A stretch of DNA of 64,000 bases from a halophilic archaeon SHRA6. Lineage in GTDB: Archaea > Halobacteriota > Halobacteria > Halobacteriales > Haloferacaceae. Made by a program: the position numbers and the translations under genes. Where the stretch lies: assembly GCA_005239175.1 (NCBI GenBank), contig SOPS01000004.1, positions 558,001 to 622,000 on the forward strand, given 5' to 3'. The notes under the pieces are model-generated. The model searched no databases and was not told the origin of the DNA. It saw only the letters and a list, made by a program, of their open reading frames with translations. Shown here piece by piece: positions 1 to 64,000 of the stretch. Every line of letters starts with the position of its first letter. Position 1 is the stretch's first letter.

Positions 1-1050
1 GCGAGTCAGTACGGCCGCGCTGGTCACGCCGTCGATCCAGCCACTGAACGCGGTATGGATGTGCTTCCACGGCTCGGCCGCGAAAACGACGTCGCCGCCG
101 TCGGCTTCCGCCGCAGCGATTCCTTCGTGCAGTGCGCCAAGTCGGACTCGTTCGACGCGCCCGCCGGCGGCCTCAACGCGCTCGTCGATCCGACCGGAGG
201 CGTTCGGGGTCGTGACGACGACTGGATCGGCCACGTCGATCGCCCGGGTGTAGTGTTCGGCAAGAATCGCGAGAACAGTATCCTCGTGGACGACTTCGCC
301 GTCGCGTTCGACGACGACGATCCGATCGGCGTCGCCATCGTGGGCGATCCCCAGATCGGCATCACCGTCGGCGACGAACGCCCGCAGATCGCCAAGCGTC
401 TCTGGAGTCGGCTTGCTCGGCCGGCCGGGGAAGTGCCCGTCGACGTTGCCGTTGAGGGTGACCACGTGTGCGCCCTGCTCACGAAGGACGGGTGGCGTTC
501 CGAGTGCGCCCATCCCGTTGCCACAGTCGACGGCGATTTTCAGCCCATCTGCGGCCGCGCCGAACCGCTCGGCGTAGCCGGCGACGGCCGATCGATACGC
601 GTAGAGTGGCTCACCGGTCGTCGTTGACTCCCACAGGTCCCAGTTGGCAGGGGCTGGCGGCTCCTCGACAGCCGCCTCGATCGCTGACTCGATCGAGCGG
701 TCGACCTCAACCCCGTCTCGAAACACTTTGATCCCGTTGTCCGTCGGCGGGTTGTGTGAGGCGGTGAGCATGATCCCAGTCCGTCCTCGAGAGGCGAACG
801 CGAGCGCTGGCGTTGGCAATACCCCGACCCGCTCTGCGGGGACACCCGCTGAGAGTACACCCGCTTCGACCGCTGCGGCGAGCGCCGGCCCAGTCACCCG
901 GCCGTCTCGGCCGATCGCCACAGTTCGATCATCAACGTCGAACTTCTTGCGAACGAGTGTCCCCACGGCGCGACCGATCGACTGCGCCAATTCGGGAGTA
1001 ACCCGCGATTGGGCGTCGCCTCTGATCCCCGCAGTTCCGAACAGCTCCAT
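1..1050 (-). CDS. Phosphomannomutase/phosphoglucomutase family protein (C-terminus cut by window edge)
   Basis: Alpha-D-phosphohexomutase, interconverting sugar 1- and 6-phosphates in the cytoplasm. The 350 visible codons start MELFGTAGIRG. They include the phosphoserine loop TASHNP (Ser98) and the metal-binding DGDADR (Asp238, 240, 242). Family members are about 450 residues, so roughly 100 C-terminal residues lie beyond position 1. The sugar-specificity loop, usually GE(P/M)SGH, reads AEPWKH (residues 325-330), so substrate cannot be assigned. The start ATG at 1050 is fixed by the N-terminal motif. Family assignment is firm, substrate unknown. Confidence 0.9.
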   Translation of the reverse strand, partial: MELFGTAGIRGDAQSRVTPELAQSIGRAVGTLVRKKFDVDDRTVAIGRDGRVTGPALAAAVEAGVLSAGVPAERVGVLPTPALAFASRGRTGIMLTASHNPPTDNGIKVFRDGVEVDRSIESAIEAAVEEPPAPANWDLWESTTTGEPLYAYRSAVAGYAERFGAAADGLKIAVDCGNGMGALGTPPVLREQGAHVVTLNGNVDGHFPGRPSKPTPETLGDLRAFVADGDADLGIAHDGDADRIVVVERDGEVVHEDTVLAILAEHYTRAIDVADPVVVTTPNASGRIDERVEAAGGRVERVRLGALHEGIAAAEADGGDVVFAAEPWKHIHTAFSGWIDGVTSAAVLTR

Positions 1051-1163
1051 GATTCGCCTAACAGCGGCGATTGATTAGAACGTGCTGTTTTCGCGCCGAT
1101 CGTACACAGATAAAATCGGATACCGATCCCGTATTTTTGTACTCGGAGATCAATCAATCGCAT

Positions 1164-1442
1164 ATGAAAAACCGCGTTCGTGCGCACGTGTTCGTCTCAG
1201 GCACCGTCCAGGGAGTGTTCTACCGCGCGTCGACCCGCGATGCCGCTCGCGACGTTGAGGTCGATGGATGGGTGAAAAACCTGCCTGACGGCCGCGTTGA
1301 GGCGGTCTTCGAAGGCGATCGCAAGGCTGTCGAGTCGATGGTCGAGTGGTGTCACACCGGTAGCGAGCGGGCAAACGTCAACGACGTCGAGGTATCCTTC
1401 GAAGAGCCGGAAAAAATCGAAGGGTTCGAGATTCGGCGGTGA
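1164..1442 (+). CDS. acyP: Acylphosphatase
   Basis: Small cytosolic enzyme (92 aa) hydrolysing the carboxyl-phosphate bond of acylphosphates. The typical core is visible: VFVSGTVQGVFYR contains the phosphate-binding loop and catalytic Arg, and WVKNLPDGRVE contains the catalytic Asn. Length matches the family. An upstream in-frame TTG at 1071 would add 31 residues unlike any acylphosphatase, so the ATG at 1164 is preferred. It is divergent from the phosphohexomutase and convergent with livF; no pathway partner is nearby. Confidence 0.93.
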   Translation: MKNRVRAHVFVSGTVQGVFYRASTRDAARDVEVDGWVKNLPDGRVEAVFEGDRKAVESMVEWCHTGSERANVNDVEVSFEEPEKIEGFEIRR

Positions 1443-1450
1443 GGACGACA

Positions 1451-1523
1451 GTCGATCGACACCGCCATGAGGAGAATGGTCGATCGACACCGCCATGAAG
1501 AGTATGGTCGATCGACACCGCCA
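1451..1523. repeat. 28-bp tandem repeat, 2.6 copies
   Basis: The 17-bp core GTCGATCGACACCGCCA begins at 1451, 1479 and 1507, an exact 28-bp period. The spacers are near-identical (differences such as TGAGGAGAATG against TGAAGAGTATG). The array fills almost all of the gap between the stop codons of the convergent acylphosphatase and livF genes. Role unknown; a transcription-end or nucleoid-binding role is possible but unsupported. Confidence 0.9.
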
Positions 1524-1532
1524 GTGAGAAGC

Positions 1533-2282
1533 TCACCCACCGAGGTACAGCTTCGAAACCTCGGGGTTATCAAGCAGCTCGTCGGCGACGTCCTCATAGC
1601 GAACGGTTCCCTGATCGAGCACGTAGCCGCGATCGGAGATCGACAATCCCTCACGGGCATTCTGTTCGACCATCAGGATTGAGGTCCCGAGATCGTTGAC
1701 CGTCCTGACGTTTTTAAACACGTCCTCGACGATAGACGGCGCGAGCCCTGCGCTCGGTTCGTCGATGAGAAGCACATCTGGCTCCATCATAAGCGCCCGT
1801 GAGAACGCGAGCACCTGCCGTTGGCCCCCAGAGAGGGTCCGTGCCTTTGCAGCCCGCTTCTCTTCGAGAATTGGGAAGCGATCGTACAGTTCCGCGATTC
1901 GATCGTCGACGCCGTCCTCGCGGGCGACGCCGCCCATCTGGAGGTTCTCTTCGATCGACAGCGACGGAAACACGTTGTCCGTCTGGGGAACGTAGCCGAC
2001 ACCCATCCGCACGAGGTCTGCGGGTTCGGTCCCGCCGATCTCTTCGCCCCGAAGCGTGACCGAACCAGTCCACGGTTCGAGCAGCCCGAAGGCGGTCTTC
2101 AGCACCGTTGACTTGCCGGCACCGTTCGGACCAATCAAACAGACGATCTCACCCGCTTCGAGATGGAGGTTTAGATCGTCAAGCACCTGCATCTCTCCGT
2201 AGCCGCTGTCGACGCCCGACAGCGACAACACCGGCTCTTCGGTCGGTTCTCGGTGAACGATCGCCGCGTCGTCTGCGCTCAT
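1533..2282 (-). CDS. livF: Branched-chain amino acid-type ABC transporter, ATP-binding protein LivF
   Basis: Second ATPase of a HAAT-family importer (249 aa). Visible motifs: Walker A GPNGAGKST, signature LSGGQRQ, Walker B VLLIDEPSAGL, and the switch His in SILMVEQN context. It is the last gene of a five-gene minus-strand operon and its start overlaps the livG stop by 4 bp, implying translational coupling. LivF and LivG would form the cytoplasmic motor under LivH/LivM. The substrate could be a branched-chain amino acid, urea, an amide or another small organic acid; family alone does not decide. Confidence 0.95.
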   Translation of the reverse strand: MSADDAAIVHREPTEEPVLSLSGVDSGYGEMQVLDDLNLHLEAGEIVCLIGPNGAGKSTVLKTAFGLLEPWTGSVTLRGEEIGGTEPADLVRMGVGYVPQTDNVFPSLSIEENLQMGGVAREDGVDDRIAELYDRFPILEEKRAAKARTLSGGQRQVLAFSRALMMEPDVLLIDEPSAGLAPSIVEDVFKNVRTVNDLGTSILMVEQNAREGLSISDRGYVLDQGTVRYEDVADELLDNPEVSKLYLGG

Positions 2283-3091
2283 GGGCTCCCTCCGAGATAC
2301 GCCTCGATAACGCGTTCGTCAGATCTGACCGCATCTGGCGTATCTTCCATCAATACTCGTCCCTGGTCTAATACGATGATCGGATCGGCAATGCGCATGA
2401 TGAAGCTCATGTCGTGTTCGATGATCAGGAAGGTCTGTCCCTCCTCGTTGAGTTCCTCGATGAATCCGGCGAGCTTCTTCGCGAGTGTCGGATTCACCCC
2501 GGCAACCGGCTCATCAAGCAGCAGAATGTCTGGCTCGGCCATCATCGCACGAGCCATCTCGACGAGTTTGAGCTGTCCGCCAGACAGCTCCGTCGACGGA
2601 GCGTTTGCGAGATGATCGATCTCGAATCGCTCTAACATTCGCTGGGCATCTTCGAGGTTCGCGGCCTCCTCCGTTCGGACCTTCGAACCGCCGAAAAACA
2701 GCGGGAGGATTGATTCGCCTGATTGGCCCTGTGGGCCGACCAACATCGCCTCCCGAACGGTCATACCGTCGAGACGTCGCGGCGTCTGGAACGTGCGCAT
2801 TAGCCCTGATCGGGCGATTTCGTAGGGTTTCATCCCCGAAACCTCGGTGTCGTTGACGTACACCGACCCCGAATCCAGCTCATAGAAGCCAGAGATGAGG
2901 TTGAAAAGCGTTGATTTCCCAGCGCCGTTCGGGCCGATCATGCCGGTGATCGATCCGCGCTCCACGGCGATCGACACGTCATCAGTCGCGGTGAGCCCAC
3001 CGAAGGACTTCTTGAGCGATTCTGTTCGCAACACAGCGTCGTCTTTGTCCAGATTTGCGCCGTCGTAGCTTAACGATAGCTCCGTGCTCAT
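2279..3091 (-). CDS. livG: Branched-chain amino acid-type ABC transporter, ATP-binding protein LivG
   Basis: First ATPase of the importer (270 aa): Walker A GPNGAGKST, signature LSGGQLK, Walker B ILLLDEPVAGVNP, and the H-loop in FLIIEHDM. The DEPVAGVNP variant is typical of LivG, distinguishing it from LivF. It overlaps livF and livM by 4 bp on either side, so the four importer genes H-M-G-F are one translationally coupled unit. Confidence 0.95.
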   Translation of the reverse strand: MSTELSLSYDGANLDKDDAVLRTESLKKSFGGLTATDDVSIAVERGSITGMIGPNGAGKSTLFNLISGFYELDSGSVYVNDTEVSGMKPYEIARSGLMRTFQTPRRLDGMTVREAMLVGPQGQSGESILPLFFGGSKVRTEEAANLEDAQRMLERFEIDHLANAPSTELSGGQLKLVEMARAMMAEPDILLLDEPVAGVNPTLAKKLAGFIEELNEEGQTFLIIEHDMSFIMRIADPIIVLDQGRVLMEDTPDAVRSDERVIEAYLGGSP

Positions 3092-4278
3092 TCGTCAACA
3101 CCTCGCTGTTCGCGGGTAGCCTGTCGCTCCTGCGATCGAGAGTCGTCCGGTGCTGCGCCCGGCCAGATGAGCTCCTCTTTCGGCGGCAAGATCCCTTGCG
3201 GTCGGAACCGGATGACAAGGATGATCAAGAGTCCAACCAACAGAAGTCGGACTGCGGAGACGTTGAGCGCAATTCCCGGGATCGCCTCGAAGAGTGCGAC
3301 GACGAGGTCGATCTCGTTGAGGAACCGCGTCCCCTCCAAGATCGCGACGATCGTCACCGCGCCGACGATCGAGCCGCGATCGCTGCCGGTCCCGCCGAGG
3401 ATGAGCGCCACCCAGACGTAGAACGTCTGCAGCGGTTCGAGTTCACCGGGATCGAGATACTCGAAGGCGTACATGTAAAACCAGCCCGCAACGGCCATCA
3501 GCACGCAGCCGATTACGAACGCCTGCATCTTCATCATGTACGTGTTCTTTCCAAGCGCCTTCGCGAGGTCCTCGTCGGCGCGGATAGTTCGGATGACCCG
3601 TCCCCACGGCGAGCGGTGAATCCGCCGAACGAGGACATATCCGATGAAGAGCAGCCCCAAGATGACGACCGTGTTTCGGGCAGTCCCCACAGAAGCCGTC
3701 GTCGAGAGCAACCTGACAGCCGGTTCGACGGGGAGCCACTCAAACAGCTCCGGTGCGCCGCTGATTCCCCTGCTGCCGGCGGTCCACTCCCGTTCGTTCA
3801 AGAACAAGAGGCGAATAACCTCTGCGAATCCAAGGCTGGCGATCGCGAGGTAGTCCGCCCGAAGTCGCAGTGTCGGGATACCGATGAGCACCGCGACGAT
3901 CGCGGCGGCGACAATCGCGACAACAAGCGCGATGACCGGTGACAAGAGGAGATCGTGCGGCGACCCCGGCGACGTGAGAAGCGCCGCGGCATACGCGCCG
4001 ATCCCCCAGAAGGCGATAACGCTGAAATTAATGAGTCCAGCGTATCCCCACTGGATGTTGAGTCCGACGATCATGAAGCCGTACATCCCCGCGAGACCGA
4101 GGAGATACATGCCGTAGTTGAGGCTCAACACGCCCACAGCCACGAGCATCAAGAAGAAGAGGAAGAACACCCCGACAGCGACGAGGTCTAATATGGAAAC
4201 CCCGAGGTTGCCCGGCTCGACGCGGAGTCGATCGAGGCGTTCGGTCAATCCTGCGCCGTCTGATTGCGATTCGCTCAT
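3088..4278 (-). CDS. livM: Branched-chain amino acid-type ABC transporter permease LivM
   Basis: Membrane permease (396 aa) of the HAAT importer. A charged N-terminus of about 30 residues is followed by 8-10 hydrophobic segments, with the LivM-type stretch GLNIQWGYAGLINFSVIAFWGIGAYAAA near the N-terminal third and a late FYVWVALILGGTGSDRGSIVGA segment, the usual EAA-like coupling region. The C-terminal tail is hydrophilic, as is common in haloarchaea. It overlaps livH by 4 bp and pairs with LivH in the membrane. Confidence 0.94.
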   Translation of the reverse strand: MSESQSDGAGLTERLDRLRVEPGNLGVSILDLVAVGVFFLFFLMLVAVGVLSLNYGMYLLGLAGMYGFMIVGLNIQWGYAGLINFSVIAFWGIGAYAAALLTSPGSPHDLLLSPVIALVVAIVAAAIVAVLIGIPTLRLRADYLAIASLGFAEVIRLLFLNEREWTAGSRGISGAPELFEWLPVEPAVRLLSTTASVGTARNTVVILGLLFIGYVLVRRIHRSPWGRVIRTIRADEDLAKALGKNTYMMKMQAFVIGCVLMAVAGWFYMYAFEYLDPGELEPLQTFYVWVALILGGTGSDRGSIVGAVTIVAILEGTRFLNEIDLVVALFEAIPGIALNVSAVRLLLVGLLIILVIRFRPQGILPPKEELIWPGAAPDDSRSQERQATREQRGVDE

Positions 4279-5234
4279 GTTGTATCATCCCCCAGGATCC
4301 CAGTTGGTCTAACAAGCAAGATTACGATCATGACGATGAACGCGACCGCTGCGTTGTACTGGGTGCCGACGAACGGCAGCGCAGCAGTCATTTCGAAGGC
4401 CATGCCGATCGTGAACCCTCCAAGCATTGCACCGTAGACGCTGCCGATCCCGCCGAGAATGACCGCAGAGAAGATCAAAAGCAGCATCTCGAAACCCATC
4501 CGCGGGCGGATCAGCGTGTCGAGCCCGAGGAACACGCCCCCGGCAGCGGCAAGCACCGCGCCGATGACCCACATTGCGAGGATGATCTCGCCGGTTCGGA
4601 TGCCGCTCACCCGTGCAAGATCAGCGTTATCTGCCGTCGCGCGCATCTTCCGTCCAAGCGTCGTGTACTGTAACAGAAGGTGCAAGCCAACGACGAGGAT
4701 CGCGGTTATTGCCACTGTCACCACATCTCGCGGCGTGATCGCGACGCCTAACGACTCGCTGACCCAGTCGATCCGACCGCTGCGCCCGACACCGTAGGTC
4801 TGGGGATCCGAGCCGAATCCGAGGATAAGCAGCGCCCGGTACGCGAGCGCGACCCCGATGCTCGTAATGAGCAACTCGATCGATCCTGTATCGAGCGGTC
4901 GATACACCAGAAACTCCGTGACCACGACGAGAATCGCCGCCGCAGCCATACCCACGAGCAACGCAACGAAGAACCAGATGGGTAGGCTGAACACGGTCGT
5001 CTCCAATGCGGCGGCGATCGTCGGCGACACTGACACGACTGCTTCAGGCCCAAGCAAATAGTCGTTGACACCGATCGCAACGACGAGCGCCCCGAACGCG
5101 CCGATAGCCATCGTGTCTCCGTGGGCGAAGTTGGCGAAGTTGCCGATACTGTACACCAACGAGAGCCCGATCGATCCCAAGACGATCACGCTGCTATAGA
5201 CGATCCCGTTGACTACGAGTTGTAGTGTAGACAC
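4275..5234 (-). CDS. livH: Branched-chain amino acid-type ABC transporter permease LivH
   Basis: Permease (319 aa) forming the heterodimeric channel with LivM. Recognised by the N-terminal NGIVYSSVIVLGSIGLSLVYSIGNFANFAHGD, the helix-rich profile and the late AVILGGIGSVYGAMLGG segment. The start codon is GTG. The binding-protein gene ends 43 bp upstream, so it belongs to the same operon. Confidence 0.94.
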   Translation of the reverse strand: MSTLQLVVNGIVYSSVIVLGSIGLSLVYSIGNFANFAHGDTMAIGAFGALVVAIGVNDYLLGPEAVVSVSPTIAAALETTVFSLPIWFFVALLVGMAAAAILVVVTEFLVYRPLDTGSIELLITSIGVALAYRALLILGFGSDPQTYGVGRSGRIDWVSESLGVAITPRDVVTVAITAILVVGLHLLLQYTTLGRKMRATADNADLARVSGIRTGEIILAMWVIGAVLAAAGGVFLGLDTLIRPRMGFEMLLLIFSAVILGGIGSVYGAMLGGFTIGMAFEMTAALPFVGTQYNAAVAFIVMIVILLVRPTGILGDDTT

Positions 5235-5277
5235 GTTTTAGCCTCCATATCCTGCATAAATGCCAGCCATCAGCGAA

Positions 5278-6612
5278 TTAGGTCGTGAGGTAATCGCCGA
5301 AGACGTATTCGTGGTCCTCAACCGTGTAAATCTGGTAGAATCCCGGCGGATCACCGTTCTCGTCAAGATCGACCGGACCGCTGACGCCCTCGTAGTTCAG
5401 ATCCGATGGGCTCCCACCGTCGTCGAGGATTGCCTTCGCTTCCTCAAACGTAAACACATCTTCGCCATCTGGACGAGTCACGTCACGGACAACCGCTGTG
5501 AGGGCTTCGGCGGTGAACTCGTCGGCAGCCTCGATCGCGATCGCTGCAATGTGCAACGCGTCGTAGGTGTACGCCGACCAGACGGTTGGCTCCTGGTCGA
5601 ACTCTTCTTCGAACCGAGAGACGTACGACTGGTAGTTATCCTGGTCTTGTGGAGCACTTTCGGTGATTCCTTTGAAGCCGTCTTGGCTCCCGGGTTCGGT
5701 GTTTTCGAGGATCGAATCGGCGATCGTCGACTCCGCGCCGTAGTAGGCGACATCCTCATTGTAGCCCGCATCGAACGCCTGATTGACCATCACCGAGACC
5801 TCGTCGGCGTATGTGAAAAATACCCACGCGCCCGCGTCGGTGTCGGCCATCTCTGACAGTTCGCCGCGATACGAGGAGCCTTCGGGTTCGTGCGGTTCGA
5901 TGTAGCGGAGATCACCCTCGTACTCTTCTTCGAATACGGTCGACAGCGAGTCGCCGTAGTCGTTGTTGATCCACGTGACCGCACAGGACTCGTAGCCGTC
6001 TTCGTACACCATCTCCGCGATGGCCGCACCTTTTGCGGCCCCGCTCGGGCTGGTTCGAAGCAGGTCTGGCTCGGTACTCAGTACCGCGCCGGTGCTGTTT
6101 TGGCTGATATGGACAACGCCTGCCTCCTTGGCGACACTGTTGTGGATCGCCATGCTCGCTCCAGAGCCAACAGTACCGACTAGCAGTGGGACCTCGTCTT
6201 GATTAACGAGTTTCTGTGCTGCGTTGACTGCGCCTTGATTCGACGTCTCATCGTCCTCGAGAAGCACTTCGAGTTCGTCTCCGTCGCCAATACCGACCTC
6301 GTTGATGTCCGCCAAGGCGAGTTCCAACCCGCGGGCATTCCGTTCGCCGTACGGCGCAAGTGAGCCGGTGCGAGAGTCGACCATTCCGATCTCGTAGGTC
6401 GTATCGTCGTCACCGTTGCCGTTTCCGCCATTGCCGTTTCCGCCGTCATCGCCACCATTGCCGTCGTCACCGCCGTTACCGCCGTTGCCCCCATTGCCAC
6501 CGTTTCCGTTACCATCCCCTTCGAGACAGCCGGCGATCGACAGCGCAACCGTCGTTCCGGCTGCCGAGAGCATTGTACGGCGATTCACTGAGTGCGTGTC
6601 ATCGTTGGACAT
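5278..6612 (-). CDS. ABC transporter substrate-binding protein, Tat lipoprotein (LivJ-like)
   Basis: Extracellular substrate receptor (444 aa) of the importer. The N-terminus has the twin-arginine motif NRRTML followed by a hydrophobic stretch and lipobox SIAGC, so it is predicted to be exported folded and lipid-anchored. A low-complexity Gly/Asn/Asp linker (about residues 33-70) tethers a Peripla_BP_6 domain beginning IGMVDSRTGSLAPYG. It is the first gene of the operon and is preceded by a TATA-like TTTAAA and the inverted repeat at 6654-6671. The ligand cannot be named. Confidence 0.92.
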   Translation of the reverse strand: MSNDDTHSVNRRTMLSAAGTTVALSIAGCLEGDGNGNGGNGGNGGNGGDDGNGGDDGGNGNGGNGNGDDDTTYEIGMVDSRTGSLAPYGERNARGLELALADINEVGIGDGDELEVLLEDDETSNQGAVNAAQKLVNQDEVPLLVGTVGSGASMAIHNSVAKEAGVVHISQNSTGAVLSTEPDLLRTSPSGAAKGAAIAEMVYEDGYESCAVTWINNDYGDSLSTVFEEEYEGDLRYIEPHEPEGSSYRGELSEMADTDAGAWVFFTYADEVSVMVNQAFDAGYNEDVAYYGAESTIADSILENTEPGSQDGFKGITESAPQDQDNYQSYVSRFEEEFDQEPTVWSAYTYDALHIAAIAIEAADEFTAEALTAVVRDVTRPDGEDVFTFEEAKAILDDGGSPSDLNYEGVSGPVDLDENGDPPGFYQIYTVEDHEYVFGDYLTT

Positions 6613-6653
6613 GTGTTACGAACACTCATTTTAAATTAGGGAGGATATACATG

Positions 6654-6671
6654 CTCCCGTCCATGGGAGGG
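6654..6671. promoter_or_regulatory. Candidate operator upstream of the importer operon
   Basis: Inverted repeat CTCCC-N8-GGGAG inside CTCCCGTCCATGGGAGGG. It lies 42 bp before the binding-protein ATG, just beyond the TATA-like TTTAAA. The 12-mer TCCCGTCCATGG recurs at 7479-7490, between the regulator and the divergent aldehyde dehydrogenase. The likely ligand is the neighbouring HTH regulator (inference). Confidence 0.6.
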
Positions 6672-6709
6672 TCTCGCAGTCAGGCGGTCTCTCGGTACGA
6701 ATGATCGAG

Positions 6710-7444
6710 TTAGGGATCGAGCAGCTTTGCTTCGGCCTTCCGAAGGTGTTCCAGCAACGTCGTTTTCGAGATATCGAGATCGGCAGCGAGTTCGCGGGTT
6801 GAGGTCTCTCGCGGCCAGTTGTAGTATCCTTCCGCGCGTGCGTGTTCAAACGCGTCGCGCTGTGCTGGTGTGAGTGAGTCGACCCGCTGTTTGCGACTCG
6901 AAGTTGTCGTTGTATCGGCGGTCATGATCGAGGTAATCGTTACTTCTGCTGGGGCATGTTCGCGAACTTGATCAAGTGAGGGTTCGATCTCGCTGCGATC
7001 GCCCATGAAACAGACCTGCCATTCCTCGGAGCCGTCTTCAATTCGGACCGGTTCACTGTGAACAAAGCCGTTTTCTAAAAGCTTTGGGCACACCATGTCA
7101 TTGGGGTCGTACTGCAAAAAGAACTCTCGGACGACGTTACCCGGTGCGTTTCTTGCACGTCCGAAGCGTTCCTGGAGTTCGTGGACCTCGCCAGCTCGAT
7201 CGGACTCGCGAATAATATCCAACAGCCGCTCGACCTCCTCGGTCGTCTCACCGAACGCGGTAAACAATCCGTTCACCGTGGTCTCGGTCTCTGGAGCGCT
7301 CTTTGGAGTATTGTACACGGCGTGGGCCAAAATGCCGCCGTCGACCTGTTCTGTCGCCTCGATCGCCCAGCAGTTCGGATGCCACAGATCAAGCGTCAAT
7401 CGTGTCTGGCCCTGCCCATGGAACGGTTCCTGCGCCTTGCTCAT
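6710..7444 (-). CDS. Bacterio-opsin activator-type HTH (HTH-10) transcriptional regulator
   Basis: Haloarchaeal transcription factor (244 aa). The C-terminal helix-turn-helix reads LTPAQRDAFEHARAEGYYNWPRETSTRELAADLDISKTTLLEHLRKAEAKLL, the diagnostic bat/HTH-10 motif. The N-terminal approximately 180 residues form the usual sensor region (TRLTLDLWHPNCWAIEATE at its start). The ATG at 7444 (MSKAQEP) is preferred over upstream codons because the family fold begins there. Gene order and the duplicated CCCGTCCATGG element suggest it controls both the importer operon and the aldehyde dehydrogenase. Confidence 0.9.
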   Translation of the reverse strand: MSKAQEPFHGQGQTRLTLDLWHPNCWAIEATEQVDGGILAHAVYNTPKSAPETETTVNGLFTAFGETTEEVERLLDIIRESDRAGEVHELQERFGRARNAPGNVVREFFLQYDPNDMVCPKLLENGFVHSEPVRIEDGSEEWQVCFMGDRSEIEPSLDQVREHAPAEVTITSIMTADTTTTSSRKQRVDSLTPAQRDAFEHARAEGYYNWPRETSTRELAADLDISKTTLLEHLRKAEAKLLDP

Positions 7445-7478
7445 GTGTGGTATGAAGTCGTCCCACATACAAGTCTGT

Positions 7479-7495
7479 TCCCGTCCATGGTAGGG
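7479..7495. promoter_or_regulatory. Candidate shared operator between regulator and aldehyde dehydrogenase
   Basis: TCCCGTCCATGGTAGGG, matching the 6654-6671 element over TCCCGTCCATGG and again ending AGGG. It lies in the 81-bp divergent gap, 34 bp from the regulator start and 30 bp from the dehydrogenase start, so one site could serve both promoters. Confidence 0.55.
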
Positions 7496-7525
7496 GAAGG
7501 GCATTTGTCTCTGACACGAAAACGA

Positions 7526-9052
7526 ATGGGTATGGGAGAACCCTTCACACACTACATCGCAGGAGAATGGGACGACGGCGACGGCACAGAGAGGTTCGAG
7601 AGTACGAACCCAGCGACGGGCGAGACGCTCGGAACGTTCGAGCGCGGCACTGAATCAGACATTGATCGGGCGGTCGCCGCGGCCGAGGATGCGTTCGAAG
7701 AGTGGCGATCGCTCTCGTACATCGACCGTGCGGAGTACCTGTGGGACATCTACCACGAACTGCGCGATCGAACCGACGAACTCGGCGAGGTCGTCACAAA
7801 AGAGTGCGGCAAAGAGATCTCGGAGGGCCGCGCCGACGTGATCGAGGCGTACCACATGGTCGAGTGGGCCGCCGGCGACGCTCGCCACCCACAGGGAGAC
7901 GTTGTCCCCTCGGAGATCCCGAGCAAGGACGCGTACATGCGCCGAAAGCCCCGCGGCGTCGTTGGCTGCATTACGCCGTGGAACTTCCCGGTTGCGATCC
8001 CGTTTTGGCACATGGCGGTCACACTCGTTCACGGCAACACGGTCGTCTGGAAGCCCGCTGAACAGACCCCGTGGTGTGGACAGATCATCGCCGAAATGTT
8101 TGACGACGCTGGAATTCCAGCCGGCGTGTTCAACATGGTTCAAGGCTTTGGCGATGCGGGCGCGTCGATCGTCGACGACGAACGCATCGGAACGGTGCTT
8201 TTCACTGGCTCCGCAGAGGTCGGCCACGAGATCGCCGCAAAAGCCGCCCAACAGACTGACAAGCTCGCCGCCTGTGAGATGGGCGGCAAAAACGGGATCG
8301 TGATTACCGCGGAAGCCGACATGGACACCGCGGTCCACTCGGCAGTGATGTCCTCGTTCAAAACGACCGGCCAGCGCTGTGTGTCCTCCGAACGGATCAT
8401 CGTGCACACCGACGTTTACGACGAGTTCAAAGAGCGGTTCGTTGAGGTCGCCTCAAACGTCGCGGTCGGCGATCCACTGGACGAGAATACGTTCATGGGG
8501 CCGCTCATCGAGCCCGAACACAGAGAGAAGGTACGATCGTACAACGATCTCGCCCGCGAGGAGGATGTGAATGTTCTCGTCGATCGCGCTGATCTCGATC
8601 CAGCGGAGATTCCCGACGGCCACGAGGATGGCAACTGGATTGGACCGTTCGTCTACGAGGCCGACCCCTACGCAGACCTCCGCTGTACCCACGAAGAGGT
8701 ATTCGGCCCCCACGTTGCGCTGCTTGAGTACGACGGCGACATCGAGGAGGCTGTCGAGATCCACAACGACACTGAATACGGCCTCGCAGGCGCGATTATC
8801 TCTGAGGATTACCGGGAGATCAATTACTACCGCGATCGCGCTGAGGTCGGCCTCGCCTACGGGAACCTGCCGTGTATCGGCGCGGAGGTGCAGTTGCCGT
8901 TCGGCGGGGTCAAAAAGTCCGGTAACGGCTATCCATCCGCGCGCGAAGTGATTGAAGCCGTCACCGAACGGACTGCCTGGACGCTCAACAACTCATACGA
9001 GATCGAGATGGCCCAGGGGCTGTCCGCAGACATCAAAACGAAAGACGAGTAG
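7526..9052 (+). CDS. NAD(P)-dependent aldehyde dehydrogenase
   Basis: ALDH-superfamily enzyme (508 aa) oxidising an aldehyde to a carboxylate. Visible: cofactor region ITPWNFPVAIPFW and VVWKPAEQTP, general base Glu251 in ACEMGGKN, catalytic Cys285 in GQRCVSS, 34 residues apart as in the family, and the C-terminal LPFGGVKKSGNG. Two in-frame ATGs (7526, 7532) are possible starts. Sharing an operator-like site with the importer suggests it degrades an aldehyde derived from the imported compound. Substrate unknown; it could be a semialdehyde dehydrogenase. Confidence 0.93.
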   Translation: MGMGEPFTHYIAGEWDDGDGTERFESTNPATGETLGTFERGTESDIDRAVAAAEDAFEEWRSLSYIDRAEYLWDIYHELRDRTDELGEVVTKECGKEISEGRADVIEAYHMVEWAAGDARHPQGDVVPSEIPSKDAYMRRKPRGVVGCITPWNFPVAIPFWHMAVTLVHGNTVVWKPAEQTPWCGQIIAEMFDDAGIPAGVFNMVQGFGDAGASIVDDERIGTVLFTGSAEVGHEIAAKAAQQTDKLAACEMGGKNGIVITAEADMDTAVHSAVMSSFKTTGQRCVSSERIIVHTDVYDEFKERFVEVASNVAVGDPLDENTFMGPLIEPEHREKVRSYNDLAREEDVNVLVDRADLDPAEIPDGHEDGNWIGPFVYEADPYADLRCTHEEVFGPHVALLEYDGDIEEAVEIHNDTEYGLAGAIISEDYREINYYRDRAEVGLAYGNLPCIGAEVQLPFGGVKKSGNGYPSAREVIEAVTERTAWTLNNSYEIEMAQGLSADIKTKDE

Positions 9053-9183
9053 GATCGCAGCCGCTCAGTCAGGATGACACGCGGAGCCCGACACGGGTCT
9101 CGATCAGGTTAACGCTCTTCATACGGTGAAATAACGACACGAAGCCCGTCGTCGTACCCCGTGTCGATCGACGCGTCCCACCC

Positions 9184-10749
9184 CTATGTCCGCGCCAGCG
9201 TACGGACGTTCGGCAGGATCATTCCCGCTTCGGCGGTCGGCACCGCGGCGTCGTAATCGAAGTAGCTCTCCGGATTGTTCTCGCCGATCGAGTCACCGTC
9301 GTACGTAATCAGTATCTCGTTATCGTCGATCGCCAGATCTACTGACGAGGCGTTGTTGTACGGCGCGAACTCGAAGACGTACTCGAAGAGATCCTCAACG
9401 CGGGGTGGGTTCGCCGATACGGTTGCGGTACCGTCGATCGAGAGCGAAACGTCCGCGGTAACCCTCTCAAACGTCGATCGAGCAATTTCGGCCACATCGA
9501 CCGGCTGGGTCAAATCGGCACTTTGCCCGTATCGGGCGACCGTCTCGAGATCCTCAACGGTGTGTTCCATCCGACCGGCCGCAGTTGAGACAGTGCCGAG
9601 TGCCGTCTGTGCCTGCGGAACGTCGCCGCTGTCGAGTGCGTTCCCGGCGACTGACACCCACCCCTCGATGACCTGCAGACTGTTGAGCAACTCGTGTCGT
9701 AACGCGCCGGCGAAGCCTTCCAGTTGGTCGTTGTGTCGCTCGAGTTCCCGACGATAGCGTTCAGATTCGGTCACGTCGCTGAGCACGACGAGTTGGCCAA
9801 TCTTGCTTTGGCCGAGCGAGAATGCCGTATCGCTGACGAGGTAGTAGCGAGTCTCACCGTCGACAGACTTCGAGAGGATCGATCGCTCGGACCGACAGGC
9901 AGCGTACACCGCTGGCAGCGCGTCTTCGAGTGGCTCGTTAATTGAGTCTACGAGCTCCGGAAACAACGACTCAGCCCGGCCATTGTACTCGCGGATTCGA
10001 TCCTCTCTGTCCAGATAGATCACCGGCTCGTCAACGTCCTTCGTGAGCTGTGCCACAAAGAACCGATCGCTGACGGCGTAGACAGTCCCGATCGCGAAGA
10101 TCGCCACGCCGATCGGCTCGTAGTTGATATCAATAAACAGCGGGCTCGCAAAGCCTGCAATATCGAAGACAACTGGCAGTGCGGTCACGCCGACGAGCGC
10201 TGCGAGCGGCCTCGTGTCGTAATCCGCTTCCAGAAAGAGTTCGTAGATCATGAAAAAGCCGATTCCTGCGAAGACGTAGGACACGCCTGTGATGATCCAG
10301 TGGACTAACCCGTGCTGGATCGTCATGTGGGTGAACGGCAGTGTTGTGACCGCTGTCGTGAAGTAGAGCCCGTGGATCGGGTTCGTCAGCTTGATAGCCA
10401 CGATCCCGAGATACAGCCCGACCGCAAGGCGACGGTACATCGGCGACGTGTGGAACGATCGGCCCGTATATGCCGAACAAAAGTACAGCCATGCGCCGAT
10501 CGTTGTGAGTCCAACCACCAGACTCAGTGAGTATAGTGCGTAGGCGATCGCCGAGTCGGAAGCCAATAAAAATCCAGTGAGGAGGCCGGCCCATCCTCCG
10601 CTGCCAACGAGCAGTCCGACGAACCCAATACGTGTTTCGCGGTCCTCGATGTGGATCGCACGCCTGAGCGCAACAGCACACGCAACTGTCGTTCCAGCAA
10701 ATACCGCGACATAGAGCCAAAACGAAATCGAACCTGACACAAGAGACAT
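9184..10749 (-). CDS. Sensor histidine kinase with 7TM N-terminus, truncated by in-frame TAG
   Basis: Order of parts: seven hydrophobic segments (about residues 8-225, HisKA_7TM type), a PAS domain starting DEPVIYLDREDRIREYNGRAESLF, the dimerisation/phosphoacceptor helix GALRHELLNSLQVIEGW, and a divergent ATPase domain ending AGMILPNVRTLART. An amber codon (9184-9186) interrupts the frame; the next 24 codons (to TAA at 9109-9111) read GWDASIDTGYDDGLRVVIS..., the normal ending of haloarchaeal kinases of this type. So the protein is shortened by nonsense mutation or read through. ATG 10749 is chosen because a TATA-like box lies about 30 bp upstream; a TTG at 10767 is the alternative. Confidence 0.85.
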   Translation of the reverse strand: MSLVSGSISFWLYVAVFAGTTVACAVALRRAIHIEDRETRIGFVGLLVGSGGWAGLLTGFLLASDSAIAYALYSLSLVVGLTTIGAWLYFCSAYTGRSFHTSPMYRRLAVGLYLGIVAIKLTNPIHGLYFTTAVTTLPFTHMTIQHGLVHWIITGVSYVFAGIGFFMIYELFLEADYDTRPLAALVGVTALPVVFDIAGFASPLFIDINYEPIGVAIFAIGTVYAVSDRFFVAQLTKDVDEPVIYLDREDRIREYNGRAESLFPELVDSINEPLEDALPAVYAACRSERSILSKSVDGETRYYLVSDTAFSLGQSKIGQLVVLSDVTESERYRRELERHNDQLEGFAGALRHELLNSLQVIEGWVSVAGNALDSGDVPQAQTALGTVSTAAGRMEHTVEDLETVARYGQSADLTQPVDVAEIARSTFERVTADVSLSIDGTATVSANPPRVEDLFEYVFEFAPYNNASSVDLAIDDNEILITYDGDSIGENNPESYFDYDAAVPTAEAGMILPNVRTLART

Positions 10750-10775
10750 ATCTGGTCTGTATGTCAACTAGATTT

Positions 10776-10783
10776 CTTATATG
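10776..10783 (-). promoter_or_regulatory. TATA-like box for the histidine kinase
   Basis: CATATAAG on the minus strand, about 30 bp before the ATG at 10749, overlapping the stop codon of the upstream gene. The spacing suits a leaderless transcript and decides the kinase start. Confidence 0.55.
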
Positions 10784-11268
10784 TTGTTCTTTTCGGCAAC
10801 GGCGGCTGCTACAGCTGACTGATGCGGCGGGGTGTCGATCACCTCGAGTTCTGAAAGTGCAAGTCCGATCACGATCGCCTCGACGATGTCTCTGGATTCA
10901 GTGTAGGGATCGTCTCGGTTTTCGATCACCGCCCGGCTCCGTTCGAGCAGTTCAGTTTCCTGTTTGGTTTGATCGGGTTCGTCTTTCGTCGCGCTCAAAA
11001 GCGCCTCGAAGTCTTCGCGCAGCGAGAACGACGCGTGGGCGACGTTACACCGCGACAACGGATGCATATCCATCTCCAAGGCGAGCTCGGTGACAAGTTC
11101 CCAGTCATCCGCACAAAACTGCAGAGTTACTGGGCCGACGATGTCGCGCCACGCGATCGGGCCACCGTTTTTCATCAGCGTGACCGCCCGGGGCGGCACC
11201 TCAAATCGGCTGACAGTGTCCTCATTTGCGCACAGACAACACGGCGTCTCAGTCCGCCCAGCGTACAT
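10777..11268 (-). CDS. Uncharacterised haloarchaeal protein
   Basis: A 163-residue soluble acidic protein that I do not recognise. The N-terminus carries a Cys-rich knuckle TPCCLC (residues 8-13), and two more Cys occur in LQFCADDW and SRCNVAH, possibly a metal site. The C-terminus is helical (EAIVIGLALSELEVIDTPP). No membrane segment or signal peptide. It ends just before the histidine kinase promoter. Function unknown. Confidence 0.7.
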   Translation of the reverse strand: MYAGRTETPCCLCANEDTVSRFEVPPRAVTLMKNGGPIAWRDIVGPVTLQFCADDWELVTELALEMDMHPLSRCNVAHASFSLREDFEALLSATKDEPDQTKQETELLERSRAVIENRDDPYTESRDIVEAIVIGLALSELEVIDTPPHQSAVAAAVAEKNNI

Positions 11269-11355
11269 ACCAATAGTTGGGTTTGAGAGAATATGTGCCT
11301 TCGGTTTGGCGGACCCGATCGGTCCAAATGACCCCTCCGTACTCGCTGTATCAGT

Positions 11356-12102
11356 TCACTCGTGGGCCCACGCAGGCGCCCTGTCGGGGTGAACAATCTG
11401 CATCGGCAGTCCGGCAGCGTCAATCGGAGGATCGGCCGGAACCGATCGCTGTTCGTAGCTTCCGGCGGCAAGCAAACACAGGGCATCGACGATATCGTCC
11501 CGAGCAACGTCTTTGCGATAGGTGCGTTCGATCGTGCGCTCGTACGCGGCGTTCGCCTCCGAGAGATGTGATTCAACGACAAACCGCCGTGCGCGACGAC
11601 CCCGATCGGATGACTTCGAGAGCGCGATTGGAAACCAGCCGTTCAGCGCGGCAAATGCCAGTTCCGGGTGGCACTCGGCGATGGTCTCCCGGGCGACTGT
11701 GTCGGTGCGACACAGCGAATCAACCGCAGCGATCTTTGGCGCGATATTCCACGCCTGTTTCTGCAGTCCGGTGTCGGCTTCAGCCTTTGACAGTTCGTTG
11801 GCTTCCTCGTAGGAAGTCGAGCCGTCAGTGGCTGCCTCGACGACCGGACGGATCGGCGCGGGAAACACCGAGACGCCGCGCGTTCCGAGCAACGATCGCG
11901 CCTGTACGTCACATTCTCGCTGGCCACGCTCTGGAAGGCCAATCGGAATGTCCACGAGTATTCGATCGGCCGACGAATGGGTCTCCCACAGCGCGTCGAT
12001 TGTTGGATAGACAGCCGTCTCGATCGACTCTGAATGGGATGGGGTGGTCCAGGCAGCGATCCACCCGCCAGCGCAGCCGTCGACCCCAACGATGTCGCTC
12101 AC
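11356..12102 (-). CDS. DUF429 family protein (predicted RNase H-like nuclease)
   Basis: Residues 1-20 MSDIVGVDGCAGGWIAAWTT match the start of DUF429 proteins, with later ILVDIPIGLPERGQRECD and a final DDIVDALCLLAAG. The family is predicted to have an RNase H-like fold, with the acidic residues of GVDGC, VDIPIG and DDIVDA as candidate metal ligands; its substrate is not known. 248 aa is the usual length. It overlaps the HxlR-type regulator by 4 bp, so the two are co-translated. Confidence 0.85.
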   Translation of the reverse strand: MSDIVGVDGCAGGWIAAWTTPSHSESIETAVYPTIDALWETHSSADRILVDIPIGLPERGQRECDVQARSLLGTRGVSVFPAPIRPVVEAATDGSTSYEEANELSKAEADTGLQKQAWNIAPKIAAVDSLCRTDTVARETIAECHPELAFAALNGWFPIALSKSSDRGRRARRFVVESHLSEANAAYERTIERTYRKDVARDDIVDALCLLAAGSYEQRSVPADPPIDAAGLPMQIVHPDRAPAWAHE

Positions 12103-12443
12103 CGCTCAGGTTGTGGGGCGGCCAGCCACTTGTCGGCCCAGCGTTCGATCTCGTCGAACACCGGACAGAGCGATCGGCCCTTCTCGGTGAGGCTGTAGTA
12201 CGTCGCCACCGGCGCGTCTTCCTCAAGACGGCGGTTGACGAATTCCATCTCCTGAAGATCATCGAGCACCCGCGAGAGTGTTCGCGAACTCGCGTCAGTC
12301 GATCGTTTCAGCTCGTTGAATCGTTTTTCGCCGTCCTGGAGGTCGTGGAGGACTACCAGTCGCCACTGTGAGCCGATCTGGCCGATTGAGTCGACAACCG
12401 CACACGGTCCGTCTGATTCTGTCTGGAGCTCCTGTGAGGACAT
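12099..12443 (-). CDS. HxlR/winged-helix transcriptional regulator
   Basis: A 114-residue DNA-binding protein. The winged helix runs QIGSQWRLVVLHDLQDGEKRFNELKRSTDASSRTLSRVLDDLQEMEFVNRR, followed by the wing and YSLTEKGRSLCPV, typical of HxlR proteins. It lacks an obvious sensing Cys near the N-terminus except Cys14. Divergent from the DoxX gene; direct GTTAC repeats at 12448-12452 and 12456-12460 in the intervening region are candidate operator half-sites. Such regulators usually control themselves and the divergent gene (inference). Confidence 0.9.
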   Translation of the reverse strand: MSSQELQTESDGPCAVVDSIGQIGSQWRLVVLHDLQDGEKRFNELKRSTDASSRTLSRVLDDLQEMEFVNRRLEEDAPVATYYSLTEKGRSLCPVFDEIERWADKWLAAPQPER

Positions 12444-12478
12444 GGGTGTTACCTGGTTACGCTATTGTCCGCAAATCG

Positions 12479-12485
12479 ATATATA
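12479..12485 (+). promoter_or_regulatory. TATA box for the DoxX gene
   Basis: ATATATA centred about 31 bp before the ATG at 12513. The spacing fits leaderless initiation and rules out the upstream in-frame TTG at 12465. Confidence 0.7.
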
Positions 12486-12512
12486 GGTTCCGGTCGTATA
12501 CCAGATTACACG

Positions 12513-12986
12513 ATGTTACCAGAAGTTGCGGTTACCGATGTATTGACCTCCATACACCTTCTCCAAAGCGGCTTCAACGCTGGACTTAGCGGGGAGGCGT
12601 TCCTCCTTGCGCGGCTGTTGTTCGGTGGCGTTCTCGCGTTCATGGGACTGAACCACTTCATGAACACTGATGCCATGGCGGGCTACGCAGAAATGAAAGG
12701 GATTCCCGCGCCGACGCTTTCGGTGGTTTTCACCGGCGGAATGCTTGTCTTTGGCGGGCTCGGGATCGCCGCAGGGGTCCTTCCAACGCTCGCGGCAGGG
12801 GCCGTTATTGTCTTCCTCTTGATCACGACGCCAGCCATGCACGCCTTCTGGGCAGCGCCCGAAGAACAACAGCAAGACGAGATGACGGCGTTCTTAAAGA
12901 ACGTCGCCATGCTCGCGGCGGCGGTCGGCTTCCTTGCGGTCAGCGGGGCTGCGTGGCCGTACGCGATCGGACTCGGCCTCTTCTAA
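12513..12986 (+). CDS. DoxX family membrane protein
   Basis: A 157-residue integral membrane protein with four hydrophobic segments. The DoxX signature is visible in FLLARLLFGGVLAFMGLNHFMN and AGYAEMKGIPAP, followed by GGMLVFGGLGIAAGV. DoxX proteins are linked to quinone or thiosulfate redox chemistry in some organisms and are otherwise uncharacterised. It is divergent from, and probably controlled by, the HxlR-type regulator. Confidence 0.9.
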   Translation: MLPEVAVTDVLTSIHLLQSGFNAGLSGEAFLLARLLFGGVLAFMGLNHFMNTDAMAGYAEMKGIPAPTLSVVFTGGMLVFGGLGIAAGVLPTLAAGAVIVFLLITTPAMHAFWAAPEEQQQDEMTAFLKNVAMLAAAVGFLAVSGAAWPYAIGLGLF

Positions 12987-13003
12987 AGAGTACAGCGAGA
13001 GTT

Positions 13004-13333
13004 CCACGGGCCACCTGACCCGTGGGTGAATCGCGTACGCTCCTCGTCATAATCCACGGTTTTATTCCGCATCAACTCGTTGAATCTGATAGGAACTCAC
13101 CGTTAACAACCTCTCAAAACCCACGCACTGAAACATGGTAAGACGTGGTGAGACGGGTGGTGTCGAGCCATCGTAAAGTGGCTGGCCTTCACGGACACGA
13201 ACGGCGTGTTCGGGTGTTACTGGTTCCACGCAACCAAACGGGAGCGCGAAGGGAATTAAAGATTCGCACGCTTTACCGCCCGATTCTGGGCGTGACGTGT
13301 CTCTGCGAACGCCACGGGTCACCCGACCCGTGG
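13004..13333. mobile_element. Palindrome-bounded non-coding element (PATE-like)
   Basis: A stretch of about 350 bp between doxX and the carotenoid oxygenase without a convincing gene. Its two ends carry the same palindrome: CCACGGG/CCCGTGG at 13004-13010 and 13019-13025, and CCACGGGTC/GACCCGTGG at 13312-13320 and 13325-13333. Non-coding elements bounded by such hairpins, thought to be mobilised by IS200/IS605 transposases, are known in haloarchaea as PATEs. Exact ends are not resolved; the outermost similar bases reach about 12993 and 13345. Confidence 0.5.
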
Positions 13334-13346
13334 TACTTTACAGCGG

Positions 13347-14786
13347 TTAATTACCGTGCGACTGGTGTGACGGAAAGAATCGACCGTGAAAGCCAAACGG
13401 CGTGACGTGCGGCAGCGTCGCCCTGGCGAGTTCGGTGAGTGACTCCGCGTCGAACACGAGGAGAATCGATCGCTCCCTGCGGGTGTCGAGCGCTGGTGCA
13501 AGCACAACGCCGTCGTCTTCGGCGGTCCCTTCAGGGCGCGGTACCATCCGCGGTTCTTCCACGTAGACGCCCCGTTGCCACCACTCAGTAGCAGTTTCGG
13601 CGTTCGCATCGATTTTGACGAGACCATTCGCACCCCGGCGATCGGTGGCCTGTGCGTATGCGTACTGGTACGGTTGTGCTCGGACAGTTTGGGGGACTGT
13701 CGGTAGTTCGAGGCCGCCGTCGTAGCGCCGCGATCGGGAGACGCTCACATCGTCGAGGGTGATTCGGAAGCGATCGAACCGCCCCTCTGGTGCTCCGGCG
13801 AACGCGTCTTTGGCCAACGACTCGAATGACAACGCCGAGACGATCTCGTCATCTTCGAACGCGACAAGATCAACGACTAGCTCGTTGCCGTCCTCGAAGG
13901 CGTTGATATGATGGAACACAAAGAACGGGTCTGTTCGTGGCTCGGCGACGACTGACCCGCTATCGCGATCGACCAGTATAAACCGAGTTTGGGTATCCTC
14001 GTCGTACTCAAGCAGGTCGAATAAGCCCGCAGAGAACGGCGACAGCGCGCGCCAGATCGCAATCCGAAGCGGTGTCTCAACGAGGATGATATGGTTCTCC
14101 GTGACCGCACAGTCGTGGATGTATCCCGGCCCCTCCGCGCGAATCGACGCGATCGGCTCGCGGGCAGCAGTCCCGTCAGGAACCGCATAGAGGTGATACT
14201 GATGTGGACGGCCGAACGTCGTCGAGTAGCCGATCGTTTCCTCACGGAGGGGATTACGTCGGAAGTGCGCGGTCGTCATGTGTTCGGCAATATCGTCGCG
14301 CCAGCGGAACTCCCCGATCGTCTCCAGATTCTCCGGATCGAAGGCGATCCGCCGCGGCGCTTCCGTCAGCGCGACGTAGTGGTCGCCAAACTGCGCAACG
14401 TGGACGTTCGCGTTGTCGGTCGATTCGGGCGGCCCCAGCGATCGGATCCACCGCGCAATCGTTCGGAGAGAGCTTCCGCCAGTAGCGAACTCGCCCGGCC
14501 GATCGGGCCGATCGGCGTTTTTGTAGGCGTCTGTCCGGAGAAACCGGTTTGTATATCGGACCGTTCCGTCTTCGAAGCCGTAGCGACGGACCATTGCGAG
14601 GCCGTCGAACCAGTGAGTTGCGCGCTCGCCGCCGAACTCGAAGCGCCCGGGACCGTTCCGGATCAACGCACCCGAGAGCCACTCAGGGATCGTGCCCTCG
14701 ACGGGGAGTTGACGGTCGGTGACCTCCGCGTCCTCGTCAAGCGATCGAAACCCGAGTTCGTAGGCGCTGTCCGTCGGCTCGTGCAT
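13347..14786 (-). CDS. Carotenoid oxygenase (RPE65/CCO family)
   Basis: Non-haem iron dioxygenase (479 aa) cleaving carotenoids or apocarotenoids. Recognised by SGALIRNGPGRFE (about 38-50), THWFDGLAMV, and four His positioned as the iron ligands: His174 in TTAHFRRN, then GYIHDCAVT, FFVFHHINAFEDG and the C-terminal PFGFHGRFFP. The ATG at 14786 gives the family N-terminus; upstream in-frame codons add an Arg-rich extension. It stands alone, next to a PATE-like element and a MITE. Product (retinal or another apocarotenoid) cannot be inferred. Confidence 0.9.
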   Translation of the reverse strand: MHEPTDSAYELGFRSLDEDAEVTDRQLPVEGTIPEWLSGALIRNGPGRFEFGGERATHWFDGLAMVRRYGFEDGTVRYTNRFLRTDAYKNADRPDRPGEFATGGSSLRTIARWIRSLGPPESTDNANVHVAQFGDHYVALTEAPRRIAFDPENLETIGEFRWRDDIAEHMTTAHFRRNPLREETIGYSTTFGRPHQYHLYAVPDGTAAREPIASIRAEGPGYIHDCAVTENHIILVETPLRIAIWRALSPFSAGLFDLLEYDEDTQTRFILVDRDSGSVVAEPRTDPFFVFHHINAFEDGNELVVDLVAFEDDEIVSALSFESLAKDAFAGAPEGRFDRFRITLDDVSVSRSRRYDGGLELPTVPQTVRAQPYQYAYAQATDRRGANGLVKIDANAETATEWWQRGVYVEEPRMVPRPEGTAEDDGVVLAPALDTRRERSILLVFDAESLTELARATLPHVTPFGFHGRFFPSHQSHGN

Positions 14787-14868
14787 GGTTGTTGTTGCTG
14801 GCGCCGAGACATGAATACGTCGCCGCAAGAAGCGAAGCAACGGCCAGTCGCTCGATCGAGAGCACTCT

Positions 14869-14979
14869 TATAGTAACGTTTGCAACTCTTTGCAACAGCC
14901 ATCTCGAAATGTAGTCCGAGAGAGCGTGAACCAGCAGTTCCTGAATCGAAGTGGGAAAATAATTGCAAACGCTACTATA
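14869..14979. mobile_element. MITE, copy 1 (111 bp)
   Basis: Imperfect terminal inverted repeats, TATAGTAACGTTTGCAA at the left and TTGCAAACGCTACTATA at the right (16 of 17 match after complementing). The whole 111 bp recurs without any difference at 24316-24426. It has no coding capacity for a transposase. If TA is the duplicated target, the element proper begins TAGTAACG. It lies between the carotenoid oxygenase start and the VOC gene. Confidence 0.88.
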
Positions 14980-15048
14980 GTAACATTCGTGTCACTACCA
15001 AACCGACGGCTACCAAAGGGCTAACAGCCGCAAGAGCCTAAATTAGCT

Positions 15049-15531
15049 ATGAGTGAGGCACCACCCACAACCGGGCTGCACCACGTGACGAACATCACCC
15101 AGGATATGGACGAAGTCGTCTCGTTTTACGAGGACGTGCTCGGCTGGCACACAGTGAAACGAACCCAAAACTACGATGACCCCGGAACGAAACACTACTA
15201 CTTCTCGCCAACACCGGGCGGCGAGCCGGGAACAAACGTGACGTACTTCGAGTATCCAAACTCGCAGGGAACACCCGGCCCTGGTGCGAGCCATCACTTC
15301 GCATTCGGTGTCGAAGACGAAGAGACGCTACAGGAGTGGCAAGACCACCTCCAAGCGCACGGCGTTCGGGTCTCAGAGATCAAAGATCGGACCTACTTCA
15401 AGAGCATCTACTTCAGCGATCCAGACGGCCTTGTGTTCGAACTCGCGACGATGGGTCCGGGATTCGGGTACGACGAGGATGAACCGGGCACCGTCGAGAT
15501 TGACCCCGTTGAGAAGGGCTACGGGAACTAA
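15049..15531 (+). CDS. VOC family protein (glyoxalase/ring-cleaving dioxygenase-like)
   Basis: A 160-residue vicinal-oxygen-chelate protein. It starts TTGLHHVTNITQDMDEVVSFYEDVLGWHTVKRTQNYDDPGTKHYYF, very like the first module of MhqO-type ring-cleaving dioxygenases, and has candidate metal ligands in GLHH, ASHHFAFGV and GLVFELAT. Known MhqO proteins contain two such modules (about 310 aa), so this is a single-module form that would need to dimerise. It directly abuts a flavin reductase-like gene. Confidence 0.9.
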   Translation: MSEAPPTTGLHHVTNITQDMDEVVSFYEDVLGWHTVKRTQNYDDPGTKHYYFSPTPGGEPGTNVTYFEYPNSQGTPGPGASHHFAFGVEDEETLQEWQDHLQAHGVRVSEIKDRTYFKSIYFSDPDGLVFELATMGPGFGYDEDEPGTVEIDPVEKGYGN

Positions 15532-16113
15532 ATGGACGGTCCACCCACCGCGTTTGGCTCGCCGTACCGGCTCCTGTCGACAGCCGTTACACCGCGACCG
15601 ATCGGCTGGATATCCACGCGGAGTCCCGACGGCGTTGATAATCTCGCGCCGTATAGCTTCTTCAACGTCGTCGCGGTCGATCCGCCAGTCGTCATGTTCG
15701 CGCCGGTCGGCAGCGACAAACTGAAAGACACTCCCAGAAACGTCAAACAGACCGAGGAGTTCGCGGTTAATGTCGTAACCGAACACGTCGTTGAGGCCAT
15801 GAACGAGACGAGCGCGACGCTGTCGGCCGGCGAGAGCGAGTTCGATCGCACCGGACTCGAGCGCGGCGAGTCAGTCCGCATCGACGCCCCTCACGTCGCC
15901 GATGCCGCTGTCGTATTCGAGTGTTCCCTCTACGAGTGGCTCGAGGTCGGCGGCTCGGTGCTGATTCTTGGGGAGGTCGTACACGCCCACGTCGACGACG
16001 ATCGGCTAACGGACGGAAAAATAGATATCGACAAACTAGATACGATCGGACGGCTCGCTGGGAGTCTCTACACGAAAACCGGCGATCGGTTTGCTATCGA
16101 ACGACCACCCTAG
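15532..16113 (+). CDS. Flavin reductase-like FMN-binding protein
   Basis: A 193-residue flavoprotein of the DIM6/NTAB flavin reductase-like family. It begins SPYRLLSTAVTPRPIGWISTRSPDGVDNLAPYSFFNVVAVDPPVVMF, the FMN-binding core; the later FAVNVVTEHVVEAMN is also typical. The ATG immediately follows the stop of the VOC gene, so the two are co-transcribed. Together they suggest redox handling of an aromatic or quinone-like compound (inference). Confidence 0.9.
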   Translation: MDGPPTAFGSPYRLLSTAVTPRPIGWISTRSPDGVDNLAPYSFFNVVAVDPPVVMFAPVGSDKLKDTPRNVKQTEEFAVNVVTEHVVEAMNETSATLSAGESEFDRTGLERGESVRIDAPHVADAAVVFECSLYEWLEVGGSVLILGEVVHAHVDDDRLTDGKIDIDKLDTIGRLAGSLYTKTGDRFAIERPP

Positions 16114-16187
16114 CTGCATCTCCAACGATCGGAAATATATAAGGTACCTTGGTCGATACCGGTAATTAATATACGATCGTTGAAAGG

Positions 16188-16194
16188 TTTAAAT
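16188..16194 (+). promoter_or_regulatory. TATA box of the 35-residue gene
   Basis: TTTAAAT, 27 bp before the ATG at 16222, the standard haloarchaeal leaderless spacing. Confidence 0.6.
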
Positions 16195-16221
16195 CTGCGC
16201 GATGTGCTATGTCGTATCAAG

Positions 16222-16329
16222 ATGGCTGACGATACCCGACCGACAATGAAAGAGGTTCGACACACAGCACCCGACGGCGTCTGCGCAGATAGCGTCTGGC
16301 AGCGAGGAAAGAAACCGGCCGACGACTGA
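16222..16329 (+). CDS. Small protein of 35 residues
   Basis: Reads MADDTRPTMKEVRHTAPDG followed by VCADSVWQRGKKPADD. It has no recognised domain and a single Cys. Support comes from the well-placed TATA box, an ATG at the expected distance, an acidic start and a clean TGA stop in an otherwise gene-free gap of about 270 bp. Its short conserved-looking core (MKEVRHTAPDGVC...VWQR) would be worth a database search. Function unknown. Confidence 0.55.
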   Translation: MADDTRPTMKEVRHTAPDGVCADSVWQRGKKPADD

Positions 16330-16385
16330 AACTGATTTTGTCGCGTCTGTTTTGTTCGACCGCAGAGTGGTTGCTCTTGACCGGG

Positions 16386-16661
16386 CTAGAGTACGAGGAT
16401 CTGTACCGAGACGAACACTGTAAGCATAAGCGATAGGGCTGCAATCCCGTAGGCAAGCGGCCCATATGTGGCCGGATTGTCCGCTTCCAGCGCTGGATTG
16501 CGGAGCCGCAGTATCCCCGTCGCGACGATCGCGAACCCGGTTCCTGCAAGCACGATCGCTCCGATGGCAGAGCCATCGCGGAATCCGATCGCGGCCTGGA
16601 TGAGCAAGATTGTACCGCTGTACAAGAAACACGCGGTGACAAAGCGGGCGGGTGACATCAT
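16386..16661 (-). CDS. Small membrane protein
   Basis: A 91-residue protein with three hydrophobic segments (about residues 6-24, 32-49 and 69-90) and a short charged loop RLRNPALEADNPATYGPL. No family recognised. Met2 (16658) is an equally good start. Convergent with the 35-residue gene. Confidence 0.7.
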   Translation of the reverse strand: MMSPARFVTACFLYSGTILLIQAAIGFRDGSAIGAIVLAGTGFAIVATGILRLRNPALEADNPATYGPLAYGIAALSLMLTVFVSVQILVL

Positions 16662-16760
16662 GGCGAGTTTGTGTTACTCGGAAAAAATAGCCCGTAGTGC
16701 TTCCCAGATCTGATAGCTGGCACCGCAGGCTTATTTATGCCGACAGCGGATCGGCGTGTA

Positions 16761-17720
16761 ATGATTGCAGTCGATGGACTCCAGAAGGTGTATGGCGATT
16801 TTGCTGCCGTCGTTGGGAGCACCTTCTCGGTCGAATCTGGCGAGATACTCGGTATCGTCGGTCCCAATGGAGCAGGGAAGACAACGACGCTCAAGATGAT
16901 CGCCGGGCTGATCGAACCGACTGAAGGAACCGCCACCGTTGCCGGCTACGATGCGAGCGAACCGGAGATGCGCCAGATACTCGGCTTTTTGCCCGAAGAG
17001 TCGCCGCTGTACGAGGACATGACGCCGCGATCGTACCTCCGGTTCTTTGCAGATCTCTACGATGTCCCGCGCGAGGCAGCGATCGAGCGGGCGATGGACA
17101 CCCTCGATCGACTGGAACTCGAACACCGCGACCGGCGGATAGGTGACATGTCGAAAGGGATGAAACGAAAGGTGGCGATCGCCAGATCGCTCGTGAACGA
17201 TCCCGCGGTGGTGATCTACGACGAGCCTGCGAGCGGGCTCGATCCGTTGACAACGAACACGGTCCTCGAGTTCACCCGCGAGCTCAAGGCATCCGGGAAG
17301 ACGGTGATATTCAGCGCACACAACCTCTATCACGTCGAAAGCGTCTGCGATCGGGTGGTGATCATGAACGAGGGGCGGATCATCGCCCGTGGGACCGTCC
17401 AAGAACTCCGTGAGACCTACGGGAGCCGTGAATACCAGCTCCGTGCGGACGTCAGGCCATCAGAGATTGAGCCGACGGACACGACAATCCGCGGCGACAG
17501 CGTCGAGCATCTGTTCACTGCAGACTCAATGGCCGAAGCAGACCGAATCCGCGAGGCGATCGAGGCCGCTGATGGGACGGTACTGGACTTCCGAACCGAG
17601 GAGTCCACGCTCGAAGCAATCTTCCTTGAGCTGACCGGCGAGCCGATGGCCGGCTCCAGACAAGTCCACGACAGTACCGCCAAGTCAGAACGCCGGACAG
17701 CAGCCGGTGAGACGTCGTGA
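16761..17720 (+). CDS. ABC transporter ATP-binding protein (NatA-like)
   Basis: ATPase (319 aa) of an ABC-2 type exporter. Walker A GPNGAGKTTT, Q-loop in LGFLPEESPLYEDM, signature MSKGMKRKV, Walker B VVIYDEPASGLDP, H-loop in IFSAHNLYH. The C-terminal 90 residues are the variable tail of this class. A TATA-like CTTATTTA at 16730-16737 lies about 27 bp before ATG 16761, so the upstream Met at 16737 is rejected. It overlaps the first permease gene by 4 bp. Confidence 0.93.
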   Translation: MIAVDGLQKVYGDFAAVVGSTFSVESGEILGIVGPNGAGKTTTLKMIAGLIEPTEGTATVAGYDASEPEMRQILGFLPEESPLYEDMTPRSYLRFFADLYDVPREAAIERAMDTLDRLELEHRDRRIGDMSKGMKRKVAIARSLVNDPAVVIYDEPASGLDPLTTNTVLEFTRELKASGKTVIFSAHNLYHVESVCDRVVIMNEGRIIARGTVQELRETYGSREYQLRADVRPSEIEPTDTTIRGDSVEHLFTADSMAEADRIREAIEAADGTVLDFRTEESTLEAIFLELTGEPMAGSRQVHDSTAKSERRTAAGETS

Positions 17721-19591
17721 CGAACGTCCCCGATCGGCTCAAAAACGCAATCGGTGATACTCGTCGCCGCCTTGCGTCAGTGTGGCGGATTGCCCGCTGG
17801 GAGACGAGCCGCAGTGTCGGGACGATCGACCGCCGAACTGCTGTACTCGGTGCGATCATTATCGTTCTCACTGGCGCGGTCGTCGGCTCAGTTGCGGTTG
17901 CCGGCTCCGCCGGACTGGCGATCGATCGGGACATCTACCGCGTGGGCGTCGATACAGAGAATCCATACTATCCCGTTGTTGCAGAGAGCAGTCAACTGGC
18001 GGCCGCAGAGCCGAGCCAAGACGCTCTCGCTGCGGGCGAGCTTGACATCCTCGTCGATCAGCCCGGTGAGGATGCCATAACATGGTACGTTGCAGAGAGT
18101 GAGAAGGGCGCGGCCGCACACAGTACACTGTTGAGTGCGATCGACAGGTACACTGAACATCGCATGGCAGCCGAGCCGAACGAATCCGCAGCGTATCCGG
18201 TTCGCGTCGATCTGCAGTACGTCTCGCGATCAACTGATGCCACGACACCGGGTGGATCAGACGACGGCACACAGTCAGATCGCCCAGCCGGGAACGGTGA
18301 TGAGGACACCACTGGTGGGGCGGACACATCTGGTTCGTCGGGTGATGAAACGGCTAGTGACGCTAGCGGCGGTGAGAGCTCGACCGAGGGGACGACTGGT
18401 GGCCCGCTTCCATCGATCGGAACGCAGGCGTTCGGTGGGTCTCAAAGCGGATCGCCAGCGGCGATACAGCCGCCGTTTCCGTTCAGCTCCCTGCTATTGG
18501 CATTCCTGTTTCTTGTCCCGATGAACTTTGTGAGCCAGGCATACGGCGGAACGATGTTGAACGAGCGAATCAACCGTCGTGGAGAGCTACTCCTGGTGGC
18601 ACCGCTGGCTCGGACGACAATCATCGCGGGTAAGACACTGCCGTACCTCCTTGCCGCGATTGCGGTCACGGCGATCATCGCTACGATCGTCGGCGGCGGG
18701 CTGCTCTCAGTTTTCGCCGTGGTTCCGATCGCGCTTGGGTTTCTCTCGGCGACGTTCGTCGCCGCGATGATCGCCCGCTCGTTCAAGGAGCTCACGTTCG
18801 TGACCGTAACGATCGCCGTGCTTGTGACAACGTACGCGTTCGTGCCAGCGATCTTTACGAACGTGACGCCGATCGCGTTGATTTCGCCGCTGTCGATCGT
18901 CGTAATGGATCTCCAGGGTGAGGCGGTGTCGATCGGCGAGTACCTCTTTTCGACTGGCCCATTCTACGCTGGCTCGGCTGTTCTGTTCGTACTCGGGTCG
19001 GGGATCTACCGCGAGGAGGATATGTTCACCCAAAAGCCGATTCCGGCGAAGGTTATTGATGCGCTCAACGCCCAGCTGTCCGGCTACGCCTCTGTCGGGC
19101 TATGGACCGCGCTGTACGTGCCGTTCGTTTTCACAGCGGAATTGCTCGCAATCGCCATCCTCTACGTCGCGCCGATCGAGCTGTCGATTCCGGTGTTGTT
19201 GGTGACGATCGCACTCATCGAAGAACTCGCAAAGAGCGTTCACGTGTACGCCGGCTACGCTCGATCGCGATTTGAGCGCCGACTGCCTGTCGCGGTCGGA
19301 CTCGGAATCGCGTCCGGTGTTGGCTTCTTTTTCGCCGAGAAATTCACGGCGATCGCCCAGGTCGTTGGGCTGCCAGAGCTCGCGATCGGGCAAGCAGCGT
19401 TCGCCCCGACAGGGCTCACACCAACGCTTGCCGCCGGGTTGCTCGCCGCGCCATTGGTATTGCATACGGTTACCGCGACGATCACGGCGGTCGGTGCACG
19501 GGACGGTCGGCTCGTCTACGCCAGCGCACTCGTTATTGCGACGATCGTCCACGCGGCGTACAACTACGGCGTGGTGATGCTGTATGCGTAG
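17717..19591 (+). CDS. ABC-2 permease fused to a PrsW-like intramembrane protease domain
   Basis: A 624-residue membrane protein. N-terminal half: one membrane segment, an extracytoplasmic domain of about 200 residues ending in a Ser/Gly/Thr/Asp-rich stretch (residues 170-230), then an ABC-2 permease (NERINRRGELLLVAPLARTTIIAGKTLPYL). C-terminal quarter: the PrsW pattern EELAK (Glu502, Glu503), FFFAEK (Glu541), LHT (His583) and HAAYN (His612), each in a hydrophobic segment. PrsW-type enzymes cut membrane proteins such as anti-sigma factors. Start is GTG, overlapping the ATPase gene. The fused domain may process a partner or the exported substrate (inference). Confidence 0.85.
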   Translation: MTNVPDRLKNAIGDTRRRLASVWRIARWETSRSVGTIDRRTAVLGAIIIVLTGAVVGSVAVAGSAGLAIDRDIYRVGVDTENPYYPVVAESSQLAAAEPSQDALAAGELDILVDQPGEDAITWYVAESEKGAAAHSTLLSAIDRYTEHRMAAEPNESAAYPVRVDLQYVSRSTDATTPGGSDDGTQSDRPAGNGDEDTTGGADTSGSSGDETASDASGGESSTEGTTGGPLPSIGTQAFGGSQSGSPAAIQPPFPFSSLLLAFLFLVPMNFVSQAYGGTMLNERINRRGELLLVAPLARTTIIAGKTLPYLLAAIAVTAIIATIVGGGLLSVFAVVPIALGFLSATFVAAMIARSFKELTFVTVTIAVLVTTYAFVPAIFTNVTPIALISPLSIVVMDLQGEAVSIGEYLFSTGPFYAGSAVLFVLGSGIYREEDMFTQKPIPAKVIDALNAQLSGYASVGLWTALYVPFVFTAELLAIAILYVAPIELSIPVLLVTIALIEELAKSVHVYAGYARSRFERRLPVAVGLGIASGVGFFFAEKFTAIAQVVGLPELAIGQAAFAPTGLTPTLAAGLLAAPLVLHTVTATITAVGARDGRLVYASALVIATIVHAAYNYGVVMLYA

Positions 19592-20669
19592 CGACAGAAA
19601 TCGGCGGCCGCCTCGACTGACGATTGCCCGCCGGGAGCTCCGGATGTTGACCGCAGAGAAAACGATCGTCCTCGCACTTGCGATCCAACTGTTCGTCGCG
19701 GCGTTTTCCTCGTTTCTCGTCGTCGGCCTGGTGTCGCTGTACGATCCAACCGGCGCAGACGGCTACCAGATCGAGGCTGCGGTGACCGGCGACGCCGCAG
19801 ACGAGTTACTTGCGGCCGCGAGCGAGCACGAACGGATCGAGCCGACCGGGTACAACGATCTCGCTGCCGCACAGACAGCGTTCCGAACGGGGCAGGCAGA
19901 CGTCTTGTTCGTCGCAACGTGGGAGACAGACCCAGATGCGACCGCCGATCGGCTCCGAGTGACAACGTCGGTTCCCGAGTCGAACGTCGAAACAACGATC
20001 ATCGTCGCAGAAACCCGGACGCTGCTGCAGACGGTCGAGCGCGATCTCCGCGCCGATCGGGCTGCGTCCCTCGAGAGCCAGCCCCTACAACCACTCGGCG
20101 AGCGCGAAGGTAACCCGTACTACGACTTCACGTACACGGTGTTGGTCCCGCTGTTGGTGCTGTTACCGGCGTTCATCAGCGGGTCAATCACAGTCGATTC
20201 ACTCACAGAGGAAGTCGAACGCGAAACCCTCGAGGTGCTTCGGGTCGCGCCGGTCACGCTCACACAGATCGTCGACGGCAAGGCCGCGGCGGCGATCGTA
20301 ATCGCACCGCTCCAGGCGATTACGTGGCTGGTGTTGATCACGCTCAATGGCACGCCGGTCGCAAACCTCGGCTGGCTGTTCGTCCTCGCGAGCGCGCTCG
20401 CGATCGGGATCGTCTCCATCGCCGTCGGGACAGCACTGCTGGCAGCCGATCGACGAAGCGCGCAGTTACTCTACGCGGTGAGCGCCATCGCGCTCTTTGC
20501 AGGGACGGCAGTACTCGCTGACGGGCCGACAAACGCCATCGCACGGCTGGCGATCGATAGCGCAGACACCACAATTTACGCCTCTGTTGCGGTGGTGGTG
20601 GCCGCGGCGATCGTCGCGTACGGTGGGGTTCGGGTAATTGTCTCCAGAGTCGATCCAAACGAACTATGA
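19584..20669 (+). CDS. ABC-2 type transporter permease
   Basis: Second permease (361 aa) of the exporter. One N-terminal membrane helix (VLALAIQLFVAAFSSFLVV), an extracytoplasmic domain of about 150 residues, then about five membrane segments with EEVERETLEVLRVAPVTLTQIVDGKA, the cytoplasmic coupling motif also seen in the neighbouring permease. Its start overlaps the upstream stop by 8 bp. ATPase plus two unlike permeases resemble the NatAB exporter architecture; the substrate is unknown. Confidence 0.88.
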   Translation: MRSDRNRRPPRLTIARRELRMLTAEKTIVLALAIQLFVAAFSSFLVVGLVSLYDPTGADGYQIEAAVTGDAADELLAAASEHERIEPTGYNDLAAAQTAFRTGQADVLFVATWETDPDATADRLRVTTSVPESNVETTIIVAETRTLLQTVERDLRADRAASLESQPLQPLGEREGNPYYDFTYTVLVPLLVLLPAFISGSITVDSLTEEVERETLEVLRVAPVTLTQIVDGKAAAAIVIAPLQAITWLVLITLNGTPVANLGWLFVLASALAIGIVSIAVGTALLAADRRSAQLLYAVSAIALFAGTAVLADGPTNAIARLAIDSADTTIYASVAVVVAAAIVAYGGVRVIVSRVDPNEL

Positions 20670-20729
20670 ATTTGCACTGCTGACGCTGTCTGCCAGTTGT
20701 CGATGTGTGGGGATTGTCGTCAAATAGTA

Positions 20730-20840
20730 GCGTCTGACGATCGCTGCGAGCTCCAGTGTGTGAAGTTTGCTGCAAACCGCAGCGTGTGACGATCGCTGCA
20801 AGCGCCAGTGTGTGAGGTTTGCTGCAAACAGCAGCGTGTT
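20730..20840. repeat. 52-bp tandem repeat, two copies plus a fragment
   Basis: Copies at 20730-20781 and 20782-20833 with 6 differences by eye, and a 7-bp start of a third. Each unit contains the perfect palindrome GTTTGC-T-GCAAAC (20765-20777 and 20817-20829) and GACGATCGCTGC. It fills the gap between the convergent exporter permease and MscS genes. Confidence 0.9.
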
Positions 20841-20850
20841 GAGACAGCGG

Positions 20851-21765
20851 TCAGTCGGCGATCTCGGGCGGCGCAGCCATCTCGACGTCCCCGCTGAGCG
20901 TGCGCTGTGGGAACGGAATCTCAATGTCTTCCTCGTCGAACCGCTTTTTCACCGAGGTGACGTACTCCGCACGGATCTTGACGAAATCCGATCGGTTCGG
21001 ATTGTCAACCCAGATTCGCGACTGGAGGCCGACCGAAGAGTCTGCAAGCTCTGTGAGTCGAACCGAAGGTGCCGGATCTTCGAGGATCTCGGGGTGTGCT
21101 TCGGCCTCTTCGACGATAATTTCGCTCGCTTTGTCGATGTCGTCGCCGTAGCCGATCCCAAAGAGGAATTTCAGCCGGAGTGTCTCCTTTGCGACCGGGT
21201 TTTTGATGACGCCGTCGGTGAGATTCGAGTTTGGGACAGTGAGCAGTTCGTTGTCGAAGGTTCGAACGCGGCTGACGCGAAAGCTAATGTCCTCGACGAT
21301 GCCAGAGTGGCCGTCCCATTCGATCCAGTCGCCGATCCTGAACGGCCGATCGGCGAAAATGAAGATACCCGCCACGAAGTTTTTGATCACGTCCTGCAGA
21401 GCAAAGCCGATCGCCAGTGTTGCCGCCGCGGCGATCGTCGCCACCGACTGCAAGAGGTTCCCGAAGCCGGCGGCGCCGAAGGCGATTCCGAGTCCAATGA
21501 AGACGACAATAACTGTCGTGATCTTCTGGAGCGGACGACGAGCGTGCGGCTCGAGACCGTAGCGGTTGAGGAATCGATCGACGATTGGAATGATGACGAT
21601 CTTCCCGAAGAGGTAGACCGCAAACAGCACGACAAGGAACGTTACTCCCGCGCCGATAAGATCCCCAAACGGGACACCGAACTCGAGTAACACCTCACCA
21701 AGCGGTGTGCTCGCCGTCGACGGATCGACATCCGTCGGGTCAACCTGCATCGGACCCCCAGCCAT
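20851..21765 (-). CDS. mscS: Small-conductance mechanosensitive channel (MscS family)
   Basis: A 304-residue channel for osmotic release. Two or three N-terminal membrane segments precede the MscS core: ATLAIGFALQDVIKNFVAGIFIFADRPFRIGDWIEWDGHSGIVEDISFRVSRVRTFDNELLTVPNS, i.e. the Gly/Ala-rich pore helix followed by the beta domain. The hydrophilic cytoplasmic cage domain and C-terminus are complete. The start overlaps the stop of the upstream YhbY-type gene by one base. Confidence 0.94.
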   Translation of the reverse strand: MAGGPMQVDPTDVDPSTASTPLGEVLLEFGVPFGDLIGAGVTFLVVLFAVYLFGKIVIIPIVDRFLNRYGLEPHARRPLQKITTVIVVFIGLGIAFGAAGFGNLLQSVATIAAAATLAIGFALQDVIKNFVAGIFIFADRPFRIGDWIEWDGHSGIVEDISFRVSRVRTFDNELLTVPNSNLTDGVIKNPVAKETLRLKFLFGIGYGDDIDKASEIIVEEAEAHPEILEDPAPSVRLTELADSSVGLQSRIWVDNPNRSDFVKIRAEYVTSVKKRFDEEDIEIPFPQRTLSGDVEMAAPPEIAD

Positions 21766-22010
21766 TAGTGCAACACCGCCGTGTTGCCACGGGTTTCGAT
21801 CAGTTCGGCACTGACTGCGTCGGCGAGTTCACTCGCCAGTTCATCGACAGTCGTCCCACCGCGGGCTGCCCGGAGGAACTTGACTTTCACAAGTTTTCGA
21901 TCGTTCAGCTGGTCTTTCAGTTCGTCTGTAACCGCGTCGATGCCTGCCTTCCCGACCCAAACGGTGACGTCGAGGTCGTGAGCCTCCTTGCGGAGTGCTT
22001 CCTTGGTCAT
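21765..22010 (-). CDS. YhbY/CRM-domain RNA-binding protein
   Basis: An 81-residue protein consisting of one CRM domain: KEAHDLDVTVWVGKAGIDAVTDELKDQLNDRKLVKVKFLRAARGG ... ELIETRGNTAVLH. The GKAG loop replaces the GxxG RNA-contact loop of YhbY. Bacterial relatives bind pre-50S rRNA. It is followed by mscS and preceded by the RNase P component 4 gene, another RNA-metabolism gene. Confidence 0.9.
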   Translation of the reverse strand: MTKEALRKEAHDLDVTVWVGKAGIDAVTDELKDQLNDRKLVKVKFLRAARGGTTVDELASELADAVSAELIETRGNTAVLH

Positions 22011-22103
22011 ACACCACGATACTAAGTCGACGTTGTTGTACTTTCGGGATTTATCTCGATCGCGAGGTGTTAGGCCGTAGCAATCGACACAGCACAGTTC
22101 GGT

Positions 22104-22382
22104 TTATGCTCGATACGGGTACCGCTTCGTCGCGCCGCAGTCACAGCGGACAACAACGTGGCCGTCTTGAAGTCGGATACGGGCGTTTCGTCCCGGCCGC
22201 AAAAAGACGTCACAGTCATCGCAGGTGAACCGCTTGAACCGCCGAGGGAGTCCGCAGCGGTTCCGTTCGGCCACCCGCCGTGCGAGTCGTACGTACTCGC
22301 GCGATCGATCGTACTCGCCGTCAATCGCCGCCTCGCGGGCCAGTTCGGCAAGCCGGTCTATCCGCTCTTCGGCGATCGTCAT
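22104..22382 (-). CDS. rnp4: Ribonuclease P protein component 4
   Basis: A 92-residue Rpr2-family subunit of archaeal RNase P, which trims the 5' leader of pre-tRNAs. N-terminal helices ERIDRLAELAREAAIDGEYDRSREYVRLARRVAERNRCGLPRRFKRF are followed by a zinc ribbon with ligands Cys in RCGLP, FTCDDC and VRCDCG. The ATG at 22382 gives the family length; upstream in-frame codons would add about 70 non-family residues. Components 3 and 2 lie at 58-60 kb. Confidence 0.93.
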   Translation of the reverse strand: MTIAEERIDRLAELAREAAIDGEYDRSREYVRLARRVAERNRCGLPRRFKRFTCDDCDVFLRPGRNARIRLQDGHVVVRCDCGATKRYPYRA

Positions 22383-22425
22383 GCGCCCACACTGTCTGTA
22401 ATCCACATCGGTACGTCCGATCGGA

Positions 22426-22890
22426 TCAGTCGTCTTCGAGTGCGTCGGCGATCCGGCGGAGCTCGCGGTTGGCGTCGCGGACCTCGTCGCGGAGCTGTCT
22501 GACCTCACGCACGAGCTCTTCGTTGTCAGAGCCGCTCTCCTCGGGGCCCCCTCTTCCGCCGGGGCCACCACCCATGCCACCGGCTCCGCCTGGGCCACCG
22601 CCCATCATGCCGCTCATCATCTGTGCAAACGGATTGCCACCGCCGCCCATGCCACCGGGACCGCCCGGACCGCCGCCCATCATTTCCTCGGGACTTGGCG
22701 AGCCGCCCTCGCCACCCTCCTCGCGCTCTTTGGCGCGTCGTTCGCGGATCTCCTCGACCCGCTCGCGGAAGGATTTCTCTTCGCCATCCTCGGATTCTCC
22801 GGTAGTCTCTTCGGGCTCTGTAGAAGTATCCTCAGCTTCGCCAATCGATGCGTCACCCTCGCGATCGTCAGCTGGATCGTCTTCAGCCAT
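22426..22890 (-). CDS. Acidic Gly/Met-rich protein with C-terminal coiled coil
   Basis: A 154-residue protein without a named domain. It has three zones: a very acidic N-terminus (1-40) with a charged helix SFRERVEEIRERRAKEREEG, a low-complexity GGPGGMGGG-type middle (about 65-115), and a coiled coil NEELVREVRQLRDEVRDANRELRRIADALEDD. Located just upstream of rnp4 on the same strand, 43 bp apart, so possibly co-transcribed. An oligomeric scaffold is plausible but unproven. Confidence 0.8.
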   Translation of the reverse strand: MAEDDPADDREGDASIGEAEDTSTEPEETTGESEDGEEKSFRERVEEIRERRAKEREEGGEGGSPSPEEMMGGGPGGPGGMGGGGNPFAQMMSGMMGGGPGGAGGMGGGPGGRGGPEESGSDNEELVREVRQLRDEVRDANRELRRIADALEDD

Positions 22891-22962
22891 ATGAGCGGGT
22901 TCGGCCGGTAGCGGGAAAACCGTTGTTCATCCGATCGCGACAGGTGCGCTGAAAAGAGTTCG

Positions 22963-23715
22963 TCACCCGAAAACGCCAAGACTTGACTGAAGCTGTTTGT
23001 GTTGTCGATCGTCGGTTACCTCGTAGCCAACGAGATCGCGCATGTCCACAGCGTACGTCGATCCGCCGCGTTCGAGAACCAACAGCCGGCCCTGTGTACC
23101 GATTACGCTCCCGGTGGCCATCGTCTCGGCCATCGGCCGTGTGTCGAGCACAAAGCCGTAATCGAAACTGTAGGTATCAATCGGCGAAAAGCCCGCCAAC
23201 AGCGCGTTCCACGCGTCCTTGTCGACTGATCGGTGCAACCCTCGTCGCTTTATGGGAACTCGAACCCGATCGGGAACCGGAACTGTTTGGGAGAGTTCCG
23301 CTTCGATTTCGCGGGCAATTCGACCGTTCTCGACCGTTCGAATATGGGCGGCCCGATCGGCGCCCTGCTCGCGTAGCCTGGTGTCGAGACGCCACAACTT
23401 CGTGACGCCGACTTTGAACTGGTCTGGAGCGAACGCCGCAAGGTAGATCGCGTGCTTCTCGTAACAGTCCATCTCGTCTTTGAGACACGTGCCGGTACAC
23501 AGCGCGCACACCCATCGATCACGGTGATCTGCACAGTACGGGGCGTCGGCGTTCGAACAGGAGATATGGCGATCGTCGTGGATCGTCCCTGCACAGTGGC
23601 GCTCGCCAAGCGCGTAGGAAAGATCGTCGCCGGCGTCGAGCGGTATGTATTCGAGCCCCTCTGCGTCGCTCAGATAGAGGCCACCATCGAGGGAGTCGTA
23701 GCCGACGATCTGCAC
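22963..23715 (-). CDS. DUF2797 family protein
   Basis: A 250-residue protein. Cys/His-rich first half: RHCAGTIH, ISCSN, PYCADHRDRWVCALCTGTCLKDEMDC, suggesting zinc binding. It continues HAIYLAAFAPDQFKVGVTKLWRLDTRLREQGAD, the DUF2797 core resembling a GIY-YIG-like segment. Function is not established. No signal or membrane segment. Confidence 0.88.
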   Translation of the reverse strand: MQIVGYDSLDGGLYLSDAEGLEYIPLDAGDDLSYALGERHCAGTIHDDRHISCSNADAPYCADHRDRWVCALCTGTCLKDEMDCYEKHAIYLAAFAPDQFKVGVTKLWRLDTRLREQGADRAAHIRTVENGRIAREIEAELSQTVPVPDRVRVPIKRRGLHRSVDKDAWNALLAGFSPIDTYSFDYGFVLDTRPMAETMATGSVIGTQGRLLVLERGGSTYAVDMRDLVGYEVTDDRQHKQLQSSLGVFG

Positions 23716-23810
23716 ACCACCGGGTAGGCGATCGGTCGGCTATTAGCTTGCGATTCCCAGTAAAAAATGCACTCAGCCAGCAGTGCGATCGTCGAACCCA
23801 ACGGCACCGA

Positions 23811-24191
23811 TCAGGTCTCGATCGGGATCTCGGTGCCCATAGTCGTCGCTTCGGGTTCGAGCGGGAGCGTCACTTCAAGCACGCCGTTTTTGTAGGAGGC
23901 AGTCACCTCGTCTTCGGCGATCGCCTTTGGGAACCGGAATCGTCGATGGTAGGTCTTGCGGCGATCGCGCTCCTCATCAACGTGCTCGGCAGCGACATTC
24001 AACATGCCGTCGTCCCAGGCAACGGTGATCTCCTCAGGGTCAAACCCTGGCATGTCGATCGAGAGGACAAACTCGTTGTCCTCTTCATACAACTCGTAGT
24101 CGTCCAGGGAGTCAAGCGCACCTTCAAACAGCCGGCTCGGTGTTCCTTGTCTGTCGATCCAACTGCTTGCTGGTGTTGTCGGGAGTGCCAT
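23811..24191 (-). CDS. Hsp20/alpha-crystallin small heat-shock protein
   Basis: A 126-residue ATP-independent chaperone. The alpha-crystallin domain spans about residues 33-115 (NEFVLSIDMPGFDPEEITVAWDDGMLNVAAEH ... ASYKNGVLEVTLPL) and the C-terminal IPI motif (TEIPIET) that mediates oligomer assembly is present. Unlike most genes here it has a Shine-Dalgarno sequence, GGAGGTGA, six bases before the ATG, and a TATA-like TTTAATAAG farther upstream. An identical MITE copy lies about 125 bp upstream. Confidence 0.95.
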   Translation of the reverse strand: MALPTTPASSWIDRQGTPSRLFEGALDSLDDYELYEEDNEFVLSIDMPGFDPEEITVAWDDGMLNVAAEHVDEERDRRKTYHRRFRFPKAIAEDEVTASYKNGVLEVTLPLEPEATTMGTEIPIET

Positions 24192-24197
24192 TGCTGG

Positions 24198-24205
24198 TCA
24201 CCTCC
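24198..24205 (-). promoter_or_regulatory. Shine-Dalgarno site of hsp20
   Basis: GGAGGTGA on the minus strand, six bases before the ATG at 24191, complementary to the 16S rRNA 3' end. It implies a leadered transcript for this gene. Confidence 0.7.
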
Positions 24206-24315
24206 GAACTCATCTCATAATTGTTTGCGGTTCTTATTAAATTTTGTGTGTTTTTTGGTGTATTGTGACATTCTAGCAAATGCAATTAGCGAAAAACTCG
24301 GATACAATCGAAAAC

Positions 24316-24426
24316 TATAGTAACGTTTGCAACTCTTTGCAACAGCCATCTCGAAATGTAGTCCGAGAGAGCGTGAACCAGCAGTTCCTGAATCGAAGTG
24401 GGAAAATAATTGCAAACGCTACTATA
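24316..24426. mobile_element. MITE, copy 2 (111 bp)
   Basis: Identical over all 111 bp to the copy at 14869-14979, with the same 17-bp terminal inverted repeats. It lies upstream of hsp20 and carries no transposase. Identity of the two copies implies recent movement or gene conversion. Confidence 0.88.
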
Positions 24427-24655
24427 ATGCCAAATGCGGGGCACTGCTCGATACACACAGTACGTAGTCTCTTCGAGCCGATTGGATACCTGTGCACTAT
24501 TGTGGGTCCGATCGGGAGCGACTGCGCTTTTGTGGATCAGACCTGACCTTCGAACTAATAAACATCCACGGCACTCGCTAAAAGCAGATCCAGTGAGCGA
24601 TCGCGGGTGCGGATGCCACCAACTGTTATTTGAGCTGGCCGGGTAACATACTCGA
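24427..24655. other. Intergenic region without a recognised gene
   Basis: Together with 24192-24315 and the MITE this makes a 464-bp gap between hsp20 and the BsuPI-like gene. The part before the MITE is AT-rich hsp20 leader and promoter. In 24427-24655 I see no gene; a TTATTT at about 24627 probably serves as the TATA box for the gene starting at 24656. Confidence 0.5.
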
Positions 24656-24991
24656 ATGCTCGAACCGACACTATCGGTCAGACCGATCGAAACTGGCTAT
24701 GAGTTCGTCCTCACGATCGAAAACGTCGGCGAGACGGCCGAAGAACTCTCGTTTTCGTCGGGGCAACGAGCAGAGTTCACCGCACAACAAGACGGAGATC
24801 TCGTTTGGCAGTGGTCAGAGGGGCGGATGTTCACGATGGCGCTTTCGACAGACCGAATCGATCCCGGTGAACGCCGATCGTACACCGGCACCTGGGAGAA
24901 TCCAACGCCCGGCGAGTACGATATTACGGGCCGTCTCGAAGCGACTACTCACGACGTCGAGGCCACGATCGAACTCACGATCGACGAATGA
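24656..24991 (+). CDS. BsuPI-related putative proteinase inhibitor
   Basis: A 111-residue beta-rich protein resembling the BsuPI domain of Bacillus intracellular protease inhibitors: YEFVLTIENVGETAEELSFSSGQRAEFTAQQDGDLVWQWSEGRMFTMALSTDRIDPGERRSYTGTWE. No signal peptide, so cytoplasmic. Whether it inhibits a protease here is unknown; the fold also serves in other contexts. Confidence 0.85.
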   Translation: MLEPTLSVRPIETGYEFVLTIENVGETAEELSFSSGQRAEFTAQQDGDLVWQWSEGRMFTMALSTDRIDPGERRSYTGTWENPTPGEYDITGRLEATTHDVEATIELTIDE

Positions 24992-25026
24992 CGCTCAATC
25001 CGTTCGGCTACACTCTCGACACCGCG

Positions 25027-25953
25027 TTAGGCGTCCACGCCGAGCGGCCACTCGATTTCGCACAACTCCTCGCTAATTTGCCACAGCCGATCGGCCGTCG
25101 CGTCGTCTCGAGCCTGCGGAGCTGGCGTCTCGATCGCACAGTTTTTGAAGTACTTCCCGGAAACCTCCTCGACCGCCGGCGACGCGGCAAGGTACACGGA
25201 GGTTTCTGCGCCTTCGACGACACTATCGACGCCTGGCACCGGGAGTTTAGCGGCGATCGAACCGAACGCAGACATGAGTCCGCGGAGCGGCGCAAGTGCG
25301 TGTCGACCGAAGCCGCTGCCTGGGATCACGCCCGGATGGAGGGCGTTTGCAGTGATCGATTCGCCGGCAGCGTCGAGTCGATCGGCCAACTCACGGACAA
25401 ACAACACATTGGCGAGTTTCGATCGTGAGTACGCATTCCAGCTACGGTAGTTCGAGACACTTCGGAGTCCAGTGAAATCCAGCGATCCCTGCCGGTGCGC
25501 CTCCGAGGAGACGATGGCGATCCGCGCAGTCGGTGCGAGGGCCTCGAACAGTTCGTAGGTGAGCCGAAACGACGCGAGATGATTGACGGCGAAGGTGTAC
25601 TCAATTCTGTCGCCGGTGAGTTGTCCGTCGGTGAACCAGCCACCGGCGTTGTGAACGAGAATGTCGATCGTGTCTCCCTCCAGTTGCGCCTGTACATCTT
25701 CGGCCAGCCGCGTGACATCGGCTTGCGTGGCGAAGTCCGCAGGGATGAATGTGCCGTCGCCAGGGAGTTCATTGAGCACGGCCTCGCCGCGGTCCCGGTC
25801 TCGACCGTGAATAAGCACCCGCGCGCCAAGCCGCGACAGCGCAAGTGCGGTTTCACGACCAATGCCAGCTGTCGCGCCCGTCACGAGTGCAGTCTGTCCA
25901 TCAAGCGCTACGTCGGCGACACCGGCCCCAACCTCAGCTTTCGACGCTGTCAT
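25027..25953 (-). CDS. SDR family oxidoreductase
   Basis: Short-chain dehydrogenase (308 aa). The NAD(P) motif TGATAGIGRETALALSRLGARVLIHGRD is near the N-terminus, NAGG follows, the catalytic Ser lies in IAIVSSEAH, and the Tyr/Lys pair is in YSRSK. The length and RSKLANVLF resemble retinol/WW-oxidoreductase-like SDRs, but the substrate is not predictable. Convergent with the BsuPI-like gene and divergent from trm56. Confidence 0.92.
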   Translation of the reverse strand: MTASKAEVGAGVADVALDGQTALVTGATAGIGRETALALSRLGARVLIHGRDRDRGEAVLNELPGDGTFIPADFATQADVTRLAEDVQAQLEGDTIDILVHNAGGWFTDGQLTGDRIEYTFAVNHLASFRLTYELFEALAPTARIAIVSSEAHRQGSLDFTGLRSVSNYRSWNAYSRSKLANVLFVRELADRLDAAGESITANALHPGVIPGSGFGRHALAPLRGLMSAFGSIAAKLPVPGVDSVVEGAETSVYLAASPAVEEVSGKYFKNCAIETPAPQARDDATADRLWQISEELCEIEWPLGVDA

Positions 25954-26068
25954 TGCAATAGGTAGGTATCGGAGCCAAAAGAACCGACCGCCGAAACAGG
26001 CGACGTGTACGGTGTGGCGGTCCCGTCCGGATCGAAAGCGCCAACCGATCGCCGTCTAACCCACAGGC

Positions 26069-26626
26069 ATGCAGACAGAACACGATGTCGTCGTCCTCCG
26101 TTATGGCCACAGACCCGGCCGAGACGACAGGATGACGACACACGTCGGCCTCACCGCCCGAGCGCTGGGTGCCGATCGGGTGATTCTCCCGGACAACGCT
26201 GGCCAAGCGAAAGCGACTGTCGAGGATATCACCGATCGCTTCGGCGGCCCGTTCGACGTCGAACTGCGCGAGGGGATAGGGTCGATCGTCCGCGGATTCG
26301 AGGGAACCGTCGTCCACCTGACGATGTACGGCGAGCCGATACAGACGGTCGAGTCGGGGATTCGAAGCGACTGTCAAGAGGGGCCGCTGCTGATTGTCGT
26401 TGGGGGCGAGAAGGTCCCCTTCGAGGTGTACGAGGCTGCCGACTGGAACGTCGCCGTGACGAATCAACCGCACTCGGAAGTCGCCGGGTTGGCTGTATTC
26501 TTAGATCGGCTCTTCGAGGGCGACGAACTCGATCGCGAGTTCGTCGACGCCGACCGTCGAGTGATTCCACAATCGACGGGAAAAAAGGTCGTCTCCGCGG
26601 AGTCGACGAACGATCCAGATCAGTAA
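26069..26626 (+). CDS. trm56: tRNA (cytidine(56)-2'-O)-methyltransferase
   Basis: Archaeal SPOUT methylase (185 aa) modifying C56 in the T-loop of tRNAs. Diagnostic segments: VVVLRYGHRPGRDDRMTTHVGLTARALGAD, IVRGFEGTVVHLTMYGEP, and the knotted cofactor site LLIVVGGEKVPFEVYEAADWNVAVTNQPHSEVA. Length fits the family. A tandem repeat and then the tfe promoter follow. Confidence 0.95.
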   Translation: MQTEHDVVVLRYGHRPGRDDRMTTHVGLTARALGADRVILPDNAGQAKATVEDITDRFGGPFDVELREGIGSIVRGFEGTVVHLTMYGEPIQTVESGIRSDCQEGPLLIVVGGEKVPFEVYEAADWNVAVTNQPHSEVAGLAVFLDRLFEGDELDREFVDADRRVIPQSTGKKVVSAESTNDPDQ

Positions 26627-26651
26627 CCAGATTCGACAGGCGAGGATCAGC

Positions 26652-26735
26652 GCCGATCGGTGGAGTTCAACCAGTGCCGATCGGTGGCGTTCAGCCAGCG
26701 CCGATCGGTGGCGTTCAGCCAGCGCCGATCGATCG
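26652..26735. repeat. 24-bp tandem repeat, three copies plus half
   Basis: Units starting at 26652, 26676 and 26700, each GCCGATCGGTGG followed by a GTTCA(A/G)CCAG tail; copies 2 and 3 are identical and copy 1 differs at 3 bases by eye. A 12-bp fragment follows. It sits between the trm56 stop and the tfe TATA box. Confidence 0.9.
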
Positions 26736-26767
26736 CCCGAGTGGTGTCAAACCGCACTTTCGGTGGG

Positions 26768-26774
26768 TTTAAAC
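26768..26774 (+). promoter_or_regulatory. TATA box of tfe
   Basis: TTTAAAC about 28 bp before the ATG at 26799, consistent with a leaderless transcript. Confidence 0.65.
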
Positions 26775-26798
26775 GAAACGACGGCCGTGATAATAACA

Positions 26799-27323
26799 AT
26801 GGCTTTTGAGGGTCTCTTGAACGATCCTGTCATCCAAAAGTACCTCCACGAACTTGTTGGACCGACAGGCATGCCGGTTGCGGCTGCGCCGCCGGACGGC
26901 GAAGTCACCGACGAGGAGCTCGCCGAGCAGCTCGATCTCGAGCTCAACGCGGTACGCCGGGCGCTTTTCATTCTCTATGAGAACGACCTGGCCTCCTACC
27001 GGCGGGTCAGAGACGAGGATTCGGGATGGCTCACGTATCTGTGGACGTTCCACTACGATAATATCCCCGAGAACCTCGAATCTGAGATGTATCGCCTCTT
27101 GGACGCGCTGGAGGCGCGCCAAGACTACGAGGAGACAAACGAGTTCTATCTCTGTGAGGTGTGTTCGATTCGCTTCGAGTTCGGTGAGGCGATGGACTTC
27201 GGCTTTCAGTGTCCCGAGTGTGGCTCACCGCTGGAGTCGATGGACAACAGCATGCTCGTCGAGGCGATGGAAACGCGGATTTCCGAGCTTCGTGAGGAAC
27301 TTAACGTGGACGTGACCGGCTGA
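26799..27323 (+). CDS. tfe: Transcription initiation factor E, alpha subunit
   Basis: Archaeal TFE (174 aa), which stabilises the open promoter complex with TBP, TFB and RNA polymerase. The N-terminal winged helix includes EVTDEELAEQLDLELNAVRRALFILYENDLASYRRVRDEDSGWLTYLW; the C-terminal zinc ribbon has FYLCEVC and FQCPECGSP. ATG 26799 is preferred over an in-frame codon at 26763 because the TATA box lies between them. Its TGA overlaps the ATG of the DUF2110 gene. Confidence 0.96.
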   Translation: MAFEGLLNDPVIQKYLHELVGPTGMPVAAAPPDGEVTDEELAEQLDLELNAVRRALFILYENDLASYRRVRDEDSGWLTYLWTFHYDNIPENLESEMYRLLDALEARQDYEETNEFYLCEVCSIRFEFGEAMDFGFQCPECGSPLESMDNSMLVEAMETRISELREELNVDVTG

Positions 27324-27991
27324 TGGTCGTCCTCGCAACCAAGTGCTACGTCGAAGGGGACGCGCGCGATCGCGCGCTAAGAAGCCTCCAGTCGCTCGTA
27401 GACAACACCATCGGCGATCTCGATGTTAACTTCGATATCGGCGTGCGCCACGACGACTTTGTGTCGGTGACTCTTTCCGGGGAGGACGAAACGATCGCTC
27501 GCAATGCCCTCCGTGCAGAGTGGAGCGAAATCACCGATCACTTCGAGGCCGGCGAAACGTACGTTGGCACGCTCGAAGGGTGGTCTTCGGAGGGGTTCGT
27601 CCTCGACGCCGGCAGGGAAATTCTGATTCCAGCGAGTGAACTCGGTCTCGGAACAGGCAGTCCCGAGCAACTCAAAGAGCGGTTTGGACTCGTTCAGCAC
27701 CTCCCAATGACGTTCGTCTACGGCGAGCCCTCGCGGCTGGCCGACGAAGAGCGCGATCGCCTCTTCGAGTGGACCCGCGGAACCGGCCGGGTGAACGTCA
27801 ACAGCGCCACGCGCGGGGAGGTCCGCGCAACGGTCAACAAGGCTGGGCACGCACAGGACATCGTAACTGTCGAACGGCTAGGGCTCTTAGAACAGAGTAT
27901 CGTGTGCACCGAAAGCACTGACCCGCCGGGGCTCTTAGCGTCGATCGGAGCGTATGTCCCTGCCGAACTGCGCTGTGTGATTGCCGACTGA
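27323..27991 (+). CDS. DUF2110 family protein
   Basis: A 222-residue protein of a family conserved beside tfe in haloarchaea. It starts MVVLATKCYVEGDARDRALRSLQSLVDNTIGDLDVNF; the middle EAGETYVGTLEGWSSEGFVLDAGREILIPASELGLG looks like an S1/OB-type beta segment, suggesting nucleic-acid binding (inference). One-base overlap with tfe indicates coupled translation. Confidence 0.88.
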   Translation: MVVLATKCYVEGDARDRALRSLQSLVDNTIGDLDVNFDIGVRHDDFVSVTLSGEDETIARNALRAEWSEITDHFEAGETYVGTLEGWSSEGFVLDAGREILIPASELGLGTGSPEQLKERFGLVQHLPMTFVYGEPSRLADEERDRLFEWTRGTGRVNVNSATRGEVRATVNKAGHAQDIVTVERLGLLEQSIVCTESTDPPGLLASIGAYVPAELRCVIAD

Positions 27992-28049
27992 CACCCAGAC
28001 AAAACCACCGAAACCGACACCGACACCGACACTGATATCCCGCGTTCAC

Positions 28050-28850
28050 ATGTCCCCAAATAGACGCCTCGTGCTTGCGACGCTCGTCGTTGCGTTACTC
28101 GCCGTTAGCGCCGGCTGTCTCGGGTGGGCAACCGGCGGCGGCGAGGTTTCTCGTGAAGCGATCGATCGCGAGCCCGCCGAACCGTACAACTGGGATACCG
28201 ATCGAGACGCCCATATCACGGTTCAGGGCTCGTCGTTTCAGGCAGTGTATCAGGTCAACGCGAGCGATGAACTCCGGCTGTACCGTCCCGAAGAGTGGGG
28301 CACTGAGGGACCGCTCGATATCTCAGCCGTCCGGTACCGGTACGAAAACGGGACCGTACTCAATGGGACCGAGATCGAAGCCCACGGTGGTGAGTTCGAA
28401 CAGACGACTGACGAGGTCTTTGTAACGGTTCCAGACAGTGACGGACAGCTTGGCATTACTGCCAGTGCGGTCCCTCGGCGGTTCAGTATCCCCGCATACG
28501 TCGAGGGATCCTACGAGGTCGTTCTCCCTGAAGGCCACAGCCTCGATTTCTTCCTCTTCAGCAACGTCGTCCCTCGAAACTACGAACAAGAAGAGATCGA
28601 CGGGCAGTTGCACCTCTACTGGGAGGATGTCTCCGGCGGCTCGATCACGGTCCAATCCTACCGCGAGCGCGACCTGCTCATCTTTGGTGGGGCTGTGGTC
28701 TTGTTGACCGCGATCGCCATCGTCGGCCTGTCGTACTACCGTCGGAAGATCGACGAACTACACGACATACGGGTCTCTATGGGTCTGAAGGTCAACGAAG
28801 ATGACGAGGAAGACGACGAGGACGACGAGCGCGATCCACCGTACCGCTGA
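28050..28850 (+). CDS. Lipoprotein with C-terminal membrane anchor (DUF5803-like)
   Basis: A 266-residue surface protein. Sec-type signal with lipobox AVSAGC (about residue 22), an extracellular beta-rich domain, a C-terminal membrane helix DLLIFGGAVVLLTAIAIVGLSYY, and an acidic tail (DDEEDDEDDERD). It resembles the haloarchaeal DUF5803 family by context and layout; that name is tentative. ATG 28050 is chosen because the signal peptide begins there. It follows DUF2110 by 58 bp, with a short CCGACA hexamer run in between. Confidence 0.8.
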   Translation: MSPNRRLVLATLVVALLAVSAGCLGWATGGGEVSREAIDREPAEPYNWDTDRDAHITVQGSSFQAVYQVNASDELRLYRPEEWGTEGPLDISAVRYRYENGTVLNGTEIEAHGGEFEQTTDEVFVTVPDSDGQLGITASAVPRRFSIPAYVEGSYEVVLPEGHSLDFFLFSNVVPRNYEQEEIDGQLHLYWEDVSGGSITVQSYRERDLLIFGGAVVLLTAIAIVGLSYYRRKIDELHDIRVSMGLKVNEDDEEDDEDDERDPPYR

Positions 28851-28908
28851 GTCGTCCAGTCGTCGATTCGGCCTGAACCTTTTTGCTGTCTGACGATAAC
28901 CGAACCAT

Positions 28909-29487
28909 GTGCGCACCCTTCCGATCGAGCTGAGTCGTGAATCGCTCCACGGGATCGAAACCCGGTCAGCGTTTGCTGTAGAGGGCCCATTTACTGTTGA
29001 ACTCATAAATCACGGCGAAGCGGTCCACGTGCACCTCCACCTCGATGACCCGCTTTCACAGGTCGCCTCGATCGGGACAAACAACCACTTTTTGCCGGCA
29101 GGCGCAGAAAAACAGCTGACGATCGACGTAACGCCGAAGGTCCACGAAGTGTCTGGTCAGCTCAAGGTTGTCTCCGGGCACGGTGCGGATGCGACGTACG
29201 TCAACCTCACAGTCGAGGCGAACGAGACCGCGGGCGATCGCATCCCGGTCGACGAGCGGCTCTCGAAGCCCAAACCAAAGCCAAAACAAACGGGGCGTTC
29301 GACCCCTGATGTAGGGATTTCCGAGCGCCTCGGTGGGATCTCTCCAGTTCTCCTTGGGTTCGCTGTTGTCGCCGTCGCGTTGGCGCTTTGGCTGGCACTC
29401 TCGATCGGCGGTGCGGTCGTGCTAGTCGGCGCAATCGTCGTGTTAGCTGGCGTTCTTGGAGCGATCGTACTGGCAACGACGTGGTGA
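28909..29487 (+). CDS. Haloarchaeal protein with two C-terminal membrane helices
   Basis: A 192-residue protein: an N-terminal beta domain (FTVELINHGEAVHVHLHLDDPLSQVASIGTNNHFLPAGAEKQLTIDV), a KPKPKPK linker, and two membrane segments (SPVLLGFAVVAVALALWLALSIG and AVVLVGAIVVLAGVLGAIVLA). I know similar haloarchaeal proteins (possibly DUF7524) but no function. The start is GTG at 28909; a nearby ATG is in another frame and ends after eight codons. Confidence 0.8.
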   Translation: MRTLPIELSRESLHGIETRSAFAVEGPFTVELINHGEAVHVHLHLDDPLSQVASIGTNNHFLPAGAEKQLTIDVTPKVHEVSGQLKVVSGHGADATYVNLTVEANETAGDRIPVDERLSKPKPKPKQTGRSTPDVGISERLGGISPVLLGFAVVAVALALWLALSIGGAVVLVGAIVVLAGVLGAIVLATTW

Positions 29488-29507
29488 CCGATTGGCCGAA
29501 ACAGGCG

Positions 29508-30626
29508 CTACTCTTCTGACTCCTCTGGGTGCGTTGGTGTCCCAGAGAGGTTGCCGTGTTCGTCGATCCGTTTCTCGCGAAGGTACCGGGCTCGATATCG
29601 GTTTGCACCCTCGTATACATCCGCCTCGCGGATATCGTCGGTTCGATCGTCCGCAACAGCATCAATCAGTGCTTCCAGCTGTTCTTTCTCGCTCGGCGTG
29701 AGTTCAAACTCGTAGGTTTGCGGCTCTTCGCGTTCGAGCGTCGTCCACTTGCGGGCAGCCGCGACAACGAGCGAACACGGCTCTCGGCACGGAAAGACCC
29801 CGCTGCCGCCGTCCGCAGAGAGTTCAGTCTCAGCGTCGTATTCCCACTCACGTCGTTTCAGGCACTGGCTGTCCACACAGCAGGAGGCCGCGATCCGGTT
29901 AACTGCGGCCTCGTCGAGCTCGTCGATAATGCCGTAAATTCCGGTCTGGCGCTCGGCGGTGTCGCGCCAGTGATCGATATCGAGCGTTCCCTCTGACTCG
30001 CGATACCAGTTTGCGATCGTCGCCGGATAGAACGCGTCGACGGTTTCGCACACCTCGATCGCCGAGAGGTCTGGAAAGACCCAGCCGGTCGGCAATGACG
30101 GGGCCGTCCGAAGCGGCCGGTACTGCCCACCGCTGTCGAAGGTACCGATCTCGCGGGCGTCGAGTGGGTTGGTGTATACGTCGAGTGCGTCGGTCGACAC
30201 GGCTGCGTCGTCCTCGTGGCGGATCTCGTAGGAACGCTGCCCTGTCTCGTCGATTGTTGCCATGATGTGCAGTTCGCCCCACGAGCGGTCCATGCCCGAG
30301 GCGAGTGCGTCGTACCGCGCTGGCACTGGATGCTCATCCGCCGCCTCGAGCCAGCGGACGAAGGCAACCCGGTCCGCGGAGCGATCGCCGAGCACGCTCG
30401 ACACGAACCACCAGTTGGTCACGAAGGAAGCGTGCTCCTCGGCGGCTTCGTGGAGTTCTGCCTCCGAGAGCCCGGTTCGTGTGGTTTCTGTCGTCTCGAA
30501 CTCGAAGCGTTCGGTTTCGTGGTCGTAGCGGGCGTACAGGTCGTCGAAGTCGATCGGGCCGTCGGCGATCGCTGTGCGAAACGCCTCAAAGACCTCGGCC
30601 GAAAGCACCACCTCGTCTGCAGTCAT
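29508..30626 (-). CDS. DR2241 family protein (4Fe-4S candidate)
   Basis: A 372-residue protein. C-terminal Cys set SCCVDSQCLKRREW ... FPCREPCSLVV matches the 4Fe-4S region of DR2241 proteins, which are associated with CbiX chelatases in haloarchaea. N-terminal domain VVLSAEVFEAFRTAIADGPIDFDDLYARYD. It follows cbiX with no gap on the same strand, implying a role in cobalamin or sirohaem metabolism. The start may be ATG 30626 or GTG 30629. Confidence 0.9.
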   Translation of the reverse strand: MTADEVVLSAEVFEAFRTAIADGPIDFDDLYARYDHETERFEFETTETTRTGLSEAELHEAAEEHASFVTNWWFVSSVLGDRSADRVAFVRWLEAADEHPVPARYDALASGMDRSWGELHIMATIDETGQRSYEIRHEDDAAVSTDALDVYTNPLDAREIGTFDSGGQYRPLRTAPSLPTGWVFPDLSAIEVCETVDAFYPATIANWYRESEGTLDIDHWRDTAERQTGIYGIIDELDEAAVNRIAASCCVDSQCLKRREWEYDAETELSADGGSGVFPCREPCSLVVAAARKWTTLEREEPQTYEFELTPSEKEQLEALIDAVADDRTDDIREADVYEGANRYRARYLREKRIDEHGNLSGTPTHPEESEE

Positions 30627-30629
30627 CAC

Positions 30630-31535
30630 TCAGTCCCCCATAGCCGGCTCGTTCGAGCCAGCCGAATCGCTCGTTCCAGTCGATCGCGTCCGCTCGCGGA
30701 CGGCTTCCAGCGCATCACCGATCGATGCTCCAGCCTCCTCGGCACGTTCGAGGATCACGTCCGCCGTGAGGCCCTCGGTCCCGACTGCGCCAGCGTACCA
30801 GATTCGGTGACCATCGACCACAGCAGGGATGTCGTAGCCGGTTCGGTAATCATCGGTTAGCCCCATGTCCTCAGGAATATCTTCCTGGGTGTGGAAGCCG
30901 TCGGCAATAAACAACGGGACAACCACGACATCTTCGCTTTCGAAGTAGTCGGTGACGTCGTCAACTTCAGGTTCTTCGTCCATGTACAGCGCCTGGACCT
31001 CGTCAAAGCGATCCATCTCGCGGATCCGATCGGCGTGATACTCGATCGCTTTGGCAGAGTTTTCGTTTCGTTCGGTCCCGTGGCCGACGACCGCAAAGCC
31101 GAATCCGTCGCCAACGTCTGGATCGCCGGTGACCGACTCTGCGCGACGAACCAACACGTCGGTCATTGCCTCGTGGGTCCCGACGGGTCCACAGTAGTGA
31201 ACCTCGCGATCGATGTCCGTCGCGGTCAATACGGTGTGAGAGGCACTCAGTCCGTCAGAGTCCCACTCGGAGACGTCCCATCCGTCCAAGCGGAGTTCGC
31301 GGGGGATCACCTGTTCGGTGAAGTATCCCTCGCTGATGAACAGCGGAACGACGTATATCTCGTCGCCCTCAACCGTTCGCAACACCTCACGGAGAGAGGG
31401 CTCTTCCTTCCAGAAGCCTGTCCGTACCTCGTCGAACGCGCCGACTGCTCGAATTGTGTCTGCGTGGTTGTGTGTCGGTGCGCTCGAGTCTGGGTTTAGG
31501 TGTGACCCATGTGCGACGATTACCAGCGACTGCAT
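30630..31535 (-). CDS. cbiX: CbiX family sirohydrochlorin cobalto/ferrochelatase
   Basis: Chelatase inserting a metal into sirohydrochlorin for cobalamin or sirohaem. Two tandem CbiX modules of about 125 residues are visible, each with a metal-binding His motif: VIVAHGSHL (N-terminus) and FAVVGHGTERN, and matching YVVPLFISEGYFTEQVIP and VVVPLFIADGFHTQEDIP. 301 aa fits the long two-module form. Forms an operon with the DR2241 gene. Confidence 0.92.
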   Translation of the reverse strand: MQSLVIVAHGSHLNPDSSAPTHNHADTIRAVGAFDEVRTGFWKEEPSLREVLRTVEGDEIYVVPLFISEGYFTEQVIPRELRLDGWDVSEWDSDGLSASHTVLTATDIDREVHYCGPVGTHEAMTDVLVRRAESVTGDPDVGDGFGFAVVGHGTERNENSAKAIEYHADRIREMDRFDEVQALYMDEEPEVDDVTDYFESEDVVVVPLFIADGFHTQEDIPEDMGLTDDYRTGYDIPAVVDGHRIWYAGAVGTEGLTADVILERAEEAGASIGDALEAVRERTRSTGTSDSAGSNEPAMGD

Positions 31536-31725
31536 ACGGGTGGTTAGTCCGGCAGCTGTTTAGGAACTTCGACGTTGTGGGATCGCCGGTGGATATCACG
31601 GAACAAAGATTGTGACAAAAGTTGACAAATATCGCGGCTAATCTGAATAAAATCGGGAGCAGGCGTCAGATGTCGTCCGTAGATATAATTGTTAATCAAG
31701 ATATTCATAGGTTTGTAGAGAAGGC

Positions 31726-31732
31726 TTTATAC
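31726..31732 (+). promoter_or_regulatory. TATA box of the TAXI transporter operon
   Basis: TTTATAC, about 28 bp before the ATG at 31758, the standard leaderless distance. The surrounding 31600-31757 is noticeably AT-rich. Confidence 0.6.
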
Positions 31733-31757
31733 AACTGATGTAGTATATATTAGCTGT

Positions 31758-32837
31758 ATGTCTACTGACGACACACTTACTGACGGACGGCGTCGTACCG
31801 TGCTCAAGTCGATCGGTGCAGCAGGACTTGTTGGCCTCGCAGGCTGTACCGGCGACGGTAACGGTAACGGCGGCAACGGCAACGGTGACGACGGAAACGG
31901 CAACGGTGACGACGGAAACGGCAACGGGGACGACGGAAACGGCAACGGTGACGACGGCAACGGTAACGGTGACGACGAGGGCGAGCGCATCGCGTGGCAC
32001 GCCGGCGGCACCGGTGGAACGTACTACCCGCTTTCGAACGAGTTCAAAACGACCGTCGAAGAGAACACGCCACACACCTTGCAGGTCCAATCAACGGGTG
32101 CGTCAGTCGAGAACGTCGGCAGCCTCGAATCTGGGGACGCCGATTTCGCGATGATTCAAAACGACATCGCGTACTTCGCACGCAACGGAGAATCCCTTGA
32201 CGTGTTCGAGGGTGCTCCCGTCGAGAACCTCCGCGGCGTCGCGACACTGTACCCGGAAACGATTCACATCGTTATTAACCCGGATTCGGAGATCTCCACA
32301 CTGTCGGATCTTGAAGGGGCGACGGTCAACACCGGCGACCTCGGATCTGGAACCCAGGTCAACGCGCTGCAGATCCTCGATACAGTCGGGATCACGACAG
32401 ACGACTTCACCGAACAGAACGATGGCTTCGATGGTGCAGCCGACCAACTTCGCGACGGTGACATCGACGCTGCGTTCGTTGTCGGTGGCTGGCCGGTGGG
32501 CGCGATCGCCGATCTCGCTGAAACAGCGGACATCGAGATCCTCAACATTGACGACGAGACGCGACAGGATCTACTCGACGGCGCACAGTGGTTTGCCGAG
32601 GACACGATCCCGGCGGGAACATACGGTGACATCGACGAGGACGTGAACACGATCTCCGTACAGGCGATGATCGCAACCCGCGAAGAGTACGATGCCGATA
32701 TCGTTGAGGAAGTTACCGCGGCGATCTTCGACAACACGGATAGTCTGTCGATCAAGACTGACTTCATCAACGTCGACACTGCCCAGGACGGGATGTCGAT
32801 CGAACTGCACGAGGGTGCAGCACGCTACTTCGAGTAA
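31758..32837 (+). CDS. TAXI family TRAP transporter substrate-binding protein
   Basis: A 359-residue Tat lipoprotein. The twin-arginine motif GRRRTVLKSIG and lipobox GLAGC (Cys30) precede a repeated GNGNGDD linker (residues 39-73). The receptor domain follows: AWHAGGTGGTYYPLSNEFKTTVEENTPHTLQVQSTGASVENV, typical of TAXI proteins, and GDLGSGTQVNALQIL. TAXI-TRAP systems import dicarboxylates such as glutamate or related acids using ion gradients. First gene of a three-gene operon with DUF1850 and the fused permease. Confidence 0.94.
   Translation: MSTDDTLTDGRRRTVLKSIGAAGLVGLAGCTGDGNGNGGNGNGDDGNGNGDDGNGNGDDGNGNGDDGNGNGDDEGERIAWHAGGTGGTYYPLSNEFKTTVEENTPHTLQVQSTGASVENVGSLESGDADFAMIQNDIAYFARNGESLDVFEGAPVENLRGVATLYPETIHIVINPDSEISTLSDLEGATVNTGDLGSGTQVNALQILDTVGITTDDFTEQNDGFDGAADQLRDGDIDAAFVVGGWPVGAIADLAETADIEILNIDDETRQDLLDGAQWFAEDTIPAGTYGDIDEDVNTISVQAMIATREEYDADIVEEVTAAIFDNTDSLSIKTDFINVDTAQDGMSIELHEGAARYFE
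31872..31976 (+). repeat. 21-bp coding tandem repeat, five units (GNGNGDD)
   Basis: Five in-frame units of seven codons encoding GNGNGDD in the linker of the TAXI binding protein. Units differ only at a few third-position bases, so unit gain or loss by slippage would keep the frame. Confidence 0.9.
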
Positions 32838-32860
32838 GAACCATAGCGTCTGCGCATCTC

Positions 32861-33367
32861 ATGAGCACCGCTTTTCGAGCCGTCGTTATTGTTGCGGTGG
32901 TACTGACTGTCTCGGTCAGTGCGGTGACCGCAGGCCCGTTTGCGATCGCGAGCCAGGAGATCGTTGTCGAGACGACGGATGGAGAACAGCTGATTGTGGA
33001 GCCGGTGTTCGACGATACAGAAATCGAACTTCGATACACCCACAGCGTTGAACGATCGCTCGTGACCGAACGGTACGTCGTCAACGAGAGCGAACTCGTG
33101 AATACCGAGATCGTGTTCTCTTCGTACGGCGCTGGACTTCCAGCACAGGCAGACGTTACCAGAACCGACGACGGACAGTTTCGAGCGGAGCCGAACGTCC
33201 ACCTCGAGGAGTTATACATCCAGCCGGGGTCATCAATCGCCGACCACGAACTCGAAATCAACGGCAATACCTACGATCTCCCAGCCCACTCGGAAGGAAA
33301 AACCGTACGCATATACGTTGCGGACCGAACAGTACCGATAGCGATTAGCATGGCTAACGGAGCTTGA
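32861..33367 (+). CDS. DUF1850 domain protein
   Basis: A 168-residue exported protein with N-terminal signal-like helix AVVIVAVVLTVSVSAVTA. The DUF1850 core reads FDDTEIELRYTHSVERSLVTERYVVNESELVNTEIVFSSYGAGLPA. DUF1850 genes are regularly found between TAXI binding proteins and fused TRAP permeases, as here (23 bp after the first, 4 bp before the second), so an accessory role in transport is likely. Confidence 0.9.
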   Translation: MSTAFRAVVIVAVVLTVSVSAVTAGPFAIASQEIVVETTDGEQLIVEPVFDDTEIELRYTHSVERSLVTERYVVNESELVNTEIVFSSYGAGLPAQADVTRTDDGQFRAEPNVHLEELYIQPGSSIADHELEINGNTYDLPAHSEGKTVRIYVADRTVPIAISMANGA

Positions 33368-33371
33368 TAGC

Positions 33372-36062
33372 ATGTCAACTGGGGATACATACACTGATAC
33401 CGACGATGAGGTCGACAGCGAACAGCTGCTCGCGGAGATAGAAAAGAAACGATCGCCTCGCGGCGCGCTTGCGGTTGCGATCGCGGCGATCGGGATCATA
33501 TTTTCGGTCTTTCAAGTAATTATCGCCGCGCGAAGCACGACGTGGCGGATCGATGTACCGTTCCTCGACGTGCAGTATCAGGTTCTCTCGCTGCAACCGC
33601 TGCAGGTTAACGCGGTACACGTCGCTTTCGCACTGGTATTGGCGTTTTTGTTGTTTCCACCGACGTGGGGCGACGGGCCGGTCTTCCGGCGCGGCGGCGC
33701 ACTCGCGGATCTGCTTGCCGAGCGAGGCGGGAGTTCTATCGCACAAATTCTTGATCGTGTGCGTGCCGCGATTCGTTGGCTCGTCGTTGATACGACCGGA
33801 TCGCGAATCACGCCGCTGGACTACGGATTCATTCTACTGACGCTGTCGACGCCGCTCTACATGCTCCAGGAGTTCGATGAGATTCGCTTGATGCGCGCGC
33901 GCGGCATGCGGTTGGGCCGACCGATCAACGAGGTGTACCCGATCTTCGAGCTTCCCGCTGCGGCGATTTCGGCAATCGGGATCCCAATCACGGAGGTTCC
34001 CTACGCGATCATTATTGGAGCGATCGGCATTATCCTCGTGCTCGATGCGACCCGCCGCGCACTTGGGGCGTTTCTCATGGCCATCGTGGCCGGATTCATC
34101 GTCTATGCGCGGTGGGGATATCTCGTGCCACGGGGGACGCCATACCTCGGCATCTTCTCGATCCCCGAACTCACGTGGTTTGAAATTATTCGCGATCTGT
34201 GGTTTACGACAGTTGGGATCTTCGGCACGCCGGTTTCGGTGAGCGTTCGATTCATCTACATATTCATTCTCTTTGGCGCGTTCTTGGAGATGTCTGGCTC
34301 GGGCAAGTGGTTCATCGACTTCGCGTACTCGCTGACTGGCGCGCGCCGCGGCGGCCCCGCAAAGGCGTCTGTCGTCTCGTCGGGCTTCATGGGAATGCTC
34401 TCTGGATCGTCCATCGCAAACACTGTCACTACCGGCGCGTTCACCATTCCACTGATGAAGCGATCGGGCTACTCGCCCGAGTTCTCCGGGGCAGTCGAGT
34501 CCTCGGCGTCCTCGGGCGGGCAGATCCTCCCGCCAGTCATGGGCGCGGCGGCGTTCCTCATTGTCGAATTCACCGGCACGGCGTACAACGACGTGGTTGT
34601 CGCCGCAGCCGTTCCGGCAATTGCGTTCTTTTTCGGGATGTGGGTGATGGTACACTTCGAGGCGGGCCGACACGGCATCGGCGGACTTGATCGGTCCGAG
34701 CTCGATTCGCCAATAAACCTCCTGAAAACCGGCTGGTTCTACCTGCTGCCGATCGCTCTGCTGTTGTATTACCTCGTGGGGCTTCGTCTGTCAGTCGGGC
34801 GATCGGGATGGTACACGATCGTTGCGATCGTCGCCCTTATCGCGTTCATCACTGCATACAATAAGCGAACGAAGGTTCCGCTTGTCGCGTCGATCGTCGC
34901 GGTGACCGCGGTACAGGCAGCCGCTTACGCGACTGTCGGCGTCGGCGTCCTTGCGGCGATCACCGGCGAGACAGGAACCGCGCTTCCCATCGCAGAGGCT
35001 GCTCGATCGGCTATTGGGAGTCTCGATATGATCGTCCTCGTGGTCAGCCTCATCGGAGTTGCGGCGACCGTTCGTCAGGATGCGCCGCTGTTACAGTTCG
35101 ACGACGAGGTCACGGATGCGGCCGATTCGACGGCCGATCGACTCGGCCGACCGTCGCTGTCGACGAACAAAGTCTACCAGTTCCTACTGTTCAATCTCAA
35201 GTCGCTCGAATCAGGCGCGAAAACCGCGGTTACTGTCGTCATCGCGGTTGCTGCGGCTGGCGTGATCCCCGGCGTGATCAGCGTGAGTGGGCTCGGTCCG
35301 AACCTCACATCGCTCATCCTAACGGTGAGTGGCCAGTCACTCGTGGTTATGTTGCTCTTGGCGGGCGTCTCAGCGATCGTTATGGGCCTCGGCATGCCGA
35401 CGACCGTGATGTACATCCTTCTCGTGTCGATGCTCGGCAGCGCCTTAGAGGAGTTTGGCGTAGCGATTCTCGCCGCACACCTGTTCATCCTCTACTTCGG
35501 GCTGATGGCCGACGTGACCCCGCCAGTCGCGGTCGCGGCCTATGCCGCTGCTGGCGTCGCAAAGGCTGATGAGTTTCAGACGGGGGTGACTGCGTTCCTC
35601 CTGTCGTTGAACAAAATAATGGTGCCATTCGCGTTCATCTTCGCCCCCGGCGTCCTCTTGTTGCGGTTCGTCGACGGCGAGTGGACCGTAATCGGGTTTT
35701 CGGATATGCTGGATATCGGCTTCTTTATCCCCGAGGTACTGATTCCGATCGTCGGTGTCTTTGCAGGGGTCTGGGCGCTCAGCATTACGATTATCGGCTA
35801 TTATGACGATGAAGTCACCGGAGTCGATCGATCGCTGTTTTCTGTCGCGTCGATCCTGCTCATGGTGCCGGCGCTCATCCTGTTGCCGACCCAGACCACG
35901 CTGGGGGCACTGGGCGTCGATGTCGCGTTGAACACGCTGACGTTTGATCTTGCGCTCCGAGGGGTCGGCGGCGCGCTGTTGGCCGCGTTGATCGTGCGGA
36001 ACCGCGGCGGAACGGCGACCGCCGAGTCGACGACTGACGAACGAGCGGTCGGGGCGAAGTAG
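33372..36062 (+). CDS. TRAP transporter fused permease (4TM and 12TM)
   Basis: An 896-residue membrane protein combining small and large TRAP permease subunits, as is usual for TAXI systems. The cytoplasmic N-terminus (about 35 residues) precedes the first helix ALAVAIAAIGIIFSVFQVIIA. The DctM core is seen in SGSSIANTVTTGAFTIPLMKRSGYSPEFSGAVESSASSGGQILPPVMGAAAFLI and later GLGMPTTVMYILLVSML and LMADVTPPVAVAAYAAAGVA. It is driven by Na+ or H+. Last gene of the operon. Confidence 0.95.
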   Translation: MSTGDTYTDTDDEVDSEQLLAEIEKKRSPRGALAVAIAAIGIIFSVFQVIIAARSTTWRIDVPFLDVQYQVLSLQPLQVNAVHVAFALVLAFLLFPPTWGDGPVFRRGGALADLLAERGGSSIAQILDRVRAAIRWLVVDTTGSRITPLDYGFILLTLSTPLYMLQEFDEIRLMRARGMRLGRPINEVYPIFELPAAAISAIGIPITEVPYAIIIGAIGIILVLDATRRALGAFLMAIVAGFIVYARWGYLVPRGTPYLGIFSIPELTWFEIIRDLWFTTVGIFGTPVSVSVRFIYIFILFGAFLEMSGSGKWFIDFAYSLTGARRGGPAKASVVSSGFMGMLSGSSIANTVTTGAFTIPLMKRSGYSPEFSGAVESSASSGGQILPPVMGAAAFLIVEFTGTAYNDVVVAAAVPAIAFFFGMWVMVHFEAGRHGIGGLDRSELDSPINLLKTGWFYLLPIALLLYYLVGLRLSVGRSGWYTIVAIVALIAFITAYNKRTKVPLVASIVAVTAVQAAAYATVGVGVLAAITGETGTALPIAEAARSAIGSLDMIVLVVSLIGVAATVRQDAPLLQFDDEVTDAADSTADRLGRPSLSTNKVYQFLLFNLKSLESGAKTAVTVVIAVAAAGVIPGVISVSGLGPNLTSLILTVSGQSLVVMLLLAGVSAIVMGLGMPTTVMYILLVSMLGSALEEFGVAILAAHLFILYFGLMADVTPPVAVAAYAAAGVAKADEFQTGVTAFLLSLNKIMVPFAFIFAPGVLLLRFVDGEWTVIGFSDMLDIGFFIPEVLIPIVGVFAGVWALSITIIGYYDDEVTGVDRSLFSVASILLMVPALILLPTQTTLGALGVDVALNTLTFDLALRGVGGALLAALIVRNRGGTATAESTTDERAVGAK

Positions 36063-36136
36063 TCGCCGACGATCGCTCCGGAGTCACTTCGGTTCGTTCC
36101 CGTAACGTTCATGCGATCGCCACCCAACCGCCTCGC

Positions 36137-36673
36137 ATGAACGTCGCAGCCGAGACCCGAGCGGCCGTCCGAGAAGCGCCGTTTCTGCATACGGCGCTCC
36201 GAGCGGGTGTGGTAAACTACACCGCAGCCGCTGAATTACTCGATGTCGACGGCGAAACCGAGGCGATCGCCGCCGCGCTCAGACGGTTCGCAGCCGAACT
36301 CGATCCAATTGAACCGGACGAACGGGCCGTGACCGTTCGGATGCAGCGCGGAGTTTCCGTTGTTGATGCCGATCGTGACGAAGATTCCGAAGTCTCAGCG
36401 GACGCACCGCTTTGGGCGGTCGCTGGCACCGTCATCGATTCCTCTGGCGGAGACGCAACTGCGCTCGTGTGCACGGGAGCGATCGATGCAGCGCTCTTTG
36501 CAACGATCCTCTCGCGGCTCCACACAGCAGCGATCGAGCCGAGCGCGGCCGGCTTTGCGCGAGCAGCCACAACCGAATCTCCCGATGGGACCGCTGTCGT
36601 TGTGGTTGGGCGCCGCGAGGCGATCGACGCGCTTCGAATCGTCGAATCAGCCGCAGAAACCCACCGAGGCTGA
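36137..36673 (+). CDS. Haloarchaeal conserved protein upstream of cysS
   Basis: A 178-residue soluble protein with no assigned function. It begins with a winged-helix-like segment (EAPFLHTALRAGVVNYTAAAELLDVDGETEAIAAALRRFAAEL) and has a later ACT-like alpha/beta half (AVAGTVIDSSGGDATALVCTGAIDAALFATILSRLHTAAIEPSAAGF). The layout suggests a ligand-sensing regulator, but this is inference; the family may be DUF7523. It precedes cysS by 82 bp on the same strand. Confidence 0.78.
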   Translation: MNVAAETRAAVREAPFLHTALRAGVVNYTAAAELLDVDGETEAIAAALRRFAAELDPIEPDERAVTVRMQRGVSVVDADRDEDSEVSADAPLWAVAGTVIDSSGGDATALVCTGAIDAALFATILSRLHTAAIEPSAAGFARAATTESPDGTAVVVVGRREAIDALRIVESAAETHRG

Positions 36674-36755
36674 CCGAACGCTTCCGGCGACTGTGGCCGA
36701 TCGAATCGACGAGAGACCGACGATTTATTCGGGGTGCGGGCAGTACCGGCGGCTG

Positions 36756-38237
36756 ATGACGCTGTCCGTGACCAACACCCTGACGGGAGCGCGCGAAGCC
36801 TTCGAGCCGGTAACCGACGACGCCGTATTGCTCTACGTCTGTGGACTGACGGTCTCGGATTACGCACACCTTGGCCACGCGCGGGTGTGGGTGCACGCGG
36901 ACGTAATGCACCGCTGGCTAGAACACGAAGGCTACGACGTCACCCACGTCGAGAACTTCACCGACGTGAACGAAAAGATCGCCGCCCGCGTCGGCGAGGA
37001 CGACCTTGGCGAGACAGAATCCGAGGTGGCAGCCCATTTCACCGCGGCGACGATCGAAGACATGCGCGGGCTCAACCTCATGCGTGCCTCGGTGTACCCG
37101 CGGGTCTCAGAACATGTCCCCGAAATTATCGAACTGATCGAAACGCTCGTCGATCGCGGCTACGCCTACGAGTCGAACGGTTCGGTCTACTTCGACGTCA
37201 CACAGTTCGACGCCTACGGCGACCTCTCGAACCAACAGATCGAGGAGCTCGAAGCCCAGGGAGAGCCAGACGAACGATCCGAAAAGCGCCATCCAGCAGA
37301 CTTTGCGCTGTGGAAGGCCGGCGGCGTCTCCCCCACAGCGATCCGCGAACACGCAAAACACGACCACGGAGACGAGTTGCCGACCGGAGAAACCTGGGAA
37401 TCGCCCTGGAGTGAGGGCCGTCCAGGATGGCACATCGAGTGTTCGGCAATGTCGATGACACACTTAGATGAGACGATCGACATCCACGTGGGTGGCCACG
37501 ATCTCGTCTTCCCGCATCACGAAAACGAGATCGCCCAGAGCGAGGCCGCAACGGGCAAGCAGTTCGCGAAGTACTGGCTGCACACCGGATTGCTCGAAAC
37601 GAAAGGCGAGAAGATGAGCTCCAGTCTTGGAAACTTCTTCACCGTCTCTGCGGCGCTCGAGGAGTTCGGTCCGAATGTCCTGCGAGCGTTTTATCTCTCG
37701 ACGGAGTACGGCTCGAAACAGACGTTCTCGATCGACGCGATGACCGAAGCAGAGGCACGCTGGAACCGCCTCGAACGCGGGTACGACACCACCTGTGAGG
37801 CCCTCGATTCGGTTGATGCACGAACAAAAGCCACCGACGAGACGTTACGAACGGCCGTCAAGGACGCCCGATCGGAGTTCCAGCGGGCGATGTCGGATGA
37901 CTTCAATGTTCGTGAGGCGATGGCCGCGTTACTGGAGTTGACGACGGCGGTCAACCGCCACGTCGACGAAGCCACTGCCTACGACTATCGCGGGCTCAAA
38001 CGCGCGGTCGAAACGATCGAAACGCTGGGCGGAGACGTCTTTGGGTTCCAGTTCGGTCGCCCCACCGCAGGCGATGTCTCGATCGTCGACGATCTCGTTG
38101 AGCTCGTGTTAACCGTCAGGGAACAAGAGCGCGAGGCCGGGAACTACGATCGAGCCGACGAGCTACGTGACTCACTGTCAGATATCGGTGTCGAGGTTCA
38201 AGACAGCGACGACGGCCCGACATATCGACTCCCGTGA
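36756..38237 (+). CDS. cysS: Cysteinyl-tRNA synthetase
   Basis: Class I synthetase (493 aa). Visible: zinc ligand Cys29 in LLYVCGLTVSDYAHLGHAR with the HLGH version of HIGH, GWHIECSAMS and GGHDLVFPHHENE as further zinc/active-site motifs, and GEKMSSSLGNF as KMSKS. The DALR-type C-terminal helices are present. A TATA-like ATTTATT (36723-36729) about 30 bp upstream supports ATG 36756. Size is complete. Confidence 0.97.
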   Translation: MTLSVTNTLTGAREAFEPVTDDAVLLYVCGLTVSDYAHLGHARVWVHADVMHRWLEHEGYDVTHVENFTDVNEKIAARVGEDDLGETESEVAAHFTAATIEDMRGLNLMRASVYPRVSEHVPEIIELIETLVDRGYAYESNGSVYFDVTQFDAYGDLSNQQIEELEAQGEPDERSEKRHPADFALWKAGGVSPTAIREHAKHDHGDELPTGETWESPWSEGRPGWHIECSAMSMTHLDETIDIHVGGHDLVFPHHENEIAQSEAATGKQFAKYWLHTGLLETKGEKMSSSLGNFFTVSAALEEFGPNVLRAFYLSTEYGSKQTFSIDAMTEAEARWNRLERGYDTTCEALDSVDARTKATDETLRTAVKDARSEFQRAMSDDFNVREAMAALLELTTAVNRHVDEATAYDYRGLKRAVETIETLGGDVFGFQFGRPTAGDVSIVDDLVELVLTVREQEREAGNYDRADELRDSLSDIGVEVQDSDDGPTYRLP

Positions 38238-38258
38238 TCTGGCCACAGCGTTTCGATT

Positions 38259-38543
38259 TTATGTGGTGAAAAGCTCACTCTCGGAGGGAGTCTCGAACAA
38301 CCCAAACCGGACGCCGGCGTCCAGCCAGCCGTAGCCGTATGAAAAGGACGCAAGCGCGTTCACCGGATCGCCGTTCGATCGGAAGTGCCTGCCGTCTTCA
38401 AGATACGACTCGGCCATTTCCCGGCAGTCCGCGGCCGCATCGCCGAGCGGTGTTCCCGGTGGAGAAACAGCGGTCGCCTCATTGAGCGCTGCCGCCAGCA
38501 TGGACTCGTAGCGATCGGTTTTTTCGTCGAGATCAGCAGCCAT
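38259..38543 (-). CDS. DUF357 family protein
   Basis: A 94-residue helical archaeal protein: DEKTDRYESMLAAALNEA, CREMAESYLEDGRHFRSNGDPVNALASFSYGYGWLDAGVRFGLF. The pattern of two helices with NALASFSYGYGWLDAG is typical of DUF357. Function unknown. Convergent with cysS. Confidence 0.9.
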   Translation of the reverse strand: MAADLDEKTDRYESMLAAALNEATAVSPPGTPLGDAAADCREMAESYLEDGRHFRSNGDPVNALASFSYGYGWLDAGVRFGLFETPSESELFTT

Positions 38544-38610
38544 ACCACCTGCTATTCGAGACGGTCCAAAGGGCGTATCGATCGACGAAAAAGCGGGTCG
38601 AACGAGGCGA

Positions 38611-40668
38611 TCAGATAATCAAGAAGGCAACGTATGTACACGCGAGCATAATTGTCGCGTGTTTCGCCCCATCGCGGACCTTTCCTTCACCCAGTTGACC
38701 AGCGACGAGTCCCGAACAGACGGCCTGGATCGCCGTCACGTGATAAAATAGCGTGAGATATGCGCCAGTGTCGAGGTCTTCAAACGTCGGCGTGATACCC
38801 ACACCAGTTCCACCAGGGAGATCCGAGCCACCGGTGAACGAGCCGGCGGCACTCTCAACCGCAGGAATAAACGACAGTGACAGCGCCGCAATGATGCCCA
38901 AAAAGACGAAAAACGAGATGTAGATGACGAGTAGATACGTCAACATCTCCTGGCGGCGCTCGGATTCGAGACGGCGTTTTGCCCTGGCTTGATCGGCGGC
39001 AATCGACACCACCGGCCCGAGATCACCGCTCGTCTTCATCGCGTTGCCAATGAGCGCCACGGCGCGTGTCACCGCCGGAGAGTCTGCCCGCCGATCGAGT
39101 CGAAGAAGCGCCGATCGCACATCCGCGCCCCACTGGATGTCATTCCACGTCTTCTGCAGTTCTGCTTGCAACGTGCCGAGGTCACTGTGTGCAACGCGCC
39201 GGAAGCTCTCGACGATCGTCATCCCCGCGTTGTTGACACTCGCGAGCCGATCGAGGAAATCCGGAACGTCTGCTTCGAGACGCTTGCGGCGGCGCTGTTT
39301 GAGCTCGTGCGCGATCGTATACGCGCCCAGTGCGACGAGCGTCGCCTCAACGAGCGGCTGGTCGATCGCCGCGATCACTCCCAGTGGGGACCACGAAACA
39401 GCCTCTGCCCGTACAATCACCCATGTGATCCCGAACGGGACGGTGAACAGTGCGGTCGTCCACGGGGATCGGACGATCGTCGCACCGGGTTGACCGGCCA
39501 ATCGAAGGACGCGAGCGACGGTATCATACGCCGCCAGTTGGGCCCGCTCATCGGCCCACCTGTCGTTATTTCCACCACCCATTTGCTCGGGCGTCTGTAT
39601 CGGCTGATTGTCCCGATCGCGGCCATTTTCGACAGCTGTTGACTGAGTCACGCTGTCGACGTACACGACAAACGCGATCGTCGCAAGGGGGATCCCGAGA
39701 TACCCGATTACGCGAACCAACGAGAGGGTATCCTGCAGCACCAGTCCGATGACGACGAGAATTGTGAGAAGAAACAGCGGTCCGGCCACGAGCACCGTCA
39801 CGTACGCCTCAGCAAACGTCGAGAGCAGTTCGAGGTACTGTCGCTGCTGCGAGGCAGCCTCCTCGCGATAGGAGTCGTACTGTTGATACAGAAACTCTGA
39901 GAGGTTTCGCCCGCTGCCGAGCACGCTTGCGAGGTTGTCTGCAAAATCCTGCATGCTCTCTGAGGGTGTGTGTTCGGCCAGCTGCTGCAACGCCGTTATC
40001 ACGTCGGTTCCGAAGGTGTTCATATCAGCGACGACGATTCCAATCTCGTTTGCAGCTTCCCCGTAGACATCGTTGTTCTTTGCGAGAATCTCTAACACTG
40101 TCGGAAACGCCATCCCACTCCGGGAAAGCGCATAAATAAACGCAACTGTCTGTGGGAGCGTCGCTTCGATCTCGCTGCCGCGAGCGTGCGCGCGCTGATC
40201 GAGCAGCTCCCAGCGCAACAGATACGTACCCGCGGTCAACACTACGCCGCCGAATGCACTCGCAGTCAGGAACAACACGAAGAGCGATCGAATGTCGAGC
40301 GAGGAGAGCTGAAGGTAGCCGATCACCTGTGTAAATGGGGCAGGAAGCGCCGCTGCAAGGGGTTCACCACCGAGCTCCAGCGCCCAGAACACCCCTGCAG
40401 CGAGGTACACGCCAACGATTCCCCCTGCAACGCCTAACACCGCCGAGAACAACAGCGTCTTCGAGGCATAGACGCTGTGGGTCTCATCGACGTGCGCAGC
40501 CCGCATAACGCGCTGTTGATCGGATCTTCGGCCGCTGATTCCGACGTACGCGCCGAAGAGTACGAGCGAGAGGCGGGTGAGAAGGATATCAGCCCGATCG
40601 TTCACTGCAGGGAGGACGAGCGTGACACACAAAAACAGCGCAAACGCCAGCGGAAGGTACCGGATCAT
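38611..40668 (-). CDS. Type II/IV secretion system platform protein (TadC/PilC-like)
   Basis: A 685-residue membrane protein with two T2SF modules. The soluble helical part TVAFIYALSRSGMAFPTVLEILAKNNDVYGEAANEIGIVVADMNTFGTDVITALQQLAEHTPSESMQDFADNLASVLGSG is followed by membrane helices, and the pattern repeats in the second half (LDRLASVNNAGMTIVESFRRVAHSDLGTLQAELQKTWNDIQWGADVRSALLRLD). It would anchor a type IV pilus-like filament. It starts 3 bp after the ATPase stop. No pilin or prepilin peptidase gene lies in the window. Confidence 0.92.
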   Translation of the reverse strand: MIRYLPLAFALFLCVTLVLPAVNDRADILLTRLSLVLFGAYVGISGRRSDQQRVMRAAHVDETHSVYASKTLLFSAVLGVAGGIVGVYLAAGVFWALELGGEPLAAALPAPFTQVIGYLQLSSLDIRSLFVLFLTASAFGGVVLTAGTYLLRWELLDQRAHARGSEIEATLPQTVAFIYALSRSGMAFPTVLEILAKNNDVYGEAANEIGIVVADMNTFGTDVITALQQLAEHTPSESMQDFADNLASVLGSGRNLSEFLYQQYDSYREEAASQQRQYLELLSTFAEAYVTVLVAGPLFLLTILVVIGLVLQDTLSLVRVIGYLGIPLATIAFVVYVDSVTQSTAVENGRDRDNQPIQTPEQMGGGNNDRWADERAQLAAYDTVARVLRLAGQPGATIVRSPWTTALFTVPFGITWVIVRAEAVSWSPLGVIAAIDQPLVEATLVALGAYTIAHELKQRRRKRLEADVPDFLDRLASVNNAGMTIVESFRRVAHSDLGTLQAELQKTWNDIQWGADVRSALLRLDRRADSPAVTRAVALIGNAMKTSGDLGPVVSIAADQARAKRRLESERRQEMLTYLLVIYISFFVFLGIIAALSLSFIPAVESAAGSFTGGSDLPGGTGVGITPTFEDLDTGAYLTLFYHVTAIQAVCSGLVAGQLGEGKVRDGAKHATIMLACTYVAFLII

Positions 40669-40671
40669 CGA

Positions 40672-42315
40672 TCAATCGGCTGCAGAGGACGCACCATCAA
40701 CAGTCGATTCCTCGATCCGGTCTCGGACTGCATCCGGATTGGTGTAGTACTCGTTTATGAGCGCAGTGAAGCGCTTGTAGTCGGTGATACCCTCCTCGCG
40801 GAGAAATCGGAGGAATTGCTGTCGGTTCCGGAGCTCGGTGAGTAGTTCGGCCCGCGACCACCCGCGTTCGTTCTGAATCTCACTCAACAGGAGGCTGTCA
40901 TTGCTCCGAAACGCATCTGTGCCGGGGATCCACTCGTAGGCGGCCGAGTAGTCCAACTCACCGGTTCGCTGGTCAATTCCGCCGATTTCGCCGATCGTCT
41001 TTGCCCGACGGACTCGTTTGTCACCCGATCGGGTAAGCGTCTGCACCGACAAGAGATCGAGCGACTGAACCATCGCTCGCGGAACGTTGATCGGCTCGTT
41101 TTCGAGTCGATTGATCACTGTCTCGATCGAGTCCGCGTGCATTGTTGAGAATGTCGTATGGCCGGTGTTCATCGCCTGAAACAGCGTCACGGCCTCTTCA
41201 CCGCGAACCTCGCCGACAATGATGTACTCGGGGCGGTGTCGCAGCGCCGATCGAAGCAGATCGTACATGTCGATGTCTGAGCCCTCCTCACGGCGCTCGC
41301 GAGTGACACTCGAAAGCCAATTGTCGTGATACAACGAGAGTTCGCGGGTATCCTCGATGGTGAGGACTTTCGATCGCGGCGGGATAAACATCGACACCGC
41401 GTTCATCGAGGTCGTCTTACCAGACGCCGTCCCGCCGGCGAAAATGAGACTCTTGTTGTGTTCGATGCACAGCCAGAAGTACGCCATCTGTTCGACGCTA
41501 AAGGTCCCGTAGTTGATGAGGTCGATTGGCGTAAACGGCTCCTCGGCATACTGTCTGATCGTGAATGCCGAGCCGCGCGGTGTCACCTCGCGGCCGAGCG
41601 CGATTTCGGCCCGAGAGCCGTCCGGCAGGGTTGCTTCGACCATCGGATCGCCGACGCTGATGTGTTGTCCAGACCGCTGGGCCAATCGAATGACGTAGTT
41701 GTCGAGCGCTTCTCGATCGAAGCTGATGTTCGTCTCGATATCTGCGTACTCATCGTGGTAGACGAAGATGGGAAGCTCGTAGCCGTCACAGGAGATATCC
41801 TCAATGTGATTGTCAGCCAACAGCGGGTCGATCTTCCCGTATCCAAGAAAATCTCGCTGGAGGTAGTACAGTATTGTATAGAATGTCTCCATAGAAACCT
41901 CGAGTCCGTACGTCTGTAGCACGGATTCGAGCTCTGATTTGATCGTCTCTTCGGCGGCATCGCCCCCGACATCACGGTACAACAATGGATCCCGGATATC
42001 TTTCTGAACTCGATCGAGCAGCGTGGTCTGAAATGAATCGAGATCGGGCTCGACGGCATAGTAGAACCGCTCGTTTGCCTCCGCGTCGTGGGTAATGACG
42101 ACGTACGCGTAGGGTGCATTCACCCAGTAGCGATCGATCTCGACCTCCTCGTCAGGAATCGATATCGACGAGAGTGGTCCATCTTGACTCGGATCGAAAG
42201 GGGTTACTGCGATGTCAGAGCCAATGACTGCCTGTGTTAGCCGCGAGAGCGCAGTCTTCGTTCGGTGAAGCTGCCCAGACAGCGATCTCGACTCCGCTGA
42301 TGTATCCTCTGACAC
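40672..42315 (-). CDS. Type II/IV secretion system ATPase (PilB/TadA-like)
   Basis: Hexameric motor ATPase (547 aa) powering pilus-like assembly. N-terminal domain followed by LQRDFLGYGKIDPLLADNHIEDISCDGYELPIFVYHDEY, Walker A FAGGTASGKTTSMNA, Asp box VLTIEDTRELSLYHDNWLS, Walker B YIIVGEVRGEEAVTLFQAMNTGHTTFSTMHAD with the His box. A TATA-like AATATATTA (42336-42344) lies about 25 bp before GTG 42315, favoured over an upstream TTG at 42354. Forms an operon with the platform protein; divergent from the DUF5793 gene. Confidence 0.93.
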   Translation of the reverse strand: MSEDTSAESRSLSGQLHRTKTALSRLTQAVIGSDIAVTPFDPSQDGPLSSISIPDEEVEIDRYWVNAPYAYVVITHDAEANERFYYAVEPDLDSFQTTLLDRVQKDIRDPLLYRDVGGDAAEETIKSELESVLQTYGLEVSMETFYTILYYLQRDFLGYGKIDPLLADNHIEDISCDGYELPIFVYHDEYADIETNISFDREALDNYVIRLAQRSGQHISVGDPMVEATLPDGSRAEIALGREVTPRGSAFTIRQYAEEPFTPIDLINYGTFSVEQMAYFWLCIEHNKSLIFAGGTASGKTTSMNAVSMFIPPRSKVLTIEDTRELSLYHDNWLSSVTRERREEGSDIDMYDLLRSALRHRPEYIIVGEVRGEEAVTLFQAMNTGHTTFSTMHADSIETVINRLENEPINVPRAMVQSLDLLSVQTLTRSGDKRVRRAKTIGEIGGIDQRTGELDYSAAYEWIPGTDAFRSNDSLLLSEIQNERGWSRAELLTELRNRQQFLRFLREEGITDYKRFTALINEYYTNPDAVRDRIEESTVDGASSAAD

Positions 42316-42459
42316 GGTACGGTCCCCCCTTTGGGAATATATTATCGGTAACAAGCGACGGTATATAAATACCGTCGTCCGATTATCAGTTTATCCATTA
42401 TCACGCTCGGCGGCGGGCGTTACGTTCATACCGAAGAAACTCAAAGGCGTATCTGTCTA

Positions 42460-42933
42460 ATGCGGCGTGAGGATTTCACCCTGACCGTCTCGCGAGTTCA
42501 GTGGGTATCAACAGATGACACCCCCGAACAGCCACTCGTCCGGATCAACTGTCACGGCGCGGACGCGCAGCTCGTAGATCGACTGACCGGTCCGGATGGC
42601 GAGCTGCTCACGAACGAGGAAACCGACGTAGCCTTCCGACTCCATGATTCGATCGACGACGATGACCCTGCGGGCGTCGTCAGTGTGACCAATCGAATCA
42701 CCGGGAGCTTTGTGCTCGAGTTGAATGAGTCTGCTTCGGATGTACTCCAATTCATTCAGGCGGCCCGCGAGTACGGCGCGACCACCGAAAGCGGCGATGG
42801 GACCTATCAAGTAGAGATCTATGTTGACGACGAACCGCTCGTCACATACGAGAAGTCGACGTTTTTGATCTACGATCCCGATGGCAACCTTCTCCGCTCG
42901 CAGAGTCTGATTCCATCCGGAATCGAGCTGTGA
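42460..42933 (+). CDS. DUF5793 family protein
   Basis: A 157-residue acidic soluble protein found across haloarchaea, starting MRREDFTLTVSRVQW and ending GNLLRSQSLIPSGIEL. The middle LTGPDGELLTNEETDVAFRLHDS and GVVSVTNRITGSFVLELNE look beta-rich. No function is known. Divergent from the pilus ATPase gene. Confidence 0.85.
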   Translation: MRREDFTLTVSRVQWVSTDDTPEQPLVRINCHGADAQLVDRLTGPDGELLTNEETDVAFRLHDSIDDDDPAGVVSVTNRITGSFVLELNESASDVLQFIQAAREYGATTESGDGTYQVEIYVDDEPLVTYEKSTFLIYDPDGNLLRSQSLIPSGIEL

Positions 42934-43027
42934 GCCAAACGCCGACGCCAGACCTCACGGCATCGCACCGCTTTGTTGCTCGAAGGAAACCGGACGACAT
43001 TTGCTTACCGATCGCCCATAGGTTGGT

Positions 43028-43654
43028 GTGCAAAACGTTACGGATCGCGTTCGGAATCCCTTCGGGATGGAACCGCCGTGTGAGGCGTTCGTCCCCGGCT
43101 ACGGAGACGCGAACGCACACTTTCACGTGATCGGCGATCACCCGGGCATCCACGGGGGGATCGAAGCCGGGGTTCCCTTCACCGGAACTGACGCAACTGA
43201 AGCGTTGCAAACCGCACTCCTCGCGGGTGGGTTGCTCACGTCAACCGGTGAGGAGCCAGGAGTCGATCGGACTTTTTTGTCGTATCTGCATATGTGTTTG
43301 CCAGAGGCCGAACCGTCGGCATCGGCGTACGCTGACATGGAGCGGTTTTTTGACGCTGAGTTGCGAGCGATCGCGGCTCACGTACTGTTGCCGGTTGGTG
43401 TGCAAGCAACGACTCACGTATTGGCCAACTACACCGCCCGCCAGACCGAGTCGATCGATATGAACCAACTGCACGGGCAGGAACTGCGCGGCAGCGGCTT
43501 TCTCGTTGTTCCGATCAAGGATCCCACACTGTGGACCAACGGCGACGCCGATCGGCTCGTCGAGGCGCTTGAGACACTCCAGGCGACCGATTACCGCCGC
43601 GAGAGCGATCTGGGGCGGTTCATCGCTGGATCGGACCCCTACTTTGTGCGGTAA
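43028..43654 (+). CDS. Uracil-DNA glycosylase superfamily-like protein
   Basis: A 208-residue haloarchaeal protein: NPFGMEPPCEAFVPGYGDANAHFHVIGDHPGIHGGIEAGVPFTG resembles the active-site loop of family 4/5-type uracil-DNA glycosylases (GDxPG...G.PF.G), and FLSYLHMCLPE and VVPIKDPTLW follow. No Fe-S Cys set is seen, unlike family 4. The start codon is GTG. Activity on uracil is uncertain. Confidence 0.8.
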   Translation: MQNVTDRVRNPFGMEPPCEAFVPGYGDANAHFHVIGDHPGIHGGIEAGVPFTGTDATEALQTALLAGGLLTSTGEEPGVDRTFLSYLHMCLPEAEPSASAYADMERFFDAELRAIAAHVLLPVGVQATTHVLANYTARQTESIDMNQLHGQELRGSGFLVVPIKDPTLWTNGDADRLVEALETLQATDYRRESDLGRFIAGSDPYFVR

Positions 43655-43960
43655 TCGTCACGGAATATCGGGACGATGTACGAAAACCCAGCGAGACATA
43701 CGGGAGACGCTGCGTATCCACTCACTCGCTATTGCGTGATTCACTGGTTGCTAATAATCATTCATACATATTCTTGCGGGATCGAATCGTACCTTGGAAC
43801 TCCTCCGGGTGAGAGAACTACGATCGTACATACCGTTCGCCGAAAAACGGATAAAACATAAAATTTCACAGTCTGGTGTGAGAAACAGGTGTAAACAAGC
43901 GACCGGTTGGTCATATTTGGCAAGAGGAAAGCTTTTTAATCGACATGTGTGCAACCTTCA
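43655..43960. other. Gene-free AT-richer region
   Basis: About 300 bp between the UDG-like gene and the candidate RNA. No gene found on either strand. The last 30 bases contain a TATA-like CTTTTTAAT (43932-43940) that could start the structured RNA or the MBL transcript. Confidence 0.5.
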
Positions 43961-44050
43961 GATGGCGCATACGCGCCGACACACTGTGGACTAGTGCTCC
44001 CGCAGTGGCTTGGTCAGTCACACGGTCCGGCCACCTTGGCCGGGCTTTTC
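43961..44050 (+). ncRNA. Candidate structured RNA or structured leader
   Basis: About 25 bp after a TATA-like CTTTTTAAT lies a stretch with a 5' hairpin GGCGC-ATAC-GCGCC (43964-43977), possible pairing CACTG/CAGTG in the middle, and a strong 3' hairpin CCGGCC-ACCTT-GGCCGG (44027-44043) followed by GCTTTTC. It could be a small RNA of about 85 nt ending at that terminator-like hairpin, or the leader of the MBL-hydrolase mRNA, whose ATG is at 44101. No known RNA family recognised. Confidence 0.35.
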
Positions 44051-44100
44051 GTACTCAACGGATAGGGACGTTCTTGTCAGTTGGATGTTTTCGCCTTACT

Positions 44101-45105
44101 ATGGTCGATACTGATACGAAAGGTCCTCAGCGGATTTCGCTGACGAATACGGTGTTTGAAGGAAACAACAATGTCTACCTGCTCGACGGAGAGCGGACGG
44201 TTCTTGTCGACACTGGCGTTGCAGTTCAGTCGATTCGTGATGAACTCGCCGATTCGCTCTCCGCATATGACGTCTCGTTCGCGGATATTGACGACATCTT
44301 TCTCACGCATTGGCACTACGACCACGCTGGGCTGGCCGGCGAGATCCAGGCCGAAAGCGGCGCAAACGTCTACGTTCACGAGGCTGATGCCGCGCTCGTC
44401 GCGGGCGATCCAACGGCGATCGACGCCGAAGCGACACTCAAACGCCGCCGGTTCGATGAGTGGGCAATCCCCGAGGCCCCACGCCGCGAACTCGAACAGT
44501 ACCTCTCCTCGGCGATGGAGATCGGCGGCGAGCGGGTCGACGTCTCCCCGATCGACGAAGGAGACACCTTCGAGCGAAACGGGCGCACAATCGAGGCAAT
44601 TCACCTCCCTGGACACGCTGCCGGCCTGACTGCCTACGCGTTCGCAGGTGAGCGGGGTCGTGAGGCGTTCGTCGGTGACGTGATCCTCCCAAAGTATACC
44701 CCAAACGTCGGAGGCGCTGACGTCCGCGTTGAACACCCACTTGAGACGTATCTCGAGAGCCTCGAACGACTCATCAACTTGGATCTCGATCGCGCATGGC
44801 CGGGGCACAGAGCGCCGATTGACGATCCCGCGGGTCGCGCAGCGACAATAATCGCCCACCACCGCGATCGGACCGAGCGAGTTATTTCAGTACTCGAAGA
44901 ACATGGCCCTGCAGACGTGTGGACGGTGAGTGCACATCTGTTCGGCTCGCTCTCGGGGATCCACATTCTCCACGGCCCCGGCGAGGCGTACGCCCACTTA
45001 GACCACCTGCACGCTGGAGGAATTGTCACCGAAACCGACGGCGTCTACGCACTGTCGGAATCGGATCCGTCGATCGAATCGCTGTTTCCGGCGAATGATC
45101 AGTAG
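44101..45105 (+). CDS. MBL-fold metallohydrolase
   Basis: A 334-residue metallo-beta-lactamase-fold hydrolase. Dinuclear metal motif LTHWHYDHAGL (HxHxDH), then IHLPGHAAGLTAYAF, FVGDVILP and WPGHRAPIDDP supply the other ligands. A C-terminal winged-helix-like part (EEHGPADVWTVSAHLFG...LDHLHAGGIVTE) occurs in lactamase-B2-like and LACTB2 hydrolases. The ATG at 44101 is preferred; upstream in-frame reading passes through the structured region. Substrate unknown. Confidence 0.93.
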   Translation: MVDTDTKGPQRISLTNTVFEGNNNVYLLDGERTVLVDTGVAVQSIRDELADSLSAYDVSFADIDDIFLTHWHYDHAGLAGEIQAESGANVYVHEADAALVAGDPTAIDAEATLKRRRFDEWAIPEAPRRELEQYLSSAMEIGGERVDVSPIDEGDTFERNGRTIEAIHLPGHAAGLTAYAFAGERGREAFVGDVILPKYTPNVGGADVRVEHPLETYLESLERLINLDLDRAWPGHRAPIDDPAGRAATIIAHHRDRTERVISVLEEHGPADVWTVSAHLFGSLSGIHILHGPGEAYAHLDHLHAGGIVTETDGVYALSESDPSIESLFPANDQ

Positions 45106-45138
45106 CGAGGAGTGAGAGTTACGCCGTCTGCTCGATCT

Positions 45139-45264
45139 TCAGCTGTATTTTGAGAGCCAAAGCTGGAGGGCATGTCTGATATGATAGTCTTTTTCGTCAG
45201 GCTTGTCGGCTTCCAACGCCTGCTCAAGTTCGTTGCGCAGGCGATCGTCAACATCATGCTGCAT
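45139..45264 (-). CDS. Small protein of 41 residues
   Basis: Reads MQHDVDDRLRNELEQALEAD followed by KPDEKDYHIRHALQLWLSKYS: one or two amphipathic helices, acidic. A TATA box (45288-45294) lies about 27 bp before the ATG, consistent with a leaderless gene, and it sits in a 331-bp gap otherwise without genes. The ending DYHIRHALQL resembles short haloarchaeal helical proteins I have seen, but no family name is certain. Function unknown. Confidence 0.65.
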   Translation of the reverse strand: MQHDVDDRLRNELEQALEADKPDEKDYHIRHALQLWLSKYS

Positions 45265-45287
45265 ATACGTGTTGATTGAGTAACACC

Positions 45288-45294
45288 ATATATT
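45288..45294 (-). promoter_or_regulatory. TATA box of the 41-residue gene
   Basis: AATATAT on the minus strand, centred about 27 bp before the ATG at 45264. Confidence 0.6.
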
Positions 45295-45436
45295 GATCTT
45301 TCGGCCGATTGGTACGATCGATCCCTCGATCTGTTGTGGGTTCGCAGGCAGCTCACGCTGATCGATTCATCCGGTCCGGGACTTCGAGGAGAGACCGATA
45401 CGAAACACTAAAACGGCAAAACGGCAAATCCGAACC

Positions 45437-45721
45437 ATGGAACTTCGAGTCATCGACAAAACCGATGACGAGCTGCGCTTGGAGATTGCTGGCGAGGATC
45501 ACACGTTCATGAACGTCCTCAAAGGAGTGCTTCTGGAGCTCGAGGCGGTATCGGCAGCAACGTACGACGTCAACCCCGAACAGTCCGGCGGACAGACCGA
45601 TCCGGTGTTGTCGATCAAAACAGCGGGCGGGGCTGATCCGCTCGACGTCCTGGCCGACGCCGCCGATCGCGTCGAAGGACAGACCGACGCGTTCCGAGAC
45701 GCCTTCGCTGCGGCCGCATAG
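45437..45721 (+). CDS. rpoL: DNA-directed RNA polymerase subunit L (Rpo11)
   Basis: A 94-residue RNA polymerase subunit that dimerises with Rpo3 for enzyme assembly. Hallmarks: [34 protein letters not shown] and [40 protein letters not shown]. Complete length. Convergent with hisF. Confidence 0.96.
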
Positions 45722-45744
45722 ACAACGACGCAAAACGGGCCTGT

Positions 45745-46557
45745 TCAGAGACGGACGGCCACGCCGTGTTCGTCAAGATACTGCTTCGTCTCTTCGATGC
45801 TATATTCGCCGAAGTGAAAGATCGACGCCGCGAGCCCGGCGTCTGCGTTCGCCTCGGTAAACACTTCGTACATGTCTTCTGGGCCGCCACAGCCAGATGA
45901 GGCGATTACGGGCGTCGAGACGTTGTCACAGACAGCTTTGGTGAGCGGGATGTCGTAGCCGTCTTTGGTCCCATCAGTGTCGATCGAGTTCACGAACAGC
46001 TCGCCAGCGCCTCGGCGTTCGGCTTCTCTCGCCCACGAGACCACGTCGACACCAGTCCCTTCGCGGCCGCCTTTGACGGTACATTCGAACCAACAGGACT
46101 CGCCATCGATCTCGGCGTAGTGTTCGCCAGCCTCGTCGTAGCGCCGCCGTGCGTCGACGGAGATCACGATACACTGGCTGCCGAACGCCGCCGCGCCCTC
46201 GCCGATGAGCGCTGGGCGATCGAGCGCTGCGGTGTTGATCGACACCTTGTCCGCACCCGCCCGAAGCGTCTCTTTGATGTCCGCTTTCGTCCTGATACCG
46301 CCGCCGACCGTCAGCGGAATGAAACACTCGTCAGCGACGGCCGAAACGGTGTCGAGCATGGTTTCGCGGCCATCGGCGCTCGCGGTGATATCCAGAAAGA
46401 CGAACTCGTCTGCACCGGCGGCGTTGTAGGCTTTGGCCATCTCGACGGGATCGCCGGTGTACTGTAGATCTTCGAAGTTGACGCCCGTGTACACCGCGGG
46501 GTTGCCGTCCTCGTCGAGATCGACATCGATACAGGGAATGATGCGTTTCGTGAGCAT
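45745..46557 (-). CDS. hisF: Imidazole glycerol phosphate synthase subunit HisF
   Basis: Cyclase subunit (270 aa) of histidine biosynthesis, producing IGP and AICAR with ammonia from HisH. TIM barrel with catalytic Asp11 in [10 protein letters not shown] and Asp135 in [11 protein letters not shown], and phosphate-binding LTVGGGIRT and [16 protein letters not shown] 46557 gives the canonical [11 protein letters not shown] start. The tnpB element ends about 120 bp upstream and may have displaced its promoter. HisH is not in the window. Confidence 0.96.
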
Positions 46558-46680
46558 TCGATGTCGGTTTCTTTGCGTGGTTGCGGTTTCACCGTTTCGG
46601 GTGCGTGTGCCCGCCCCGCCACCGCGCACGGAAACCCAAACTGTCCGCAATGGCGACTCTTCAGACGCAACTAAGCAAGT

Positions 46681-46840
46681 AAACTACCCCACCCTACTCC
46701 CTCGGCGCTGTGCGCCTCGGTCCTTGAGGGTAGGGCTTTGATGTGGACTCCCGGCAATCAGTCCCCAGCAATAGGCTGGTACCTGTCGCCGTTCAACATC
46801 CCACCATTCACACGCACGCCTACTGGTGCGTCTCCGCCCG
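46681..46840 (-). ncRNA. Candidate omega RNA (reRNA) of tnpB
   Basis: In IS200/IS605 elements the guide RNA is encoded across the 3' end of tnpB and the right end of the element. Here the last about 80 bp of tnpB and the following 77 bp to the nested hairpins would form its scaffold, with the guide beginning just past about 46680 towards hisF. Location is inferred from family knowledge; the 5' boundary is arbitrary. Confidence 0.4.
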
Positions 46841-48017
46841 CCGACGTGGGCGACGAACGGAGTCTGTGATGCTCTTTTCGAGCGTACCGTATCCCGACGT
46901 TCTTCGCTGCGTTATAATCCGCATTCACCTCATACCCACATTTCAGGCAGCAAAACTGTTCACCATCTCTGTTATTTTCATGTGTGAACCCACAGTCTGT
47001 CCGTGAACAGCGTTGTGACGTGTGGTTCGGCTCAACCTGTTTGACCGACACCTCCCGTTCTGGTGCTTTATATTCAACATACTCAACCAATCGACGAAAT
47101 GCCCAGATGTGGTGCCACTTCGCCTGTGGCAGCCGCTCTCGGATATCGGTCAAGTCCTCGAACACGATCACGTCGCACTCATGTTCAACGGCTTCTGTGA
47201 CGATCTCGTTAGCGACTATGTGAAGATACTGTTTCCGCCATGCTTTTTCACGCTTTCCGAGTCGAAGCAAAGCGTTATGGGCGGCCTGCGTTCCACGCTG
47301 TTGCATCTCACCACGCCGGGTTTCAAATTCACGACACCAGTGGTCGTACTCATCACCATTCCAAAATCGTCCGGTGGATGCAACGGCAAGACTGTTCACA
47401 CCGAGGTCGATACCGAGGACCGTCTGGTGCCCGGCATCTGCCGAAACCTCTGTGTCTTTGCCACCGTCGTCTTCGGTGTCGTATTTTTTCGTAGTGATGT
47501 GGAAGTAGAACTCGTCGGTTACGTTGTCATATTGCAGTGTACTTGCACGGAATTCAAACTCCGCAGATAACACGTACTGTTCGTAGGGTGTCGGACTGTC
47601 CGAAGGGAGCTCAAAGTCACACTCGACACGCCCGTTGACGGTTGAAAGTGAGACTTTGTTCCGGTAGAACGTTGCGCTCCGCTTATCATACACCATACTC
47701 CATGAGGTAAATTCCGGCTGGCTCACACGCTTGCCCTGTTTCCACCGTTCGACACAGCCTTTGACGGCATGCACAGCCCGGCGGATCGCTTCTTGAACAA
47801 GGTTTGCGGTGAGGTCGGTTTCTGCACGGAGGTCGTCATACAGTGCGTCTCGTGCGGTACTGTTAGCTGTAACACACGCTTCGTAGTCGGTGTTATCCCA
47901 ACAGAACTCTGCGGCACGGTTTGCACAGTAGAGAAACTGCTGGGCAGATTCGTGGAAGTCCTCGCATCGCTGGTCGGGAATATTAACTTTGACGGGTGCG
48001 GTACGTCGGACTTCCAT
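46758..48017 (-). CDS. tnpB: RNA-guided endonuclease TnpB (IS1341-type transposase)
   Basis: A 419-residue TnpB. N-terminal helical region, split RuvC with the three acidic residues in GIDLGVNSLAVAST, VIVFEDLTDIRERLP and EVNADYNAAKNVG, and the zinc ribbon CSRTDCGFTH ... FCCLKCGYEV. All catalytic residues are present and the frame is intact, so it could be active. TnpB proteins cut DNA guided by omega RNA and promote element retention. No tnpA is adjacent. Confidence 0.93.
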   Translation of the reverse strand: MEVRRTAPVKVNIPDQRCEDFHESAQQFLYCANRAAEFCWDNTDYEACVTANSTARDALYDDLRAETDLTANLVQEAIRRAVHAVKGCVERWKQGKRVSQPEFTSWSMVYDKRSATFYRNKVSLSTVNGRVECDFELPSDSPTPYEQYVLSAEFEFRASTLQYDNVTDEFYFHITTKKYDTEDDGGKDTEVSADAGHQTVLGIDLGVNSLAVASTGRFWNGDEYDHWCREFETRRGEMQQRGTQAAHNALLRLGKREKAWRKQYLHIVANEIVTEAVEHECDVIVFEDLTDIRERLPQAKWHHIWAFRRLVEYVEYKAPEREVSVKQVEPNHTSQRCSRTDCGFTHENNRDGEQFCCLKCGYEVNADYNAAKNVGIRYARKEHHRLRSSPTSAGGDAPVGVRVNGGMLNGDRYQPIAGD

Positions 48018-48186
48018 ATTTCAGATTAAGGACTAGCGCTTCTTATAAATTGGGAGTCAATTAAGCGTCGAATTGTGGTTGTGTCGTGTTATGTCGGTTT
48101 CCTCTCCGGCCTACTCGCTTACTCCGCTCGCTCCCTGAGGCCGGAGGCTCCACCTCTAATTGTGCTGAAAATTCTCGATCGCAGCC

Positions 48187-49959
48187 CTACTGAGATTCTT
48201 CGATCGTGTACACCCGTGCCTCCCACGGACGAAGCTCGGCGTACCGATGGCCGACGGCCTCCAGTTCGCCGTCCATTGGATCGTAGTTGCCAACAAACCG
48301 TTCGACGTCGACCGAATCGGCGTCGAACGGAAGTTCGTGATCTGGCAGTTCGATCGCGCCGTCGTGATCTGCGAAGTTCAACAGCACGAGCAGGTGACTA
48401 TCCTCGAAGCTTCGGGTGTATGCCCAGATGTGGTCGTGGTCCCCTGCGAGGAGGCGGTAGTGACCATAGACCATCACGTCGTTGTCCGCCCGCAGGTCGA
48501 TCAGTTCGCGGTAGTAGTTGAAGACCGAGTTTGGATCCTCGCGAGCGGCCGCGACGTTGATTTCCTCGTAGTTGGGATTGACGCCGATCCACGGCTCGCC
48601 GTCGGTGAAGCCGCCGTTTTCGCTGTCGTCCCACTGCATCGGCGTCCGGGCGTTATCGCGGCTGTTGTGTCGCAGCGCGTCTTTGACCGACTCGAAGGAG
48701 TCGATCGTCCCGTTCTCCAAGGCACTCGTCACAGGGTTGATTGTCTCCACGTCGCGGAACTCCTCGAGAGAATCAAACGGATAGTTCGTCATCCCGATCT
48801 CCGCGCCCTGGAAGATGTACGGCGTTCCACGAAGGGTAAAGATCAGCGTCGCGAGCAACGTTGCGGATTCACGGCGATACTCGTCATCGTTTCCGAATCG
48901 GGAGACGAGCCGTGGTTGATCGTGGTTGCTGAGATAGATGCTGTTCCAGCCGTTATCGGCGAGGCCGTCTTGCCAGCGAGTCAAAACGCCACGGAGGTCG
49001 TGGAGACCCCACTCGCTTCGCTCCCAGATCTCACCGCCGTTGTCAAGGAGGACGTGATCGAAGTGAAACAGCGTCGATAGCGGACCATCGCGGCCGACGT
49101 AGCGCTTTGCGGTCTCCATCGACATGTGCTGGCCGATCATCTCGCCGATCGTGAACGCGTCTTCGCCGGCCAACACCTCCTCGTGCATCTCATCGAGGAA
49201 TTCGTGGACGCGTGGGCCGTCGATCGAATCCCACATAGGTGATTCATTCGTCGGCGGGTCGTGGTGGACGACCGAATCCGGCTTTGAGATGAGGTTGATC
49301 ACGTCCATCCGGAAGCCGTCAATGCCCTTTTCCAGCCACCACTGCATCATGTCAAAGACCTCCTCGCGGACCTCGGGGTGCTCCCAGTTGAGGTCGGGTT
49401 GTTTGCGATCGAACAGGTGCATGTACCACTTTTCGACCTCGTCGTCGTACGCCCAGGCGGGGCCGCCGAAGAACGACTCCCACTCATTCGGCGGTGCTTC
49501 TCCTTCGGGCCCGTTGAACCCGGTAAAGCCGTCGACGTCAGTCCGACCGTCCCGCCAAATGTAGTAGTCGCGGTATTCCTCATCGACGCGGGACTTGACA
49601 AACCACTCATGCTCGTCAGAGGTGTGGTTGACGACGAGATCCATGATGAGCCGGATGTCTCTATCGTGGAGGGCTTCTAAGAGCCGCTCCCAGTCGTCCA
49701 TCGTCCCGAACTCGTCCATGATCGATTGGTAGTCGGCGATGTCGTAGCCGTTGTCGGCGTTCGGCGACTCGTACACCGGATTGAGCCAGATGATGTCGAC
49801 GCCGAGCTCGTCGAGGTAGTCGACCTTCTCAATAATTCCGGGAATGTCGCCAACACCGTCACCGGTTGTGTCGTTGAAACTTCGCGGATAAATCTGATAC
49901 ACGACAGATTCTTTCCACCACGCTCTGTCGATCGCTGGCGGGCTCTCCGTCTCGCTCAT
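48187..49959 (-). CDS. GH13 alpha-glucosidase (oligo-1,6-glucosidase type)
   Basis: A 590-residue glycoside hydrolase starting WWKESVVYQIYPRSFNDTTGDGVGDIPGI. GH13 regions: LIMDLVVNHTS, nucleophile Asp219 in DGFRMDVIN, acid/base Glu273 in FTIGEM, and stabilising Asp347 in LSNHDQPR. No signal peptide, so intracellular. The sequence pattern matches alpha-1,4/1,6-glucosidases acting on short oligosaccharides (maltose, isomaltose or sucrose); the linkage preferred cannot be fixed. It stands beside the tnpB element. Confidence 0.94.
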   Translation of the reverse strand: MSETESPPAIDRAWWKESVVYQIYPRSFNDTTGDGVGDIPGIIEKVDYLDELGVDIIWLNPVYESPNADNGYDIADYQSIMDEFGTMDDWERLLEALHDRDIRLIMDLVVNHTSDEHEWFVKSRVDEEYRDYYIWRDGRTDVDGFTGFNGPEGEAPPNEWESFFGGPAWAYDDEVEKWYMHLFDRKQPDLNWEHPEVREEVFDMMQWWLEKGIDGFRMDVINLISKPDSVVHHDPPTNESPMWDSIDGPRVHEFLDEMHEEVLAGEDAFTIGEMIGQHMSMETAKRYVGRDGPLSTLFHFDHVLLDNGGEIWERSEWGLHDLRGVLTRWQDGLADNGWNSIYLSNHDQPRLVSRFGNDDEYRRESATLLATLIFTLRGTPYIFQGAEIGMTNYPFDSLEEFRDVETINPVTSALENGTIDSFESVKDALRHNSRDNARTPMQWDDSENGGFTDGEPWIGVNPNYEEINVAAAREDPNSVFNYYRELIDLRADNDVMVYGHYRLLAGDHDHIWAYTRSFEDSHLLVLLNFADHDGAIELPDHELPFDADSVDVERFVGNYDPMDGELEAVGHRYAELRPWEARVYTIEESQ

Positions 49960-50086
49960 AAATCGATGAACGTCACCGACACTGATAACGGAATCGACAT
50001 CGCTGGGTGAGATCGGTTGAAAATGTTGGTGTCGTGGATCACGATGGAAAGGAGGTGTGTTGAAACGGTGATCGAGAAGATAGGTG

Positions 50087-50094
50087 TTTTAAAG
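50087..50094 (+). promoter_or_regulatory. TATA box of the 50-residue membrane protein gene
   Basis: TTTTAAAG about 28 bp before the ATG at 50119. Confidence 0.6.
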
Positions 50095-50118
50095 TAAGAT
50101 CGGCCGAATCGATCGACT

Positions 50119-50271
50119 ATGGATCACGACGATCACGACCACGAACCGGACCCGGACGCGCGCGTCACGTCACCAATGCAGGAGTTCACAACGAGCCAGG
50201 CGCTCACCGGCGGTGCAGTGTTGCTCGTCGGATTGCTCGTCGTGTTTGGAGTCCCGCTGCTTTTGGGCTGA
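50119..50271 (+). CDS. Small membrane protein of 50 residues
   Basis: A His/Asp-rich start (MDHDDHDHEPDPDARV), then TSPMQEFTTSQALTGG and a single membrane helix VLLVGLLVVFGVPLLLG at the C-terminus. The layout matches a widespread haloarchaeal small-protein family (possibly DUF7550). A correctly spaced TATA box and a clean stop support it. The His/Asp-rich tail could bind a metal; function unknown. It is tail-to-tail with the ABC ATPase gene, 20 bp apart. Confidence 0.8.
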   Translation: MDHDDHDHEPDPDARVTSPMQEFTTSQALTGGAVLLVGLLVVFGVPLLLG

Positions 50272-50291
50272 AGGCGGTTTTTCGAATACGA

Positions 50292-51431
50292 TTACGTTGG
50301 GAACCACGCCAGCGGGTGATCGGCGACTAATTCAACACGAACCCGCTGGCCAATCGTAAAGTCTGTAACGTGGTTGTGTAGACAGTGAACCGTGTCGCCG
50401 CTGTCTAGCTCAACACGATAGATGAACGAGGGCCCGACGTACTGGCGAGCGACGATCTCACCGTTTGCGTCCGACGGAGTCGCCGATCGCGCTCGAAGGT
50501 CGTCCGGGCGCGCCAACACCTCAACGTCGATCCGGTTGTACTGCTTGGTGTACCCCTCGAGCGTCGTCGCGTCGAAAGTCCCGAGTCCGGTTTCGATAGC
50601 GCCATCCTCTAGGCGGGCGCTAAGGAAACTTGCCCGTCCGAGAAAACTCGCGACAAACTTCGATTCGGGCTGTTCGAACACGCGTTCGGGCTTGCCGATC
50701 TGTTCAATTCGGCCCTCGTGCATCACCGCAACGCGATCGGAGATCGACAGCGCCTCCTCTTGATCGTGTGTCACGGAAATCGCGGTAACCCCGGCGCGTT
50801 TGAGGATCGATCGAACCTCTTCGCGCATCTGAACGCGCAAGCGAACGTCCAGGTTCGAAAATGGTTCGTCCATGAGAAGCAGCTCCGGCTCCGGCGCGAG
50901 CGAGCGTGCAAGCGCAACACGCTGTTTCTGTCCACCCGAGAGCTGGTCAGGCCGTCGATCGGCGTGGCCGGGCATGTTGACGAGATCCAACAGCTCTTCG
51001 ACGCGATCGGCCTTTGCGGTCTCGGACATGTCGGTCAACCCGAACGCAATATTTTCTTCGACAGTGAGATGTGGAAACAGCGCGAAGCTCTGAAAGACGA
51101 TTCCGACGTCGCGATCTTCTGGAGAGACGAACGCCCCGTCACCGGCGACGGTGGTTCCTGCAAGCGAGATCGTACCCGTCGTTGGCTCCTCTAGGCCTGC
51201 AATCATCCGGAGCGTTGTTGTCTTGCCGCAGCCAGAGGGCCCCAAAAGCGTCACCAACTCCCCACGCGAGACAGTAAGATCGATCCCTCGAACGGCTTCT
51301 TCTGTCCCAAAAGACTTCGACACGTCCCGAAGCGAAAGAATCGCGTCCACAGCATCTTGATCGTCCCGCGCCTGCGTTGAGTCGGGTTCGTCCGTCGTCC
51401 GCATCCGTCGTATCGTGTTCGAACTAGCCAT
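50292..51431 (-). CDS. ABC transporter ATP-binding protein, FbpC/PotA type (orphan)
   Basis: ATPase (379 aa) of the MOI/spermidine-iron class. Walker A GPSGCGKTTT, Q-loop IVFQSFALFPHLTV, signature LSGGQKQRVALARS, Walker B LLLMDEPFSNLD, H-loop SVTHDQEEA, and a C-terminal TOBE domain (VLARPDDLRARS ... GPSFIYRVELDSGDTVHC). GGAGGG lies before two adjacent ATGs (51434, 51431), a Shine-Dalgarno-like start. No permease or binding protein is nearby, so the substrate (ferric iron is typical of this form) is only suggested. Confidence 0.9.
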   Translation of the reverse strand: MASSNTIRRMRTTDEPDSTQARDDQDAVDAILSLRDVSKSFGTEEAVRGIDLTVSRGELVTLLGPSGCGKTTTLRMIAGLEEPTTGTISLAGTTVAGDGAFVSPEDRDVGIVFQSFALFPHLTVEENIAFGLTDMSETAKADRVEELLDLVNMPGHADRRPDQLSGGQKQRVALARSLAPEPELLLMDEPFSNLDVRLRVQMREEVRSILKRAGVTAISVTHDQEEALSISDRVAVMHEGRIEQIGKPERVFEQPESKFVASFLGRASFLSARLEDGAIETGLGTFDATTLEGYTKQYNRIDVEVLARPDDLRARSATPSDANGEIVARQYVGPSFIYRVELDSGDTVHCLHNHVTDFTIGQRVRVELVADHPLAWFPT

Positions 51432-51611
51432 CATATCCCTCCAGTCCGCCCGACGATCGCGAATCAAACTGAACGCTGCCAGAGAACAAACATCGGTTGG
51501 CGATCACGGACATTCGTTATCGAGAGGATTGATTTAGGAACGCCTAAAGGATATCGCTCTTTCTCGGAGGTCTACACAAAGCGCAGGCCGCCAGATTCGG
51601 GCGACCGTACG

Positions 51612-53801
51612 TCACTCGAACGCCGAGTCGATCGTCGATCGCAGCGCCGCAATCGCCTCGTAATCATACGTTCGGGAGTCGGCTCCGACGGTAAGAGATA
51701 GCTCACCGCCGGGCGTCGCCTGACCGATCGATCGGACAGGGACGCCCTCCGCGACAGCGTCTCGGACTGCGTCGGAGTCCGCTGTCTCGACGACGACTCT
51801 CCCGGGAGTCTCATCGAAGGCCGCAGCGATCGTTTCGAGGGTTACCTCAGCGCCTGCGGTCTCAGTGACGAGTTCGGCGAGCGTGACCGCCAGCCCGCCG
51901 GTGCTCACGTCGTGGGTCGCAAGTGTCGAATCGAGCGACGCGACACGTGCAATGGACTCGATAACCGCTGCGGGATCGTCCGGGAGCGCCGGGAACCCAT
52001 CGCTGCCGTTGAACTCTGCGAGGTACGTCGAGCCACCAAGTCGGTCGCCCGTCTCGCCGACGACGAGTAGTTCGCCCTCGCCCGCCAGTGCGGCCGGGGG
52101 CGCGTCGTAGCCCGATCGCGTCCCGACCATCGCGAGCGTCGGCGTCGGGGGGATCGGCCCAGTTGCAGAGTCGTTGTACAGCGAGACGTTTCCGCCCACG
52201 ACCGGTGTCGACAGCGCCGAACACATATCAGCGAGTCCGTCAACGATCGCTTTAAATCCGCCGTACACCGCCGGTTTCTCGGGGTTGCCACCGTTCAAAC
52301 AGTCGACCGCAGCGAGCGGGAGCGCCCCCTTCGCGGCGAGGTTCGTCGCATTCTCAAGCGCAACTGCCTTTGCACCCTCGTAGGGCGCGGTGTCAGTCCA
52401 GTTCGGCACCGCGCCGGCGCTGATTGCGAGCCCGGTTCCATCCCCGGAGGTGTCCATCGGATCGCCGGTCGTTTCGCGGATCGCCATTACGGCCGCATCG
52501 TCGCCGGGCTTTATCGCGGTCCGGGTGCCGACCTCGTGGTCGTACTGGCGGTAGACCCATTCCTTGGAGGCGGCGCTCGGTGCGGAAACCACGGCTTCGA
52601 ATGCCTCCGCGAGGCCGATGTCTGGGACGGCGACCGTCGGCTCGGCGGGCGCTTCGGCATCGAGATCGTTCATCGGCGCGCCCTCTGTGAGGAAGTCTGA
52701 ATCTACGTCAACGACGACCTCGCCGTCGAACGTACAGACGTAGTTGCCCTCCGTAACCTCGCCGATAACTGAACAGCCGAGGTCGAAGCGCTCGGCGATC
52801 TCGGCGACTCGATCGACGTGTTCGGGGCGAACTTCGTAGCACATCCGCTCTTGGGACTCCGCGAGCAGGATCTCGAGGGCTTTCATGTTCGGCTCGCGCT
52901 GGTGAACGCGATCGAGTTCGATTCGTGCGCCGAACCCACCCTTGCCGACGAGCTCGGACGAGGCACCGCCAAGTCCAGCCGCACCAAGATCGCGAGCCGA
53001 TGCGACGAGCGACTCGTCAATGAGCGCCTCGTTAGCCTCGATGAGGAGTTTCTCCGTGTAGGGATCACCGACCTGCACCGCCGGACGATCCTCGGTTTCT
53101 GCGTCCTCGCTGAGGTCTTCGCTCGCGAAGGAAGCCCCCCCGAGGCCGTCGCGTCCCGTGGCGTTGCCAACTAATACGAGTCGGTTGCCCGCAGACTGTG
53201 CTTCGGCGGTGACGAGCCGATCGGCGTCGGTCAATCCGACGCAGGCGACGTTGACGAGTGGGTTCCCAACGTAGCCCTCGTGGAACTCGACACTGCCGCC
53301 GACGGTCGGGACGCCGATCGAGTTGCCGTAGTCGGCAATCCCTTCAACAACACCGTCGAAGAGGTACTTCGAGTGTTCGCGAGCGAACGGGCCGAAATAG
53401 AGGCTATCGGTCAGCGCGATCGGGTAGGCGCCCATCGACATGGTATCGCGGACGATCCCGCCAACGCCGGTGGCAGCACCGTCGTACGGATCGACGTAGC
53501 TTGGGTGGTTGTGACTCTCGATCCCGAGCGTGATGTACGTCTCGCTGTAATCCTCGGGCGATCGCTCGGCTGGGGGCGTGTTCGCATGTTCCGAAAGCGG
53601 AACGGCAACCACGGCGGCGTCGTCGCCAGGACCAATGACGACCGCGTCGCCTTCGCTATCGAACGCCGACAGTAGCGGGCGAGACGATCGATACGCACAG
53701 TGTTCGCTCCACAGGTTCTCAAACAGCACCGACTCGGCGGGTGTGGGCTCGCGACCGAGTTCGGAAACGATCAGATCCAGATCCGACTCCGGGAGACTCA
53801 T
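51612..53801 (-). CDS. purL: Phosphoribosylformylglycinamidine synthase subunit PurL
   Basis: FGAM synthase II (729 aa), the ATP-dependent fourth step of purine synthesis, using ammonia from PurQ. Catalytic-His motif [15 protein letters not shown] near the N-terminus, [38 protein letters not shown], and in the second half KPGDDAAVM and [12 protein letters not shown]. Complete length for the small (archaeal/Bacillus) type. A TATA-like GGATTTAA and the palindrome at 53845-53856 lie upstream. PurQ and PurS are not in the window. Confidence 0.96.
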
Positions 53802-53844
53802 TCACGTGTTTGTTCAGATGCACACGATTAAATCCTTTTCATAT

Positions 53845-53856
53845 GCACGAACGTGC
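53845..53856. promoter_or_regulatory. Candidate operator upstream of purL
   Basis: Perfect 12-bp palindrome GCACGAACGTGC... read as GCACG-AA-CGTGC with a two-base centre, 44 bp before the purL ATG and just upstream of the TATA-like element. Position suits a regulator that acts on TFB/TBP binding. Confidence 0.45.
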
Positions 53857-53875
53857 GTTTTTCACCAATCCCAGC

Positions 53876-54406
53876 TCAGGGCTGTTGTTGCTGCTGTTCG
53901 AGGACGGTCGCGTACGTCTCACCGGACAACAGCGCGGACACTTCAGTGAACGATAGCGTCTCGATCATCGCTTCGGCCTCGCCGTCAACCAACACCGCAC
54001 CGATCGTTGGAACGGCGTCGACGATCGAGAGCCCGTCGAGTTCGTCGACGTTCGATTCGAAGGACGAGCCCGCTTCTTCGAGGAGGTCTTGTTCGGTTTC
54101 CTGGAGTTGGACCTGTGCTTCCTGTTGGCTGATCGATTCGTTTTCAAGTTCGGCCTGGATCGACTCTCGAGCTTCCGCGAGCGCCTCCTGATCGGCCTGG
54201 AGCGCAACGGTCACCATTCCCTCTTCGACGATCGAATCGCCGTCGCTCGTCTCATCATCGTCAGTCTGTTCGGTAGTCGAGTCAGAGTCGTTCTCCAGTG
54301 CGGGAGCCTCCGAGTCTTCGCCATCGTCGCCGAGACAGCCAGCGATCGACAGCGCAGCACCAGTTCCTGCCAGTTCAAGAAAACGACGACGACCGTCAGT
54401 AACCAT
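53876..54406 (-). CDS. Tat lipoprotein, haloarchaeal
   Basis: A 176-residue secreted protein. Twin-arginine GRRRFLELAG, lipobox SIAGC (about residue 24), an acidic Ser/Thr/Asp linker to about residue 60, then a helical domain (VTVALQADQEALAEARESIQAELENESISQQEAQVQLQETEQDLLEE) and a second part GLSIVDAVPTIGAVLVDGEAEAMIETLSFTEVSALLSGETYATV, ending in poly-Gln. No family recognised. Confidence 0.82.
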   Translation of the reverse strand: MVTDGRRRFLELAGTGAALSIAGCLGDDGEDSEAPALENDSDSTTEQTDDDETSDGDSIVEEGMVTVALQADQEALAEARESIQAELENESISQQEAQVQLQETEQDLLEEAGSSFESNVDELDGLSIVDAVPTIGAVLVDGEAEAMIETLSFTEVSALLSGETYATVLEQQQQQP

Positions 54407-54526
54407 GCTCGGATCTCAGGCTGTTACGCGTATAGGCCTTCTTATACAGTGTGTCTACGTTGCAGATCGAAAGTCAAATAATCAAAAAACAGTGCTCAAT
54501 ACTGGTTCGGTCCAACACAGGCCATA

Positions 54527-54919
54527 TTAGCGACGTGCTGAAAAGAGGTCCTGCGCTTGCAGTGACCTATCGCCCCAGACAGGCATCCCCTCAACGGGGA
54601 TAACAGCGTGGTAAACACCCAAAACACGAATTGTATCCAGGACGTCCTCAGTTGGTGACGTGTCATAAACGTCAACTCGAGGAACATACGAGATCCAAAT
54701 CGAGCCTCGGCCGTGGATGAAGTACCGCCGTTCTTTGCTGAATGGATCCTCAGTCACGATACCAAGTTCCTGATCGGCTGCTTTATCGAGTTCGTCAATA
54801 ACTTCGAAGACATTCTCATCATGTTGAAAAATCTTTGAAAGAAGAAAATAAATTAAATTGATAAGTTGTGAGGATCTGTATAAGTAAGTATCATTACTTA
54901 TAAATGAAATGCAACTCAC
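54527..54919 (-). CDS. Hypothetical protein with AT-rich 5' part, start uncertain
   Basis: Up to 130 residues. The C-terminal 95 residues (ENVFEVIDELDKAADQELGIVTEDPFSKERRYFIHGRGSIWISYVPRVDVYDTSPTEDVLDTIRVLGVYHAV) look like an ordinary haloarchaeal protein. The first about 30 codons are AT-rich and include the palindrome at 54879-54902, and no in-frame ATG is present; the only upstream start is GTG 54919. It may be a 5'-truncated remnant. No function assigned. Confidence 0.5.
   Translation of the reverse strand: MSCISFISNDTYLYRSSQLINLIYFLLSKIFQHDENVFEVIDELDKAADQELGIVTEDPFSKERRYFIHGRGSIWISYVPRVDVYDTSPTEDVLDTIRVLGVYHAVIPVEGMPVWGDRSLQAQDLFSARR
54879..54902. repeat. 24-bp perfect inverted repeat in AT-rich islet
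   Basis: TATAAGTAA-GTATCA-TTACTTATA: nine-base arms with a six-base centre. It lies in the most AT-rich stretch of the window (54830-54950). It could be an operator, a hairpin or the scar of an inserted element. Confidence 0.75.
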
Positions 54920-54957
54920 AGAAAGAATATTTGATAAATACAGCCACGCAAATCCGA

Positions 54958-55419
54958 TTAGGCTGGGGCCGCAGTCTCGGCTGCGACTTCCGCTTCGATC
55001 ACGTCTTTGGTGTTCTGGAGGTGATTTTTGAACTGGCGGTTGTTGTACCGCGTGGCCACCGGCTCGAGCAGGCGATCGCGGAGCGATTCTCCGAACTCGT
55101 AGTCGGCCTGGTGACGAATTTCGGTTCCGGTTCCTGTCTCCGAGAAGTAGTTGTGTACCTCTCCTTTCATGCCAGAACTCTCGACGGTGACGACGATGTG
55201 TTCGTTCGGTTCGACAATGGTTAATTCCATCTCAGTGTCCAGCGCGATGCCAAGCAGTTTGTACGTGGCCCGCATTCGAGCCCCATCCTCGGTTTCTTCG
55301 ATCACTTCGAGATCTCGAAGGCTCGGCATTGTTCGAGACCAATTCTCAGGGGTAGAATCGAATGCGAAGACGCGTTCCATCGGCGCTGCTATCTCGACAG
55401 TGTGCTCATAGGTAGGCAT
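54958..55419 (-). CDS. SRPBCC/START-like family protein
   Basis: A 153-residue protein with a polyketide-cyclase/START-like ligand-binding fold: TYEHTVEIAAPMERVFAFDSTPENWSRTMPSLRDLEVIEET, later ANEHIVVTVESSGMKGEVHNYFSETGTGTEIRHQADYEF. The ATG at 55419 (MPTYEHTVEI) fits the family start; 15 upstream codons are rejected. Function unknown, probably binding of a hydrophobic ligand. Confidence 0.88.
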   Translation of the reverse strand: MPTYEHTVEIAAPMERVFAFDSTPENWSRTMPSLRDLEVIEETEDGARMRATYKLLGIALDTEMELTIVEPNEHIVVTVESSGMKGEVHNYFSETGTGTEIRHQADYEFGESLRDRLLEPVATRYNNRQFKNHLQNTKDVIEAEVAAETAAPA

Positions 55420-55607
55420 TAGTTTCAACTCTTTAGTCAAAGCTTTCACGCGGTCGCCAACCACGACAGAACCCTCGGCGGCTACGGTAGCTGACTAACT
55501 CATAGATAGACTCTCTGAGATATTAAACAGGTAGTACGGATTCTGAGACACCGTCAAATCAGAACCTGATCACAGGACAGATTGGCCAACTTGCGCAGCA
55601 CCTCAGC

Positions 55608-56207
55608 CTATATCCCCAGCCACTCGCTGTTTCGGATCTCATAGCCGTTCGTTCGGCAGAACTTCGCCGCCTGCCGACGGACGTCGCGAGAACCCGGTAG
55701 CGTTTCTTTCTCACGAATGTGTTCGACAATCCAGTCGGCGATCGAGGTGATTCCCTCGTCGTCGTCATCGGCGTCGATCGCTTTGAGCGCTTGAAACGTT
55801 TTCTCGTAGGCGTCACGCTGTGAGTCGCTGAGTTCTGCGTTGGGAAGCGTATCGGTGGCCTCTAGGACCCGTTTCATCGCTGCAGCGATTGTCGGCCGCT
55901 GGAGTCGTACGTTGAGCGCAGATGGAGAGTCGAACCGCTCGGAATCTACCTCCGGAACGAGTTCCTCGACAGTATAGCGCTCGTCGGCTAATTCGACCGC
56001 TCGATCGCCGATCACCGCGACGATCTCCGCCCCGGTTGCCGGAAACTCCAGTGAATCGAGCTCTGTCTCGAAGTACTTGAGCGGCGAGGTGTCGACCGGC
56101 GGTTCTGATTCGTTCCCGCGTTCTAGTTCTGTGTCAATCTCGCGCTCTCGCTGGCGTCTGTCTTCGTCGCGCGCTTGCTTGTCTCGGCCGCTTTTATCAT
56201 CTGCCAT
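55608..56207 (-). CDS. DUF5789-like haloarchaeal protein
   Basis: A 199-residue protein. It starts with a charged helix MADDKSGRDKQARDEDRRQREREIDTELERG, then LEFPATGAEIVAVIGDRAVELADERYTVEELVPEV (DUF5789-type), and has a C-terminal helical part ending AAKFCRTNGYEIRNSEWLGI. Family seen across haloarchaea, function unknown. ATG 56207 is preferred over 56234. Confidence 0.82.
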   Translation of the reverse strand: MADDKSGRDKQARDEDRRQREREIDTELERGNESEPPVDTSPLKYFETELDSLEFPATGAEIVAVIGDRAVELADERYTVEELVPEVDSERFDSPSALNVRLQRPTIAAAMKRVLEATDTLPNAELSDSQRDAYEKTFQALKAIDADDDDEGITSIADWIVEHIREKETLPGSRDVRRQAAKFCRTNGYEIRNSEWLGI

Positions 56208-56351
56208 CCACAAAAGTTGGCCCGTTATTCGCATAGTTATGTGGTCGTTTTCAGATACTCATCGATTGACCGAGAAATAACCGCAATACAGGAACTACCC
56301 GGCAGTAGAGACCGCAAGAGCGGGGTATCAGACTACCGAACTAACTGCCCT

Positions 56352-57671
56352 TCACCGTCTGAGTAGCAACGCAACCGGCACGAGAAGAATCGCTCCGGCA
56401 ATGAACGGCGACCAATACGTAACCACGTACGCAGCGGCCGCAAGCGGTGGTCCGATCGTCCGCCCGAGGCTCCCGGCCCCCTGTGTGACACCGAAGGCTG
56501 ACCCCTGTGTTTCCCCGCTGGCACCCTCCGAAACGAGTGCAGTGAGTCCGACAGTTATCGCGCCGTTGCCGAAGGAGGCCAGAGCCCCGAAGATGAGCAA
56601 CACAACGAAGCCGCCAGTTACCCATCCAGGACCACTGGTGAGGAGGGACGTTGTTCCTGCAAGCGGGGACGCTGCAAGCAAGACGAGCGCAAGAAATAGC
56701 GACAAAACCCCAGCTCGAACGACGCGTCGAACGCCAAATACACGCGAAAGCCGGCCGATGAGGACACCTTGGTTAATAATCCCGAGCGCACCGATGTAGG
56801 CGAGGAATATCGCCGCCTCGCTCGCACCGTACCCGAAAAAATCAGCCATGAGCGGGATGAACATTACCGTGATTCCAGTGAACGCAAGAGAGGTCAGAAA
56901 GAAGGAAACAACGAGTGGACTGAGCTGTCGATCGGCGAGTGCTGTCTGAAACTGCGCGACGAACGTGACACGCCGTGTCGGCGTCCGGGTCCGATCCGGC
57001 TCTTTCAGCACGAGTGCCGCCATAGCAAGCGCAAGAAACGAAAAGCCCGCAGCAGCAAAACTCGGCAACGAGAAGACCGTTACTGGAATAAAACTCGGTA
57101 ACACGGTACGAGCGATCGAGACGACTGTTTCACTGGCCAGGAGGCCGCCGATCGCTGGTCCGAACACGAATCCCAGACCGAAGGCTGCACCGACGAGACC
57201 GAGTGCTCCGGTGCGATCCTCCGGTGTCGTCACGTCGGCGATGTACGCCTGGGCTGCGGCGATGTTTCCGCCCGCTGCCCCAGCCAGCAACCGAGCACCG
57301 AACAGCACAACGAGGCCGAAAGTCACGCCGAAGGTAGCACCGATCTCTGAAGCGACCCCAAAGACGATCCAGGCCAGCCCAGCGACGCCAACCGACAGCA
57401 TGAGTACGGGACGGCGACCACGCTCGTCGGAGATTCGTCCGAGTATCGGCGCGGCAGTGAACTGCGCCAGCGAGTACGATGCCGCAAGCAACCCGATGAA
57501 GACGTCGCTCACCCCGAACGATCGGACGTAGAATGGCAAAATTGGGATAATGATACCGAACCCGAGCAGATCGATAAAGACGATTCCGACGACGACAGCG
57601 ACGCGACGCCGGGTGTCCGACGCGGAGGGCGACGTTGCCTGTTTGGTCGTCGCTGCCTGACTAGAAACCAC
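56352..57671 (-). CDS. Major facilitator superfamily transporter (DHA1/TetA-like)
   Basis: A 439-residue, 12-segment membrane protein. The MFS motif A is seen after TM2 in ILGRISDERGRRPVLMLSVG, with DLLGFGIIIPILPFYVRSFG before it and GAAGGNIAAAQAYIADVTTPEDRTGALG after, typical of drug:H+ antiporters of the TetA type. The start codon is GTG. Probable efflux pump; substrate unknown. Confidence 0.92.
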   Translation of the reverse strand: MVSSQAATTKQATSPSASDTRRRVAVVVGIVFIDLLGFGIIIPILPFYVRSFGVSDVFIGLLAASYSLAQFTAAPILGRISDERGRRPVLMLSVGVAGLAWIVFGVASEIGATFGVTFGLVVLFGARLLAGAAGGNIAAAQAYIADVTTPEDRTGALGLVGAAFGLGFVFGPAIGGLLASETVVSIARTVLPSFIPVTVFSLPSFAAAGFSFLALAMAALVLKEPDRTRTPTRRVTFVAQFQTALADRQLSPLVVSFFLTSLAFTGITVMFIPLMADFFGYGASEAAIFLAYIGALGIINQGVLIGRLSRVFGVRRVVRAGVLSLFLALVLLAASPLAGTTSLLTSGPGWVTGGFVVLLIFGALASFGNGAITVGLTALVSEGASGETQGSAFGVTQGAGSLGRTIGPPLAAAAYVVTYWSPFIAGAILLVPVALLLRR

Positions 57672-57827
57672 TACTCACAGTAGTGACTCCAGTGGGATAA
57701 GCGCAGGCGGTATCCACGGAAATCGGTTAGCTCACCGGACTGAGAGACGACCGAGCGACTCCCCGAACTAAACGAAGACTGAGCGGACCACTGAACTGAA
57801 AGATAACCGAACGATCGCCAACGTGGC

Positions 57828-58022
57828 CTACGCCGTTGCTTCGTCGCGCATATCCGGTGGGAGAAGGTTCGGAATTCCGTCCTCGATCGGATACGTCTCC
57901 CCACATTCAGTACACGTCAGGGTTCCGGCGATGATCTCCTCATCGTCGCGTTCGTCGACGGTCAGCTCAAGGTCGCTTTTGTCGATCGGACAGCAGATAA
58001 CGTCCATCAGTGACTCTTTCAT
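57828..58022 (-). CDS. Trm112 family protein (methyltransferase activator)
   Basis: A 64-residue zinc-ribbon-like protein: MDVICCPIDKSDLELTVDE ... GTLTCTECGETYPIEDGIPNLLPPDMR. The two Cys pairs and the YPIxDGIPNLLP ending are diagnostic of Trm112/UPF0434. Archaeal Trm112 activates several tRNA, rRNA and protein methyltransferases; a class I methyltransferase is encoded 800 bp away. Met6 is an alternative start. Confidence 0.92.
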   Translation of the reverse strand: MKESLMDVICCPIDKSDLELTVDERDDEEIIAGTLTCTECGETYPIEDGIPNLLPPDMRDEATA

Positions 58023-58120
58023 TACCGAAAAGTGAGCCCGGAACGATCAAAAGCCTACGGGTTCGCTCTCGGCCCGATCGGATGAAAACGACCAAGCCCA
58101 CCCCCAACAAACCTGACAGT

Positions 58121-58828
58121 ATGTATGAGGCGGTCCCAGCGTATCCGAGCGCAGACAGCACGGCGAGCAGGATGGCGAAAGCCGCCGCGCAGTACGGGTA
58201 CGATGGGATCGTCATCCGGACCCGGGAGGCGGAGTACGATCCGGCGGCGATCGCCGAACGCTACGGGGTTGACGTCGCTCGAGGAGTCGAGATTCACGCA
58301 GAGACGCCCGAAAGCGCCTCCGGGTCGATCGGGAACTTTCGAAAGGAGTACACCGTGCTCGCGGTCCGCGGTGGGACGAACGCGCTCAATCGCTTTGCCG
58401 TCGAACAAGACCGCGTTGACGTGTTGACCCGACCGATGGCCGGAGATGGGGATTTCAACCACGTCCTCGCCCGAGCAGCGGTTGAACACGGCGTTCGCGT
58501 GGAGTTCGATTTCGGCCCCGTCCTTCGCCAGACAGGAGGAAAGCGTGTACAGGCGCTCTCGGCGCTTCGAAAGCTTCGCGAGCTAGTCACACAGTACGAC
58601 ACGCCGTACGTTGTGAGCGTCCGCCCGCGATCGCATCGCCATCTCAGAGCACCCCGAGAGCTTCGTGCGGTCGGCGAGGCCATCGGGTTCGATCCAGATT
58701 GGATCGAGGCGGGACTCGCCGAATGGGGTCGACTCGTCGCGCGCAACCGCGAACGAGCATCCGACTCTTTCATTGCGCCAGGGGTCAAACGAGGGAAATA
58801 TGAAAAAGACGATCGACGAACACGCTGA
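58121..58828 (+). CDS. rnp3: Ribonuclease P protein component 3
   Basis: RPP30-family subunit (235 aa) of RNase P, a TIM-barrel-like protein that pairs with component 2. Visible: YEAVPAYPSADSTASRMAKAAAQYGYDGIVIRTREAEYDPA, TVLAVRGGTNALNRFAVEQDRVDVLTRPM and GVRVEFDFGPVLR. ATG 58121 is chosen by family start. Its 3' end overlaps the methyltransferase gene by 29 bp. Confidence 0.94.
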   Translation: MYEAVPAYPSADSTASRMAKAAAQYGYDGIVIRTREAEYDPAAIAERYGVDVARGVEIHAETPESASGSIGNFRKEYTVLAVRGGTNALNRFAVEQDRVDVLTRPMAGDGDFNHVLARAAVEHGVRVEFDFGPVLRQTGGKRVQALSALRKLRELVTQYDTPYVVSVRPRSHRHLRAPRELRAVGEAIGFDPDWIEAGLAEWGRLVARNRERASDSFIAPGVKRGKYEKDDRRTR

Positions 58829-59441
58829 GCGATTCTCCGAGAAGGCCACGGAGTACGACGGCTCGAAAAGCGAGGAGTACCACGGCTGCCGATCGCTCGT
58901 GATCGAACACGCCGCGCCGACCAGCGAAGACGTTGTCCTCGACCTTGGAACTGGGACCGGCGCGATCGCGCTAGCGCTCGCCGGCGACGCAAAGCGGGTG
59001 ATCGGTCGCGACATCAGCGACGGGATGCTGGCGGAGGCTCGCCGGAAGGCCGACGAAGCCGGAATTGAAAACATCGAATTCGGCAACGGACGGTTCCGTG
59101 AGCCGAACTACGAGGGCCCTGTTTCGATCGTCACGTCGAACTTCGCGTTACATCACCTCTCGGACGATGAAAAACGCGACGCGATCGAGACGATCGCAGC
59201 GCTCGAACCCGATCGGTTCGTGCTCGGCGACGTGATGTTCTTTGAGACGCCGGACCCCGAAGCGCCGTTTTACAGTCCGGAGGTCGACGATCCAGCGACG
59301 GTCGGCGCGCTGGCGGATATGTTCACCGACGCAGGGTTCGTGCTCACGGCAGTCGAGCGGGTCCACCCGCAGGTCGGTGTGCTGGTGGGCGAGCGAGTAC
59401 CGATCGACCGCCAGACGATCGATTACGATTCGGACCGCTGA
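58800..59441 (+). CDS. Class I SAM-dependent methyltransferase
   Basis: A 213-residue methyltransferase. Motif I VVLDLGTGTGAIALALAG, acidic loop VIGRDISDGMLAEA, and motif IV-like VSIVTSNFALHHLSDDEKRDAI. Located between rnp3 and rnp2 in a tightly packed cluster (29-bp overlap before, 6-bp gap after), which suggests an RNA-related substrate, but the family also methylates small molecules. Confidence 0.9.
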   Translation: MKKTIDEHAERFSEKATEYDGSKSEEYHGCRSLVIEHAAPTSEDVVLDLGTGTGAIALALAGDAKRVIGRDISDGMLAEARRKADEAGIENIEFGNGRFREPNYEGPVSIVTSNFALHHLSDDEKRDAIETIAALEPDRFVLGDVMFFETPDPEAPFYSPEVDDPATVGALADMFTDAGFVLTAVERVHPQVGVLVGERVPIDRQTIDYDSDR

Positions 59442-59447
59442 GCGCCA

Positions 59448-59927
59448 ATGAAACACCTCCCGAAACATATCCGGCCACGGTGGCGGTATCTCGCGGTTGG
59501 GATCGACGCCCCGATCGACGCGTCGTTTGATCGTGGTGACTTCCAGCGCGAGCTGTGGTATAGCGCGGGGAACCTCCTCGGTGATCCTGGGAGCGCGGAC
59601 GCAGATCTCACCGTGTATACGTTCTCGTTGACGGACGGCCGCGGCGAGGCGATCGTCAGAACCCGTCGCGGAGAGACCGGACCCGCCCGGGCGGCGATCG
59701 CCTGCGTTCACGCCATCGATGACACGCCAGTCGGCGTTCGCGTCCGGGGGATTTCGGGGACCGTTCGAGCCTGTGAAGAAAGGTATTTAGGACGCGCGAC
59801 CGGAGAAATCTACGAGAACGAGGTCGCCTTCGGTGGCGATCGTCGGCACGCGGACCGCCGCAGCGACGAACTGGCTATTCACCTGCCGACTGCCACCGTC
59901 TGTGCGACCCAGCTCGACATCGAGTGA
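59448..59927 (+). CDS. rnp2: Ribonuclease P protein component 2
   Basis: Pop5/Rpp14-family subunit (159 aa) that heterodimerises with component 3 and activates the RNase P RNA. HLPKHIRPRWRYLAVGIDAPIDASFDRGDFQRELWYSAGNLLGDPGSADADLTVYTF is diagnostic. The C-terminus is longer than in some relatives. It is 4 bp upstream of psmA. Confidence 0.93.
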   Translation: MKHLPKHIRPRWRYLAVGIDAPIDASFDRGDFQRELWYSAGNLLGDPGSADADLTVYTFSLTDGRGEAIVRTRRGETGPARAAIACVHAIDDTPVGVRVRGISGTVRACEERYLGRATGEIYENEVAFGGDRRHADRRSDELAIHLPTATVCATQLDIE

Positions 59928-59931
59928 TATC

Positions 59932-60702
59932 ATGCAGGGACAAGCCCAACAACAGGCCTACGATCGCGGGATTACGATCTTCTCGCCAGACGGCCGACTG
60001 TATCAAGTAGAGTACGCCCGGGAAGCGGTCAAACGAGGGACTGCCAGCATCGGCGTCCGGACCGAAGAGGGAGTCGTCCTCGCCGCGGACAAGCGGAGCC
60101 GATCGCCGCTCATGGAGCCCGAAAGCGTCGAGAAGATTCACAAAGCCGACGACCACATCGGCGTCGCGTCCGCCGGCCACGTTGCTGACGCCCGTCAGCT
60201 CATCGACTTTGCGCGGCGTGAGGCACAGATCAACCGCCTGCGCTACGGGGAGCCGATTGGAATCGAAACACTCACCAAAACGATCACCGACCACATCCAA
60301 CAGTACACCCAGATCGGCGGCGCCCGTCCGTTCGGCGTTGCGTTGATCGTCGGTGGGGTCGAAGACGGGGAACCACGGCTCTTCGAGACCGATCCGTCAG
60401 GAACGCCCTACGAGTGGCAGGCACTCTCGATCGGCGCCAACCGAAGCGACATCCGAGAGTACCTCGAAGAACATTACGAGGAGGGAATGTCGCTCGACGA
60501 GGGCATTGGCCTTGCGCTCTCTGCGCTCGAGGAGGTAACTGACGACGGACTTGAGCCGGGCGGCGTCGGCGTTGCAACGATCGACGCAGACACCGCGACC
60601 TACCACGACCGTAGCGCCGACGAGCTGGCGTCGATCCTGGAAGAACACGGGCTCGTCGCCGAAGACGACGAGTCGGACGCAGACACAGACGCAGAGGAGT
60701 AG
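59932..60702 (+). CDS. psmA: Proteasome subunit alpha
   Basis: Outer-ring subunit (256 aa) of the 20S proteasome that gates entry of unfolded proteins. Starts MQGQAQQQAYDRGITIFSPDGRLYQVEYAREAVKRG, with the gating N-terminus and the conserved YDR; later GVRTEEGVVLAADKRSRSPL and GVASAGHVADARQLIDFAR. The C-terminal tail is acidic (EDDESDADTDAEE). The beta subunit is not in the window. Confidence 0.96.
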   Translation: MQGQAQQQAYDRGITIFSPDGRLYQVEYAREAVKRGTASIGVRTEEGVVLAADKRSRSPLMEPESVEKIHKADDHIGVASAGHVADARQLIDFARREAQINRLRYGEPIGIETLTKTITDHIQQYTQIGGARPFGVALIVGGVEDGEPRLFETDPSGTPYEWQALSIGANRSDIREYLEEHYEEGMSLDEGIGLALSALEEVTDDGLEPGGVGVATIDADTATYHDRSADELASILEEHGLVAEDDESDADTDAEE

Positions 60703-60748
60703 CCGACACTCGATCGAAGCCTGTTCCGAAGGGCGGTGTCTTCGCTTT

Positions 60749-61852
60749 TTACAATCCGCGATCGGTTCGGTTGAGCCGCATGGCACCACCGTCAGTCACG
60801 ACCACGAGGTCTTCTATTCGGACGCCAAAGTCATCGGGGAGATAGATCCCCGGTTCGACGCTGAATACCATCCCCGGTTCGAGTTTGCGTTCGTTGCCAG
60901 CGACAATGTCTGGTGCTTCGTGGACGTCAAGCCCGACCCCGTGGCCCGTTCGATGGATGAACCGATCGCCGTATCCGGCTGCCTCGATAACTTCGCGGCC
61001 CGCGCGGTCGATCGATGCGGCAGTAACGCCTGGTTCGATCGCGTCGATCGCAGCCGCCTGTGCCTCCCTGACGACGTCGTGTACCTCGCGTACACGATCA
61101 GTGGGGTCACCGTCAAAGATGATCGTTCGTGTCTGGTCTGACGGGTAGCCATCGACTCGCGTACCAAAATCGAGGACGACAGGCTCGCCCGCACGAATGG
61201 TTCGATCGCCTGAGGTGTGATGTGGGCGTGCGCCGTTCGGTCCAGATCCAACAATCGTCTCGAAGGCAGTTCCGGTTCCACCCGCCTCGACGAGTTCAGT
61301 CTCGATTCGCCGTGCCAACTCGATCTCTGTCATCCCGATTGCGTCGGATCCGAGCGATCGGATCGCGTTCATGGCCGTGTCCGCGGCCGCTCCGGCGCGT
61401 TCGAGCGCCGCGATTTCGGTGTCATCTTTTCGTATTCGAAGCGCAGTGAGGACCTCACTCGCAAGTCCATACGTCGCCGCCGGGCAGTGTGTCCGGATAT
61501 CTTGGGTAAAGCGCGCCCACATTGTGTCGTCGAGGAGAATCCGATCGGGATCGATTTCCTCGAGCACTGCACTGAGAGCATCTTGAGGCCCCGCTTCATC
61601 TGTCCAGGTCCGAACATCGTCAACCCACGGCGCAGCTGACTCGAAGTCTGCGGCAGAAAGTTCGGGGACGAGCGCGATCGGCGCGCTACCCGCAGGCACA
61701 AAGAACAGAAAGTGTCGTTCCGACGGCGCTTCGTAAAATCCGGTCAGGTACTGGAGATTACGTCCCGGAAACGTGATACATACCGTGTTCGAGTCGGGTT
61801 CAAGCTGAGCCTGAAGCGCTTGAACCCGCCGAGAAGCGTTAGATGACTCCAT
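60749..61852 (-). CDS. M24 family metallopeptidase (Xaa-Pro peptidase)
   Basis: A 367-residue aminopeptidase-P-like enzyme. The C-terminal pita-bread domain has the five metal ligands: Asp in VVLDFGTRVDGYPSDQTRT (two), His in HRTGHGVGLDVHEAP, Glu in VFSVEPGIY and Glu in VRIEDLVVV. The N-terminal creatinase-like domain (YLTGFYEAPSERHFLFF) is typical of prolidases. It probably releases N-terminal residues before proline or cleaves X-Pro dipeptides. Confidence 0.94.
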   Translation of the reverse strand: MESSNASRRVQALQAQLEPDSNTVCITFPGRNLQYLTGFYEAPSERHFLFFVPAGSAPIALVPELSAADFESAAPWVDDVRTWTDEAGPQDALSAVLEEIDPDRILLDDTMWARFTQDIRTHCPAATYGLASEVLTALRIRKDDTEIAALERAGAAADTAMNAIRSLGSDAIGMTEIELARRIETELVEAGGTGTAFETIVGSGPNGARPHHTSGDRTIRAGEPVVLDFGTRVDGYPSDQTRTIIFDGDPTDRVREVHDVVREAQAAAIDAIEPGVTAASIDRAGREVIEAAGYGDRFIHRTGHGVGLDVHEAPDIVAGNERKLEPGMVFSVEPGIYLPDDFGVRIEDLVVVTDGGAMRLNRTDRGL

Positions 61853-61985
61853 ACGACAAGACAGTGGGCCGATCGGCTAAATCGTTCCGTGTGCTGACAT
61901 CGCTGACTCGAGTGTCGATCGAAGTGAGGCCTTTCTGCTGATCAAGGAGCAATTACTTATGACACACAAATTGGTACACTATCTC

Positions 61986-62162
61986 ATGGCGGTCGAAGAA
62001 CACGCACGGTTCGAATGTGGGCAATGTGGGGCAACAGCACAGTCGACAGAAGTAGAGTACACACTCCTTGGCTTTCCAATCTGTCCCGAGTGTGAGACAC
62101 AAGCGGGCTACGAGACGATGCTTCGAGAGGATCGTGAGTTCGGCTTCGAGTTCACCATCTAA
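61986..62162 (+). CDS. Small zinc-ribbon protein
   Basis: A 58-residue protein with two Cys pairs, FECGQCGATAQS and FPICPECETQAG, forming a probable zinc ribbon, and an acidic C-terminus. ATG 61986 is preferred over 61959 because a TATA-like ATTACTTA lies about 32 bp upstream of it. Function unknown; such small zinc proteins are numerous in haloarchaea. Confidence 0.82.
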   Translation: MAVEEHARFECGQCGATAQSTEVEYTLLGFPICPECETQAGYETMLREDREFGFEFTI

Positions 62163-62262
62163 CAGCCATCGCGTCCACGGGCATCACAAGCCATGTGGCA
62201 AACGGTTTCGGGAGCGACCGTTTGTCCCGTAGGCTCATGAGCGGTGGCGACAATTGTCGCGT

Positions 62263-62487
62263 ATGGAGTGGAGCGTTCACACAGAGACCGATCGGCTCAC
62301 CGAGTGGCAACGCGAGGATGGATACGTCACAATTCGAAAGCGCGAGCGGCCCGACGGCCGTGTTAGTGTCCGCGTAGACAAACTTGAACAGGCCGACGGT
62401 GGACGCGCGTACGACCACGCGGTCGTCGATACCGACGCGGCCGCTGCAGAGATTGTGAGCGAGTGGCAACAGACATACCGCAAGTAG
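62263..62487 (+). CDS. Small haloarchaeal protein (DUF7543-like)
   Basis: A 74-residue beta-rich protein: EWSVHTETDRLTEWQREDGYVTIRKRERPDGRVSVRVDKLEQADGGRAYDHAVVDTDAAAAEIVSEWQQTYRK. Similar short proteins occur in many haloarchaea; the family name is tentative and function unknown. ATG 62263 is chosen over codons three residues upstream. Convergent with the antiporter. Confidence 0.8.
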   Translation: MEWSVHTETDRLTEWQREDGYVTIRKRERPDGRVSVRVDKLEQADGGRAYDHAVVDTDAAAAEIVSEWQQTYRK

Positions 62488-62526
62488 GTCTCTCACTACC
62501 GTGGCTTGCGGTCTCAATTTTGTCGT

Positions 62527-63747
62527 TCAGCCGCTCGGTGCGGATCCCTCAACCCGCGAGGCGACAAATGTCTCGAATGGTTCAGCGTACTGCATTAGTG
62601 TCGTACCCAGAATCGCCATGATCAACACGTAACCGACGGCAAATGCGTTTATTCGCAGCGCCAACTCGGTCGGGAACGTCCCTGCCTGCGCACCTGCGAG
62701 GGCGATCGTCGCGATGATGAGCGAGAACTCCCCGCGGGTCGTCATCCCGAGCCCAACGCGCGTCGATCGCCGGGCGTCGAGTCCGAACGCGCGGCCGCCG
62801 AAGTAGCCGCTCACAAGCTTCGTCGGCACGGTGACGACCACCGCAAGCGCGACGATCCCGACGACGCCGGTCAAGAGGAGCGGATCGGTGATGAGTCCGA
62901 TCCAAAAGAAAAACACCGCGGCGAACGTGTCCCGGATCGGTTCGAGTAGCTGCTCCATCTGGACGAGGTCGTCGTGTTCGATCGACGAAAACGCCATCCC
63001 GACGAAGAACGCGGCCACGGCTTCGCTGACGCCGAGCGCAAGCGCGGCCCCAGCAATGAGGACGGTGACTCCGAGCGCCCGGAGTACAATGAACTCGTGG
63101 GATCCCGTCGAAACAAGTCGCTGGAACCACGCCGTTCCGACGTAGACGAGCAGCAGTAATCCGAGAATAAACGCCATCGCAATGCCGACGTCCACAGCTG
63201 CGGCTTCGAGGCTCCCGCCGCCGAGAACGACCGCTGTTGTCACCGCGAGATAGATCGCGATGACAAGGTCTTCGAAGACAAGTGTTCCGAGCATCGGTTC
63301 GGCTTCGTCATTTGCAATCCATCCGAGATCGATGAGCGACTTGGTGATCACCGCCGACGAAGAGATGTACACGATCCCTGCAAAGAGAAACATGGGAAGA
63401 AACGATCCAAACAATATCCAGCCGAGGATCATCCCAGCGCCGAAGTTCACCCCGAAATCGATCACGCCCGACAGTCCAATCTCTCGTCGTCGCTCAATGA
63501 GTCGATCGAGGTTAAATTCCATGCCCAGAAAGAACAACAACAGGACGATGCCAAGTTCTGCGCCGAGTTCGATAAACTCCGACTCCGTCACATACGGCAG
63601 TCCCGCGCGGCCGACCACAAATTCACTGAGCGCCATCCCGACGATAATGTAAAACGGAATGACTGACTGGCCGACACGGCTCGCGATCGCGCCGACTGTC
63701 GCGATCGCTGCGAAAACGACACCAACCTCCAACAGTAGCTCAGCCAT
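62527..63747 (-). CDS. Cation:proton antiporter (CPA2/KefB type)
   Basis: A 406-residue membrane protein with 12-13 segments of the Na+/H+ exchanger fold. Typical stretches: LGIVLLLFFLGMEFNLDRL, SSSAVITKSLIDLGW, LVFEDLVIAIYLA and the late GLGMTTRGEFSLIIA. The Asp of VFEDL is the expected ion-binding residue. It moves K+ or Na+ in exchange for protons. The start ATG 63747 follows the stop of a TrkA-C gene by 17 bp, a usual pairing in haloarchaea. Confidence 0.93.
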   Translation of the reverse strand: MAELLLEVGVVFAAIATVGAIASRVGQSVIPFYIIVGMALSEFVVGRAGLPYVTESEFIELGAELGIVLLLFFLGMEFNLDRLIERRREIGLSGVIDFGVNFGAGMILGWILFGSFLPMFLFAGIVYISSSAVITKSLIDLGWIANDEAEPMLGTLVFEDLVIAIYLAVTTAVVLGGGSLEAAAVDVGIAMAFILGLLLLVYVGTAWFQRLVSTGSHEFIVLRALGVTVLIAGAALALGVSEAVAAFFVGMAFSSIEHDDLVQMEQLLEPIRDTFAAVFFFWIGLITDPLLLTGVVGIVALAVVVTVPTKLVSGYFGGRAFGLDARRSTRVGLGMTTRGEFSLIIATIALAGAQAGTFPTELALRINAFAVGYVLIMAILGTTLMQYAEPFETFVASRVEGSAPSG

Positions 63748-63764
63748 GTATACGCCCCCGGCGA

Positions 63765-64000
63765 TCACTCACCCGCTAGCATCGCTTCGAAGGCGTCACA
63801 GTTGTCGCGGGTTCCAACGACGATCAGCGTGTCACCCTCCCGAAAATCCGTGTTCGCCCTGGGGCTCGTTATGGTCTCCTCGCCACGCTGAATCGCGATG
63901 ACGGATGCGCCGGTTTTTCGGCCGACATCGGCGCTTTCGAGTGTCTCACCGATGAGATTGGCACCGGGCGGGACCTCGTACCACTCCAAGAGCAACCCAC
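63765..64000 (-). CDS. TrkA-C domain protein (5' end cut by window edge)
   Basis: About 78 visible codons of a longer gene. The RCK-C (TrkA-C) domain is seen: EVPPGANLIGETLESADVGRKTGASVIAIQRGEETITSPRANTDFREGDTLIVVGTRDNCDAFEAM. The reading frame stays open through position 64000, so the start lies outside. It probably regulates the adjacent antiporter in response to a nucleotide ligand. Confidence 0.9.
   Translation of the reverse strand, partial: GLLLEWYEVPPGANLIGETLESADVGRKTGASVIAIQRGEETITSPRANTDFREGDTLIVVGTRDNCDAFEAMLAGE

Follow-up and report, generated by a model that had tools for sequence, protein, structure and literature searches.

The locus analysed here raises the question of what a five-gene ABC importer has in common with the regulator gene beside it and with the divergently encoded aldehyde dehydrogenase (ALDH) that follows, and on which substrate they would act together. 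Our data point toward a small proline-utilisation regulon, in which a palindromic operator, probably bound by the HTH_10 regulator, would activate the importer, the ALDH and a proline dehydrogenase (PRODH); we give this reading a probability of about 0.78.

Two copies of one palindrome in the window

Within the window, that is, the whole 64-kb stretch of DNA that was analysed, TCCCGTCCATGG occurs without mismatch at 6655-6666 and 7479-7490 and nowhere else, in agreement with the initial annotation, which had noticed no further copy. Both 12-mers are part of a longer 16-bp palindrome, CCC[G/T]NCCATGGN[A/C]GGG, at 6656-6671 and 7480-7495. The annotation had correctly placed the first copy in a CTCCC/GGGAG inverted repeat next to a TATA-like box and the second in the 81-bp gap between regulator and ALDH; that the second copy, too, belongs to a near-palindrome had escaped it. 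The features of the locus are the following (window positions).

1533..2282, minus strand: importer ATPase 2 (LivF/UrtE-like), ABC_tran
2279..3091, minus strand: importer ATPase 1 (LivG-like), ABC_tran and BCA_ABC_TP_C
3088..4278, minus strand: importer permease 2 (LivM-like), BPD_transp_2; best NCBIfam model LivM, under its cut-off
4275..5234, minus strand: importer permease 1 (LivH-like), BPD_transp_2; best NCBIfam model LivH, under its cut-off
5278..6612, minus strand: substrate-binding protein of an amino-acid type (HAAT) ABC importer, Peripla_BP_6; proline binding predicted
6644..6650, minus strand: TATA-like box GTATATC serving the importer operon, with 5 bp between it and operator 1; spacing recurs in relatives
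6656..6671, no strand: operator 1, ahead of the importer operon, a 16-bp palindrome CCCGTCCATGGGAGGG; conserved before the importer in relatives
6710..7444, minus strand: HTH_10 regulator, 244 aa, with C-terminal HTH_10 domain (PF04967)
7466..7472, minus strand: TTGTATG, tentatively read from the sequence as a TATA-like box for the regulator gene itself
7480..7495, no strand: operator 2, 16-bp near-palindrome CCCGTCCATGGTAGGG in the divergent regulator/ALDH gap; present in 73 of 73 orthologous gaps
7502..7507, plus strand: TATA-like box of the ALDH promoter, CATTTG; relatives have TATTTG or TTATTA
7526..9052, plus strand: ALDH (PF00171), predicted from its context to be an L-glutamate gamma-semialdehyde (P5C) dehydrogenase

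With a binding protein, two BPD_transp_2 permeases and two ATPases in a single operon (1533-6612, minus strand), the importer has the composition of the HAAT type. The gene-side end of operator 1 lies 43 bp from the ATG of the binding protein gene. If the tentative TTGTATG box serves the regulator, autoregulation from operator 2 would be allowed.

Some neighbouring features were seen in passing. Where the importer operon ends, the gap that separates it from an acylphosphatase-like gene (1451-1520) holds three tandem copies, at 28-bp spacing, containing GTCGATCGACACCGCCAT. The binding protein has a low-complexity Gly/Asn/Asp linker after the lipobox region (6404-6510, residues ~33-70), which is unalignable with the sister species and so variable in sequence or length. 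A 7TM-type sensor histidine kinase (9184-10749, minus strand) adjoins the ALDH; it is 91% identical in the sister species, and no close match was found in the other regulator loci searched.

Across the genome as a whole, the element is uncommon. In its 3.36 Mb, CCCGTCCATGG occurs four times, and the only exact copies of the fuller palindrome CCCKNCCATGGNMGGG are these two sites. With up to two mismatches, CCCKNCCATGGNMGGG was found at 30 places genome-wide compared with 31 in a reversed control, and because near-matches do not exceed the control level, a large regulon was rejected. A site with one mismatch (C2:288469) and a site in the sister species (G001, C17:106893) were discounted as intragenic. 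Another candidate, CCCGTCCATGGGGGAG, matches 12 of the 14 fixed consensus positions introduced below and lies ~35 bp before an aconitase-like gene (G000:C3:355833-355848, equivalent to L192:4334-4349); it was left out because a search of the sister species that allowed up to two mismatches did not return it.

Conservation and promoter spacing in relatives

A 12-base match between the 97-bp and 81-bp gaps arose in 1 of 5,000 dinucleotide shuffles, a test chosen post hoc, after the repeat had been seen. Since, furthermore, 833 12-mers recur on the plus strand of the window, which would speak for a chance repeat, the real evidence is not the shuffle test, it is the conservation of the element. 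Whole genomes and a set of 80 named loci supplied the regulator orthologs, a few of these loci being of the same species, with Halalkalirubrum, Haloarcula, Halorubrum, Halobaculum, Halorussus, Haloferax, Halogeometricum, Natronorubrum and Natronomonas among the genera. Inspection of 15 genomes by eye gave the operator consensus, CCCGNCCATGGNCGGG, which was then scored over the 80 loci at 14 fixed positions.

All 73 ALDH-regulator gaps contain a match to at least 11 of the 14 positions (11 in 2 gaps, 12 in 25, 13 in 38 and 14 in 8), and so do 42 of the 43 gaps between PRODH and importer; the one that fails is cut by a segment boundary, and at its locus (L114) the importer is in fact preceded by a site that matches all 14 positions. 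In the background, at least 11/14 was reached by 3.6-4.2% of shuffled gaps and by 2.2% of random 150-bp slices. Sites with at least 13/14 numbered 92 in 0.95 Mb, 90 of them inside ALDH-regulator or PRODH-importer promoter gaps; the remaining two (L077 and L093) lie 94 bp upstream of the regulator gene at loci from which the ALDH is absent. In L104, the ALDH has moved beside PRODH, and an operator site lies between the two genes. No operator was found near the regulator in L087, where the regulator has no recognised neighbours. Part of this conservation comes from shared descent, and many of the loci are from Halorubrum. Nevertheless, conservation over about 80 loci with fixed spacing to the TATA-like box refutes a chance repeat, to which we attach practically no weight. 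The proposal of the initial annotation that importer, regulator and dehydrogenase form one catabolic regulon with a shared operator is therefore well supported, by the rarity of the element as well as by its orthologous conservation. New is the pathway, which is likely that of proline.

In sets of about one locus per genus or major lineage, the columns CC..CCATGG..GG were invariant or nearly so at two promoters and the flanks carried little information, and a T/A-rich, TATA-like block recurs ~6-9 bp after the palindrome. At both promoters, the site is thus directly upstream of TATA at a fixed distance, as expected of an upstream activator site. In the window, the palindrome is 5 bp (importer) and 6 bp (ALDH) away from this box. 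A site just upstream of TATA with constant spacing at three kinds of promoters has the position of an activator site. With sites that end 5-7 bp upstream of the TATA-like boxes, a bound protein could assist in recruiting TBP/TFB, and the likely mode would be activation in the presence of proline or a breakdown product. The same short distance is compatible with a repressor that serves the same regulon through the same operator, blocks TBP/TFB at TATA and is released by proline, since a bound protein could also block TFB. We regard repression as rather unlikely: the spacing is strict, the site lies wholly upstream of TATA at every promoter, as does the upstream activator site of Bat at bop, and the TATA-like boxes are weak (CATTTG, TTATTA), which suggests the need for an activator.

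Proline as the likely substrate

The gene order ALDH, regulator, PRODH, importer recurs in relatives, and in most of them a PRODH gene (PF01619) lies between regulator and importer on the opposite strand. Because PRODH belongs to the same cluster in most relatives, proline is the likely substrate, and the locus would serve proline uptake and the oxidation of proline to glutamate. The window's genus does not have the linked PRODH. The only PRODH of the genome (279 aa) is encoded on contig C1, apart from the ALDH, so that the fusion of PRODH with P5C dehydrogenase (P5CDH) that characterises the PutA autorepressor is not found here.

Linked PRODH promoters contain only the gene-proximal half-site TGGTCGGGT; in 24 loci, it lies, with few exceptions, ~36 nt ahead of the start. 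Upstream of the unlinked PRODH of the window's species we found CCCGACCAAAGACGGG, which matches 12/14 positions with both outer halves intact, 36 nt before the ATG, and whose assignment is based on this position and not on the genome-wide scan, in which near-matches showed no excess. The PRODH of the sister species has the same site upstream. For the stand-alone PRODHs of other genomes, the best match mostly stays below 12/14, and the other PRODHs that score 12 or 13 include some from regulator-linked loci. The linked PF01619 genes of relatives, together with the operator-like site at the unlinked PRODH, are what is expected of a proline-utilisation cluster.

That the linked PRODH was merely relocated is not favoured, because the Halalkalirubrum PRODH groups with the stand-alone copies and not with the linked ones in a protein tree (one FastTree run). 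From this position in a single tree, the simplest reading would be that the linked PRODH was lost and the operator gained by the stand-alone PRODH in Halalkalirubrum. Haloarchaeal PRODHs in general appear as two groups, regulator-linked and stand-alone (L057-L135 versus L055 and L161-L189), and several genomes carry both.

The ALDH is likely the P5CDH because it is linked to PRODH; orthologs beside PRODH are mostly 76-87% identical. Identification by family model failed: the ALDH scored 308.8 bits against the P5CDH equivalog model TIGR01237, with its cut-off of 659.65 bits, no ALDH of the genome reaches this cut-off, and in NCBIfam it is best matched by several ALDH models, each of which scores far under its cut-off. 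We retain the assignment from genomic context. A survey of ten haloarchaeal genomes found PRODH in seven and P5CDH in one (PMC3102087).

A comparable pair is described for Haloferax volcanii, where PRODH (HVO_1191) and the neighbouring aldH2 (HVO_1189), proposed as P5CDH by modelling, were up by 2.9 and 2.1 log2 units on alanine versus ammonium, a comparison that did not involve growth on proline; the authors call the signal for this induction unclear (PMC6801745). This is almost certainly the same locus, because the span given there, 3247 bp, agrees with the 3243 bp from ALDH through regulator to PRODH in the Haloferax locus L125. The two accounts differ in that the published work names neither the intervening regulator nor this operator and in that the motif it proposes, which derives from other genes, is AT-rich. 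HVO_1190 was named in no paper found in our literature search, outside of which subscription journals lay.

A regulon of the same build could serve a substrate other than proline, for instance hydroxyproline, a betaine or branched-chain amino acids, with PRODH being incidental. Indeed, the nearest PDB relatives of the binding protein are branched-chain amino-acid binding proteins, and a gene of the proline racemase/hydroxyproline-epimerase type joins the cluster in L051. We consider this improbable in view of the recurrence of PRODH in the cluster across genera, with the half-site in its promoter, and of two loci of regulator paralogs in which PRODH lies near a symporter whose best model is the sodium/proline symporter PutP, below its cut-off. 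The bacterial put regulon (PutA/PutP) is comparable in that it controls proline uptake and the two-step oxidation to glutamate. In bacteria with a trifunctional PutA, its ribbon-helix-helix domain represses the put regulon (PMC5293562); here, by contrast, separate enzymes go together with an ABC importer and an HTH_10 regulator.

The regulator and its relatives

The HTH_10 domain of the regulator (PF04967, residues 191-242) scored 68.9 bits against a cut-off of 23.1, and regulator and operator belong as a pair to the known HTH_10 class. The palindrome suggests a dimer, and the regulator encoded between the two copies probably binds it in this form. Its targets would be the five-gene importer, the ALDH acting as P5CDH together with, probably, the regulator gene itself, and the PRODH that lies on another contig in the window's species. 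In the AlphaFold2 model (mean pLDDT 80.5, pTM 0.60), the N-terminal half consists of two beta-alpha-beta modules, followed by the helix-turn-helix; that this half senses a ligand is conceivable. A fold search gave a single significant match, 5m86 (Ta1207; E value 3e-4, TM score 0.42), which is uninformative on the ligand.

Among the closest known systems is the Bat regulon of Halobacterium, in which an HTH_10 activator serves the upstream activator site of bop, brp and crtB1. The two systems have in common the HTH_10 domain, the small size of the regulon and the short sites that precede TATA at several promoters (PMC1447603); they differ in site sequence, targets and signal. A Pfam search of the window's regulator (P0001) found no domain besides HTH_10, and it is thereby distinguished from Bat proper, which carries PAS/GAF domains. 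The bop site is a palindrome of ~16 bp as well.

Paralogs of the regulator bear on the question of which protein binds the palindrome. In the sister species (G001, contig C5; L190:4772-8468), a paralog that is 45% identical is encoded with a sodium-dependent transporter and a gene of the proline racemase family, and the transporter promoter contains CCCGACCATGGACGCG immediately followed by ATAAAAATA; judged by these elements, L190 is a second, related regulon with the same operator. A second such locus (L053) has a weaker operator site, and no proline racemase above the cut-off was found in the window's genome. It is conceivable that another factor, for example a nitrogen-limitation regulator, binds the palindrome and that the linked HTH_10 protein acts elsewhere. 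This seems improbable to us, because the sites are confined to genes of the proline locus with no larger gene set and because even the distant paralog of L190 co-occurs with the same operator and a proline racemase gene. That the operator is common to all HTH_10 paralogs was rejected as well: near the regulators of 16 loci with more distant paralogs, it was absent throughout, and the operator therefore goes with the proline-linked branch of HTH_10 regulators. More distant paralogs were also seen beside an amino-acid permease and an M20-type peptidase, or beside a dipeptide-epimerase-like gene (L208-L214 and L218); no CCATGG palindrome was found near these regulators, and they may have operators of their own.

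In sum, we tentatively propose, at somewhat less than even odds for the whole, a widespread haloarchaeal proline regulon under an HTH_10 activator with a tandem-module and possibly amino-acid-sensing N-terminal half, whose operator an unlinked PRODH paralog of Halalkalirubrum would have acquired once the linked gene was lost and whose ALDH would be the missing haloarchaeal P5CDH, overlooked by current models. The ALDH is a candidate for the enzyme that the ten-genome survey did not find in six of the seven PRODH-bearing haloarchaea (PMC3102087). A known operator together with a known metabolic role is rare among haloarchaeal regulators, and both are predicted here for a regulator that is conserved in many genera. 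The predicted exact site and three targets are directly testable in Haloferax, where PRODH and ALDH are co-induced (PMC6801745). If true, the gain of an operator by the unlinked PRODH of Halalkalirubrum would be an example of regulon rewiring in archaea.
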